Positions 1 through 49,594 of a stretch of 49,594 nucleotides of DNA are shown one piece after another; the first letter of the stretch is position 1, and the number at the start of each line of letters is the position of its first letter. The position numbers and the translations under genes are program-made. Origin of the DNA: Candidatus Thalassospirochaeta sargassi (lineage in GTDB: Bacteria; Spirochaetota; Spirochaetia; UBA9216); the NCBI GenBank assembly GCA_028532855.1, contig JAQQAL010000052.1, forward strand, positions 1 through 49,594. The letters run 5' to 3'. A model generated the notes under the pieces. That model saw only the letters and a program-made list of their open reading frames with translations. It did no database searches and was not told the DNA's origin.

Positions 1-1
1 T

Positions 2-1387
2 TCAGATGTACTGCCTCATACGGCAAACGTCAGAACCCGGCTCGTAAGTGATATTTATCTTAACGCACCAATTGTTTCCGCCGCGATGGATACTGTTACT
101 GAAGAGGAGCTTGCTATAGCACTGGCGCTTGAAGGAGGTGCAGGTGTAATTCATAGAAACCTTTCTCCTGAAGAACAGGCCTCTCAGGTTGCCTCTGTAA
201 AGCGTTTTCTTAACTGGATAATAGAAAATCCCGTAACAGTGCAGGAAAACACGCTGATAGGCGATGTGCGAAGCCTGAGAGCGAAATACGGGGTATCAGG
301 CTTTCCGGTTACCGATGAAAACGGTGTTTTAAAGGGAATTATAACCGGCCGCGATCTTCGTTTCTGTGATGATAACAGCCTTCTTGTAAAGAACGTAATG
401 ACATCAGACCCGGTACTAGCAGAAGGGATTCCAACCCCGGAGTCGGCTAAAATCAAGTTTAACGAATACAAGATTGAAAAGCTTCCGGTAGTTGACAAAT
501 CCGGTAAAATCACGGGACTTATTACTGTTAAGGATATGGAAAAACATAACGACCATCCTGCCGCGGCCATAGATGAACACGGCCGTCTTATTGTCGGCGC
601 CGCCATCTCGCCGCAGGACTACGATATTCGTATTCCCCTGCTTATGGAAAGCAAGGTTGATTTTGTCGTACTGGATACTGCCCACGGCGACGCAAAAAGC
701 GTTGTTGATGCGGTTGCGGCCATAAAGAAAAAATACAATGTGCCCGTTATCGGCGGTAACGCAGCAACTGCAGAAGCGACCAGAAGGCTTATCGACGCGG
801 GCTCTGATGCAGTCAAAGTCGGTGTAGGCCCCGGTTCAATTTGTACTACAAGAATTGTTGCCGGAATTGGTGTGCCCCAGCTCTCTGCTGTTTCATGGTG
901 TGCAGAAGAAGCCGAAAAGGATGATATTCCTATTATCGCAGACGGCGGTATTAAATTCTCAGGGGATATTCCGAAGGCAATCGCCGCAGGAGCCTCGTCG
1001 ATCATGGTAGGCAACCTGTTTGCCGGACTCAAGGAAGCCCCCGGAAGCGAGATTATCTATGAAGGCAGAATTTTCAAGCAATACCGCGGAATGGGTTCAA
1101 TCGGAGCAATAAAGGAAGGAAGCGGAGACCGCTACCAGATGAAAAAGGGTGATGCCCCGGTTCCGGAGGGAATTGAAGGCCGTGTTCCCTATAAGGGTGA
1201 ATTACGCCCCTTCCTGCATCAGCTTATTACCGGTCTGAAAAAAGGAATGAGCTATTGCGGATGTTCCAGCATAAACGAATTGCGTAAATATAAGAATTTT
1301 GTTAAGATTTCGCCTGCCGGTCTGAGAGAAAGTCATGCTCATGACATTATGATCACTCAGGAAGCGCCTAATTACTCTAAAAATTAG
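2..1387 (+). CDS. guaB: IMP dehydrogenase, 5' end missing
   Basis: This enzyme oxidises IMP to XMP with NAD+, the committed step to GMP. The frame is already open at base 2 and reads SDVLPHTANVRTRL then APIVSAAMDTVTE, a conserved N-terminal IMPDH stretch, so the gene starts upstream of the window and the ATG at 86 is internal. Two CBS domains follow (about positions 240-560), then the catalytic loop GVGPGSICTTRIVAG with its active-site Cys (about 830-860), the phosphate-binding GGI and GN segments and the flap YRGMGS (about 1080). The first gene of a guaB-purA-guaA row that covers both branches leaving IMP. Identity is secure; only the N-terminal few residues are missing. Confidence 0.97.
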   Translation, partial: SDVLPHTANVRTRLVSDIYLNAPIVSAAMDTVTEEELAIALALEGGAGVIHRNLSPEEQASQVASVKRFLNWIIENPVTVQENTLIGDVRSLRAKYGVSGFPVTDENGVLKGIITGRDLRFCDDNSLLVKNVMTSDPVLAEGIPTPESAKIKFNEYKIEKLPVVDKSGKITGLITVKDMEKHNDHPAAAIDEHGRLIVGAAISPQDYDIRIPLLMESKVDFVVLDTAHGDAKSVVDAVAAIKKKYNVPVIGGNAATAEATRRLIDAGSDAVKVGVGPGSICTTRIVAGIGVPQLSAVSWCAEEAEKDDIPIIADGGIKFSGDIPKAIAAGASSIMVGNLFAGLKEAPGSEIIYEGRIFKQYRGMGSIGAIKEGSGDRYQMKKGDAPVPEGIEGRVPYKGELRPFLHQLITGLKKGMSYCGCSSINELRKYKNFVKISPAGLRESHAHDIMITQEAPNYSKN

Positions 1388-1408
1388 TGATATTTTAAGA
1401 AAAATATA

Positions 1409-1436
1409 TTGTCGGAGAACAATAGGTCTTCGACAA
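1409..1436 (+). promoter_or_regulatory. Intergenic hairpin between guaB and purA
   Basis: The arms 1409-1418 (TTGTCGGAGA) and 1427-1436 (TCTTCGACAA) pair over 10 bp with one G-U and an 8-nt loop. The hairpin is followed by an A-run, not a T-run, so it is not a standard terminator on the plus strand. It could be a processing or stability element separating guaB from purA. Function is inferred. Confidence 0.4.
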
Positions 1437-1466
1437 AAAAATTTCGTCCATTAAAAGGGGTTTTAA

Positions 1467-2690
1467 ATGAATCTTGTTGTTGTCGGAGCTCAATGGGGAG
1501 ATGAAGGCAAGGGAAAAATTGTTGATTTTTTAGCGGAGGATGCTGATCACATAGTCAGATTCTCCGGCGGCGCGAACGCAGGGCACACCATAGTAGCCGG
1601 CGACGTCACATATAAGCTGCACCTTGTTCCTTCCGGAATAATTTATCCGGATAAAAAGGTTGTTCTGGGAACCGGCATGGTTATAGATCCTGAGGCTCTT
1701 TTTAAAGAACTTGCAACAATAGAAGAGCAGGGCATTAACTGGCAAAACAGGATTTATATTTCTGATCGAGCGCATCTTGTTCTTCCCCGATACAGGACAG
1801 AGGATATTGAGCTGGATAAAAACAGAAGAAACCCCATCGGTACAACCGGTCGTGGAATCGGAGTCACCTATGCTCACAAGGCTCACAGAGACGGAATCAG
1901 GGTGGGTGATATTTACAATGAAAAACTCTATTCAGCCCTGTCGGAAGAAGATCGTGAATACCTTGATTTGTATAAGGATAAAATGAAGGAAATGGTTATA
2001 GACCTTGTTTCCTACATGGCCGACAGTAAGGGTAAGAGAACACTTTTTGAGGGAGCTCAGGGTGTACTTCTTGATCTTGACGTTGGAACATATCCCTTTG
2101 TTTCATCCGGTTATTCACAGGCCGCAGGAGCCGCTATGGGCGGAGGAATCGGTCCCCGCGATATCGACGGTGTAATGGGTGTGTTCAAGGCCTATTCTAC
2201 ACGGGTTGGAAACGGACCCTTTCCGAGTGAGTTTCAGGAAAACCGTGATGGTGAACTTGAACAATACATAAGGGAAACAGGCAGAGAATACGGAGTTACT
2301 ACCGGCCGGCCCAGACGCTGCGGCTATCTGGATCTTCCCGCCCTTAAATATGCCTGCAGGGTTAACTCTCTTGATTCGCTCGTATTAACTCATCTTGATG
2401 TTTATGATGAAATCAGTGAACTCAAGGCCTGTGTTGCCTATGAATGCGACGGTGAACTTGTTGAAAATTTCCCGACAGACATAGACATTCTTGAAAAGGC
2501 GGTTCCTGTGACAAAATCCTTCAAGGGCTGGAATAAGAGCCTTAAAGATGTAAGGAAATATGATGATCTTCCCAGTGAAGCAAAAGATTATATTAAATTC
2601 ATTGAAGACTACACCGGTACCTCTGTAGATATTGTTTCTATAGGCTATAAGCGTGTAGAGACAATTCTTCGAAAAGATTTCTGGAAATAG
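1467..2690 (+). CDS. purA: Adenylosuccinate synthetase
   Basis: Joins IMP and aspartate with GTP to give adenylosuccinate, the first step from IMP to AMP. The N-terminus has the P-loop GDEGKGK (residues about 12-18) and GGANAGHT (about 34-41, catalytic His). GTTGRGIG (about 125) and the late segment TTGRPRRCGYLDL, binding IMP and GTP, are also present. At 407 residues it is somewhat shorter than the common 425-430. A purine-rich AAAAGGGG precedes the ATG. It lies 79 nt after guaB and 14 nt before guaA, so co-transcription with guaA is very likely. Confidence 0.96.
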   Translation: MNLVVVGAQWGDEGKGKIVDFLAEDADHIVRFSGGANAGHTIVAGDVTYKLHLVPSGIIYPDKKVVLGTGMVIDPEALFKELATIEEQGINWQNRIYISDRAHLVLPRYRTEDIELDKNRRNPIGTTGRGIGVTYAHKAHRDGIRVGDIYNEKLYSALSEEDREYLDLYKDKMKEMVIDLVSYMADSKGKRTLFEGAQGVLLDLDVGTYPFVSSGYSQAAGAAMGGGIGPRDIDGVMGVFKAYSTRVGNGPFPSEFQENRDGELEQYIRETGREYGVTTGRPRRCGYLDLPALKYACRVNSLDSLVLTHLDVYDEISELKACVAYECDGELVENFPTDIDILEKAVPVTKSFKGWNKSLKDVRKYDDLPSEAKDYIKFIEDYTGTSVDIVSIGYKRVETILRKDFWK

Positions 2691-2704
2691 ACAGGAGCTT
2701 CAAA

Positions 2705-4252
2705 ATGGATAAAATTCTCGTATTTGATTTCGGCAGTCAGACAACGCAGCTGATAGCAAGGCGAATTCGCGATTTCGGCGTTTACACCGATATAGTGACA
2801 GCCGAAAGCGAATGTACACCAGGGCTGCTGGAAGACGTAAAGGGAATAATCCTGTCCGGCTCACCATACTCGGTTTATGAGGAAGGCGCGCCGGTTCCGC
2901 ACCCATCAATATATAAAACCGGACTTCCTATGCTGGGAATCTGCTATGGATTTCAGCGGATGACGGCTGATAATTCCGGAGAGGTTAAAGCTCTTGACAA
3001 GACCGAATACGGCCGGTCCGCAATTAACTATAAAGAAGATTCACCTTTGTTTGCAGGGATCCCCGACGGTTTTATCTCATGGATGAGCCATGGCGACAGT
3101 ATCGCCAGCCTGGGTGAAGGTTTCAGGCTTATTGCTGAATCTGAACATCATATTGCCTGCGGTTACAATGAGAAATTTAATGCCTACGGCATACAGTTCC
3201 ATCCGGAGGTCTCACACTGCGAACACGGCACTGACATTTTGAAGAACTTTGTTACCGGTATCTGCGGAGCCGACACTGGCTGGGATATGGATACCTATCT
3301 GAAACAGGAGATGGAAGCTGTCAGAAAACAGGCCGACGGCAGGGATGTTCTTCTGCTTATATCAGGCGGGGTTGATTCTACGGTTGTAGGCGGCCTTCTG
3401 CTTAAGGCTCTTGACCCGTCAAAGGTACATCTTATGTATATCGATACCGGTATGATGCGTAAAAACGAATCAGCCGAGGTTGAGGCAGGCTTAAAGAAGC
3501 TTGGTGCTGAGAATCTTTATCTGATAGACGCATCCGATCGTTTTCTCACTGCACTTAAAGGCGTGAGTGAGCCTGAAAAAAAGCGTGAGATTATCGGTGA
3601 TCTTTTTATAAAGGTTCAGGAAGATGAGATTAACAAGAGGCTTCAGGGTGATTATATGCTTGCCCAGGGTACTCTTTATACTGATCTGATTGAATCTGGA
3701 AAGGGTGTAGGAAAAAAGGCCCAGGTTATAAAATCTCACCACAATGTACGTTCGCCCCTGGTTGAGGCCAAGCGAGATGCGGGACTGATCATCGAACCTT
3801 TAGGGAAACTCTACAAGGATGAGGTTCGCGAGCTCGGCAGAAAGGTCGGGATCAGCGAAGAAATAATCCGCCGACATCCCTTTCCGGGGCCGGGTCTTGC
3901 AGTCAGGATTATCGGCGACATCACAGTTGAAAAATGTGACGTTCTCAGGGAAGCTGACTGGATTTTCATCAACGAACTGAAATCCCGCGGCCTCTACGAC
4001 AAGATATGGCAGGCTTTTGCTGTACTGCTCCCTATACGCTCTGTGGGCGTTGCCGGTGATCTGCGTGAATACGGCAACGTACTTGCGCTGCGGGCTATAA
4101 CAAGCAGCGACGGCATGACCGCCGACGTATATCCATTCGATACTAAAGACATCCTCGAAATTTCATCACTTATAACAAATTCCGTCCGAGGAATCGGTCG
4201 CGTTGTGTACGACATATCGTCAAAGCCGCCCGCGACTATCGAGTGGGAATAA
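2705..4252 (+). CDS. guaA: GMP synthase (glutamine-hydrolysing)
   Basis: Aminates XMP to GMP. The N-terminal class I glutamine amidotransferase domain shows ILSGSPYSVY, the nucleophile Cys in GICYGFQ (residues about 79-85) and the His/Glu pair in QFHPEVSH. The ATP-pyrophosphatase domain follows with the PP-loop SGGVDSTV (about 222), and the C-terminal dimerisation domain ends with KPPATIEWE, the usual end of GuaA. At 515 residues the length is normal. Last gene before a strong terminator. Confidence 0.97.
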   Translation: MDKILVFDFGSQTTQLIARRIRDFGVYTDIVTAESECTPGLLEDVKGIILSGSPYSVYEEGAPVPHPSIYKTGLPMLGICYGFQRMTADNSGEVKALDKTEYGRSAINYKEDSPLFAGIPDGFISWMSHGDSIASLGEGFRLIAESEHHIACGYNEKFNAYGIQFHPEVSHCEHGTDILKNFVTGICGADTGWDMDTYLKQEMEAVRKQADGRDVLLLISGGVDSTVVGGLLLKALDPSKVHLMYIDTGMMRKNESAEVEAGLKKLGAENLYLIDASDRFLTALKGVSEPEKKREIIGDLFIKVQEDEINKRLQGDYMLAQGTLYTDLIESGKGVGKKAQVIKSHHNVRSPLVEAKRDAGLIIEPLGKLYKDEVRELGRKVGISEEIIRRHPFPGPGLAVRIIGDITVEKCDVLREADWIFINELKSRGLYDKIWQAFAVLLPIRSVGVAGDLREYGNVLALRAITSSDGMTADVYPFDTKDILEISSLITNSVRGIGRVVYDISSKPPATIEWE

Positions 4253-4273
4253 AAAAACTAATCATTTATAGAG

Positions 4274-4302
4274 ACCGGCATTTTTACAGATGCCGGTTTT
4301 TT
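4274..4302 (+). terminator. Rho-independent terminator after guaA
   Basis: Perfect 8-bp stem: 4274-4281 (ACCGGCAT) pairs with 4290-4297 (ATGCCGGT) across an 8-nt loop, followed at once by a run of six T. It closes the purine gene row 22 nt after the guaA stop. Confidence 0.9.
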
Positions 4303-4349
4303 CATTTTTCGACATTAGACAAAGGCTTTTGGCAGAATGGTAAGATTCC

Positions 4350-5009
4350 TCAGTTAAGTATAAATTCAGCTAATTGAGAAACTTCCGCAAAATAATAATC
4401 GCAATGCTCCCTCATATATTTTTCTATTTCAGGAACCTTCTGTCCCCAACCTGCGCCGATTATCTTTATTCCTGCATTTTTTGCCATTTCAAGACCGGGT
4501 TTTAAATCATCAACCATTATCATATCTGACGGCTCAATTCCGTATTTATACTTTATCTGCTCAACAGGCCACACCGACGGCTTCCTTTTAGATTCATCAT
4601 AATCCCAGCCGAAGATAATATCAGGATGAACCCCCTCGCCGTTAACCCTGTAGTGACGGCTGATGTTGTCTACTTCGGAATGAGAGACGACCGCAATTAT
4701 GCCGCCGGCATCCTGAAAACCTTTAATCAGGCTTGTAATGCCGGGAAAGAAATGAGGATTAGCATTTTCATTGAATTTTCGCCATATATCGTATTCAACT
4801 TTGATTTCTTCTTCATTGAACCCAAGCTCCCCAGTAAAATATTCCATTACTCCCGGTTCAAAGTTTTTACGAAACCAATCCTCCAGGCTTACAGGTTCAA
4901 GCTGCGGCCTCATTTGTTTAATTGTCTCAACGTGGGCGGGATAATGTATTTCAGCTGTGCTGCTGACGGATGTGTCGTCATGATCCAGTATCAGGCATTT
5001 ATATCTCAT
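4350..5009 (-). CDS. HAD-superfamily hydrolase (phosphatase-like)
   Basis: A 219-residue haloacid-dehalogenase-fold protein, probably a small-molecule phosphatase or phosphoglycolate phosphatase-like enzyme. Motif I is DHDDT near residue 9 (nucleophile and acid Asp), motif II is the Ser in VVSHS, motif III the Lys in KRKPS, and motif IV the paired Asp in MVDDL. A helical cap lies between motifs I and II. The substrate cannot be read from the sequence. It is transcribed away from the LOG-family gene and has no Shine-Dalgarno sequence; see the promoter at 5017-5046. Confidence 0.85.
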   Translation of the reverse strand: MRYKCLILDHDDTSVSSTAEIHYPAHVETIKQMRPQLEPVSLEDWFRKNFEPGVMEYFTGELGFNEEEIKVEYDIWRKFNENANPHFFPGITSLIKGFQDAGGIIAVVSHSEVDNISRHYRVNGEGVHPDIIFGWDYDESKRKPSVWPVEQIKYKYGIEPSDMIMVDDLKPGLEMAKNAGIKIIGAGWGQKVPEIEKYMREHCDYYFAEVSQLAEFILN

Positions 5010-5016
5010 GAGGTAA

Positions 5017-5046
5017 TTTTTAGCATGTTATTTTATGTTGAATCAA
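5017..5046 (-). promoter_or_regulatory. Possible leaderless promoter of the HAD gene
   Basis: On the minus strand, TTGATT (5046-5041), an 18-nt spacer and TAAAAA (5022-5017) lie 7 nt before the ATG at 5009. The -10 match is weak. The geometry is like the other start-adjacent promoters in this window, and no ribosome binding site is seen. Confidence 0.3.
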
Positions 5047-5066
5047 TAAGCTGTAATGGTTATATT
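5038..5066 (+). promoter_or_regulatory. Sigma-70-like promoter of the LOG gene, leaderless geometry
   Basis: TTGAAT (5038-5043), a 17-nt spacer and TATATT (5061-5066), then only 5 nt to the ATG at 5072. Transcription would begin at or next to the A of the start codon, and no Shine-Dalgarno sequence fits. Confidence 0.6.
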
Positions 5067-5071
5067 AGCCT

Positions 5072-5653
5072 ATGCGAATAAATTCACTATGTGTCTTCTG
5101 CGGTTCAAGTTTCGGAAATGAACGAGTTTACAGAGAAAAAACCATTGAGCTCGGCCGTTATTTAGGTCAGAACAGAATCCGGCTGGTATACGGCGGCGGT
5201 GGAGTAGGTTTGATGGGGGCTCTTGCCGGGGCGGTCCTGGAAGCAGGGGGAGAGGTTACCGGCGTAATTCCCGAGCTTATATTCACGAAAGTTAAGAATC
5301 TGCCGGTGACGGAAACGATAGTTACAGGTGATATGCATGAGAGAAAAAGCCGGATGTATGAAATGTCAGACGCTTTTACAGCTCTTCCGGGCGGCATCGG
5401 TACAATTGAAGAGCTCTCTGAAGTGTTTACCTGGCAGCAGCTTGGATATCATTCGAAGGCAGTATCAGTTTTCGATATAAATGACTTTTATAAAAACTTT
5501 CTGGGCTTCCTGAATAATGCATCTTCAGCCGGATTTATTAAAAATGTTCATCTAAAACGTCTTATCGTTGAAAATGATCCTGCATCCCTTATAAAAGAGC
5601 TTGAATCATACGACGGAAAAACAATCGATAAATGGAGCAATAATGAGCAATAA
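5072..5653 (+). CDS. LOG-family protein (TIGR00730), putative nucleoside 5'-monophosphate phosphoribohydrolase
   Basis: A 193-residue Rossmann-like protein of the lysine decarboxylase-like/LOG family. It has the N-terminal VFCGSS, the GGGGVGLMGALAGA nucleotide loop and the signature PGGIGTIEE preceded by ERKSRMYEM, whose Arg and Glu residues form the active site in characterised members. Such enzymes release the base from cytokinin-type or other nucleoside monophosphates; the bacterial substrate is often unknown. The start is the ATG six codons before VFCGSS, next to a promoter -10 box. Its last 11 nt overlap hslO, implying a two-gene operon. Confidence 0.9.
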   Translation: MRINSLCVFCGSSFGNERVYREKTIELGRYLGQNRIRLVYGGGGVGLMGALAGAVLEAGGEVTGVIPELIFTKVKNLPVTETIVTGDMHERKSRMYEMSDAFTALPGGIGTIEELSEVFTWQQLGYHSKAVSVFDINDFYKNFLGFLNNASSAGFIKNVHLKRLIVENDPASLIKELESYDGKTIDKWSNNEQ

Positions 5654-6548
5654 CGAATCAAATATGAAAATCTTTTTATTGAATCAGGGCAGTTACCGCG
5701 GTGCAGCACTTGATGCAACTGAAATGATAAGAAAAATGCAAACGGCACATGAGACTGGTGTACTTGAAACCTATGCACTTGGAGAAACATATATAGCTGC
5801 GGGACTTTTAACGTCTATGCTGAAGGGTAATGACAGGCTAGCGCTTGTTTTTGAATGCGGGGGAGCTATTGGCGGTATTAATGTAGAGGTTAATTCATCC
5901 GGTCATGTCCGAGGTTTTCTAAAAAACAAGCCGTTTCCACTTGAAAAGGCTCCGGAAGATTTTAATCTTTCAATGCTTTTCGGGCCTGGGTTCCTTTCAG
6001 TCATCAAATATCTTGAAAACAGTAAACAGCCTTTTACCGGTCAGGTGATGATAGAATACGGCAGCATAGCAAAAGACCTAGCGAATTATTATACAACCTC
6101 GGAAAACCTGCCGACTGCATTTAACCTTAGCGTAAAATTCAATAAAGACGGGAGCGTACTTGGTGCCGGCGGAGTATTTATTCAAAAAATGCCGGCTGAA
6201 GGTGGAAAAGCAGTTGAATCTGAAAATGATGAAACTGCCGGCAAACTTCAGGATGCCATAATATCAATGCCGTCAATAGGATTAAGCATTGCCGATGGAA
6301 GAGATATATCCGGTATTATCAGTGATACATTCAATGAGTTCAGCCCTAATGTTGTTGGTGTTCGTAATATTGAATTTAAATGCAGCTGTAACCATGAACT
6401 TTTCGGTAATTATCTTAAAGGATTAAAGGAAGACGATAAGAGAGAAATATATGAAAACGGTCCGTTCCCCGTTCGTACTCTATGCCACAATTGTAATTCT
6501 GCCTATGAATTCAGTAAGAATGAATTGAAAGAACTCTTTAATTTTTAA
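5643..6548 (+). CDS. hslO: Hsp33 redox-regulated chaperonin
   Basis: Hsp33 is a cytosolic holdase switched on by oxidative unfolding when its four zinc-binding cysteines form disulfides. The body matches the family (LGETYIAAGLL, LFGPGFLSVIKY). The C-terminal switch is intact: CSC at residue about 245 and CHNC about 32 residues later, the CxC-x(27-32)-CxxC pattern. I choose the ATG at 5643 because GGAG lies 5 nt upstream. A second ATG at 5664 (MKIF) is possible. It overlaps the LOG gene by 11 nt. Confidence 0.93.
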   Translation: MSNNESNMKIFLLNQGSYRGAALDATEMIRKMQTAHETGVLETYALGETYIAAGLLTSMLKGNDRLALVFECGGAIGGINVEVNSSGHVRGFLKNKPFPLEKAPEDFNLSMLFGPGFLSVIKYLENSKQPFTGQVMIEYGSIAKDLANYYTTSENLPTAFNLSVKFNKDGSVLGAGGVFIQKMPAEGGKAVESENDETAGKLQDAIISMPSIGLSIADGRDISGIISDTFNEFSPNVVGVRNIEFKCSCNHELFGNYLKGLKEDDKREIYENGPFPVRTLCHNCNSAYEFSKNELKELFNF

Positions 6549-6553
6549 TTGAA

Positions 6554-6589
6554 AAAGGAGCCGGGCGGTTAAAACCGTGGGGCTCCTTT
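6554..6589. terminator. Bidirectional terminator between hslO and the Orp-like cluster
   Basis: Outer stem 6554-6562 (AAAGGAGCC) with 6581-6589 (GGCTCCTTT), inner stem CGGTT (6566-6570) with AACCG (6573-6577). Read on the minus strand it is followed by TTTTTC, a better T-run than on the plus strand, so it can stop both hslO and the convergent minus-strand operon. Confidence 0.75.
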
Positions 6590-6595
6590 CGGTTC

Positions 6596-6616
6596 AACAA
6601 TAATTAAAAATTATTG
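6596..6616. repeat. AT-rich inverted repeat at the 3' end of the minus-strand cluster
   Basis: AACAATAATT and AATTATTGTT flank a very short AT centre, directly beside the stop of the Gly-rich protein gene. It probably adds to 3'-end formation or stability with the adjacent bidirectional terminator. Confidence 0.45.
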
Positions 6617-6937
6617 TTAATCGGAATCTTTACCGCTGTCGAGCTGATCGCGAATTGCTTTCAGTCTGTTCTCCAGAAATTCAGCTTCATCACGAAGCAT
6701 CTCTTCGCTGTTTACCGGCGGCACATTATTTACATATCCGTATCCGCCCATTCCGGCAAAACCTCTTCTACCTATGCCGCGACCGCCTCCGGCAAAGCCG
6801 TTTACACCGCGTCCCAAGCCCATACCGCGTCCACCGCGGCTGTAAGCACCAGGAGCTTCGAAACCGTTACAGTATCCTAACCCCCTGCCTGTTCTCGGGC
6901 CCATTCCATTCGGACCCATTCCGTTTCCCATTGGCAT
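6617..6937 (-). CDS. Gly/Met/Arg-rich small protein, DUF5320-like
   Basis: A 106-residue protein with a low-complexity N-terminal two thirds built of GMGP, GRG and RG repeats and a charged helical C-terminus (about residues 76-106, EEMLRDEAEFLENRLKAI). This matches DUF5320-type proteins that accompany NifX/Orp and Mrp-like ATPases in anaerobes. A strong AGGAGG sits 6 nt before the ATG. Function is unknown; a scaffold or metal-cluster role is only inferred from neighbours. Last gene of the minus-strand cluster, behind an intercistronic hairpin. Confidence 0.75.
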   Translation of the reverse strand: MPMGNGMGPNGMGPRTGRGLGYCNGFEAPGAYSRGGRGMGLGRGVNGFAGGGRGIGRRGFAGMGGYGYVNNVPPVNSEEMLRDEAEFLENRLKAIRDQLDSGKDSD

Positions 6938-6957
6938 ATGATACCTCCTATACCATG

Positions 6958-6989
6958 GAAGCTTTCTGCCCTTAATAGGGCAAAGCTTC
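6958..6989 (-). promoter_or_regulatory. Intercistronic hairpin before the DUF5320-like gene
   Basis: GAAGCTTT (6958-6965) pairs with AAAGCTTC (6982-6989), and inside it GCCCT (6968-6972) pairs with AGGGC (6977-6981) with a 2-nt bulge. It lies between the NifX-like gene and the ribosome binding site of the small Gly-rich gene. There is no T-run, so an mRNA-processing or stability role is more likely than termination. Confidence 0.55.
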
Positions 6990-6998
6990 TAATTTGAT

Positions 6999-7337
6999 CT
7001 AAAAAGCAGTCAGTTTGCCGTCTTTATAGGCACTGTATGCTTCCTTCAATGTCATATTCTGTGCACCGGTGAATACTGAAAGATTCGCCTTTTCAATAAC
7101 TGCCGCGGCATTTCCTCCGGGGCCGTTACCTGTGATTAGGACATCAGGTGCAAGTTCAAACAGTTTTTTTGCAGTCTGAGGTCCGGCACCATGCGCAGCA
7201 TTCTGAATATCAGTGTTGTCTATAGTCTTGAATTCATCTTTCTCTTCATCGTACATGAACAGAAAATCTGCTCTTCCGAATCTTGGATCAATCTGTGCAT
7301 CCCAGTCTTCACCCTTTGCAGTCAGTACAATCTTCAT
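6999..7337 (-). CDS. NifX/NifB C-terminal-like (Orp family) iron-molybdenum cluster-binding protein
   Basis: A 112-residue member of the dinitrogenase iron-molybdenum cofactor biosynthesis family, starting MKIVLTAKG with DPRFGRADFLFMYD and GNGPGGNAAAVIEKA, the core conserved segments. Without nif genes nearby, such proteins are often orange-protein (Orp)-like Mo/Cu/S cluster carriers in anaerobes. AAGGAG precedes the ATG, and only 3 nt separate it from the upstream ATPase gene. The cluster actually bound cannot be told from sequence. Confidence 0.88.
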   Translation of the reverse strand: MKIVLTAKGEDWDAQIDPRFGRADFLFMYDEEKDEFKTIDNTDIQNAAHGAGPQTAKKLFELAPDVLITGNGPGGNAAAVIEKANLSVFTGAQNMTLKEAYSAYKDGKLTAF

Positions 7338-7340
7338 AAA

Positions 7341-8222
7341 TTACTCCTTGATTATTTCTTTTCTTGCATTTTCCCATGCTTCTTTAATTAATCCGCTGAT
7401 TTCACTTTCATAAAACTCAGCAGCCGTCTTTCCAGCCGTTATGGCTTTTGTAAAATCTTCATTGTACGGCAATTTTGATATTAGGTTTATCCCCTCACTT
7501 TTCGCATACGTTTCAAGTTCATCAGTAAGAGACTTATTGAGATCCCATTTATTCACAACAAGTCCTGCCTTGATTTTAAACTTTTTAACGAGCTCATACA
7601 CCCTCTTCAAATCATGTATACCTGACGGGGTAGGCTCGGTTACAAGGATGACATAATCAGCTCCAGTCAGCGAAGATACAACCGGGCAGCCGATACCGGG
7701 AGATCCGTCGATGAGGATTATCTCAACTCCCTCTTTTTCGGCTGCAGCCTTTGCGTCCTGTTTAACCTTGGCTACAAGCTTGCCGGAATTATCTGCACCC
7801 GGTTTCAGCCTTGCGTGTATCATTGTTGCACCGTTTTTTATTTGCGACTTGAAAACATGACCAACTGACGCATCAATCATTGCTATTGCACCCTCAGGGC
7901 AAACGCGGGCACAGTAACCGCAGCCTTCACAGTTCAAATCATTGATCGAATAAACTTTATCTTTCAAATCTATCGCTTTAAATCTGCAAATATCCCTGCA
8001 TTTACCGCATGCAATACATTTTTCCTGATCTATCTCAGCATAAAAGCCGCTTTTAAACTCTTTTTTTTCTGCATAATCCGGTTTAAGCAGTAGGTGCATA
8101 TCATCTGCATCAACATCGCAGTCTCCTACAACCAAAGATTTTCCTCCGATATATGCAAATGACGATGTTAGCGAAGTTTTACCAGTTCCGCCTTTTCCGG
8201 AAATTACTACTATCTCTTTCAT
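7341..8222 (-). CDS. MinD/Mrp-type P-loop ATPase with two [4Fe-4S] ferredoxin inserts (second copy)
   Basis: A 293-residue SIMIBI-class ATPase. The deviant Walker A GKGGTGKTS is at residues about 9-17. An inserted two-cluster ferredoxin domain follows (CIACGKCRDIC at about 69 and CEGCGYCARVCPEG at about 99), then the DGSPGIGCPV and TEPTPSGIHDL signatures. It is paralogous to the next gene upstream. The two may form a heterodimer, as proposed for the two MinD-like proteins of the Desulfovibrio Orp complex. Its start overlaps the upstream stop (TAATG). Confidence 0.9.
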   Translation of the reverse strand: MKEIVVISGKGGTGKTSLTSSFAYIGGKSLVVGDCDVDADDMHLLLKPDYAEKKEFKSGFYAEIDQEKCIACGKCRDICRFKAIDLKDKVYSINDLNCEGCGYCARVCPEGAIAMIDASVGHVFKSQIKNGATMIHARLKPGADNSGKLVAKVKQDAKAAAEKEGVEIILIDGSPGIGCPVVSSLTGADYVILVTEPTPSGIHDLKRVYELVKKFKIKAGLVVNKWDLNKSLTDELETYAKSEGINLISKLPYNEDFTKAITAGKTAAEFYESEISGLIKEAWENARKEIIKE

Positions 8223-9094
8223 TACACCGTACCTTCCAACTTCTTTTTAAGAAAAACAGCAATCTTGTACAATTCAGCCTTAAACTCCGGAACCTCCGGA
8301 TAAATCAGTTTTCCTTCTGAATAAATCTCTGCAATTCTGCGCATATTAGGCAGTCTCGCGATTATTTCAATGTTATTGTCATCGCAATATTTAACTACTT
8401 CATCGTTTCCTATTCCCCATCTGTTAATAACAACGGCAAAATCTCTATTGATTTCTCTCATCGTATCAACCGCAAGGCTCAGGTCATGTAACCCGAAGGG
8501 GGTGGGTTCGGTCACCAGAATAATAAAATCACTGTTCTTGGCAACTTCAATCACAGGACATGACGTGCCAGGTGGAGAATCAATGACAACCAGCTCTTTG
8601 TTTTCATACTTTTTTTCTATATGTTCAATACTCTGAGCTATCAACGGAACGGCCTGCTCCTGTCCTATATCAAGCCGGCTCTCAATAAATCTGAAACCAG
8701 GGGCTTGAATTTCCTTCAGTCCTCCCATCCGCTGGGGTTTCATTGGCAGCGCAGCTGCAGGGCAGAGTTCTGAACATGCATAACAGCTATGACAAAGCTC
8801 CGGTAATACCATTACGGTTTTCCCCATCTTCAGGAGTGCATTAAAATTACAGACTCTATCGCATAAGCCGCAATTCGTACATTTCTCTGAATCCCATTCA
8901 GGAATATACTTATATTTCTCTTCTTTAAAAATTGTTTCTCCATCAATGAATAGCCCGGAATTTGGTTCCTCCACATCGAGATCTGCCAATATTGCAGCTG
9001 GAAAATCTTCCATTCCAGATATATAGTTCGTTAAATTGATAGAAAGGGTAGTTTTACCCGTTCCACCTTTTCCGCTTGCAACAGCTATTTTCAT
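8222..9094 (-). CDS. MinD/Mrp-type P-loop ATPase with two [4Fe-4S] ferredoxin inserts (first copy)
   Basis: A 290-residue relative of the downstream ATPase. Walker A is SGKGGTGKTT at residues 7-16, the ferredoxin insert has CTNCGLCDRVC and CHSCYACSELCPAAA, and the nucleotide switch regions are DSPPGTSCPV and TEPTPFGLHDL. ATP-dependent assembly, transfer or sensing of an iron-sulfur or Mo-containing cluster is inferred from the Mrp/Orp relatives. It lies 3 nt after the DUF134 gene in the same operon. Confidence 0.9.
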   Translation of the reverse strand: MKIAVASGKGGTGKTTLSINLTNYISGMEDFPAAILADLDVEEPNSGLFIDGETIFKEEKYKYIPEWDSEKCTNCGLCDRVCNFNALLKMGKTVMVLPELCHSCYACSELCPAAALPMKPQRMGGLKEIQAPGFRFIESRLDIGQEQAVPLIAQSIEHIEKKYENKELVVIDSPPGTSCPVIEVAKNSDFIILVTEPTPFGLHDLSLAVDTMREINRDFAVVINRWGIGNDEVVKYCDDNNIEIIARLPNMRRIAEIYSEGKLIYPEVPEFKAELYKIAVFLKKKLEGTV

Positions 9095-9097
9095 AAT

Positions 9098-9604
9098 TTA
9101 ATTCCTGCCTCCACGTCCATGTCTATTCCCATTTCCATTATTTCCCTGTCTGCCTCTTCCGTGACCAGCGGGATTAATACAGCAGCGGCCGTGACCATAT
9201 CCTCCAGCCATGTCGATAAGGTTAGCCGACCCACAGGATGGACACTCGTCAAATGTTTTATCTATTCCTGTTTTAAACATATGCTCACAATCAAGACATC
9301 TAATTATATTGTCCTGAAAATGAACATTTCCACCCTCGATAACCAGTTCGGCACCTTCAATCATAAAGGCTGATAGTTTTTTTCTAGATTTTTCAATCAA
9401 TCGTGTAAAGGTTGACCTGGAAATACCCATTGTCTCAGCAGCCTCAGAATGATCAAAACCGATATAATCAGCTAGTCTGATTGCTTCATATTCATCCAGT
9501 GAAATGACAATCTGTTTTAGCCCGCTCTTAACAAAACCTGTTGGTTTAAACGAGTTAAAAAGAGGAGGTGTATTTACTAATCTTTCCTTTTCCGGTCTTG
9601 GCAT
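9098..9604 (-). CDS. DUF134-family DNA-binding protein with C-terminal zinc ribbon
   Basis: A 168-residue putative regulator. The DUF134 core has the typical MPRP start and SLDEYEAIRLADY, followed by a sigma-70 region 4-like helix-turn-helix (AAETMGISRSTFTRLIEKSRKKL, residues about 55-78). A zinc-ribbon-like CLDC with CPSC follows (about 104-126), then a Gly/His/Arg-rich tail with CC. I choose the ATG at 9604: AAGGAG stands 6 nt before it, and the longer frame (from 9634) would begin inside the promoter. Likely the autoregulator of this five-gene cluster, acting at the palindrome just upstream. Confidence 0.87.
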   Translation of the reverse strand: MPRPEKERLVNTPPLFNSFKPTGFVKSGLKQIVISLDEYEAIRLADYIGFDHSEAAETMGISRSTFTRLIEKSRKKLSAFMIEGAELVIEGGNVHFQDNIIRCLDCEHMFKTGIDKTFDECPSCGSANLIDMAGGYGHGRCCINPAGHGRGRQGNNGNGNRHGRGGRN

Positions 9605-9613
9605 TTTTACTCC

Positions 9614-9650
9614 TTGACTATATGTTATGCACATATGCTCATAAAGTCAA
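9614..9650 (-). promoter_or_regulatory. Promoter embedded in a long palindrome (operator) of the Orp-like cluster
   Basis: The outer arms TTGACT (9614-9619) and AGTCAA (9645-9650) with inner TATG (9621-9624) and CATA (9640-9643) match at 10 of 11 positions around a 15-nt centre. On the minus strand the same bases form a near-ideal promoter: TTGACT at 9650-9645, a 17-nt spacer, and TAACAT at 9627-9622. A dimeric repressor or activator here would cover both boxes. The DUF134 protein is the obvious candidate by position. Confidence 0.7.
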
Positions 9651-9700
9651 GAGATTATTTTATTTTTTTTTAGTTTTGATAAGAGTTGTTTGAATTATGA

Positions 9701-10900
9701 TTACAGACGGTTTCTTAGAATTTCTATAATCTCATTTTTTTCAAAAACAGCAGGACTGTTTTTATTTGATGAGGCATCCGCTATTTTCTGCAGGCTGTCT
9801 TCATTAATCCCGAATTTTGAGAGTTTCGGTATGCCAAGACTCTCAGTCAGGGATTCTAGCATCTGAATAAATCTGGCTCTTGCTTCCTTAGGCAGCATAT
9901 CTTCACTTTTAGCAAATATATGACCTAGTTTTGCCGCTTTCAGAAGTGCCGGCGAATCAGGGTCTTCCTTCTCAAGCCTGTTAAGAGTCTGTTTCATCCC
10001 TTCTGCAAGCAGAGCGCCGCAAATCACACCATGCGGAGCCTTGTAAAAACCACCTACCGCACCAGCCATTCCGTGAACTATACAATAACCGCAGTTTGCG
10101 AGAGCTAAGCCGGAAATGTAAGCGCCGTAAGCCATCTTTTCCCAGGCATCGGAGCATACCTCATCACAGATTTCTTCATCATCCTTATCAGCAGTTACGA
10201 TAGGCAAAGCTTCAAATACTGCCTCAATCGCTCCGGGAAGCATCAGGTCTGTATAAAACGTTGATTTGGTGGAGAGATATGATTCAATAAGCTGTGCTAA
10301 AGCATCCATACCGCTTGAGGCTGCTACAGATGCAGGCGCTCCAGCATAAAGTTCCGGATCTATGATAGCAATTTCTGGAACATAATTCTGATTGCGCAAA
10401 GATTTTTTAAATCCGTTCTCACCAACGCGGGAGATAACGGCGTTATATGTTGCTTCCGAACCGGTACCTGCTGTAGTCGGAACAGCGATAAACGGGAGCT
10501 TATCTCCGGAAGTAGTTCTGGTGCCGATTCCTTCAAGAAAGTCGCATATACTACCTTCTTCTCTAAGCATGGCGCTTACAGCCTTACCGGTATCAATTAC
10601 ACTTCCACCGCCAATAGCTGCTATTGAATCAATGGCGCGTCCTCGAAGTTGTTCCGTTATCTCATCTATCAATTCTGGTGATGGTTCATCGCTGACCTGG
10701 AACAAACTGAACGAAATACCACAGTCTTTCAGGGATTTTTCAATTTTTTCAAGTTTGCCACCGGCACTAAGTGATTTTCCGCCTGTTATAATCACGGTGT
10801 TATCACCATAAAACTTCAGTTCTGTTGCTATATATTCTATACTTCCTGGTTTGAAAATAAGTTTTTTATTTGTGCATAAAGTAAAAGGTGAAATATTCAA
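9701..10900 (-). CDS. Iron-containing (group III) alcohol dehydrogenase
   Basis: An NAD(P)-dependent alcohol/aldehyde oxidoreductase of the Fe-ADH family. It has GGKS near the N-terminus, the nucleotide loop AIGGGSVIDTGKAVS, VPTTAGTGSEATYNAVIS, and the metal-binding segment with CIVHGMAGAVGGFYKAPHGVICG, whose His residues are typical of the family. A frame extends up to an ATG at 10924, but that ATG lies inside the -10 box TATAAT (10928-10923). The TTG at 10900 has GGAGG 9 nt upstream, giving 399 residues. Probable role in fermentative alcohol formation. Transcribed divergently from the V-ATPase operon. Confidence 0.85.
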   Translation of the reverse strand: MNISPFTLCTNKKLIFKPGSIEYIATELKFYGDNTVIITGGKSLSAGGKLEKIEKSLKDCGISFSLFQVSDEPSPELIDEITEQLRGRAIDSIAAIGGGSVIDTGKAVSAMLREEGSICDFLEGIGTRTTSGDKLPFIAVPTTAGTGSEATYNAVISRVGENGFKKSLRNQNYVPEIAIIDPELYAGAPASVAASSGMDALAQLIESYLSTKSTFYTDLMLPGAIEAVFEALPIVTADKDDEEICDEVCSDAWEKMAYGAYISGLALANCGYCIVHGMAGAVGGFYKAPHGVICGALLAEGMKQTLNRLEKEDPDSPALLKAAKLGHIFAKSEDMLPKEARARFIQMLESLTESLGIPKLSKFGINEDSLQKIADASSNKNSPAVFEKNEIIEILRNRL

Positions 10901-10922
10901 AATCAGCGGCCTCCATAGCCGC

Positions 10923-10928
10923 ATTATA
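10923..10928 (-). promoter_or_regulatory. -10 box of the alcohol dehydrogenase gene
   Basis: A perfect TATAAT on the minus strand. Transcription would start near 10916, giving a leader of about 16 nt with the GGAGG ribosome site before the TTG start. A convincing -35 box is not visible. GCGGC and GCCGC flank the GGAGG and could form a small hairpin that partly hides it. Confidence 0.45.
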
Positions 10929-10972
10929 ATCCGGCATAAAAAAATGATAAAGCAAAAAAACTAATTTTCTGC

Positions 10973-11001
10973 TTGCGCTGTTGTTCCAATTAAATTACTG
11001 T
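10973..11001 (+). promoter_or_regulatory. Possible leaderless promoter of the V-ATPase operon
   Basis: TTGCGC (10973-10978), a 17-nt spacer and TACTGT (10996-11001) lie 5 nt before the ATG at 11007. Both boxes match poorly, but the spacing is exact and no Shine-Dalgarno sequence exists. Confidence 0.3.
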
Positions 11002-11006
11002 AAATT

Positions 11007-11303
11007 ATGCGGGAAACCATAAAAGTCATTATGGAAACAGAACAGAAAGCCTCTGAAATCATCAACAATGCAAAGCAGAAAGCAGCTCTCATTATGTCAA
11101 AAAATGACGCAGAAATTGCAGAAAAATTGAACAAAGCCAAAGAAGAAGAGAATATCCGTTATAATGACGCGGTCAAGGAAGCAGAGGCTGAATATAAAAA
11201 GAGAATAGAAGAGCTCAAATTTTATGACTCCAGGCTCGAAATAGATTGTGATAAAATTGCTTACTTGGTACTTGAACGTGTGATGAAGACGATTTTTGAT
11301 TGA
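11007..11303 (+). CDS. V-type ATPase peripheral-stalk subunit H/G
   Basis: A 98-residue, almost wholly helical, charged protein rich in Ala, Glu and Lys (ASEIINNAKQKAALIMSKNDAEIAEKLNKAKEEE), as in the coiled-coil partner of subunit E in the V/A-ATPase stator. It is the first gene of the ATPase operon, 3 nt before subunit C. The function rests on position and coiled-coil character, since these subunits are weakly conserved. Confidence 0.78.
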   Translation: MRETIKVIMETEQKASEIINNAKQKAALIMSKNDAEIAEKLNKAKEEENIRYNDAVKEAEAEYKKRIEELKFYDSRLEIDCDKIAYLVLERVMKTIFD

Positions 11304-11306
11304 GTT

Positions 11307-12377
11307 ATGAAGAAAACAGCAGTTTCTGAATACGGTTTTATCAACGCGAAACTAAGAGCAAGAATAAGTTCTATGCTCACTGATGAGTTCAAAACTGCAC
11401 TTATAGGAGCTGATGGTATAGAAGCAGCAGTTCAGGTTCTCTCATCATATGGATATTCAAAGGCTTCTGAAAAATGGAATACTACCGGTGATATACAAAG
11501 TCTTGAATTCGAACTGTTTAAAAACCATATCGCAAATTACAGTATGGTCATGAAAAATACAGACGGCAGCCTGAATGGATTAATTAATGTTCTTTCCATA
11601 AAACCAGAAATTGAAAATATAAAATCTGTTCTCAGACTATGGTATGGCAGCAAACTGAGACACAGCCCTATAAATTACAGATCTGCATATATCATAAGAG
11701 AAAGAATCCGTGAAAACATAGACTGGAATGAATTGATAAACGCTGTGTCTTACGAAGATATAATCTCTGTCTTCAGCTCAACAATTTACAGTGAGATTTT
11801 CAACAATGAAGCTGTCATAGATACTGGCGACAGTCTTTTCAATGTGGAAATCCTTCTTGATAAACTTTATTACCGCATGGTTATTGAAGAAAGTTATAAA
11901 CTAAAAAAGAATGACAACGATACACTTAATGAAATCATTTCTACAGAAATTGATCTTCAGAATGTCAGCTGGATTATCAGATACCGGCATTTTTATAAAA
12001 TGGATACAAGTAAGCTTTCTTCGATACTTATTCCGGGCGGACATGGTTTAAATATTGAACTTATGGATAACATCTCAAAAGAAGAAGGAGCCGGTTTTGC
12101 CCCAATGGAAATACTGAAAAAAAGTTATCCTGAATTATCCTCTTTAAATATTTCCAATAAACATAATTTTTCAGCGCAGGCAAGGTTGTTTGAACAGCTC
12201 CTTGATGAAACAAGAAAACGAAAATTTACAACGATTTTAACCGGTTATCCCTTTACCATCGGGGTTGTACTCGCATATTTCTTTATATCTGAGCGTGAAC
12301 TTAGGTTTATTTCTTCCGTCATCAACGGTAAAAATTACAAGTTTTCATCAGACACTATAAAGGAGATGATTAGATGA
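11307..12377 (+). CDS. ntpC: V-type ATPase subunit C (d-type)
   Basis: A 356-residue all-helical protein of the V-ATPase C/AC39 family, the funnel that links the central stalk to the membrane rotor ring. The start EYGFINAKLRARISSML is typical. The C-terminal part has the RKRKFTTILTGYPFTIGVVLAYFFISERELRFI stretch in which (P/Y)F...AYL..KE.E is conserved across the family. It overlaps subunit I by 4 nt (ATGA). Confidence 0.88.
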   Translation: MKKTAVSEYGFINAKLRARISSMLTDEFKTALIGADGIEAAVQVLSSYGYSKASEKWNTTGDIQSLEFELFKNHIANYSMVMKNTDGSLNGLINVLSIKPEIENIKSVLRLWYGSKLRHSPINYRSAYIIRERIRENIDWNELINAVSYEDIISVFSSTIYSEIFNNEAVIDTGDSLFNVEILLDKLYYRMVIEESYKLKKNDNDTLNEIISTEIDLQNVSWIIRYRHFYKMDTSKLSSILIPGGHGLNIELMDNISKEEGAGFAPMEILKKSYPELSSLNISNKHNFSAQARLFEQLLDETRKRKFTTILTGYPFTIGVVLAYFFISERELRFISSVINGKNYKFSSDTIKEMIR

Positions 12378-14353
12378 GCCTTTTTACCTCCAGGATGAAA
12401 CTTTTATCGGCTGTAGTGCTTGAAAGCAGAATCGATGCAGTAACCTCGGAACTGCTGCGAATAGGACTTCTTGATTTTGTAGAGATTTCAAAGCTTTTCA
12501 ACACTGATGACTTCAGTCTTAAATCAGGCGACAGCAGTCTTTATAGTGAAATTTCAGCGTTGAGAAAGAAATTGGAAATTATATATAATAATGCCGGGAT
12601 TGATACACCTTTCAGGGAAGAACTGAACATTGGAGATATGACAGAGTATAAACCTGATTATTCATCAGAAATAATTTCAAAACTTAATTACGAACTTGCT
12701 TCAATTCGTGATAAACAGAAGAACCTTCATCAGGAATATCTTAAACTCAATGAAATTTCTAATTATTTCACAACTTCAGGCAGTGCAAAAGATTCGAAAT
12801 TTCTTATAGTCAGCAAAGGTCATCCAACCCGGGGAAACTTCTCAGATATTCTGAAAAATCTTGCATCTATTCCGCATTTTGGAACAGACATCCCCGAAAC
12901 CAATAATTTTTTTATTGTTTCTCTGAGACGTGATCAGTCACTGCTCAACAACATCCTGGATAAATTTCAATGGATTGAACTTGATGAACAGCATTACGGA
13001 GAAGAAGAAACAAATCATCTGATTGATAAAATCAATAAAAAGAATTCAATGCTCAGACAGGAAATAGAGTCCGCCGGCAAACAGATTGCTGAGCATATAA
13101 TACTGAAAAAGGACGAGTTGGACAGTCTGTGGAAAAATCTCCGACTACACGAACTCTACAGCAGCATACAGAATAATTTTTCTCATACTGTAAATACCAG
13201 CCTCTTTTCAGGATGGCTGCCTGCCGACAAGGTGTTGAGGGCGGAAGAGGCTATTCGGAACGCTTCAGGTGGGGAATGTATTATTGAATGGTCAGAGGCG
13301 GAAAATTTCTCCAGGGAAAATGTCCCCGTTGAAATCAGACAGCCAAAAGTTTTTTCTCCATTCCGGATGCTAGTTGAAAATTATGCAGTTCCAGAGTATG
13401 GAAGCATAGATCCAACGCCCTTTGTAGCTGTTGCCTACATGATTATGTTCGGGTTGATGTTCGGTGATGCCGGTCAGGGGCTTGTAATTATGCTTATAGG
13501 TATTTTGGGCGGCCGCATTATTAAGAAAGCAGGCAGCGGAGTAAAAAATTTATTTAAACTGTTTATTTTCTGCGGTGGTTCATCGGTTGCTGCCGGAATA
13601 CTTTTCGGTTCTTATTTTGGAAATGAATTATTTCCGGCAGTGTGGTTCAATTATCACAGTGTAGTTTCAGGAAACGCAGAAGCCGGTAGCTCAATTGTTG
13701 ATGTATACGATATCCTTAAAATAACCATCTATTTCGGAATCGCCGTAATAGGGACAGGTTTAGTTATAAACTGGATTAACCTGTATAGAAAAAAAGACTA
13801 TTTCAATCTTTTTCTTGACAAGTCAGGTCTTCTCGGCGGTTGGTTCTACGGATGCGGTGTATACACCGCCTTCTATTTCGTTGGCACAGGATATAAAGTT
13901 CTTCCTGATGCCGGTTTACTTACCATTTTTTTTGGTATTCCCGTTATTATTTTATTCTTTAAGGCTCCGCTGCATTTTATTCTTCATGAACGGGATCATA
14001 AGCAGTTTGGAATATTTTCTCTGGTAGATTTTTTCATGGAATGGATAGTTGAAATACTGGAAATTTTTTCTGGATATCTTGCAAACACCCTGTCTTTTAT
14101 GAGGGTAGCAGGCCTGGGTATAGCACATGTAAGCCTAATGACGGCCTTTGATACTATCGCCGCCATGACGAACGGAGCCGCATCTGTAATAATTCTTATT
14201 TCAGGAAATATCCTCGTAATAGCACTCGAAGGTCTGTCGGCCGGTATTCAGGCACTCAGACTAAACTACTATGAGTTCTTTTCAAGGTATTTTACCGGTA
14301 AAGGTATAGCATATAATCCGGTTTCGCTTAGAAACCGTAAACAGGAGGGCTGA
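12374..14353 (+). CDS. ntpI: V-type ATPase subunit I (a-type membrane stator)
   Basis: A 659-residue protein: a soluble N-terminal half with coiled coils (about residues 80-130 and 210-260), then a membrane half from about 340 with seven to eight hydrophobic helices. YMIMFGLMFGDAGQGL and the late ANTLSFMRVAGLGIAHVSL segment are hallmarks. The latter carries the Arg that faces the rotor-ring Glu during ion transfer, and ALEGLSAGIQALRLNYYEFFSRYF is the typical end. Overlaps subunit C upstream and abuts subunit K. Confidence 0.93.
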   Translation: MSLFTSRMKLLSAVVLESRIDAVTSELLRIGLLDFVEISKLFNTDDFSLKSGDSSLYSEISALRKKLEIIYNNAGIDTPFREELNIGDMTEYKPDYSSEIISKLNYELASIRDKQKNLHQEYLKLNEISNYFTTSGSAKDSKFLIVSKGHPTRGNFSDILKNLASIPHFGTDIPETNNFFIVSLRRDQSLLNNILDKFQWIELDEQHYGEEETNHLIDKINKKNSMLRQEIESAGKQIAEHIILKKDELDSLWKNLRLHELYSSIQNNFSHTVNTSLFSGWLPADKVLRAEEAIRNASGGECIIEWSEAENFSRENVPVEIRQPKVFSPFRMLVENYAVPEYGSIDPTPFVAVAYMIMFGLMFGDAGQGLVIMLIGILGGRIIKKAGSGVKNLFKLFIFCGGSSVAAGILFGSYFGNELFPAVWFNYHSVVSGNAEAGSSIVDVYDILKITIYFGIAVIGTGLVINWINLYRKKDYFNLFLDKSGLLGGWFYGCGVYTAFYFVGTGYKVLPDAGLLTIFFGIPVIILFFKAPLHFILHERDHKQFGIFSLVDFFMEWIVEILEIFSGYLANTLSFMRVAGLGIAHVSLMTAFDTIAAMTNGAASVIILISGNILVIALEGLSAGIQALRLNYYEFFSRYFTGKGIAYNPVSLRNRKQEG

Positions 14354-14707
14354 GTGAAAGCCAAAAAAGAGTTTAAACGAAAGGTAGTCTTAAGTATCGT
14401 ATTCCTTGTAGCATTGATGGGAATATTTTCATTTATTGGAACTGATAATCTGTATGCGGATGAAACACAGGAGGTAGTAGAAACTGGCAGTGCTAACCTT
14501 AAATGGGGTTTGATAGCTGCCTCCATTGCTTTCGGTTTCGGTGCATTAGGTGCTGGTATCGCCATCGCTAACGTAGGTTCCGCAGCTATGGGCGCAATTG
14601 GAGAGAAACCCGAGATAGCGTCTCAGGCACTTATCTTTGTAGCTTTGGCTGAAGGGGTTGTTGTTTTCGGATTCATCACGGCTTTGATGATACTCGGAAA
14701 GGTGTAA
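14354..14707 (+). CDS. ntpK: V-type ATPase rotor subunit K with N-terminal signal-like extension
   Basis: A 117-residue membrane rotor subunit started by GTG, with AGGAGG 6 nt upstream. Residues about 49-115 are a two-helix hairpin: GLIAASIAFGFGALGAGIAIANVGSAAMG, the loop GEKPE, and ALIFVALAEGVVVFGFITALM with the ion-binding Glu. The first about 36 residues (KKEFKRKVVLSIVFLVALM and on to LYADE) look like a cleavable signal peptide. Bulky Gln and Ser/Thr residues common around the Glu in sodium-type rotors are absent, so proton coupling is a mild inference. Confidence 0.9.
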   Translation: MKAKKEFKRKVVLSIVFLVALMGIFSFIGTDNLYADETQEVVETGSANLKWGLIAASIAFGFGALGAGIAIANVGSAAMGAIGEKPEIASQALIFVALAEGVVVFGFITALMILGKV

Positions 14708-14715
14708 AAAACTGA

Positions 14716-15021
14716 ATGAATTATTTTATCATCGGAGATGATGATACTGTTCTCGGTTTTGAACTTGCAGGGGTTTTCGGTATAGCCGTCGATAATGCGG
14801 AACAAACCGATGCAGCATTCAGCAAAGCTCTGGAAGACAGTAATAACGGCATTATTATCATAACCGAACAGGCTGCCGACATGATTCGTGACCGAGTAGA
14901 TAAGCTGCTGTTTTCAGCCGCTTTCCCCCTGATTGTAGAAATTCCAGGGAGCAATGGATTAAAAGAAGAACGCAAAGATCTGAGGACGCTTGTTAATGAA
15001 GCGATAGGAATAAAGCTTTAA
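14716..15021 (+). CDS. ntpG: V-type ATPase subunit F
   Basis: A 101-residue protein of the V-ATPase F family, part of the central rotor shaft with subunit D. MNYFIIGDDDTVLGFELAGV at the start and NGIIIITEQAADMIR in the middle are characteristic, and the last third (FPLIVEIPGSNG) fits. No good ribosome site is visible, so translation may be coupled to subunit K 8 nt upstream. Confidence 0.9.
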   Translation: MNYFIIGDDDTVLGFELAGVFGIAVDNAEQTDAAFSKALEDSNNGIIIITEQAADMIRDRVDKLLFSAAFPLIVEIPGSNGLKEERKDLRTLVNEAIGIKL

Positions 15022-15023
15022 CC

Positions 15024-15650
15024 ATGGCAGAAAACAGTAAATTATTAAAAGGTATTATCACGCAGGCAGAAATTGAAGCTGCTAAAATCATCTCAAAGGC
15101 TGAATCCACAGCTGAAGAAAAATTCAAAGCTCTTGATTCAAGTCTTAAACGTATTCGATATGAAACCGACTTGAAACTCTCTGAAAAGCTGGCTGAACTT
15201 AAAAAACGTGCGGAATCAACTGCTGATTCGGAATTGAGGCGTCAGAATCTTCATATGAGAGAGAAGGCCCATGAAGATATAATTTCATGCTTCAATGAAA
15301 AGATTGCATCGTTGACCGGAACTGAAAAATATAAGAGTTTTCTCGTTAAACTAATAGCCGAAGGAGCTATCGCTGTAAATGACGATTCACCGGTTGTACG
15401 ATGCTCTTTTCGAGAGGAATTACATGAAGACAGCCTGCGTGCGGCTGAAAAGCTGGTTGAATCAGAGACCGGCCGTCATATTACTTTAAGCCTGGCAGAT
15501 AAACAGCCTCTCAACGGGCAGGGAGTGGTTGTTGAGTCCGCAAACGGCAGGATAGCCTACAACAATCAGATAACCTCAAGGCTCAGACGCTTTGATAATG
15601 ATATCAAGATGATAGTCATAAACGCACTTGCAAAGGAGCAGCAGGAATGA
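15024..15650 (+). CDS. ntpE: V-type ATPase subunit E
   Basis: A 208-residue stator protein. The N-terminal about 95 residues form a long charged helix (QAEIEAAKIISKAESTAEEKFKAL) that would pair with the H/G subunit. The C-terminal globular domain contains the typical GVVVESANGRIAYNNQITSRLRRF. It begins 2 nt after subunit F and overlaps subunit A by 4 nt. Confidence 0.9.
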   Translation: MAENSKLLKGIITQAEIEAAKIISKAESTAEEKFKALDSSLKRIRYETDLKLSEKLAELKKRAESTADSELRRQNLHMREKAHEDIISCFNEKIASLTGTEKYKSFLVKLIAEGAIAVNDDSPVVRCSFREELHEDSLRAAEKLVESETGRHITLSLADKQPLNGQGVVVESANGRIAYNNQITSRLRRFDNDIKMIVINALAKEQQE

Positions 15651-17422
15651 CAGATAGAATAATCGGACAGGTCAGTAGGGTTAACGGGCCGGTTATTGAA
15701 GCCACTGATATTACCGACGCGATGATGATGGAACTTGTACGCATAGGTTACGGCAGACTTGTAGGCGAGATTGTTAAACTTGCCGGCAGCACAGCTGTAA
15801 TCCAGGTTTACGAAGACACGACAGGTATCAGGCCGGGAGATAATATATTCGGAAGCGGCATGCCGCTGTCGGTAGAGCTTGGGCCAGGTCTTATTGGCAC
15901 CATCTACGACGGAATTCAGAGGCCGCTCGAAGACCTTCTTGAAGCAGGCGGCGAATTTATTGCCAAGGGTGTTACCAAACCGGCACTCAACAGGGATAAA
16001 AAATGGCACTTTATTCCAGCCGATGGTCTTGAAGCCGGCAGTATGGTCGAAGCCGGCCAGTCGCTCGGAACAATACGTGAGACCGAAAGGGTTGAACATA
16101 AGGTTCTTGTTCCATATGGAAAATCTGGAAAACTTTTAGAACTGGCCGCTGAAAGTGATTACACAATAGCCGAGAAAGCCGCAGTTATAGAAACCGGCGA
16201 CGGAACCTTTAACATGGAGTTTTATCACCGCTGGCCTATACGCAATCCGCGCCCGGTTAAAGAGAGACAGGCGCTTAAACTTCCGCTGGTGACAGGGCAG
16301 AGGGTTATAGACACACTCTTCCCGCTTGCAAAAGGCGGTACAGTCGCAATTCCAGGTGGATTCGGAACAGGCAAAACAATGACTCAGCATGCGGTTGCAA
16401 AATGGTGTGATGCCGACATAATCGTCTATATAGGCTGCGGCGAACGCGGAAACGAGATGACTGACGTTCTGATGGAATTCCCCGACCTGATAGACCCCCG
16501 AACCGGCGCCTCGCTTATGGACAGAACCATACTTATTGCCAATACCTCGAATATGCCTGTGTCTGCACGCGAAGCCAGTATATATACCGGAGTAACCCTG
16601 GCGGAATACTACAGGGATCAGGGTTATCATGTAGCGATTATGGCCGATTCAACATCACGATGGGCCGAGGCCCTGCGTGAGCTTGCCGGCCGAATGGAAG
16701 AAATGCCGGCAGAAGAAGGTTTTCCAGCATATCTGCCGACCCGGATTGCAGAATTTTATGAGCGCGCGGGCTACATGACTGTTCTTGACGGCTCTGAGGG
16801 CTCGGTTACGATTATAGGTGCAGTTTCGCCGCCGGGAGGAGATTTTTCCGAACCTGTAACCCAGCATACAAAACGATTTGTCCGTTGTTTTTGGGGGCTC
16901 GACAGACAGCTTGCCAATGCCAGACATTATCCTGCAATCAGCTGGCTTGATTCATACAGCGAGTACCTTGACGATGTCTCCGGATGGTGGGAAACTCATT
17001 CAGGATCAGCCTGGCTTAAGAACCGCTCAGAAATGATGGAGCTGCTGCAGAAGGAGGTTAGACTTCAGCAGGTTGTTAAGCTGGTAGGCCCCGACGCGCT
17101 TCCGGACAGCCAGAGGTTCATCATTGAGGTATGCACCCTTTTTAAAAATGCCTTTCTACAACAGAACGCTTTCGATGATATAGATCGCTATTCTTCAGTG
17201 GAAAAACAGGTTCGCATGATGGAGATAATTCTTTTGTACAGCCGTCGCGGCACTGAAGCAATTAGACACGGAATAACACTTCTGAAACTCAGGCATATGA
17301 AGGTTGTCCAGGATATTACCCGAATGAAACTAAGTATCGCAAATGACGATATGAAGGCCATGGATAAGCTGGAAGCCCGTCTTGTGCGTGCTATGGATCA
17401 GCTGGAGAAAATATATGAGTAA
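15647..17422 (+). CDS. ntpA: V-type ATPase catalytic subunit A
   Basis: The 591-residue catalytic subunit. Residues about 1-70 are the beta-barrel domain, followed by the A-type non-homologous bulge. The Walker A loop is GGFGTGKT (about 233-240), then [14 protein letters not shown] with the catalytic Glu and [29 protein letters not shown] and the [12 protein letters not shown] segment are also diagnostic. Length and motifs are complete, so the enzyme should be active in synthesis or hydrolysis of ATP. Confidence 0.97.
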
Positions 17423-18821
17423 AGAAGAACTTATCAGCAGGGAACTGCTCGCAGGACGCGAATACGCAGGCATAGACCGTATTGAGGGTCCACTGGCATA
17501 CATCAGAAAAACCCATCCCGTCGGATACCGCGAACTCGTTGAATGCATCGACAGAGAAGGCAATATAAGGACAGGTCTTGTTCTCGATACCTCTGACGAG
17601 GTAGTGGTTGTACAGATATTCGAAGGCACCTCGGGACTTACCCTCCCTGATACAAGAATGCGCTTCATGGGCGAACCCCTTTCAATAGGCGTATCTGAGG
17701 CAATGCTCGGCAGGGTTTTTAACGGACTCGGCAAACCGATAGACGGAGGCGCCGCTCCTCCAACTGACGATATCCTCAACGTAAATGGACTGCCTATTAA
17801 TCCCACGGCCAGGGAGTATCCAAGAGATTTCATCCAAACCGGCATCTCAATTATCGACGGCATGACAACGCTTATCCGTGGGCAGAAACTCCCGATATTC
17901 TCGGGTAACGGCCTGCCGCATAATGAGCTTGCCGCCCAGATTGCACGTCAGGCAAAAATCATCGGTGATAATTCCAACTTTGCTGTAGTTTTCGCGGCTA
18001 TGGGGGTGAAGCATGATGTAGCCCGGTACTTTATAGACAGCTTTGAAGAAACCGGTGTAATCGGCAATGTAGCCCTTTTTCTGTCCCTGGCTGACGATCC
18101 CTCGATAGAACGTACCATTACCCCCCGAACTGCGCTAACGCTTGCTGAACATCTTGCGTTTAACAAGGGTATGCACGTACTTGTTATTATGACCGACATG
18201 ACAAATTACTGCGAATCACTGCGTGAAATATCCACATTAAGAGGGGAAATTCCGTCAAGAAAGGGCTACCCGGGATACCTCTATTCCGACCTTGCCGAAA
18301 TATATGAACGCTCAGGCATGCTGAAAGGCATCGGGGGGTCAATTACCCAGCTGCCTATCCTTACTATGCCGAACGACGACATCAGCCATCCTGTTCCCGA
18401 CCTCTCTGGCTATATCACAGAGGGACAGATTGTTTTTGAGAGGGAAATGAACGGGCGAGGTATTTACCCACCGGTCGCAGGACTACCGTCGCTCTCAAGA
18501 CTGATGAAAGACGGAATTGGCGAGGGAATGACGAGGGAGGATCACCCTCATTTATCAAATCAGCTTTTTGCTGCCTACAGCTACGTCAAGGATGTGCGAA
18601 ACCTCGCATCAGTAATCGGTGAGGAAGAACTTACTCCCCTTGATCATCAATACATTGAGTTCGGTGAGTTTTTTGAAAAATCTTTTGTACACCAGGACAG
18701 CCATGAAGATAGAACAATCGAAGAAACCCTTGACATCGGCTGGCAGGCCCTTTCAAAGCTCCCTGTAGAGGAGCTGCATCGTGTTACCGAAGATGAGATT
18801 GATGAGTATTACGACCGATGA
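17415..18821 (+). CDS. ntpB: V-type ATPase regulatory subunit B
   Basis: A 468-residue non-catalytic nucleotide-binding partner of subunit A. It has [11 protein letters not shown], the [18 protein letters not shown] segment where catalytic subunits carry a P-loop, [15 protein letters not shown] and [19 protein letters not shown] choose the ATG at 17415 because GGAGAAA lies just upstream. The frame is open to 17382, but those residues do not resemble B subunits. It overlaps the 3' end of subunit A by 8 nt. Confidence 0.96.
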
Positions 18822-19450
18822 AACAGAACGTCGCACCAACAAGATCTAACCTCATAAAACTTAAAGACGAGTTGAAATTCGCTGAATTAGGTTATGAGCT
18901 TCTTGATCAGAAACGAAATATTCTAGTCATTGAGTTACTGAACCTTGTTGACCAGGCGGTTGAATATGAGTCGAGGGTTAATGCCTCTCTTGATAATGCC
19001 TATGATTCTCTTAGACTATCTGTTATGCAGATGGGAAAACTGAAAGTCGGTAACTTGACCGGTGCTATAAACGTTGAAAATGAGATAAAACTTCGCGAAC
19101 GCAGGGTAATGGGTGTTAAGCTGCCGGTTGTTGAGACCGAATTCAAGGATAAGGGGCCTTATTTCAGCCCGCTTGATACCAGTTTCATGGTTGAAGAAGC
19201 CCTTGACAGTTTTAAGGAATCGCTTGAACTTATGGGCAGACTAGCTGAATTGAAGGTTTCCATTATGAGACTTGCACTTGAGGTTAAAAAAACAATCAGA
19301 AAGGTCAACGCACTTCAAAAGATAGCGATTCCTGATCTTAGGGAAACACTTGACTTTACCGTCAGCAGACTGGAAGAAGCTGAACGGGAGAATTTCATAT
19401 TAATGAAGCTTGTTAAAACAAGGCTTGAGAAAAAGAAGGAGAGAATGTGA
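18818..19450 (+). CDS. ntpD: V-type ATPase central-shaft subunit D
   Basis: A 210-residue coiled-coil shaft protein. The conserved start [31 protein letters not shown] and the C-terminal [40 protein letters not shown] are both classical for subunit D. It overlaps subunit B by 4 nt and the Usp gene by 4 nt, so it is not the end of the operon. Confidence 0.95.
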
Positions 19451-19932
19451 AAGGACCTATAAAAAATATTCTAGTCTATATAGACGGCTCGGAAGCATCA
19501 ATTTCTGCAGCAATGTACGGGATAGCTCTTTCAAAATCGACCGGAGCTGCACTTACCGCTCTTTATGTAATCAATACAAGGGCGCTTAATGATCTTTTGA
19601 AAGCAAGAATATTCATACAGGAGGAAGAAGCTGAGTATCATCGTGATCTAGAAGACGATGCGGGTCGATATCTGAACCATGTGAAGAAACTTGCTGAACA
19701 GAAAGAAATTGAAATTAAAACAGTCAGCAAATCGGGTACGATTCACAGGGAAATTAAAACTGAAATAAAAGAGAACGGTTATGATCTTCTGATTCTAGGC
19801 GGGGTTTCGAGTATACGCAGCAGAAGAGATGAGTTCTTCAACGAAACCGACAGGGCAATGCGTTCTGTAAATTGTCCCGTTCTTATTATTAAGGATGAAG
19901 ACAGTGTCTGGGAAATATTTGAGTCCATATAG
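19447..19932 (+). CDS. Universal stress protein (UspA family), operon-linked to the V-ATPase
   Basis: A 161-residue Usp fold: KNILVYIDGSEASISAAMYGIALSK at the start, the ALYV strand, and DLLILGG near the end. The usual ATP-binding loop G-x2-G-x9-G-S/T is not present; after LILGG the chain reads VSSIRSRRDEFFNETDRAM, so it may not bind ATP in the standard way. It starts with GTG inside the stop of subunit D, with AAGGAG upstream, so it is translationally coupled to the ATPase. A regulatory link to ATPase activity is inferred only. Confidence 0.88.
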   Translation: MKGPIKNILVYIDGSEASISAAMYGIALSKSTGAALTALYVINTRALNDLLKARIFIQEEEAEYHRDLEDDAGRYLNHVKKLAEQKEIEIKTVSKSGTIHREIKTEIKENGYDLLILGGVSSIRSRRDEFFNETDRAMRSVNCPVLIIKDEDSVWEIFESI

Positions 19933-19941
19933 GGGGGGATT

Positions 19942-20391
19942 ATGGGATTTTTGGAACTGCTTGATAAAAAATTAATTAAGGTGCCGCTTGAAAACTTCAG
20001 CAAAAACGCTGTTCTTGAAGAGCTTATAAATATTATTGATGATTCCGGCAAACTGAGAAACAGAGAGCAGGCTTATCAGGATGTGCTGAAACGTGAGCTT
20101 TTGGGCAGCACTGGACTTGAACGTGGAATTGCCGTGCCGCACGCCAGGACGGAAGCCGTAGATGATATGGTAATGGCAGTTGGTATTGCACCTGGAGGTA
20201 TTGACTTTGAGGCGCTTGATGGAGAACAGTCATCACTGTTCTTTCTTATCCTGGCACCGCCGCATCAGGCCGGAGCACATATAGAAGTTCTTTCAGATAT
20301 CGCAAAGGTTACAAAATCTGCTGCAATCTGCAGACTCTTACTTGCTTCTGCCGATGCTGATGAGGTGATAGAAATATTCGAAGAAGACTAA
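19942..20391 (+). CDS. PTS EIIA type-2 domain protein (PtsN-like)
   Basis: A 149-residue EIIA of the fructose/nitrogen family, with the phosphorylatable His in GIAVPHAR (residue about 67) and FFLILAPP with HIEVLSDIAKV downstream. A GGGGGG ribosome site lies just before the ATG. No EIIB/EIIC sugar permease is adjacent. Placement at the end of the V-ATPase-Usp operon suggests a regulatory EIIA that reports phosphotransfer state, as PtsN does for potassium transport elsewhere. Its stop overlaps the convergent MscS gene stop. Confidence 0.9.
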   Translation: MGFLELLDKKLIKVPLENFSKNAVLEELINIIDDSGKLRNREQAYQDVLKRELLGSTGLERGIAVPHARTEAVDDMVMAVGIAPGGIDFEALDGEQSSLFFLILAPPHQAGAHIEVLSDIAKVTKSAAICRLLLASADADEVIEIFEED

Positions 20392-21545
20392 TCTTCGATC
20401 GTTTCATCCTCTTTATGCTTGTCAGGCATAATAACATGAACATGCGGATAGGGGATCGAGATATTTTCATCCCTGAAACGCTTCCATATTTGGCGATTAA
20501 TCAAATCATGAACTTCATATTTGTATTGCAGGTCACTTATCCAGGAAAACAGGCTTATATCGAGCCCTGAATCACCGAAATTCTTGAATCGGGCCTTCGG
20601 GGCTGGATCATTTAGTACATAATCAGTGTTAATAGCGATACTTTCCAATACTTCAATTGCTTCTTCCGGATCATTATCGTATGAGATTGATATATTATTT
20701 CTGATTACAATCTTTCTGTCTTCATACGAATAATTATGAACAATATTTTCTACAAAATTAGAATTGGGAACTATAATGCTCTCATTTTTAAGCGTTGTGA
20801 TATTTGTAGAATTTAGTCTTATCTGACTAACAGTCCCTTCAATCCCGTTTATTATAATCCTATCACCTTCTTTTACCGGACGGCTGAATATAATCACCAG
20901 ACCTGCAATTATATTAGCTACAATTGATTGAAGACCAAAACCAATACCAATACCGAGAACACCGAATAACAGGGTAAGAGCAGATAAGTCAACACCTATT
21001 ACTGACATTCCAATCAGAACAACGACAATCATTACGCCGTACTGAATGAGCGACGTTACGCTGAACTTTTTTGAATCATCAAGCCCCATTCGTTCAAGAA
21101 GATCATGATTAATCATCTTTTTTACTGTTTTACCAACCCATGAGCCTAAATAGAACACAGGTATGGTCAGTATAATTGTAATTATAGTTATGCGGGTGCC
21201 GCCTGATTCGATAAAGGGCTGGTTGAGAACATCAAAGATCATGCCCAGATAACGCATTGTCTCTGCGCCCAGGAAGCTGGAGACTAGAATTGCAGCTATA
21301 ATGTAATAGATAATATTGAGGCCGCGTCTAACCCAGGTTTTGGCTATAGTTTTATTTTCATCCTTAGCCTTAGATTTGTTTATAAGCAGCGCAATTCCTC
21401 GTTTTATAAGTTTAAACGCAAAGAAAATAACAAGAAGCGGAAGGACAAACCTTAATAAAAGACCGATAAGGTTGAAAGGCAGATTCAAAGTCCCCAATAC
21501 GATCTTACTGAATAGTATGTTATGAAGTATTTCCCGAAAATCCAT
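20388..21545 (-). CDS. MscS-family small-conductance mechanosensitive channel
   Basis: A 385-residue membrane protein that releases solutes on hypo-osmotic shock. Four or five hydrophobic helices lie in residues about 20-225, ending in the pore helix LTLLFGVLGIGIGFGLQSIVANIIAGLVIIFSRPVKEGDRI, rich in Gly and Ala. The beta domain then has INGIEGTVSQIRLNSTNI and IIVPNSNFVENIV. A cytoplasmic vestibule domain ends with SIPYPHVHV. It is convergent with the EIIA gene with overlapping stops. No ribosome site precedes the ATG. Confidence 0.93.
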   Translation of the reverse strand: MDFREILHNILFSKIVLGTLNLPFNLIGLLLRFVLPLLVIFFAFKLIKRGIALLINKSKAKDENKTIAKTWVRRGLNIIYYIIAAILVSSFLGAETMRYLGMIFDVLNQPFIESGGTRITIITIILTIPVFYLGSWVGKTVKKMINHDLLERMGLDDSKKFSVTSLIQYGVMIVVVLIGMSVIGVDLSALTLLFGVLGIGIGFGLQSIVANIIAGLVIIFSRPVKEGDRIIINGIEGTVSQIRLNSTNITTLKNESIIVPNSNFVENIVHNYSYEDRKIVIRNNISISYDNDPEEAIEVLESIAINTDYVLNDPAPKARFKNFGDSGLDISLFSWISDLQYKYEVHDLINRQIWKRFRDENISIPYPHVHVIMPDKHKEDETIED

Positions 21546-21551
21546 ATATGT

Positions 21552-21580
21552 ATTAAAACATATAATAAAAATTATATCGA
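21552..21580 (-). promoter_or_regulatory. Possible leaderless promoter of the mscS-like gene
   Basis: On the minus strand TCGATA (21580-21575), a 17-nt spacer and TTTAAT (21557-21552) lie 6 nt before the ATG at 21545. The region is very AT-rich, so chance matches are easy. Confidence 0.3.
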
Positions 21581-21598
21581 TAATATTTTATATTTTTT

Positions 21599-21627
21599 TT
21601 GACAAATTACATGTTTCATTTTATCAT
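21599..21627 (+). promoter_or_regulatory. Strong sigma-70-like promoter of the hydrogenase operon
   Basis: A consensus TTGACA (21599-21604), a 17-nt spacer and TATCAT (21622-21627). The start would be near 21634, leaving a leader of about 80 nt. In that leader ATTAATGC occurs at 21657 and 21680 and GCCTTAC at 21669 and 21686, direct repeats that could be regulator sites or leader structure. Confidence 0.7.
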
Positions 21628-21715
21628 ATTCGGTATTACTACAGTTTTACTCGTATATTAATGCATCAGCCTTACTTGGATTAATGCCTTACCCAGGGCA
21701 AATACAAAATAGGAG

Positions 21716-22237
21716 ATGCAGATGGTAGATGCACAAATTCCTACCCGGGAACCTACAGACGAAGAAATCACAAAACAGACTGAAATCATAGTTGGTGAGC
21801 TCATCGGCAGAAAAGGGGCTCTTATCCCCATCCTTCAAACCCTGCAGGAGCTGTTCGGATATCTTCCCGAAACCGCACTTAAAAGAACCGGTGAACTTAT
21901 GAAAATTTCATACAGTGAGGTAGCTGGGGTTGTCAGCTTCTATAAATATTTCTCAATAGTCCCACGAGGAAAATACTTAATCAGGGTATGTTTGGGGACA
22001 TCCTGCTATGTGCGCGGTGGGAAAGAGGTCCTTGAAAGCCTTAAAAACAACCTGGGCATAGATATTGACGAAACAACAGAGGACAGGCTTTTCTCACTCA
22101 AAGTGGGTAGATGTTTCGGTGCCTGCGGCCTCGCTCCGGTAATAATGATTAATGATGATATTTACCGCCGCGTGAAACCCTCGAAAGTCGGCGAAATCCT
22201 TCAAAGCTATCGTGTTCAGGAGGATACTGATGATTAA
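21716..22237 (+). CDS. hydC: NADH-dependent [FeFe] hydrogenase, NuoE-like [2Fe-2S] subunit
   Basis: A 173-residue thioredoxin-like ferredoxin subunit related to NuoE. The N-terminal helical bundle has LIPILQTLQELFGYLPETAL, followed by VVSFYKYFS and the cluster ligands CLGTSC (residues about 92-97) and CFGACGLAP (about 133). AGGAG precedes the ATG closely. It moves electrons within the HydABC complex that couples NADH and ferredoxin to hydrogen in fermenters. First gene of the operon; it overlaps hydB by 8 nt. Confidence 0.93.
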   Translation: MQMVDAQIPTREPTDEEITKQTEIIVGELIGRKGALIPILQTLQELFGYLPETALKRTGELMKISYSEVAGVVSFYKYFSIVPRGKYLIRVCLGTSCYVRGGKEVLESLKNNLGIDIDETTEDRLFSLKVGRCFGACGLAPVIMINDDIYRRVKPSKVGEILQSYRVQEDTDD

Positions 22238-25200
22238 TCAGATTAAAGATCTTGAAAAAATCAGGGAAAGTCAGAAAGAGATCCTTGATTTCCGTATGCT
22301 TTCGACTGAAGATACATCAGATATTTTAGATCAGATGATTTCTGAAACAGGCAGATACGATATCGCGCTATGCATGGGAACCAGCTGTCAATCGTCAAAA
22401 TCAACCGAGGTAGCTGCCGCTCTGGAAAAAGAAATTGCCAAATACAGGCTTGAAGACAAAGTAACAATTGTGCGAACGGGCTGTAACGGTTTTTGTGCTG
22501 TCGGCCCGATAATGGTTATGTATCCAGGTGGCGTTCTGTATAACGGAATGGACGCGGAAGATGTTCCGGAAATTTTTGAGGAACATATAATCAACCATCG
22601 CCTGGTTGAAAGATGCATGTACCATCATCCTGTATCTGATGCGGTTATTCCAAAATACATGGATCTCCCGTTTTTTGCAAAGCAGGAATTGCGAGTTCTC
22701 AGAAACAAGGGAATTATTAATGCAGACAGTATCGAAGAATATATAGGCCGTGACGGATATTTTGGTTTTGCCAGGGCATTAACAGAACTCAGTCCCGAAG
22801 ATGTAATTGATGAGGTAAAATCATCAGGACTAAGGGGCCGAGGAGGCGGGGGATTCTTAACTGGTCTGAAATGGTCTTTCTGTAAAAACTCTCAAAGTGA
22901 TAAAAAATACATCCTCTGTAACGCCGACGAGGGGGATCCCGGGGCATTCATGGACCGCTCTATATTGGAATCCGACCCACATTCGGTCATCGAAGGGATG
23001 CTCATAGGCGCATACGCGATAGGTGCCGATGAGGGGTTCATCTACTGCCGCGCAGAGTACCCGCTGGCCCTCACCCGTCTTGAAACAGCGATTGCAAACT
23101 GTGAAAAAAACGGATTACTAGGTAAAAACATCCTGGGAACCGGCTTTAATTTTAAGCTGAATATCTCTCGGGGTTCAGGCGCATTCGTCTGCGGCGAAGA
23201 AACAGCACTCATGAACTCAATTGAAGGCAGGCGGGGAGAACCCAGACCCAGACCTCCGTTTCCGGCAGTAAAAGGACTTTGGGGTAAACCCTCAGTGCTG
23301 AATAACGTTGAAACCTTTGCGAACATCCCTCTGATTATGTTTAACGGCTATGAATGGTATCGCACAACCGGCACTGAAAACTCACCGGGAACCAAAATCT
23401 TCGCCCTTACAGGAAATGTCAGAAACGTCGGCCTAGTTGAAGTTCCCATCGGCACAAGCCTTGGGGACCTGATTTTTGAGATCGGCGGAGGGATGCAGGA
23501 GGGGAAGGTTTATAAATCTGCTCAGATAGGCGGCCCCTCGGGCGGCTGTATACCGAAAAGCCACTTAAGTGTTTCACTTGATTTCGAATCTCTGCAGGAG
23601 CTCGGCGCCATTATGGGTTCCGGCGGACTGGTTGTAATGAGCGAAGACACATGTATGGTTGATGTCGCCAAATTCTTTCTTGAATTCGTTCTTGAAGAAT
23701 CATGCGGAAAATGCGTCCCCTGCCGTGTCGGTATTAAACGTATGCATGAAATACTTGAACGAATCACAACCGGCTATGGTGAGGAAGAGGATATTGATAA
23801 ACTGATAAAATTAGGGACAATAATCAAGCAGACCTCATTATGCGGCCTTGGTCAGACAGCACCTAACCCTGTTCTCTCAACAATACAGCATTTCAGACAT
23901 GAGTATGAGGATCACATCGTTCACAAACATTGTGAAGCCGGGGTCTGTCCGGGTCTTGTACGGGCGCCATGCCAGAGCGCATGTCCCGCAGGTGTCGATA
24001 TTCCGGGCTTTATAGCTCTGATAAAGGAAAAACGCTATGCGGAAGCCCTTAAGCTGCACAGGGAGAAAAATCCGTTTGCCGCAATCTGTGCCAGGGTATG
24101 TTTTCACACCTGTGAAGATAAATGCCGCAGGGCAATGCTTGATGAGCCCGTTTCGATCAGGGCTCTTAAACGCTATCTGGTCGAACAGGAAATAGTAGTT
24201 CAGCTACCGGAGATACTTGAGAACAATATAAACGCAGCAAAAAAGGTCGCCGTTATAGGCGCCGGGCCGGCTGGGTTGTCCTGCGCCTATTTTCTAGCGA
24301 GGCTGGGTTATAAACCTGTTGTTTATGAATCCGAGAGCAGGCCTGGCGGCATGCTGACCCAGGCTATTCCAGCGTACAGACTGCCGCGAGAAGAAATTGC
24401 CCGCGAGATAAGAATGATAGAGCGAATCGGGGTTGAAATAAACTGCGAAACAGTACTCGGCCGCGACATATCAATTCAACAGCTGCGAGACAATGGATTT
24501 GAAGCGATATTTCTTGCGGCGGGAGCACCGGTCGGCAGCAGCCTGGGGATTCCAGGCGAAGAAGCCGACGGGGTTGACGACGCGCTTAACTTCCTCAGGC
24601 ATTATAATATTCGCGGGAATGTCAGAATTAACCGTAATGTGCTTGTTATCGGCGGAGGAAACGCAGCTATTGACGCAGCAAGAACAGCCATCCGGCTTGG
24701 TGCTGAATCAGTGACTATTGTGTACCGTCGAAAGAGAAGCCAGATGCCTGCTTATCAGGAAGAGGTAGAAGAGGCAATTGTTGAAGGTGTAAAGCTTGTC
24801 GATCTAACCCAGCCGGTTGAGGTTGTGAAATCAGCCGATGGCAAGGTTGCAGGACTAAAATGCCTTCATATGACCCTGGGCGACTTTGATAAACAGGGCC
24901 GAAGAAGGGCGGTTAAAGAGAATGAGGAATATTTTATACTGAAGGGTGACCAGATTATAACTGCTATTGGCCAGGGCATTGATAAATCAATCTTTAATGA
25001 CATTGAGGGTCTTGAGTTTAATGAGAAAGGCTACATTAAAATCGATAAAAGCACAGGCAAAACCTCAATAAACTGGCTGTATGCAGGCGGTGACAACTGT
25101 TCAGGGCCTGCATCGGTAGTTAAGGCTATACATGCGGGAGAGGTGGCAGCGGTAGGAATTGATTATAAACTCAGCGGAGAGGACCATGCGTTCTGGAGGG

Positions 25201-25415
25201 AAGAACGAAAGGTTGAAACGGCCTTTGATCCTGATGCTGATCCGGTTCCATACCCCAGAGAAAAATCGCCCCTGATACCGGCAGAAAAACGGAGAGCAAA
25301 CTTTGACGAGGTTGAACTGCCCTGGTCTGAAGCCGTGGCAATGAGACAGTCTGCAAGGTGTCTGCGCTGCGATTACGGCAAACCGGCAATTCCCAGGGAG
25401 GTAATAAATGACTGA
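22230..25415 (+). CDS. hydB: NuoF-like NADH/FMN hydrogenase subunit fused to a GltD-like flavoprotein
   Basis: About 1,061 residues in three parts. Residues about 1-125 are a thioredoxin-like [2Fe-2S] domain (CMGTSC, CNGFCAVGP). About 140-560 are the NuoF core: GRGGGGFLTGLKW, NADEGDPGAFMDRSILE for FMN/NADH, and the SCGKCVPCR...SLCGLG [4Fe-4S] site. About 565-1061 are a GltD/NfnB-like unit with two N-terminal [4Fe-4S] motifs (CQSACPAGVDIPG, CARVCFHTCEDKC), an FAD loop GAGPAGLSCAYFL and a second dinucleotide loop GGGNAAIDAARTA followed by YRRKRSQMPA. The ATG at 22230 has GGAGG upstream; an earlier GTG at 22212 is less likely. The extra flavin domain offers a second NAD(P)H port for electron bifurcation. 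Confidence 0.93.
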   Translation: MINQIKDLEKIRESQKEILDFRMLSTEDTSDILDQMISETGRYDIALCMGTSCQSSKSTEVAAALEKEIAKYRLEDKVTIVRTGCNGFCAVGPIMVMYPGGVLYNGMDAEDVPEIFEEHIINHRLVERCMYHHPVSDAVIPKYMDLPFFAKQELRVLRNKGIINADSIEEYIGRDGYFGFARALTELSPEDVIDEVKSSGLRGRGGGGFLTGLKWSFCKNSQSDKKYILCNADEGDPGAFMDRSILESDPHSVIEGMLIGAYAIGADEGFIYCRAEYPLALTRLETAIANCEKNGLLGKNILGTGFNFKLNISRGSGAFVCGEETALMNSIEGRRGEPRPRPPFPAVKGLWGKPSVLNNVETFANIPLIMFNGYEWYRTTGTENSPGTKIFALTGNVRNVGLVEVPIGTSLGDLIFEIGGGMQEGKVYKSAQIGGPSGGCIPKSHLSVSLDFESLQELGAIMGSGGLVVMSEDTCMVDVAKFFLEFVLEESCGKCVPCRVGIKRMHEILERITTGYGEEEDIDKLIKLGTIIKQTSLCGLGQTAPNPVLSTIQHFRHEYEDHIVHKHCEAGVCPGLVRAPCQSACPAGVDIPGFIALIKEKRYAEALKLHREKNPFAAICARVCFHTCEDKCRRAMLDEPVSIRALKRYLVEQEIVVQLPEILENNINAAKKVAVIGAGPAGLSCAYFLARLGYKPVVYESESRPGGMLTQAIPAYRLPREEIAREIRMIERIGVEINCETVLGRDISIQQLRDNGFEAIFLAAGAPVGSSLGIPGEEADGVDDALNFLRHYNIRGNVRINRNVLVIGGGNAAIDAARTAIRLGAESVTIVYRRKRSQMPAYQEEVEEAIVEGVKLVDLTQPVEVVKSADGKVAGLKCLHMTLGDFDKQGRRRAVKENEEYFILKGDQIITAIGQGIDKSIFNDIEGLEFNEKGYIKIDKSTGKTSINWLYAGGDNCSGPASVVKAIHAGEVAAVGIDYKLSGEDHAFWREERKVETAFDPDADPVPYPREKSPLIPAEKRRANFDEVELPWSEAVAMRQSARCLRCDYGKPAIPREVIND

Positions 25416-27171
25416 TTTAACAATTAACGGAATTGAGATTTCAGTAGAAGACGGAACTACAATACTTGATGCAGCATCCAAAATAGGCGTTACAATTCCC
25501 ACGTTGTGTCACCTTCAGGGACACGAGCCTCTTGGTGCCTGCAGAATATGCGTTGTTGAGGTTGAGGGCGCTAGATCCCTGATGCCGTCATGCGCAACCC
25601 CTGTTACAAGGGGGATGGTTGTAAAAACAAATACACGTAAGGTTCGTGAAGCAAGAAAGCTCATTGTTGATCTGCTACTATCAGAGCATGAAGGCAATTG
25701 TCAATTCTGCGATAGATCAAACGACTGTGAACTAGAAAAAATTGCATCATCAATAGGTATTTCCAAACCATTATATGCCGGCGAGAAACCTGAGGCACGA
25801 TTCGACTATACGACTAAAGCCCTGATAAGGGATACAGGTAAATGTATTAAATGCAGAAGATGTATTACCGCATGTAATGAAATACAGGCTGTAGGCGCCC
25901 TTTTTCCGCAGAATCGCGGCTTCGAAACCGTAATAGGACCCGCTTTCACCTCAGACCTTGCTGACGTACAGTGCGTACAGTGCGGTCAGTGTGCAGCGGT
26001 ATGTCCTGTAGGAGCAATAATAGAACGTTCAAACATTGATGATGTATGGGAGGCTATAGACAACCCCGGGAAACATGTTGTTGTTCAGACAGCACCAGCC
26101 ATAAGAGCAGCTCTCGGTGAATGTTTCGATTATGAGCCGGGAACCCTGGTTACCGGTAAAATGATAACTGCATTAAGGTCACTCGGATTTGATGCAGTCT
26201 TCGATACAAACTTTGCTGCTGATCTTACAATTATTGAAGAAGGTAATGAGCTGCTTACCCGCCTTAAGAAAAAACTTGTTAACGGAGAAGATATTGCCCT
26301 ACCGATGTTTACCAGCTGTTCTCCCGGATGGATTAACTATGCGGAATATTTTCATCCCGATTATCTAAACAATATTTCAAGTTGTAAATCACCGCAGCAG
26401 ATGTTCGGTGCTGTTGCAAAAACCTATTACGCTCAAAAGCAGGGGATAGATCCTGCTGATATAGTCGTTGTCTCGGTCATGCCTTGCACTGCAAAAAAGT
26501 ATGAAGCCGCCCGCGATGAGATGGCCGACAGCGGCTTTACCGATGTGGATTATGTGCTTACAACACGAGAGCTCGGTAAGATGATAAAATCTACCGGAAT
26601 TGATTTCCGCAGCCTTCCCGACGGCGTTATGGACAACCCCCTGGGGGTATCCTCGGGCGCCGCGGATATTTTTGCCAACACCGGCGGGGTTATGGAGGCC
26701 GCAATAAGAACTGTCTATGAGCTTGTAACAGGCAGAGAGCTTCCGTTCGAGAACCTCCACCTGACACCGGTTGCCGGGCTTAAAGGCTTTAAAGAGGCAT
26801 CTCTTACCATTGAGGGAACTGTACCGGCATGGAGCTTCCTTGAGGGGGTAGAGGTCAAGGTTGCGGTAGCCCACGGTCTTAGCAATGCCGCGGAGGTTTT
26901 CCGCAGACTTGAAGAAGACCCAGGACGTTACCATTTTGTTGAGGTGATGTCATGCCCCGGCGGCTGCATCGGCGGCGGCGGGCAGCCCCGTTTCACCGAT
27001 GATAGTGTCAGGCTGAAAAGGATTAACGCAATATACGCTGAGGATGAGGGTAAACCGATAAGGAAATCACACATGAATCCTATGATCACCCAGATTTATG
27101 AGGAGTTTCTGATAGAACCATTGGGCGAGAAATCGCATCATCTTTTACATACACATTATGCAAAAAAATAG
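25408..27171 (+). CDS. hydA: [FeFe] hydrogenase catalytic subunit
   Basis: A 587-residue M3-type enzyme. The N-terminal [2Fe-2S] domain (CHLQGHEPLGACRIC) is followed by a His-Cys cluster motif (HEGNCQFCDRSNDC) and two [4Fe-4S] clusters (CIKCRRCITAC, CVQCGQCAAVCP). The H-domain has L1 TSCSPGW (residues about 302-308), L2 MPCTAKKYE and L3 EVMSCPGGCIGGGGQP. L1 carries Ser where the textbook motif has a second Cys (TSCCP). GGAGG precedes the ATG, which overlaps hydB by 8 nt. It makes or consumes hydrogen in the cytoplasm using NADH and ferredoxin through HydBC. Confidence 0.95.
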   Translation: MTDLTINGIEISVEDGTTILDAASKIGVTIPTLCHLQGHEPLGACRICVVEVEGARSLMPSCATPVTRGMVVKTNTRKVREARKLIVDLLLSEHEGNCQFCDRSNDCELEKIASSIGISKPLYAGEKPEARFDYTTKALIRDTGKCIKCRRCITACNEIQAVGALFPQNRGFETVIGPAFTSDLADVQCVQCGQCAAVCPVGAIIERSNIDDVWEAIDNPGKHVVVQTAPAIRAALGECFDYEPGTLVTGKMITALRSLGFDAVFDTNFAADLTIIEEGNELLTRLKKKLVNGEDIALPMFTSCSPGWINYAEYFHPDYLNNISSCKSPQQMFGAVAKTYYAQKQGIDPADIVVVSVMPCTAKKYEAARDEMADSGFTDVDYVLTTRELGKMIKSTGIDFRSLPDGVMDNPLGVSSGAADIFANTGGVMEAAIRTVYELVTGRELPFENLHLTPVAGLKGFKEASLTIEGTVPAWSFLEGVEVKVAVAHGLSNAAEVFRRLEEDPGRYHFVEVMSCPGGCIGGGGQPRFTDDSVRLKRINAIYAEDEGKPIRKSHMNPMITQIYEEFLIEPLGEKSHHLLHTHYAKK

Positions 27172-27185
27172 TGTCGTTTGCATAA
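27156..27185 (+). promoter_or_regulatory. Perfect inverted repeat spanning the hydA stop and the CBS gene promoter region
   Basis: TTATGCAAA (27156-27164) and TTTGCATAA (27177-27185) are exact 9-bp complements around 12 nt that include the hydA stop codon. No T-run follows. A TATAAT sits 10 nt further on (27195-27200). It may be an operator for the CBS gene or a 3'-end stabilising hairpin of the hydrogenase mRNA. Confidence 0.45.
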
Positions 27186-27238
27186 AATATGGCTTATAAT
27201 ATCTATAAGTTTAATACTATATAGTTCAGGAGGACGAT

Positions 27239-27673
27239 ATGAACCTTGGAGATTTACTCAAAAAAAAGGGAGCTGATGTAGTAACAGTTAAAGCCAAGAA
27301 TACTGTGGAAACTGCTCTTGTCATAATGAATGAAAAACATATAGGGGCAGTAATAGCACTTGAAGAAGACGGTAAAATGGCTGGTATATTAAGTGAAAGA
27401 GATTTATTGAATGTTTGTCATAAATGCGGCGAGGTCAAATATGTTCATGAAATAATGACTCCCCGTGCCAAGGTAAAAACTCTGAGTCCCAAGGCCTCAC
27501 TTCAGGAGGCAATGAAGGTTTTTACCGATGCAAGAATCAGACATCTTCCGATTATGGATGGAGAAAAACTTGTAGGTATTATATCTATCGGAGATGCTGT
27601 TAAAGCAATGCTTGATGCGGTTGAGCAGGAAAATAAATACCTCAATGAATACATCACCGGTCAGAACATCTAA
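27239..27673 (+). CDS. CBS-domain pair protein
   Basis: A 144-residue protein made of two CBS motifs and little else. The first is VETALVIMNEKHIGAVIALEEDGKMAGILSERDL and the second SLQEAMKVFTDARIRHLPIMDGEKLVGIISIGDAV, each ending in the typical GI(L/I)S..D strand. Such stand-alone pairs bind adenine nucleotides (AMP, ATP, NAD) and act as energy sensors. CAGGAGG precedes the ATG. It lies 67 nt after hydA and ends at its own terminator. A partner protein cannot be named. Confidence 0.92.
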   Translation: MNLGDLLKKKGADVVTVKAKNTVETALVIMNEKHIGAVIALEEDGKMAGILSERDLLNVCHKCGEVKYVHEIMTPRAKVKTLSPKASLQEAMKVFTDARIRHLPIMDGEKLVGIISIGDAVKAMLDAVEQENKYLNEYITGQNI

Positions 27674-27697
27674 GAACCGACTCAATAACTGTAATTC

Positions 27698-27725
27698 AGG
27701 GGCTGCTTCTGCGGTCCCTTTTTTA
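27698..27725 (+). terminator. Rho-independent terminator after the CBS gene
   Basis: A 9-bp stem, 27698-27706 (AGGGGCTGC) with 27711-27719 (GCGGTCCCT), including two G-U pairs, a 4-nt TTCT loop and a T-run to 27725. It closes the hydrogenase-CBS region on the plus strand. Confidence 0.85.
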
Positions 27726-27733
27726 TTTAATTC

Positions 27734-29689
27734 TTAATCTACCTGCATCAGAAAATCAAATTCCTCATCATCAACTTCTCTTGCAAAACGCAATAATTCT
27801 TCATCGGAACAGTTTGCCATTTCATGGAAGGTCGTAGACTTGTCACTGTCGATATCCCTTCTGTAGTTAGGGTATGTTGTCTGATAGAACGCAAGCCTCT
27901 TTTTCCTGTGTATCCCCATCTCAATCATCTTGACAGCGGCCTGCCTTATAAGTTTCAATTTTTCAAGCAGGTCCTCTTCTGAATCGATACTCCATACACC
28001 CAGAGCTATAGGTTTTTCATCATTATTAATATCTCCGGAAAACTCACCTCGAAGTAATTCGTTTCTTGGTTTACCGAGGTATTGCGCGAAGTCGAGATGC
28101 TCGGCAAGCTTTCTGTCGGAAGCTCTGAAATTTCCGGTTTCAGGGTCCATAGTAAAAATAATTACATTTTCAAAGGCCTGACCATAACTTTTCAGTCTTG
28201 CTCCTGTATATAGATCTATATCCCCAACTGTATCAAGCAGATATGTTTTTCGCTTCTTAATATCTTTTGATATGTTAAACAGCCAATCGTTCAAAATTAC
28301 ACGCTCTGATTTAAGAGAGTAAATAAACTCCCTGAGTTTTTTTCCGCCGCCGGGATTTTCAAAGAATCCAAGAATTGTTCTGTATATTGATCTGATATTA
28401 TTATAATTACTGAACATTAGTATCAGGTCAAACATGAATATCTCCATTTTACGAAGCTGCCATATGTAAGTGATGATTTCGTTGCGTGTAAGCTTTTTCT
28501 CAAGGTTGAATTCTTCCCAGAGATCCTGAAATTCGCTGAATCTTCTATGCATCTTCATGTATCGCTGATCTATTCTCACTGTTGAATGATGAAACCGAAT
28601 CTTCCAACCGGTTCCCTTAGAACTGCTTTGAATACTGATATTCTCAGAGCCGAAGGTTGAGTAAATCTGGATTGTACCGAGACCTTCACCGGCCTTTCGA
28701 TGCTTAGTGGTCTTTCCTACGAACTCAGGACGTCCGCTATCATCCTTTTTAAGCAGATCTTCTGAAATACCGATACCGTTATCCCTGATAGAGAGTATTA
28801 TTTCGTCATTACGTTCCGCTAGTGATATCTTAAGAAACCCCTTTATGCCTTTTTCTTCTATCGCATCTAGTGAATTAGAAACTATATTTATCAAAGCCCG
28901 TCCTATGTTTTCATGGTAGCCAAGAACCGTTGCATTTTTTGTATTCAACTTAATTTGCAGGCAGCATTTTATATGAGAGGCCTGCACAAAGGGAACTATT
29001 CGGTCGAGGATTAAATCCCTGAGATTTACCTCATGCATAATCTTTCTTGAATCCCTGAAATAATTCAGCATATTTATCAGGGTAGTAGTCTCACGGTTTA
29101 TATCTTCAACGATTTTATCACAGTTTTCCGCGGAAAGAGAATCTACCATATGCGAGAGTAATCTTACAATCTTCCTGGCATCATGCCTGGTCTTTCCAAT
29201 CTCGGCAGATTCCGGTAAATCTTTTTTTTCCTTATCCCGCTTGTTCAGCAGCTTCTCTTTTGTTCCGGTTATAAGATAATACACCAGGTTCCTGTACACG
29301 ATTGATTCTCCGAGGGTGAATCCCTGTTCTTTAAAAAACTCGAGGGTATCTGGCTGCTTTTCCCAGAGGTAAAGGTATATCTCAGCATCGACAGGAACCA
29401 TATCAGCAAGATGATGAATAAACGCTTTTCCAATCCCGCGGCTTCTACCAAACGGGCTTACGACTATTTTGTATATATGAAATGTTTTTTGCTCAGCATC
29501 TGAGTACACCTGCATATAACCGAGAATCTCGCGTTCTTCTATCCATATATAACTGTGATCATAATCCTTTTCTATTTCAGAATCCCTGACATAGGGAGAA
29601 GGTATAATAAAAGTATCAAGGTTTAGAAGTGGATTTCTTCTTATTCTAGTTTCTATAGTCGGCGTAAGCTTGAAGATTTTTTCACTCAT
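27734..29689 (-). CDS. GNAT acetyltransferase fused to a GHKL (histidine-kinase-like) ATPase, uncharacterised C-terminus
   Basis: A 651-residue soluble protein with three regions. Residues about 45-140 are a GNAT fold with the acetyl-CoA loop GRSRGIGKAF (81-90). Residues about 165-370 combine a helical segment (RHDARKIVRLLSHMV, a His in a DHp- or Spo0B-like position) with a GHKL ATPase: N box NIVSNSLDAI (268-277), G1 DNGIG (303-307), G2 GEGLG (334-338). Residues about 371-651 are a mostly helical region I do not recognise, ending in an acidic tail. It has no membrane helix and no receiver domain. It is divergent from a small membrane protein gene with interleaved promoters. Function is unknown. 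Confidence 0.8.
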   Translation of the reverse strand: MSEKIFKLTPTIETRIRRNPLLNLDTFIIPSPYVRDSEIEKDYDHSYIWIEEREILGYMQVYSDAEQKTFHIYKIVVSPFGRSRGIGKAFIHHLADMVPVDAEIYLYLWEKQPDTLEFFKEQGFTLGESIVYRNLVYYLITGTKEKLLNKRDKEKKDLPESAEIGKTRHDARKIVRLLSHMVDSLSAENCDKIVEDINRETTTLINMLNYFRDSRKIMHEVNLRDLILDRIVPFVQASHIKCCLQIKLNTKNATVLGYHENIGRALINIVSNSLDAIEEKGIKGFLKISLAERNDEIILSIRDNGIGISEDLLKKDDSGRPEFVGKTTKHRKAGEGLGTIQIYSTFGSENISIQSSSKGTGWKIRFHHSTVRIDQRYMKMHRRFSEFQDLWEEFNLEKKLTRNEIITYIWQLRKMEIFMFDLILMFSNYNNIRSIYRTILGFFENPGGGKKLREFIYSLKSERVILNDWLFNISKDIKKRKTYLLDTVGDIDLYTGARLKSYGQAFENVIIFTMDPETGNFRASDRKLAEHLDFAQYLGKPRNELLRGEFSGDINNDEKPIALGVWSIDSEEDLLEKLKLIRQAAVKMIEMGIHRKKRLAFYQTTYPNYRRDIDSDKSTTFHEMANCSDEELLRFAREVDDEEFDFLMQVD

Positions 29690-29694
29690 ACCTT

Positions 29695-29723
29695 ATTGTA
29701 TATTACGCTTGACCACATGTGAA
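29695..29723 (-). promoter_or_regulatory. Leaderless-type promoter of the GNAT-GHKL gene
   Basis: On the minus strand TTCACA (29723-29718), a 17-nt spacer and TACAAT (29700-29695), then 5 nt to the ATG at 29689. Each box differs from consensus at one position. Its -35 region overlaps that of the divergent promoter. Confidence 0.55.
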
Positions 29724-29737
29724 GCAGTAAATACTAT
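29709..29737 (+). promoter_or_regulatory. Leaderless-type promoter of the divergent membrane protein gene
   Basis: TTGACC (29709-29714), a 17-nt spacer and TACTAT (29732-29737), then 6 nt to the ATG at 29744. No ribosome binding site is present. Confidence 0.6.
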
Positions 29738-29743
29738 GTGGGT

Positions 29744-30481
29744 ATGAATAAAAAATCTACAATACTACTCTCAGTTTCACTGGTTATAGCTTCTTTTGCT
29801 GTATTCGCAATTCACTTTATGATATTTCATGATTTTCATCATATCATGATTTATACTCTTCACGATTTAGCATTTCTTCCGCTTGAAGTCCTTTTCGTCA
29901 GCCTGATTCTTCACCGGATTATAGAATCCATACAGAAAAAACATATGCTTAATAAAATGAATATGGCTATTGGAATGTTTTTCAGTGAATGCGGTTCTGA
30001 ATTGCTGAAAGAAATAGTAAACCTGGATGATGATGCCAATGAAATAAGTTCCGCTCTTTTGATTCAAAACAGCTGGGAGAAAAACGATTACCGGAAAGCC
30101 CTGGTTGCGGTTGAAAAATTAGAAGGAGATCTCATTCTTAATTCTGAATCACTTCAGTCGTTAAAAACTCTCCTAACCGATAACCGTGCATTCATTCTTA
30201 GACTCCTTGAGAATCCGAACCTTTTGGAACATGAAGATTTTACAGACCTGCTCTGGGCGGTATTTCATTTGACCGAGGAACTGATTGCTAGGATTGATTT
30301 ATCGAATCTACCGGAAAATGATCTAAAACATGTTGAAATTGACATCATGAGAACATTCAAACTTCTTGTCCGTGAATGGCTCAAATATATGGAAAACCTG
30401 AAAAAGGGTTATCCATATCTATTTTCTATGGCGGTCAGAACAAATCCGATGGATAAAAATGCGGATCCGGTTTTTCATTAA
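29744..30481 (+). CDS. Conserved-looking small membrane protein of unknown function
   Basis: A 245-residue protein with two hydrophobic helices in the first 60 residues (about 5-25 and 33-57) joined by a His-rich short loop (IFHDFHHI), then a soluble, acidic, helical domain of about 185 residues (for example NSWEKNDYRKALVAVEKLEGDL). I do not recognise a family. The ATG at 29744 fits the promoter; a GTG two codons earlier is possible. It is paired divergently with the GNAT-GHKL gene and may be its membrane partner, which is inference from position only. Confidence 0.7.
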   Translation: MNKKSTILLSVSLVIASFAVFAIHFMIFHDFHHIMIYTLHDLAFLPLEVLFVSLILHRIIESIQKKHMLNKMNMAIGMFFSECGSELLKEIVNLDDDANEISSALLIQNSWEKNDYRKALVAVEKLEGDLILNSESLQSLKTLLTDNRAFILRLLENPNLLEHEDFTDLLWAVFHLTEELIARIDLSNLPENDLKHVEIDIMRTFKLLVREWLKYMENLKKGYPYLFSMAVRTNPMDKNADPVFH

Positions 30482-30778
30482 TTATGCAGTGAAATATACC
30501 GGATCAAATAATCTTCCGTATCGGCTCTTTTCCATCCACGGAGCAACAGATTCCCGCCATTTCAGGTAATGCGGTGTTTCTTTGTGAGCCTTTACGGAAT
30601 CTATATCCTTGTATATTTCGTAGATTAAAAACAAACCCTCTGTATCGCTCGAACGACTTAAATCCCATCTGATATTTCCCGGTTCTTTAATTGTCCCCTT
30701 GTGATTGTCCTCAGACGCTTCAATAAAATTCTGTTCAAAACCGTTTTTAACATAAACTTCTACACAATAAGCGATCAT
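30482..30778 (-). CDS. ABM-domain (putative quinol monooxygenase) small protein
   Basis: A 98-residue dimeric alpha-beta barrel of the antibiotic biosynthesis monooxygenase type, like YgiN or LsrG: VEVYVKNGFEQNFIEASEDNHKGTIKEPGNIRWDLSRSSDTEGLFLIYEIYKD, then HKETPHYLKW. These cofactor-free enzymes act on quinols or small aldehydes or ketones. The exact substrate is unclear. AGGAG precedes the ATG. Its start overlaps the -35 box of the divergent fusion gene. Confidence 0.85.
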   Translation of the reverse strand: MIAYCVEVYVKNGFEQNFIEASEDNHKGTIKEPGNIRWDLSRSSDTEGLFLIYEIYKDIDSVKAHKETPHYLKWRESVAPWMEKSRYGRLFDPVYFTA

Positions 30779-30807
30779 TGAAATACTCCTGTTTTTTTTA
30801 TTATAAT
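30778..30807 (+). promoter_or_regulatory. Leaderless-type promoter of the transporter-ferritin fusion gene
   Basis: TTGAAA (30778-30783), an 18-nt spacer and a perfect TATAAT (30802-30807), then 6 nt to the ATG at 30814. No ribosome site is seen. The -35 box shares bases with the start codon of the divergent ABM gene. Confidence 0.65.
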
Positions 30808-30813
30808 CTGATT

Positions 30814-31542
30814 ATGGATATACGAATAATACTTTCAACTTTTTTTGTTATTTTTCTTGCCGAGCTTGGAGATAAAACCCAGTTTGCAGCAATGGCGGCA
30901 TCTGCGGGCAGTAATCAGCCCGGCTCAGTTCTTATCGGAACTATTCTGGCCCTTTCCTTATCTTCGGTTATAGCAGTAGCAGCAGGTTCACTTATAGGGA
31001 AATATATTCCCATAAAATATATCAAAATCGCCGCGGGTGCTCTTTTTATTATATTCGGCGTTTTGTATCTTAGAGAGGCTCTTATACCTGAACAGGAAGA
31101 ATCTGTTTCAGAAACATCATCCTTCAGTATATTTAATCAAACCGTGGTTAGGGCTGCATCTGCTTTTGAAGAGAATGAAATAATCATGCTTGAAGCTGCA
31201 ATTGAAGTATTGGAAGATAAACAGCATATCGAAGTTATGTATAACATTCTGGCTGATGAAAAAAACCATCTTGAATCCGTATCTGAACTGAAAGTGAATG
31301 ACTTCAAGCCTGAACCTGAACCGGAAGAACTGGAAAAAATCCTACTGCTTGATGAAGCATTTGCCTGCAGTGAGGATGAGGAATGCCTGCTTAAAGATAT
31401 TTATGACAGAGAAACTGCAATGGCTGATTTTTACCGGATAAGCGCGGCAAAATCTAGTGTTCCTGCAGTTAAAAATGCTCTTACAAAGCTGTACAAAGAA
31501 GAGAAACGTCACGCATCAGAGATAGCAGCATTGCTGGTTTGA
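30814..31542 (+). CDS. Single-repeat GDT1/UPF0016 transporter domain fused to a ferritin-like di-iron domain
   Basis: A 242-residue protein. Residues 1-90 hold three membrane helices with the family motif ELGDKTQ (17-23) of the TMEM165/GDT1/MneA cation transporters. Most members carry two such motifs; here there is one, so a homodimer is implied. Residues about 105-242 are a four-helix ferritin/rubrerythrin-like domain with DEKNH (148-152, ExxH), DRET (198-201) and EEKRH (229-233, ExxH) as likely metal ligands. The ATG at 30814 fits the promoter and the transporter start; the frame is open further upstream but lacks signals. It may couple Mn or Fe export to oxidation or sensing of the metal. 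Confidence 0.85.
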   Translation: MDIRIILSTFFVIFLAELGDKTQFAAMAASAGSNQPGSVLIGTILALSLSSVIAVAAGSLIGKYIPIKYIKIAAGALFIIFGVLYLREALIPEQEESVSETSSFSIFNQTVVRAASAFEENEIIMLEAAIEVLEDKQHIEVMYNILADEKNHLESVSELKVNDFKPEPEPEELEKILLLDEAFACSEDEECLLKDIYDRETAMADFYRISAAKSSVPAVKNALTKLYKEEKRHASEIAALLV

Positions 31543-31544
31543 TA

Positions 31545-32465
31545 TCAGCCACCGCATCTGTTACATGCTTTTCCGATCTTTTCGTTGGTATAATACCCGT
31601 TTTTTGTATTACCGTAGTATTCGCAGCTGCTGTTATGTCTTGTACCTGAAGATGTGTTTATCCAGTAAAGGGGCAGGGTCGCCGCTTCTTCAACCTTCTT
31701 TACCTTACCGGTGAATCTGAACTCGGTCCAGTTCCATTTTGAAATATCAACCCTTGTCTCCAGCAAGGTTTCAATGTTGTCCGGGAGCTGATAGAATAAA
31801 TCTAAACCTGTGACGTTTTCTATATCATTTATATTTACAATATATTCCTCAATCTCATCGAGCTCATCGTCGTTAGGGATAATAAAACCAATAGCTTGTT
31901 TTATATCATCACCATATACAAGCACAGCCTTGAAAAAAGAGTCCGGTACTGCGACCCTGTTTCTGCCGATAGTCTTTAATACTTCCTCAGTAAATATTGG
32001 ACCTGTAATCACATAGATACTATCATAATCCCAGGCCCAGGTCCTGACGTAATTTTCCAGATCAAGCCAAATCCCGCGATTGAGCTGCGGCACCTGCGGC
32101 GACATATTGCTCAAATAGAATGACGCAGCCATTGCCTCTTCTGAAATTTTCAGATCGCCGGCCGGGACCAGATGTCCTCTGTCATACCCGGACCCTCTGT
32201 AATCAGATAATTCCGCAGAACCGGTTTCAATAGAGGGATCTACTTTGAAACTGTCTATCCGCGGGAAAGCACCTGTGAGCTCTTCGCGTGTTAACTCATA
32301 AGCAGCCCAGTCAGCCTGCTCAAAGTACTCATTGTATTTCAGTTTATACCAGTGATGGTCGGTTATTTCTGATTCATCGCATAGCGGCAGCTCCAGCGAC
32401 TGAGCGAAGATAAAGGGTGCAGTTAATAAAAGTATCAGGATAAATGTATTTCTTTTTGGTCCCAT
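31545..32465 (-). CDS. Secreted DNA/RNA non-specific endonuclease (NUC1 type)
   Basis: A 306-residue protein with a signal peptide (KRNTFILILLLTAPFIFAQS, residues 4-23) and a beta-beta-alpha-metal nuclease domain with the catalytic DRGH (95-98) and the downstream Asn in NMSPQVPQLNRGIW. The C-terminal 45 residues are Cys-rich (RHNSSCEYYGNTKNG, CNRCGG), a tail often seen on such bacterial nucleases. The chosen ATG (32465) sets the signal peptide; the longer frame to 32552 is not supported. It probably degrades extracellular nucleic acid for nutrition. Convergent with the fusion gene, 2 nt apart. Confidence 0.9.
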   Translation of the reverse strand: MGPKRNTFILILLLTAPFIFAQSLELPLCDESEITDHHWYKLKYNEYFEQADWAAYELTREELTGAFPRIDSFKVDPSIETGSAELSDYRGSGYDRGHLVPAGDLKISEEAMAASFYLSNMSPQVPQLNRGIWLDLENYVRTWAWDYDSIYVITGPIFTEEVLKTIGRNRVAVPDSFFKAVLVYGDDIKQAIGFIIPNDDELDEIEEYIVNINDIENVTGLDLFYQLPDNIETLLETRVDISKWNWTEFRFTGKVKKVEEAATLPLYWINTSSGTRHNSSCEYYGNTKNGYYTNEKIGKACNRCGG

Positions 32466-32472
32466 TATTAAT

Positions 32473-32501
32473 AGTATAACCAAACTCTTAAAGCGTGGGA
32501 A
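32473..32501 (-). promoter_or_regulatory. Possible leaderless promoter of the nuclease gene
   Basis: On the minus strand TTCCCA (32501-32496), a 17-nt spacer and TATACT (32478-32473), then 7 nt to the ATG at 32465. No Shine-Dalgarno sequence. Confidence 0.45.
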
Positions 32502-32598
32502 TAAGTACAGATATTTAAATGCTCTGTTAGAGAATGCAGGATAACACAGCAAATGATTTAATGTATCTTAAAATGCTAAAAATTTTTTAGAGCAAAAC

Positions 32599-32627
32599 TT
32601 GAAAATTTTCAGCATCATGAATATCTT
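32599..32627 (+). promoter_or_regulatory. Leaderless-type promoter of the glycosyltransferase operon
   Basis: TTGAAA (32599-32604), a 17-nt spacer and TATCTT (32622-32627), then 6 nt to the ATG at 32634. No ribosome binding site. Confidence 0.6.
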
Positions 32628-32633
32628 TTATTT

Positions 32634-34859
32634 ATGAAAAATATAAGAATAATGTGTATCGGGAATTACCCCCCCCGTCAATGTGGTATAGCAACCTTTA
32701 CAAGGAATTTTTCAGAATCGATTGTTAATAACACGCTGGAAAAAAACGTTAAAAGTGAAGTTCGAATCATTGCATTAAATGAACAGGTCCATGAGTACTC
32801 ATATCCAGAGGAGGTTACTCATGTCATCAATAAAAATCATATTAATGATTACATAGAGGCTGTAAATTATATTAATTTCAGCAATTCTGATATTTGCGTT
32901 CTTCAGCATGAGTTCGGTATTTATGGAGGAGACAGTGGCGTTTTTATTCTACCGCTCATCAACAGGTTGAAAATACCGTTAGTGGTAATAATGCATACTG
33001 TGCTGAAAGAACCTTCATACGATCAGAGAAATATAATTATTGAAATAGGCAGGCGCGCTGACAAAATTGTGGTGATGAATCAGATAGCAGTTGATATTCT
33101 GAACTCTGTATACAGCATTCCTCTTGAAAATATCGAAGTTATTGAACATGGAGTTCCAGATTTTAATTTTACCCAAAATAATTATAACAAACATAAGTTC
33201 CATGTTGAAAAGAAAAAAACACTTCTGACTTTTGGACTTCTAAGCAGGAATAAGGGGATTGAAACTGTAATAAATGCTCTTCCGATGGTTGTTGAGCGGC
33301 ATCCGGAGGTCCTTTATATAGTCCTTGGGAAAACACATCCTTCTGTAGCTAAGGTATCAGGAGAAGAGTATAGAAATTATTTAAAACTTCTAGTCCGTAA
33401 AAATAATCTCTCAAGACATGTTTACTTTGATGACCAATTCGTAAGCACAAATGAACTGCTGAGTTATTTATCAGCAGCCGATATATATATTACTCCATAC
33501 CTTGAAGAAGCTCAAATTACAAGCGGAACATTATCTTATGCTGTAGGTGCAGGTGCTGCAGTGATTTCAACTCCGTATTGGCATGCAAAATCTCTTCTCG
33601 CAGATGGTCGAGGCCGGTTGTTTGATTTCCATGATTCCGATGCACTTGCAGATATTATAAATGAACTGCTGGATAATCCAGATGAACTTAATAGCTTAAG
33701 AAAAAAGGCTTATGCTTATGGTAGAAAGACTATATGGCCGGAAATTGGTAAGAAGTATATTGATCTTATAACCAATGTTGTGGAATCTTATTCCGGTTCT
33801 AATATTAATGAAGAACCAATCATCAATCAGCTTTTACTTCCAAAGTTTAATCTTGAACACGTGAAAAGAATGACTGACAGCACGGGAATTCTGCAACATG
33901 CAAAATACAACATTCCCAGATTTAAAGAGGGTTATTGTCTTGATGATAATTCCAGGGCTTTATTAATGACGACACTGGCTTATAAGCAGATGAAAAGCCC
34001 TGAAGCATTAGATCTAATGCCTTTTTACCTGAGTTACATACAGTACATGCAGAACAACGATGGTACATTCAGAAATTTCTTAAGTTTTGAAAGAAAGTTC
34101 CTGGATAAACAGGGCTCGGAGGATTCATTCGGCAGAACAATCTGGGCTTTAGGAGAACTCGTACGCTTTCCGCCGAACGACGCCTATTATGAACTTACAA
34201 AAGAAATGTTTGCTAAAGCATATCCAAATTTTAATAAGCTAAAATTTTTGAGAGGCATTGCAAACACAACTGTAGGAATATGCAGCTGGATAAGCCGATT
34301 TCCATGGGATGAGGGAATGGTTGATATATTAAATAAGCTTACTGATAAAATCACAGCAATGTATGAAAAACACTCCAGTGATGAGTGGCAGTGGTTTGAA
34401 CCTGAGCTTTCTTATGACAACGGTATAATCCCCCTGGCGCTTTTTTCTTCCTATAAAATAACCAAAGACGCGAAAGTACTAGACATTGCTGAGAAAACAC
34501 TGAATTTTCTTGAGCAAAAAACCTTCAGAGATGGTTATCTTTCATTGATCGGTAATGACGGATGGTATAAGAAGGACGGAAAAAAATCAGACTTCGATCA
34601 GCAGCCTATCGACGCCATGGCTATGGTGTTAATGTATCACAAAGCATTTGAGGTTACGAAAAAAGAACTATATTTAAAAAATATGTTCAGTTCATTCATG
34701 TGGTTTTTAGGTGAAAACGATCTTTGTATTCCGATTTATGATTTTCAAACTCATGGATGCAATGACGGCCTTAAAAAAACCGGGGTCAACAGAAACCAGG
34801 GAGCTGAGAGCACTCTTGCCTACTTAATTGCAAAACTTACAGTGCTCTCCGGGACTTAG
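32634..34859 (+). CDS. GT4 glycosyltransferase with C-terminal alpha/alpha-barrel-like domain
   Basis: A 741-residue cytosolic protein. Residues about 1-385 are a GT-B glycosyltransferase: YPPRQCGIATFTRNFSESI near the N-terminus (acceptor side), LLTFGLLSRNKGIETVI and YLEEAQITSGTLSYAVGAGAAVIST in the nucleotide-sugar half. Residues about 400-741 are helical with repeated aromatic and acidic motifs (YCLDDNSRALL, QNNDGTFRNFLSF, WQWFEPELSYDNGI, NQGAESTLAYL), resembling a six-hairpin barrel of the kind found in glycosidases. It stands before a second GT4 and a GH130 gene. Donor and acceptor are not known. Confidence 0.88.
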   Translation: MKNIRIMCIGNYPPRQCGIATFTRNFSESIVNNTLEKNVKSEVRIIALNEQVHEYSYPEEVTHVINKNHINDYIEAVNYINFSNSDICVLQHEFGIYGGDSGVFILPLINRLKIPLVVIMHTVLKEPSYDQRNIIIEIGRRADKIVVMNQIAVDILNSVYSIPLENIEVIEHGVPDFNFTQNNYNKHKFHVEKKKTLLTFGLLSRNKGIETVINALPMVVERHPEVLYIVLGKTHPSVAKVSGEEYRNYLKLLVRKNNLSRHVYFDDQFVSTNELLSYLSAADIYITPYLEEAQITSGTLSYAVGAGAAVISTPYWHAKSLLADGRGRLFDFHDSDALADIINELLDNPDELNSLRKKAYAYGRKTIWPEIGKKYIDLITNVVESYSGSNINEEPIINQLLLPKFNLEHVKRMTDSTGILQHAKYNIPRFKEGYCLDDNSRALLMTTLAYKQMKSPEALDLMPFYLSYIQYMQNNDGTFRNFLSFERKFLDKQGSEDSFGRTIWALGELVRFPPNDAYYELTKEMFAKAYPNFNKLKFLRGIANTTVGICSWISRFPWDEGMVDILNKLTDKITAMYEKHSSDEWQWFEPELSYDNGIIPLALFSSYKITKDAKVLDIAEKTLNFLEQKTFRDGYLSLIGNDGWYKKDGKKSDFDQQPIDAMAMVLMYHKAFEVTKKELYLKNMFSSFMWFLGENDLCIPIYDFQTHGCNDGLKKTGVNRNQGAESTLAYLIAKLTVLSGT

Positions 34860-34862
34860 TTT

Positions 34863-35870
34863 ATGAAGATAGCGGTATTATCTCCGATATCCTGGCGAAC
34901 ACCACCAAGGCGCTACGGACCGTGGGAGCAGGTTGCCTCCAATATAGCAGAAGGTCTTGTAGACGCCGGGCATGACGTAACACTTTTTGCGACAGAAGAT
35001 TCTGTTACATCAGGGAGGCTTGAATCAATATGCAGACACCCATGCTCCGAGGACAATACACTTGATCCAAAGGTCTGGGAATGTCTACATATTGCAAATC
35101 TAATGGAGCATTCAGATGAATTTGACATAATACACAACAATTTTGATTTTTTACCGCTGACATATTCAAAATTGATAAAGCCCCCTATGCTCACAACAAT
35201 ACACGGGTTTTCTTCACCTGAAATCCTGCCGGTTTATAAAAAATACAATGACAATAATGCGTATGTTTCGATAAGTGATGCCGATAGGAGCCCTGAGCTG
35301 TCTTATGTCGCAACTGTGTATAATGGGATTAAGATTGATGAGTTCACCTTCAACGACCAGGGAGGAGATTATCTGCTTTTTTTTGGTAGAATCCACCCTG
35401 ATAAAGGCACTTATGAGGCAATACAAATAGCACAAAAATCAGGGCTGAGATTAATAATCTCCGGACTTATACAGGACCGGAATTATTTTAAAGAAAGGGT
35501 AGAGCCTTATCTAAATGAAAACATTTTGTTCATTGGAAACTCCGGACCGGAAAAACGTAACAGGCTGCTTGGCGGAGCGCTGGCTCTGCTTCACCCAATT
35601 AATTTTGAGGAGCCGTTCGGGTTAAGTGTAGCCGAAGCAATGATTTGCGGAACACCTGTTATCGCCTTCAATAAAGGTTCGATGCCCGAGTTAATCCGTC
35701 ACTCTAAAACCGGATTTATAGTCGAATCAGTTAATGAAGCTGCTGATGCTGTGACCGCAGTCAATACAATTAATAGAATCGAGTGCAGGGACTGGGCGGT
35801 TAAAAATTTCTCACAGGAAAAGATGATTGACTCATATATAAAAATATACGATCAAATTGTCAATCTATAA
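34863..35870 (+). CDS. GT4 glycosyltransferase
   Basis: A 335-residue GT-B enzyme: MKIAVLSPISWRTPPRRYGPWEQVASNIAEGL at the acceptor end, LTTIHGF, then LLFFGRIHPDKGTYEAI and the donor site NFEEPFGLSVAEAMICGTPVIAFNKGSMPELI with the EX7E-type Glu pair. It follows the first glycosyltransferase by 3 nt with no ribosome site, so it is probably translated by coupling. Its end overlaps the convergent GH130 gene by 11 nt. Likely partners of the GH130 enzyme in making or recycling a glycan. Confidence 0.9.
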   Translation: MKIAVLSPISWRTPPRRYGPWEQVASNIAEGLVDAGHDVTLFATEDSVTSGRLESICRHPCSEDNTLDPKVWECLHIANLMEHSDEFDIIHNNFDFLPLTYSKLIKPPMLTTIHGFSSPEILPVYKKYNDNNAYVSISDADRSPELSYVATVYNGIKIDEFTFNDQGGDYLLFFGRIHPDKGTYEAIQIAQKSGLRLIISGLIQDRNYFKERVEPYLNENILFIGNSGPEKRNRLLGGALALLHPINFEEPFGLSVAEAMICGTPVIAFNKGSMPELIRHSKTGFIVESVNEAADAVTAVNTINRIECRDWAVKNFSQEKMIDSYIKIYDQIVNL

Positions 35871-37332
35871 AACTTGCCATCTTTTCAAATATTAAATCAA
35901 GTGACACCGAGACAAATGATGATGCAGAATCTGATAATCCATATGGAATTATCAACTCATTGTTATGAATTATTGAACCGCAGGAATAAACTACATTGGG
36001 AACATATCCCTCACGTTCTTCATCATTCGGGACAAGAAGAGGTTCATCAAGTTGGCATAGAACCTTAGACGGGTTTTCAAGATCAAGTAATGTTATGCCC
36101 AGACAGTACTTCCTCATAGGTCCGACTCCATGGGTTACCAGAAGCCAGCCCTTATCTGTTTCAACAGGAGAACCACAGTTTCCAATCTGTATAAATTCCC
36201 ATGGAGATTCAGGCTCTTCCAGTATTTCTGCCGTCTCCCATCTGAGTATATCATCAGAATACATAATATAATTTCGAAAACCGTCAATTCTTGAAATCAT
36301 CGCATATTTGCCGTTTATTTTTTTGGGGAACAGAGCCATACCCTTGTTTTGCGCGTATTTTCCCAGAATAGGCGTTATTTTAAAATGATAAAAATCCTCA
36401 GTCTCAAGTATTTTAGGTAAAATCGTAAAACCATTATAAGCTGTGAATGTAGCATAATAGGTAACCCTGCCGTCATCATCTATAAATTTAACAAAGCGTG
36501 CATCTTCAATCCCATTTTTTTCGGAGTCGGATACTGGAAAGATGACACGCTCGGATACAGCTGTATTTAATGAAAATGTCATCTCATAATTAGCACGGGC
36601 AACCCAAATGATAGACTTTAAAACATTTTTTTTGGAGAATGACATCTTTACATCTTTAACACTTTCATGAATGCTATCCTGAAGTTCATTATAAGTGAAA
36701 CTATCGCCAAGTTTCTCCATAACAAGATCTACAATATCTTTATGAATATTCATTTCTTCAAGCTTTATCGTAAATAGATCTTTCCTGTACTGCGATTTTA
36801 AGATTTCTTTTGGCTGCTCAACAAAATAACTTGGAGTCTTAAATTTAAGTTCATTATTTTTATTTATTATTCCGCTTCTAAATACTATGGATGATATATG
36901 ACCTTCACCGGTTGCACGAAAACTAACAATAACCCGTCTTTCTCCATCCTCAAGATTATCCTGATCAGGATCCTCGACAATTGAAGGATTAAAAAAAGCG
37001 GCTGACTCAATAGAATATTCATGAGAAAAATAGGCCCCAATCAATAATCTACGTCGTTCCGAGAGGGATTCCGGATCAATATTCAGCTCCTCAATTATAT
37101 GCACGATATTATTGAAATGTTTTTCCAAAACATCTTTAATATTTCTATGCCGGTTTGTGTAATCACGAAGCACACCGCTGAATACACTTTTAACTTCTTC
37201 TTCAGAAAGTGCCATTGCTTTTTTTATGATAAAACTGGCTCTCTCCTCACCGCCAGGCATGTAAAACCGGATTATAACCCGGTTTGAATCAGGATAAAAT
37301 CTGTTTTCTTTTCTGGTAACCGATAGTGCCAT
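35860..37332 (-). CDS. GH130-family beta-mannoside phosphorylase or hydrolase
   Basis: A 490-residue protein. The C-terminal about 300 residues form the five-bladed GH130 fold: EDARFVKFIDDDGRVTYYATFTAYNG, then ISRIDGFRNYIMYSDDI, IGNCGSPVETDKGWLLVTHGVGP and EREGYVPNVVYSCGSII. The N-terminal about 190 residues are a family-specific extension. Characterised GH130 enzymes phosphorolyse or hydrolyse beta-1,4- or beta-1,2-mannosides. The mode cannot be decided here. It faces the two GT4 genes tail to tail, suggesting one mannan-like pathway. No clear promoter or ribosome site precedes the ATG. Confidence 0.88.
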   Translation of the reverse strand: MALSVTRKENRFYPDSNRVIIRFYMPGGEERASFIIKKAMALSEEEVKSVFSGVLRDYTNRHRNIKDVLEKHFNNIVHIIEELNIDPESLSERRRLLIGAYFSHEYSIESAAFFNPSIVEDPDQDNLEDGERRVIVSFRATGEGHISSIVFRSGIINKNNELKFKTPSYFVEQPKEILKSQYRKDLFTIKLEEMNIHKDIVDLVMEKLGDSFTYNELQDSIHESVKDVKMSFSKKNVLKSIIWVARANYEMTFSLNTAVSERVIFPVSDSEKNGIEDARFVKFIDDDGRVTYYATFTAYNGFTILPKILETEDFYHFKITPILGKYAQNKGMALFPKKINGKYAMISRIDGFRNYIMYSDDILRWETAEILEEPESPWEFIQIGNCGSPVETDKGWLLVTHGVGPMRKYCLGITLLDLENPSKVLCQLDEPLLVPNDEEREGYVPNVVYSCGSIIHNNELIIPYGLSDSASSFVSVSLDLIFEKMASFID

Positions 37333-37565
37333 TTTTTATTTTCAAACCTCGTTACAACTAAATTTAGATTCCAAAAACCTTTTTCAAAAAAGCTTTCTAC
37401 CATCCTGAATTATAACAGAAATTCTATCTGGTTCCCAGATGATTTCAGGTATTTCAGACAATAGATGCCCCGGTTTTCTGTCATGGGACAGGCAACCAAT
37501 AACGTTGCTGAAAAAACATATAGGATTACAATTTTGGGAAGATATCCCGTATAAAGACCGGGTCC
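37333..37565. other. Intergenic stretch between GH130 and ssrA
   Basis: About 230 nt without a convincing gene. It must contain the promoter of the GH130 gene and the 3' end of the tmRNA precursor. I see only a short CTGTC/GACAG repeat near 37480 and a 4-bp CCCG/CGGG hairpin just after ssrA without a T-run, so no secure terminator or promoter. Confidence 0.5.
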
Positions 37566-37924
37566 TGGAGGTGGGGGGAATCGAACCCCCGTCCTAACGG
37601 GCCCAATATAAGCGTCTACAGGTTTAGTCTCTTCTTAGGTTTTTCGGAATCGGAACGGCGAAAAAACAGGCCAACCGAAACTATATCCCGGAATAATTTC
37701 CCCATCTATGCCCGGACTCATAAACAGGTAAGCACCGGTTTATTACAGGAGCAGCCAGTCTTCGGTGCAGCATACCAGCGTCCCGCACTGCTATAATTAA
37801 GCAGCTAAAGCGTAATCAGCTTCGAAGTTATCTTCAGCAATTACATTAGGTTCCAGTTTAAAGAGTTAGGGCTCTACCTGCAGCCTATACCGTAACATCC
37901 GCCAGTCGAAACCAGTGCACCCCC
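37566..37924 (-). ncRNA. ssrA: Transfer-messenger RNA
   Basis: A one-piece tmRNA of 359 nt. The 5' end GGGGGTG pairs with the 3' CACCTCC to form the acceptor stem. The T arm is GGGGG-TTCGATT-CCCCC and the discriminator is A at 37566; the terminal CCA is not encoded. The resume codon is GCT at 37838, and the tag reads AEDNFEADYALAA, followed by TAA at 37799-37797. Its protein partner SmpB is encoded about 1 kb away (38932-39429). It rescues stalled ribosomes. The DYALAA tag end resembles tags I recall from treponemes. Confidence 0.97.
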
Positions 37925-37939
37925 GGTATGAGTGCAGAT

Positions 37940-37968
37940 AATATACATCTATTTTCACTTAAAGGCAA
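37940..37968 (-). promoter_or_regulatory. Promoter of ssrA
   Basis: On the minus strand TTGCCT (37968-37963), a 17-nt spacer and TATATT (37945-37940), 15 nt before the mature 5' end, which fits a short leader removed by RNase P. It interleaves with the divergent AEC gene promoter. Confidence 0.65.
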
Positions 37969-37981
37969 TACGGTCTATAAT
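37954..37981 (+). promoter_or_regulatory. Leaderless-type promoter of the AEC transporter gene
   Basis: TTCACT (37954-37959), a 16-nt spacer and a perfect TATAAT (37976-37981), then 6 nt to the ATG at 37988. No clear Shine-Dalgarno sequence. The -35 box is weak. Confidence 0.5.
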
Positions 37982-37987
37982 AGGCCC

Positions 37988-38935
37988 ATGAATGAACTCA
38001 TTAAACGAATTATACCTGTATTTTTACTCATCCTGGTCGGTTACATAATTAAGAGAAAAAACATTCTTTCTGACGACGGGATTAAAACCCTGAAAACATT
38101 GATTGTAACTATATTTCTGCCGGCGAGTCTGTTTTTTGCTTTTTTAGATGCTGATATGACATCAAAGTATGTCTTATTGATAGCAGGCGTTTTCTTTTTC
38201 TGCCTGGTTTTGTACCTGATAGGCTTGATTTTAAAAAAAACCGCGATTCTAGATTCAATATATGGAGCCGAGTTTTTTACGGGATTCGAGTTCGGGATGG
38301 TAGGAATTGCCCTTTTCTCGGGCATTTTCGGTGTAAAGGCACTCCCTGTAATTGCTCTGATAGGGGTGGGGCATGAGTTTTTTATCTGGTTTGTTTATCT
38401 CCCGCTGCTGCAATCTCATTCAGATGAATATAAAACAAGTTTCAAGGATATTCTGATATCTTTCGCAAAAACCCCGATCATTATTTCGATTGTAATTTCC
38501 ATCATCCTTAATAAAGCCGGTCTTGCAAATGCTGTACGAGAGAATTTTATAAGCGGTGGATTCGTAACTGCAATAGGGTGGGTTTCATCAGTAACAATTT
38601 CTGTAGTTCTTCTCGTACTTGGTGCCAGTCTGAAGTTCGACCATATTGAAATTGGACGCAGCCTGAAATTTATTCTGGTAAGGTTTGTCGTTGCAGGAGC
38701 AGTGGCACTCGCTGCATTTTTAGCTGTTGATCATCTGATTCCGGATCTGCCGGAACTGTTTCCCTATGCCTGGCTCACATTCTTCCTTCTGCCGCCGCCG
38801 TATATTATTCCTATTTACGTGCCTGACTCCCATAATGAAGAGAACGTGTTTCTATCGAATACTATAATGCTGTATACGCTTTTCAGTCTTGCAGTGTTTG
38901 TGATTGTTCTGTTTATCTTCCCGCCCGTGCTTTAA
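37988..38935 (+). CDS. AEC (auxin efflux carrier)-family transporter
   Basis: A 315-residue membrane protein with about ten hydrophobic helices. It starts with the typical IKRIIPVFLLILVGYIIKRKNILSDDG and has ALFSGIFGVKALPVIALIGVGHEFF, the interrupted helix region of AEC carriers. The family moves organic acids such as malate or malonate. The substrate is not predictable here. I choose the ATG at 37988 over an in-frame ATG at 37928, because the promoter lies between them and the earlier stretch overlaps the ssrA promoter. Its stop overlaps that of smpB. Confidence 0.9.
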   Translation: MNELIKRIIPVFLLILVGYIIKRKNILSDDGIKTLKTLIVTIFLPASLFFAFLDADMTSKYVLLIAGVFFFCLVLYLIGLILKKTAILDSIYGAEFFTGFEFGMVGIALFSGIFGVKALPVIALIGVGHEFFIWFVYLPLLQSHSDEYKTSFKDILISFAKTPIIISIVISIILNKAGLANAVRENFISGGFVTAIGWVSSVTISVVLLVLGASLKFDHIEIGRSLKFILVRFVVAGAVALAAFLAVDHLIPDLPELFPYAWLTFFLLPPPYIIPIYVPDSHNEENVFLSNTIMLYTLFSLAVFVIVLFIFPPVL

Positions 38936-39429
38936 AACCGCTGACGAAATTCACGTTCGACAGCGCGTCTCTCGTCGCGGTCGCGGATGGTGTTCCGCTT
39001 ATCCTGTACATTTTTACCCTTGCAGATTCCAAGCTCTACCTTAATCTTTGAGTTTTTAAGGTAGACCTTCAGCGGTACCAGCGCCATTCCTTTTTCATCT
39101 ATTTTTCGCGACAGGCGTTTAATCTCCTGTTTGTGAGCAAGAAGCTTGCGGTTTCTGTCGGGTTCGTGGTTATGGATGTTTCCATGATCGTAGGGGGTTA
39201 TATGTAGTTGTATCAACCAAAGCTCCAGGTTTTTCACTATTGCATAGGAATCAGAGAAAGAGAACTTTCCGAGCCTTAGTGATTTAACCTCGGTACCCTG
39301 AAGCTCAATACCGCACTCAAGACTTTCTTCAACTATGTAGTTATACCGTGCCTGCCGGTTTACAGAAAGGATTTTTATTCCCTCTTCGGTAAACTCGTTT
39401 TTAGCACCTTTTTTGCCTTTCTTAGCCAT
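38932..39429 (-). CDS. smpB: SsrA-binding protein
   Basis: A 165-residue SmpB, essential partner of tmRNA in trans-translation. Near the start it has ILSVNRQARYNYIVEESLECGIELQGTEVKSLRLGKFSFSDSYA, then LLAHKQEIKRLSRKI, LVPLKVYLKNSKIKVELGICKGKNVQDKR and the basic tail RDERRAVEREFRQRF. GAAGGAA precedes the ATG at 39429, which shares its A with the upstream stop (TAATG), so it is coupled to the FGE-sulfatase gene. The frame to 39492 is only an overlap with that gene. Confidence 0.96.
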   Translation of the reverse strand: MAKKGKKGAKNEFTEEGIKILSVNRQARYNYIVEESLECGIELQGTEVKSLRLGKFSFSDSYAIVKNLELWLIQLHITPYDHGNIHNHEPDRNRKLLAHKQEIKRLSRKIDEKGMALVPLKVYLKNSKIKVELGICKGKNVQDKRNTIRDRDERRAVEREFRQRF

Positions 39430-40997
39430 TAATTTCCTTCTATCTGTTCGCGGACAAGTATCGGTCTGAATCCAAGGAATTCTGTACACCATTCAGGAGG
39501 CTGTGAACCTCTTGTCGACGCTGTAATACTATCTTCATTTGCCCAGCTGCCGCCGCGCACCGCGCGCTCAAGGCCATCGTAGTTGCCGTAGAAAGCCTCG
39601 TTATATACCGGATTTCTGGATGTGATCAGCGGCGACGCCGGAGCATACCAGTTATCACACCATTCCCATAGATTGCCGCGCAAGTCATAAAGACCGCTGT
39701 TGTTAGGGTAGCGCCCGTCTACAGAGAGCGGTCCGTCATCTGAGCTGTTATTAAAAACACCGCCGTCATCGGATTCGGTCAAAGCCGCCCATTCCCACTG
39801 GTGCTCATCAGGCAATTGTACACTGTAATCACTAAGATAGGCGGGAAGTTTATCTTCAAACCATTCACAGAAGGCCTGCGCGGCATACCAGGACACGAAT
39901 TTAACGGGCTTATCGCCCTCAGAGCTGTCGAAATCCTTAAGGTAATCCTGATTCACCAGCTTTTGACTAATGAGGTTATCTGAATTAGCCTTCTGCCACT
40001 CCGGGTTTTCAAGCAGAAAGAGGCCATATAACTCATTGCTTACCTCTCTGTCCATAATAAAAAAGTTCTCAACCGCGGCAGGATAGGGGAAACTGCTGCC
40101 GTCGGCTCCCATTAAAAACTGTCCGCCTGACAGCATTACAAACCTGCTCCCGTTTACGCTTACAGCCGCCTGTGCGGATGGATAATCGTTGCTGTAGTCC
40201 CGCAGAAAGGCGCCGTATTCTTCCTGCATGGCGGGATACCAGCTCAGCTTTGATTCCCGGTTTTCATCGCTAAGTATGCTGTAAAACCAGAATGGCAAAT
40301 TTTCAATAAATGACGCCGCATCCTGAAAAAAAACAAGTTCGGTAAAATCAGCTGTTATATCTTCATTTCTTTTTACAGGTCCCCTGCCGCTTACTTCTTC
40401 AAAGACTATGACTGCATCAAGAAAATCCGAATAAAGCAGTTCGTTATGAACAAAAGGGATTACACTGTATAAAAAAGCAGACATGCTTTTTGTATCTGCG
40501 TATCCGGCCTGCTGCAGCTGGGTAAATAGCGGTCCTAAAACCGGTTTAGGTTGATAGTTATCAAAATATGTGTCAATCATTCCCCATCCGGCAAATTCAG
40601 TGAATCCGTCCTTAAGAAATCCTTCGGGTGATAGAAGCGCAAGCTCGGCTGAGTATGTCTCTTTCCTCTTAGAAAATAAAGAACCTATAATACGCCTGCC
40701 GGTAACAACATCATCGCTGCTTGTGGTGAAATGCTTTTTTTCCATTACAATCTCATGACTGCCTGCCGGAACAAAAACCTCACAGGGGGTTGCTCCGTAA
40801 TATTTACCGTCTACAAAGACAACAGCGTTATCAGGGACGGATTCAAAACTATAGAGGGTTCCAGGTTTTATTATCCCCGGAAGAATAAGCAGGGCAAAAA
40901 GAACTGCGATTATTATTACTGTATATAGAATTATTAGATAACTTCCCGGTTTCATTCCGAGAAACGGTTTAAGTTTTACTTCATCATTATCACTCAT
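39429..40997 (-). CDS. Membrane-anchored PEGA and formylglycine-generating-enzyme-like (FGE-sulfatase) protein
   Basis: A 522-residue protein: one N-terminal membrane helix (residues about 20-43), a PEGA domain (VPDNAVVFVDGKYYGATPCEVFVPAGSHEIVMEKKHF, about 58-95), a middle helical region of about 150 residues and a C-terminal FGE-sulfatase fold (about 290-515; VSWYAAQAFCEWFEDKLP, RGNLWEWCDNWYAP, AVRGGSWANED). Most bacterial FGE-like proteins of this type are not true sulfatase activators, and the catalytic Cys pair of real FGE is not evident. An envelope or surface role is likely. Translated just ahead of smpB. Confidence 0.87.
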   Translation of the reverse strand: MSDNDEVKLKPFLGMKPGSYLIILYTVIIIAVLFALLILPGIIKPGTLYSFESVPDNAVVFVDGKYYGATPCEVFVPAGSHEIVMEKKHFTTSSDDVVTGRRIIGSLFSKRKETYSAELALLSPEGFLKDGFTEFAGWGMIDTYFDNYQPKPVLGPLFTQLQQAGYADTKSMSAFLYSVIPFVHNELLYSDFLDAVIVFEEVSGRGPVKRNEDITADFTELVFFQDAASFIENLPFWFYSILSDENRESKLSWYPAMQEEYGAFLRDYSNDYPSAQAAVSVNGSRFVMLSGGQFLMGADGSSFPYPAAVENFFIMDREVSNELYGLFLLENPEWQKANSDNLISQKLVNQDYLKDFDSSEGDKPVKFVSWYAAQAFCEWFEDKLPAYLSDYSVQLPDEHQWEWAALTESDDGGVFNNSSDDGPLSVDGRYPNNSGLYDLRGNLWEWCDNWYAPASPLITSRNPVYNEAFYGNYDGLERAVRGGSWANEDSITASTRGSQPPEWCTEFLGFRPILVREQIEGN

Positions 40998-41003
40998 ACA
41001 GTG

Positions 41004-41032
41004 AGATTATATTTATATGCCGGCCTTGTCAA
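41004..41032 (-). promoter_or_regulatory. Leaderless-type promoter of the PEGA/FGE gene
   Basis: On the minus strand a consensus TTGACA (41032-41027), a 17-nt spacer and TAATCT (41009-41004), 6 nt before the ATG at 40997. A better TATAAT (41011-41006) is also present but would leave only a 15-nt spacer. Confidence 0.5.
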
Positions 41033-41055
41033 CTTTTGTTATTACATGATATGGT
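41026..41055 (+). promoter_or_regulatory. Leaderless-type promoter of lepB
   Basis: TTGTCA (41026-41031), an 18-nt spacer and TATGGT (41050-41055), 6 nt before the ATG at 41062. Its -35 box overlaps the -35 box of the divergent promoter by five bases, so the two promoters should exclude each other. Confidence 0.55.
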
Positions 41056-41061
41056 TTTAAG

Positions 41062-42036
41062 ATGAACAGCTTTTCAGATAATGTTCAGTTTAAAACTGAA
41101 CAATTTCTAGGATGGCGTAAAAGACGCCGCCGGATAAAAAAAGAAAAAGAAAAACAGAAAAATCCCGTAGTAGACTGGATTGAGGCCTTTTTGTGGGCGG
41201 CTGTAGTCGTTCTTCTTCTGAACCAGTATCTTTTTCAGGCGTATACGATACCTACGCCTTCTATGGTGGATACTCTTCAGATTAAAGACAGGTTATTTGT
41301 CAACAAGATGATTTTCGGCCCGGAACTTGTGCCGGGACAATTTAAAACATCTACAGGCCGAATTCCCTACCGTAATGAGATTATAATTTTTGAAAGTCCT
41401 ACCTATCTTTCCAAAGGACCGGTATTCGATGTCGCTCAGCGTCTAATCTATATGATTACCTTCTCCCTGGTTGATATTGACCGCGACCAGAATGGAGATC
41501 CTAAGCCTCACTTTCTGATAAAACGTTCGATGGCTCATGCCGGCGATCAGATTCGGCTCATAGACGGGGAGGTTGAACTAAAACCTGCAGGCTACACTGA
41601 ATGGATTCAAGAATCTGATTTTAAACCCCTGGTAGACAAAGATTACGTTACAAAAAGGATGATTGGGAAGGAAAACTATACTGCTATCAGGGCTTCCGCC
41701 TTTATTGATGCTGCTGATTATGCCGGGATTGAAACCAATGCGGTCTGGAATGATGAATATAATAGTCTGAATACACCCTATACTGATATGTATTCCTGGA
41801 GCGGTTACAGATACCAGGCAATGTATGAGATTAATCCGCATCTGCACCAGTACGGCGCCGCATGGCGAAAAACAGATTCAGGCTGGTTTATTCCTGAAGG
41901 CTGGATTTTTCCAATGGGTGATAACCGTGACAACTCACGTGACGGCCGTTACTTTGGTCCCGTAAATCTTGATAATGTTCTGGGAAAGGCATCTTTTATA
42001 TACTGGCCCCTTAACCGGATACGTAAAATAAAATAA
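41062..42036 (+). CDS. lepB: Signal peptidase I (first copy)
   Basis: A 324-residue membrane protease that cuts signal peptides of exported proteins. A basic N-terminus (KRRRRIKKEKEKQK) precedes one membrane helix (residues about 38-62). The catalytic Ser lies in PTPSMVDTL (residue about 70) and the general base Lys in FLIKRSMAHAGDQIRL. The late MGDNRDNSRDGRYFGPV box is perfect. An extra about 70-residue insert lies between the Lys box and the end box. First gene of a lepB-lepB-hemW operon. Confidence 0.93.
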   Translation: MNSFSDNVQFKTEQFLGWRKRRRRIKKEKEKQKNPVVDWIEAFLWAAVVVLLLNQYLFQAYTIPTPSMVDTLQIKDRLFVNKMIFGPELVPGQFKTSTGRIPYRNEIIIFESPTYLSKGPVFDVAQRLIYMITFSLVDIDRDQNGDPKPHFLIKRSMAHAGDQIRLIDGEVELKPAGYTEWIQESDFKPLVDKDYVTKRMIGKENYTAIRASAFIDAADYAGIETNAVWNDEYNSLNTPYTDMYSWSGYRYQAMYEINPHLHQYGAAWRKTDSGWFIPEGWIFPMGDNRDNSRDGRYFGPVNLDNVLGKASFIYWPLNRIRKIK

Positions 42037-42046
42037 GGATCATATA

Positions 42047-42799
42047 TTGTCATACGTCAGCAGAAAAAGCTGGAAGAACCGTTCTTCCGGGTTTCGGTAT
42101 TCAGAAAAAAATAAAAGCCCCTTAAGGAAAATTATCGGTTATATAATTCTGCTTTTTCTGGTTTATGAGATTATTACATCAATTTTCATTATCACATATA
42201 GAGTCGATTCCATTTCGATGGAACCGACTATTCCCTCAGGTGCAGTAATAATGGCTTCGCCTCTTTTTTACGGTCCCGAAATTCCCTTTACATCATTCAG
42301 GATTCCGGGTATCAGACGCCCTATGCGCGGCGATCTTGTTGTCAGTAATCCCGCCTACCATCAGACGCTTCCATGGTACCGAAAAATTCTGCAGTCATTC
42401 AGCGGATTCTTTACTCTTCAGAAGAGCAGCTCCGGAAATGAAAACAGGATAGACAGCGGCAGCGTCAAAAGGATTGTAGGCATACCGGGTGACAGCATAA
42501 AAATGGAAGATTATGTTATTATGATCAAACCAGAAGGGAAGAACTATTTTTTCAGTGAAAAGGAGATAATACAGGTTGAATATTCAATTTCAGCTTACCC
42601 GGGACCTGAGCGTCTAGATAATGAATTTCCCTTCTCCGGTAATATGCGTGAGATAAAGTTGGGCGAAGGTGAATACTTTCTATGCGGCGATAACCGCTCA
42701 ATATCAAACGACTCCTATTATTGGGGGGCGGTGACTATTGACAACATAAAAGCAAAGGTTGCAATCGAATACGCTCCTGATATCAAACTTCTTCAATGA
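42047..42799 (+). CDS. lepB: Signal peptidase I (second copy)
   Basis: A 250-residue paralogue beginning at TTG with AAGGA 7 nt upstream. One membrane helix lies at residues about 27-48, and the catalytic Ser is in DSISMEPTI (about 60). The Lys is in SVKRIVGIPGDSIKM, and the end box is FLCGDNRSISNDSYYWGAV. All catalytic features are present, so two active signal peptidases are expected, perhaps with different substrates. Its stop overlaps the hemW start (ATGA). Confidence 0.92.
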   Translation: MSYVSRKSWKNRSSGFRYSEKNKSPLRKIIGYIILLFLVYEIITSIFIITYRVDSISMEPTIPSGAVIMASPLFYGPEIPFTSFRIPGIRRPMRGDLVVSNPAYHQTLPWYRKILQSFSGFFTLQKSSSGNENRIDSGSVKRIVGIPGDSIKMEDYVIMIKPEGKNYFFSEKEIIQVEYSISAYPGPERLDNEFPFSGNMREIKLGEGEYFLCGDNRSISNDSYYWGAVTIDNIKAKVAIEYAPDIKLLQ

Positions 42800-43956
42800 A
42801 GATATCGTTATATATTCACATTCCGTTCTGCCGGGTAAAATGCGCCTACTGCGATTTTTTTTCAGTGTCTGTCGAGGACGACGAAATTAAGAAACAGGTT
42901 TTAAACTCAATAATTTCCGAACTGAAATTAAAACTTGAAGAAATGGATAATCCGGATATTGAAACAATTTTTATTGGTGGTGGTACACCATCTGCTATTC
43001 AACCAGATCTGTTTTCATCATTTTTATCAGAAATCGATAGAATTATTTTTCCATTTAAAAAAGAACCCTGCGAGTTTACAACAGAAGCCAATATAGGCAG
43101 TTGCAGCAGAGATTTCATGAAGGCAGCCTGCGATGGCGGAATCAACCGCTTGAGTTTGGGTGTACAGAGTTTCAACAAAAAAACACTGAGGCATATCGGC
43201 AGGCATTATGATTCACATGATATTTATTCCGATGCTTCAGAGATTAGAGATTTTTGGAAACACAGCCTCTCAATAGATCTCATATCAGGGATTAACAGGG
43301 ATTACATGGAGGATGTTGAGCTTGCCCTATCATTAAAACCAGATCATCTTTCTATCTATCAGTTGAGTGTTGAGGAGGAGACATCTCTTAAGCGTCAAAT
43401 TGAATCCGGATTAAAATCGAAGCCTGATGAATCACTTCAGGCTGAAGCTATCGAGTTAATTACCAAACGCCTTACGGATTCTGTTTTTAATCGCTACGAA
43501 ATTTCAAACTTTGCAACGGCCGGTAATTCATGCCTTCATAATATCCGATATTGGAATATGCATTCCTATATCGGTATCGGTCCCTCCGCTGTGTCTTCTG
43601 TGTACTCAGGTGAAATGGGTTACAGAACTACTAATACAAAGGATATCAGTCTTTATACTCAAACTGATTTCGCTAATCCAGACTCTGTCTATTTTACAAG
43701 AGAGAATTTGGGTCGTAATGATCTCCTGATCGAACATTTTCTTATGGGATGCCGCCTGACGGATGGTATTGATGTGGAAGGTTTTAAAGCGAAGTTCGGA
43801 CAGCATCCATCGCTTTTTATACCTGAAACCTCTAAAGCCTGGGAAGCAAGGGGCGCATGGGATTCGCCTTCAGCCTCATTGACAGAAAAGGGTCTTTTAT
43901 TTCTTGATTCATTTCTTTATGAGGTTTATAACGAATTAACAAAAACGATAAAATAA
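42796..43956 (+). CDS. hemW: Radical SAM heme chaperone HemW
   Basis: A 386-residue radical SAM protein. YIHIPFCRVKCAYCDFF holds the CxxxCxxC cluster ligands (residues 12-19 region) and is the HemW form of the motif. FIGGGTPSAI, TTEANIG, NRLSLGVQSFNKKTLRHIGR and SIDLISGI follow in the usual order. HemW binds heme and delivers it to respiratory proteins; it is commonly misnamed coproporphyrinogen oxidase. It overlaps the second lepB by 4 nt, the end of that operon. Confidence 0.92.
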   Translation: MKISLYIHIPFCRVKCAYCDFFSVSVEDDEIKKQVLNSIISELKLKLEEMDNPDIETIFIGGGTPSAIQPDLFSSFLSEIDRIIFPFKKEPCEFTTEANIGSCSRDFMKAACDGGINRLSLGVQSFNKKTLRHIGRHYDSHDIYSDASEIRDFWKHSLSIDLISGINRDYMEDVELALSLKPDHLSIYQLSVEEETSLKRQIESGLKSKPDESLQAEAIELITKRLTDSVFNRYEISNFATAGNSCLHNIRYWNMHSYIGIGPSAVSSVYSGEMGYRTTNTKDISLYTQTDFANPDSVYFTRENLGRNDLLIEHFLMGCRLTDGIDVEGFKAKFGQHPSLFIPETSKAWEARGAWDSPSASLTEKGLLFLDSFLYEVYNELTKTIK

Positions 43957-44051
43957 ATGGCTTTTTTTCTAAAAAGTATATTTTTATCTTATTCTCGACA
44001 AAAAATATTTCCTATTATTAGTACAGCATTTTTCTTATGTAATACTTAAAT

Positions 44052-44121
44052 ATACTTGCAAATATTTCGGTTTTACTAAAAATACTTACAAGTATCCGGA
44101 AAACGGGTTGGTGTTTTCCGG
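44052..44121 (+). promoter_or_regulatory. Structured leader upstream of glyA
   Basis: The 224 nt between hemW and glyA hold three ATACTT repeats, a palindrome ATACTT-AC-AAGTAT at 44082-44095, a second partner ATACTTG at 44052-44058, and directly after it a perfect 9-bp hairpin, 44096-44104 (CCGGAAAAC) with 44113-44121 (GTTTTCCGG). No known riboswitch is recognised and no T-run follows. It may be an operator plus leader hairpin controlling glyA. Confidence 0.45.
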
Positions 44122-44159
44122 GTTGGAATCTTCTCTTTAAAAAGTTATAACCTATATAA

Positions 44160-47055
<2,896 letters not shown>

Positions 47056-47056
<1 letters not shown>

Positions 47057-47532
47057 TGCTGGCGATCATCGGTTACCCCGCGTTTCTCATTTCTGTGCTG
47101 GCCGGACTGGTTCTGAGCATTTCCCTGTTCCCCGTGGGCTGGTTCGAGTTTCGTCCGGAATGGATGGGGCTGGTGGTGTTCTACTGGACTTTCCGTGCTC
47201 CCGAACATTTCGGAATTCTTCTGGCCTGGTGTCTGGGTCTGCTGCTGGATGTTCTGGAGTCTGCACCCCTGGGTGTGAACGCCATGGCGATGGGTGTAGT
47301 GGCCTTTCTGGTGCTTACCATTCATCACCGCCTGCGTATGTATCCCCTGCCGCAGCAAAGCCTGATCGTATTCCTGCTTCTGGGGATCAGCCAGATGCTG
47401 GTGCACTTCATCAAGCAGCTTCTGGGCGGAGAAAACGCCGGTTTCAGCTATCTCTGGCCGGCTCTGACCAGCGCCCTGATCTGGCCTTTCTTTTGCGTCC
47501 TGCTGGACAATATCAACCGTAAACTGGGGTAG
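47056..47532 (+). CDS. mreD: Rod-shape determining protein MreD
   Basis: A 158-residue inner-membrane protein with five or so hydrophobic helices, such as [18 protein letters not shown]. It has the typical segments [46 protein letters not shown] and [14 protein letters not shown]. It starts within the mreC stop (TGATG) and belongs to the same operon as mreBC. Confidence 0.93.
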
Positions 47533-47537
47533 TTGCC

Positions 47538-48140
47538 ATGGTGTCAGTGGTTCTTGCATCGGCATCCCCCCGGCGGGCCGAGCTGCTCAGGCAGATTGGC
47601 CTGGACTTTCAGGTACAACCCGCCAATATCGATGAAACGCCCGCGCCCGGTGAGTCGGCCGGTGTCTATGTGGAGCGCCTGGCCCGGGAAAAGGCTCTGG
47701 CGGTTGCCCGCGGGACACCCTCGGCCCTGGTTCTGGGTTCCGATACCTCGGTGGTTCTTGATGGCCGGATTCTCGGGAAACCTGTGGATACGGGGGAGGC
47801 CGGGGATATGCTCCGGCAGCTGTCCGGCAACTGCCACCAGGTGATGACAGCTGTGGCTCTGGCCCGGGGGGATCAGTGTGAATCCCGTCTGGTGATCACC
47901 GATGTGTGCTTTCGCCAACTCTCTGATGAGGAAATTCGGGCCTATATTGTCAGTGGAGAGCCTATGGACAAGGCTGGCAGCTATGGAATTCAGGGCCTTG
48001 GTGGTATTTTTGTAGAGAATCTGAAAGGCAGCTACAGCGCCGTAGTCGGGCTGCCATTGCTGGAAACCGCGAGCCTGCTGGCGGACGCAGGATACCCGGT
48101 CTGGGAAAACTGGCCGGACGGTCTGGAGAACCGATTATGA
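47538..48140 (+). CDS. maf: Maf-family nucleotide pyrophosphatase (YhdE-type)
   Basis: A 200-residue house-cleaning enzyme that hydrolyses dTTP/UTP or modified nucleotides. The signature [22 protein letters not shown] is at residues 4-25, followed by [19 protein letters not shown] and the [32 protein letters not shown] block. It lies between mreD and rng, as in many gammaproteobacteria, and overlaps rng by 4 nt (ATGA). Confidence 0.95.
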
Positions 48141-49594
48141 GTGAAGAGATCCTGATCAACGTGACGCCGGTGGAAACCCGTGTCGCTCTGGTTGAAAACG
48201 GCATGTTGCAGGAAGCCTACATCGAAAGGACCAGTCGCAAGGGCATTGTCGGAAACATCTATAAAGGCAAGGTGGTTCGGGTGCTTCCGGGTATGGAAGC
48301 CGCGTTTGTAGATATAGGCCTGGAACGGGCGGCATTTATTCATGCCTCCGATGTCATGCCTGGCCACTCCGGCGGTGACGACGGTGGTGAGGGTCCGAAA
48401 ACCGTTCCCGATATCCGTACCCTGCTGCGGGAAGGCCAGTCCCTGGTGGTCCAGGTGACCAAGGATCCCATAGGCACCAAGGGCGCCCGTCTGACCACCC
48501 AGCTGTCCATTCCATCCCGCTATCTGGTATTCATGCCGGGGGTCAGTCATGTGGGCATTTCCCAGCGCATAGAGGATGAGGGGGAACGGACCCGGCTCAA
48601 GACCCTGGTGGAGGAAGCCGCCTCAGAGGAAACCGAAGTCCAGGGAGGCTATATCATCCGGACGGCGGCAGAAGGCGCTGCGGCAGAAGAGATTCTCGCC
48701 GATATGACCTACCTGCAACGCCTTAGCCAGTCCGTTCAGGAGCGTATTGCCCGGGCTCAGGCCCCGTCGGTGGTGTATCAGGACCTGCCTCTGTTTATCC
48801 GCACCATCCGGGACCTGATCCGGCCCCAGACCGAAAAGGTGCGGATCGACAGCCGGGAGAGCTATCAGCGGGTGGTCGAGTTCGTTGAGGAATTCGTCAC
48901 CGAGTTTTCCAACAAGGTAGAGTATTACCCGGGTGAACGTCCCATTTTTGACCTCTACTCGGTGGAGGATGAAATCCAGAGAGCCCTGAGCCGGAAGGTC
49001 CAGCTCAAGTCCGGTGGCTATGTCATTATTGATCAGACCGAGGCCATGACCACCATTGATATCAATACCGGAGGTTTTGTCGGTCACAGGAACCTGGAAG
49101 AAACCATCTTCAAAACCAATCTTGAGGCAGCCCGGGCCATAGGCCGTCAGCTCCGGCTGCGCAATCTCGGTGGCATTATCATCATCGATTTCATCGACAT
49201 GGAAGACGTGGAGCACCAGCGCCAGGTGCACCGGATGCTGGAGAAAATGCTGGAGCGGGATCACGCCAAAACCAAGATTACCGGCGTCTCCGAGCTGGGG
49301 CTGGTGGAGATGACCCGCAAACGCACAACGGAAAGCCTGGGGCAGATCCTCTGCGAACCCTGTCCCGTATGCGACGGCCGCGGTTTTCTGAAAACCAGTG
49401 AAACCGTGTGTTATGAGATTTTCCGGGAAATTCTTCGGGTAAACCGGGCCTATGATGCGGAAAGCTATCTGGTCATGGCCTCCCAGAGTGTGGTGGATCG
49501 TCTGCTGGACGAAGAGTCGGACAATGTGGCTGATCTTGAGACTTTTATCAGCAAGACTATACGTTTCCAGGTGGAGCCTTTTTACAGTCAGGAA
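48137..49594 (+). CDS. rng: Ribonuclease G, 3' end beyond the window
   Basis: An endoribonuclease for 16S rRNA 5' maturation and mRNA decay. The first 486 residues are present: [22 protein letters not shown], the S1 domain [29 protein letters not shown], a 5'-sensor/RNase H-like region, the DNase I-like catalytic segment [28 protein letters not shown] with Asp residues (also IIIDFIDM), and the zinc-link CPVCDGRG. The frame is open at the right edge, close to the normal end. Confidence 0.96.

Follow-up and report, generated by a model that had tools for sequence, protein, structure and literature searches.

A gene joining half of a GDT1/UPF0016 metal transporter to a ferritin-like domain (FLD) was identified at positions 30814-31542 on the forward strand of the window, the whole stretch of 49,594 nucleotides that was analysed. 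The gene is one open frame, which runs from an ATG at 30814 to a stop codon ending at 31542 and encodes 242 amino acids. The features of the gene and of its upstream side are given below; residue numbers are those of the window protein, and G000 denotes the window's own genome.

30482-30778, minus strand: divergent neighbouring gene for an antibiotic biosynthesis monooxygenase (ABM) domain protein (PF03992, E 1.4e-16)
30778-30815, plus strand: candidate promoter read from the sequence (TTGAAA at 30778-30783, 18-bp spacer, TATAAT at 30802-30807)
30814-31542, plus strand: complete fused gene, half GDT1 and FLD (single frame kept in 17 genomes)
30814-31083, plus strand: GDT1/UPF0016 half transporter, residues 1-90 (PF01169, E 6.9e-23; modelled helices)
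30862-30882, plus strand: GDT1 signature E-L-G-D-K-T-Q, residues 17-23 (conserved in the fused proteins)
31084-31128, plus strand: variable acidic linker, residues 91-105 (low model confidence at 94-103; 27% identity to G001)
31129-31539, plus strand: ferritin-like four-helix domain, residues 106-242 (ligands, profile matches, model)
31168-31170, plus strand: predicted metal ligand E119 in helix 1 (invariant in 23 FLDs)
31258-31269, plus strand: predicted metal ligands E149xxH152 in helix 2 (H152 invariant and E149 near-invariant in 23 FLDs)
31411-31413, plus strand: predicted metal ligand E200 in helix 3 (invariant in 23 FLDs)
31501-31512, plus strand: predicted metal ligands E230xxH233 in helix 4 (invariant in 23 FLDs)

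The locus and the reading frame

Close fused relatives are encoded in genomes G001, G002 and G016 (61, 50 and 36-38% identity, respectively). A frameshift merger of two genes, which the sequence-only reading had named as an outcome that would undo its proposal, was ruled out. The same fused frame is present in 17 genomes (16 besides the window's), and because it is conserved in the 16 others, the fusion is neither chance nor a frameshift artefact. The proposal itself, a GDT1 half fused to a ferritin-like domain, was borne out by this single intact frame. The window genome (3.8 Mb) contains a single PF01169 match, which is the fused gene, and the PF01169 search found no second GDT1 half hidden elsewhere in that genome. 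A broken remnant was observed in G003, which belongs to the same genus as the window (L104, about 3979-4463, minus strand). The start of the GDT1 half is missing from the remnant and the FLD is split across two frames. This is the sole broken copy seen, and since G003 carries only the remnant, the gene can be lost.

A palindrome scan placed ATAATCTGATTAT at 30803-30815, abutting the start codon of the fused gene. The putative promoter with this palindrome is a weak candidate because it is not conserved in G001, and no clear ribosome-binding site was read before the gene. The ABM gene lies beside the fused gene in the same arrangement in G001 and is absent in G002. A gene at 27734-29689 (minus strand), which also adjoins the fused gene in G001, encodes a 651-amino acid protein with an N-terminal GNAT acetyltransferase and HATPase_c kinase-like domains.

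Consecutive genes upstream, at 21716-27171, encode a NuoE-like protein, a NuoF/Pyr_redox fusion and the large subunit of an [FeFe]-hydrogenase. This cluster is of the electron-bifurcating type, with a CBS-domain gene following it, and it indicates an anaerobe. The tmRNA gene is located at 37563-37924 (minus strand) in the window and directly 3' of the fused gene in G001 (L102:4981-5341); the region between the two genes has therefore been rearranged.

Transporter half and ferritin-like domain

By motif and profile, the window protein is a GDT1 protein. Residues 7-82 cover the whole PF01169 profile (81.2 bits against a cut-off of 27, E 6.9e-23), and ELGDKT at residues 17-22 satisfies the GDT1/UPF0016 motif E-phi-G-D-(K/R)-(S/T). 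The string AELGDKTQ occupies residues 16-23, and E17, G19, D20, K21, T22 and Q23 are invariant in the alignment of the 17 fused proteins. The structure model predicts three membrane helices (residues 3-32, 36-61 and 67-90). This half was modelled by AlphaFold2 at a pLDDT of about 50-78, below the confidence of the FLD, so that the helix assignment comes mainly from the PF01169 match. The three-helix unit with ELGDKTQ described in the sequence-only reading thus agrees with profile and motif, its helices being modelled with modest confidence. Comparison with the G001 orthologue gave a dN of 0.04 and a dS of 1.49 for the GDT1 half. In the GDT1 family two halves form an antiparallel H+-coupled exporter, and characterised members move cations out of the cytosol.

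Ligands and predicted fold identify the second domain as ferritin-like. When 23 FLDs were aligned, the invariant or near-invariant positions came down, in essence, to the six ligands of a di-metal site of the rubrerythrin type, conserved even though these FLDs are only 13-43% identical to that of the window. Position 149 is D instead of E in some members in which the fused gene is paired with a second GDT1 half. The two ExxH motifs first noticed in the sequence, E149-H152 and E230-H233, accordingly belong to a full di-metal ligand set. A search with PF01169 and a PF02915-type profile had been suggested as a check. The PF01169 part held, while the window FLD, at 20.9-22.7 bits, falls just under the 22.8-bit cut-off of Pfam Rubrerythrin (PF02915); the profile matches 19 of the 23 related FLDs (E<=0.001, best E 1.6e-15). 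A profile of the FLD family matched solved di-iron ferritin-like proteins in the PDB, including TM1526 (1vjx, E 8e-16), symerythrin (3e-7) and sulerythrin, with 1vjx, 2fzf and 3qhb among the entries hit.

Structure prediction, which had also been proposed as a check for a four-helix metal site, gave a four-helix bundle by AlphaFold2 (mean pLDDT 86, pTM 0.80; helices around or above 90). The Foldseek matches listed for this model are ferritin-superfamily folds with a probability of 1.00 and E-values near 1e-3, none of them below 1e-3; weak Foldseek E-values are common for helical bundles. The FLD diverges from that of G001 faster than the GDT1 half (pN 0.36, pS 0.78, the latter saturated) and is still constrained. 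A rubredoxin-like [Fe(SCys)4] domain is absent from the C terminus, as helix 4 runs to residue 241 and closes the protein, and the FLD region contains two cysteines only. In G216, a separate ferritin-like protein (DUF2202) whose start resembles a signal peptide is encoded at L138:4014-4592, some 3 kb away from the fused gene.

Layouts, topology and gene neighbourhoods

Profile searches for fused genes were carried out class-wide (395 genomes) and phylum-wide (296 genomes), and all 17 genomes with a fused gene belong to Spirochaetota. The GDT1-FLD partnership occurs in three layouts. Eleven genomes (G000, G001, G002, G016, G216, G162, G501, G473, G454, G477 and G435) contain a fused singleton, the sole GDT1 found in the genome. 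Six others (G058, G140, G095, G037, G443 and G413) contain a pair, in which a bare half gene lies directly downstream of the fused half. In a further 10 genomes (G171, G201, G213, G105, G231, G115, G133, G085, G225 and G195) the FLD is encoded by its own gene immediately after a bare half, as in an operon; G177 has a bare half without an FLD. Fusion in 17 genomes together with adjacent separate genes in 10 is a Rosetta-stone pattern, which argues for a joint function. These arrangements suggest that the GDT1-FLD proteins export iron or manganese and form a family that had gone unrecognised.

A search with a full-length model found no fusion in three other phyla (192, 45 and 249 genomes, with GDT1 matches in 34, 7 and 73 of them), and restriction of the fusion to Spirochaetota is provisionally proposed from these three phyla. 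No FLD gene was found in the flanks examined of GDT1 singletons from other phyla or of 12 other Spirochaetota singletons. In a tree built on 94 columns of aligned GDT1 halves, the first and second halves of the pairs (pair-A and pair-B) and the operon-type halves form separate, well-supported groups. A single origin of the fusion is neither rejected nor established (AU p 0.41, from 94 columns and a poorly resolved tree).

Topology was read from the numbers of K+R in the loops of the N side and the C side under the positive-inside rule. The means for the six pairs are 0.83 (N side) vs 4.17 (C side) for the fused half and 5.83 vs 1.17 for the bare half, and the bias of the two halves is opposite in 6/6 pairs. 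Because of this opposite bias, the halves of a pair are predicted to be antiparallel and the pair-type FLD to be cytosolic, where it would stand in the place of the acidic central loop of two-domain GDT1 proteins. That loop is described as cytosolic by Demaegd et al. 2014 (PMC4067407). The homodimer raised as a check in the sequence-only reading was approached through charge bias. The fused singletons (n=11) have means of 3.45 vs 3.18 and look like dual-topology homodimers, with a charge that is balanced on average; the operon-type bare halves have means of 3.73 vs 2.82. The window protein is an exception among the singletons, and its bias of 4 vs 1 would favour an extracytoplasmic FLD, contrary to the pair type. 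Paired GDT1 half genes outside cyanobacteria were observed at L098-L101, L105 and L106, with the first gene C-in.

Genes for iron and manganese handling occur near several of the relatives. In G002, genes for a CRP-like regulator, a DtxR-family repressor, GDT1-FLD, FeoC, FeoB, a FecCD permease and an ABC ATPase form a co-directional run. FeoB and DtxR genes are convergent neighbours of GDT1-FLD in G140, while Fur, FeoB and a DtxR-FeoA protein are encoded within about 5 kb of the GDT1/FLD locus in G171. A divergent NRAMP gene lies beside the fused gene in G162. FeoB was found within 5 kb of 3/27 FLD-linked loci against 0.105 expected (Poisson 1.8e-4, with the distance picked after the first cases had been seen). 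It was found at 0/30 Spirochaetota GDT1 loci without an FLD, a contrast that is by itself non-significant (Fisher about 0.1). From these neighbourhoods, iron is at least as well indicated as manganese. No relatives of FeoB, DtxR, NRAMP, Fur or FecCD were found within the window itself. In G002, the 95-bp gap that separates the DtxR-family gene from the GDT1-FLD gene contains the palindrome TTAGGnnnnCCTAA (TTAGGATTGCCTAA, L143:10591-10604), which occurs once in 20 kb against 0.01 expected and was noticed post hoc; it is a possible metal-repressor operator. The palindrome scan found no regulatory palindrome common to the upstream regions of the fused genes.

Proposed function and comparison with known systems

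MbfA, the membrane-bound ferritin of Agrobacterium and Bradyrhizobium, is an iron exporter composed of an FLD and a VIT-type transporter. It is moderately probable that the window protein is part of an Fe(II)/Mn(II) exporter assisted by its FLD, which acts like MbfA on a different transporter chassis. The protein would be one subunit of an antiparallel secondary metal exporter of the GDT1 type, carrying a rubrerythrin-like di-metal domain. Two three-helix halves would form one pore, to which each supplies its E-x-G-D-K-T motif. The window type would probably be a homodimer of dual-topology copies; in the pair-type relatives a fused half would combine with a bare half to form a heterodimer. The FLD may bind two Fe(II), or Fe and Mn, at E119, E149, H152, E200, E230 and H233, and its anchor point would be the cytosolic end of one or both halves. 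Fixed to the pore in this way, it could capture excess metal, perhaps oxidise or sense it, and couple capture to expulsion, thus serving as a donor, ferroxidase or gate.

The metal may instead be manganese. Retention of the ancestral Mn(II) (or Ca) specificity, with the di-metal site, as sensor or gate, opening the pore at high Mn or mismetallating Fe, would agree with the Mn or Ca export of the characterised GDT1/MneA/Mnx members (PMC8236900, PMC7380456) and with the unaltered signature motif of the FLD-linked members. The NRAMP neighbour in G162 and the DtxR-family regulators suit Mn as well as Fe. However, the three independent FeoB neighbourhoods favour iron, the yybP-ykoY Mn riboswitch was not found near the loci searched, and a manganese exporter with a metal-sensing FLD is considered unlikely. 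The rubrerythrin-type ligand set and the [FeFe]-hydrogenase cluster in the window would both fit a membrane-tethered peroxidase/ferroxidase, in which the FLD scavenges H2O2 in an anaerobe needing peroxide defence and the GDT1 half brings in or takes away the metal of the FLD, or is mainly an anchor. The probability of such a function is small, since the protein has no rubredoxin-like electron-donor domain, the constraint on the GDT1 half (dN 0.04) is too strong for a mere anchor, and the bare second half at the pair-type loci implies a working transporter.

Iron uptake or distribution, in which the protein would aid Fe(II) acquisition and its FLD would act as a cytosolic metallochaperone, is suggested by G002, where the DtxR, GDT1-FLD, FeoC, FeoB and FecCD genes are co-directional and TTAGGnnnnCCTAA lies just 5' of the fused gene. 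An exporter would not be expected to lie co-directionally with FeoB, an importer, and this counts against the exporter reading. The possible operon is present in one genome only and characterised GDT1 proteins carry cations out of the cytosol (PMC7380456), which makes an uptake role very improbable. The FLD-assisted exporter remains the best reading, and two observations on the window itself count against it, namely its lack of FeoB, DtxR, NRAMP, Fur and FecCD relatives and the charge bias of its protein.

The sensing and expulsion of excess iron and manganese by bacteria are only partly known, and in the literature searched MbfA is the one case from which a role of the FLD on exporters is known. 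A second, unrelated transporter with such a domain would offer an independent test of FLD function. The series of separate genes, fused half, and fused plus bare half represents natural variants of a transporter that assembles in antiparallel fashion, and allows both topology and FLD function to be tested. Tentatively, and with some doubt, GDT1-FLD proteins may be iron exporters throughout Spirochaetota that arose independently of MbfA by recruitment of a di-iron domain to a GDT1 half, where it replaced the cytosolic acidic loop. If so, GDT1 chemistry would extend from Mn/Ca to iron, and evolution would have coupled a di-iron domain to an exporter on two occasions, with unrelated transporters. 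Against an iron exporter, the known GDT1 members move Mn and Ca, and the papers searched contain no description of iron export by this family.

In both MbfA and the proteins described here, a ferritin-like di-metal domain is joined to a cation transporter, and the MbfA analogy drawn in the sequence-only reading, which already noted a different transporter, holds as a working comparison. The MbfA model NF045676 (FeExpMbfA) weakly matches 6/23 FLDs (best E 2e-9). The transporter is of the VIT type (CCC1) in MbfA and a GDT1 three-helix half here, and the FLD is N-terminal in MbfA and C-terminal here. Unlike MbfA, the GDT1-FLD partnership also exists with its two parts in separate genes, or as a fused half accompanied by a bare one. 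The window protein was ruled out as a member of MbfA, as the domain order is reversed, a Pfam search gave no VIT match at E<=1, and the score against NF045676 is 13.8 bits with a cut-off of 450. The FLD of MbfA is cytoplasmic, as the charge bias predicts for the pair-type relatives; the singletons are balanced, and the window protein has the opposite bias. MbfA transports iron only with its cytoplasmic FLD, which shows ferroxidase activity (PMC7762939) and forms a dimer in solution (PMC4902296).

The single-domain GDT1/UPF0016 transporters (Mnx, MneA, Gdt1 and TMEM165) share the E-x-G-D-K-T motif, PF01169 and, by the model, three helices with the proteins described here, in which an FLD is attached or encoded next door. 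Demaegd et al. also report charge-balanced singletons and oppositely biased pairs, as found here, with pairs in cyanobacteria only (PMC4067407); the present pairs occur in Spirochaetota and have the reverse order of orientation, the first gene being C-in. A ferritin-like partner goes unmentioned in the GDT1 papers searched, PMC4067407 among them, and keyword searches of the open-access literature found none, although a prior description elsewhere is conceivable. COG1633/TM1526-type proteins and symerythrin/rubrerythrin have the same four-helix fold and ligand pattern. They are soluble, whereas the FLD described here is attached to a membrane-embedded transporter and has no counterpart of the rubredoxin domain found in classical rubrerythrin. 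Relative to the open-access literature searched, the new feature is a ferritin-like domain associated with a metal exporter on a transporter family previously unseen with it.
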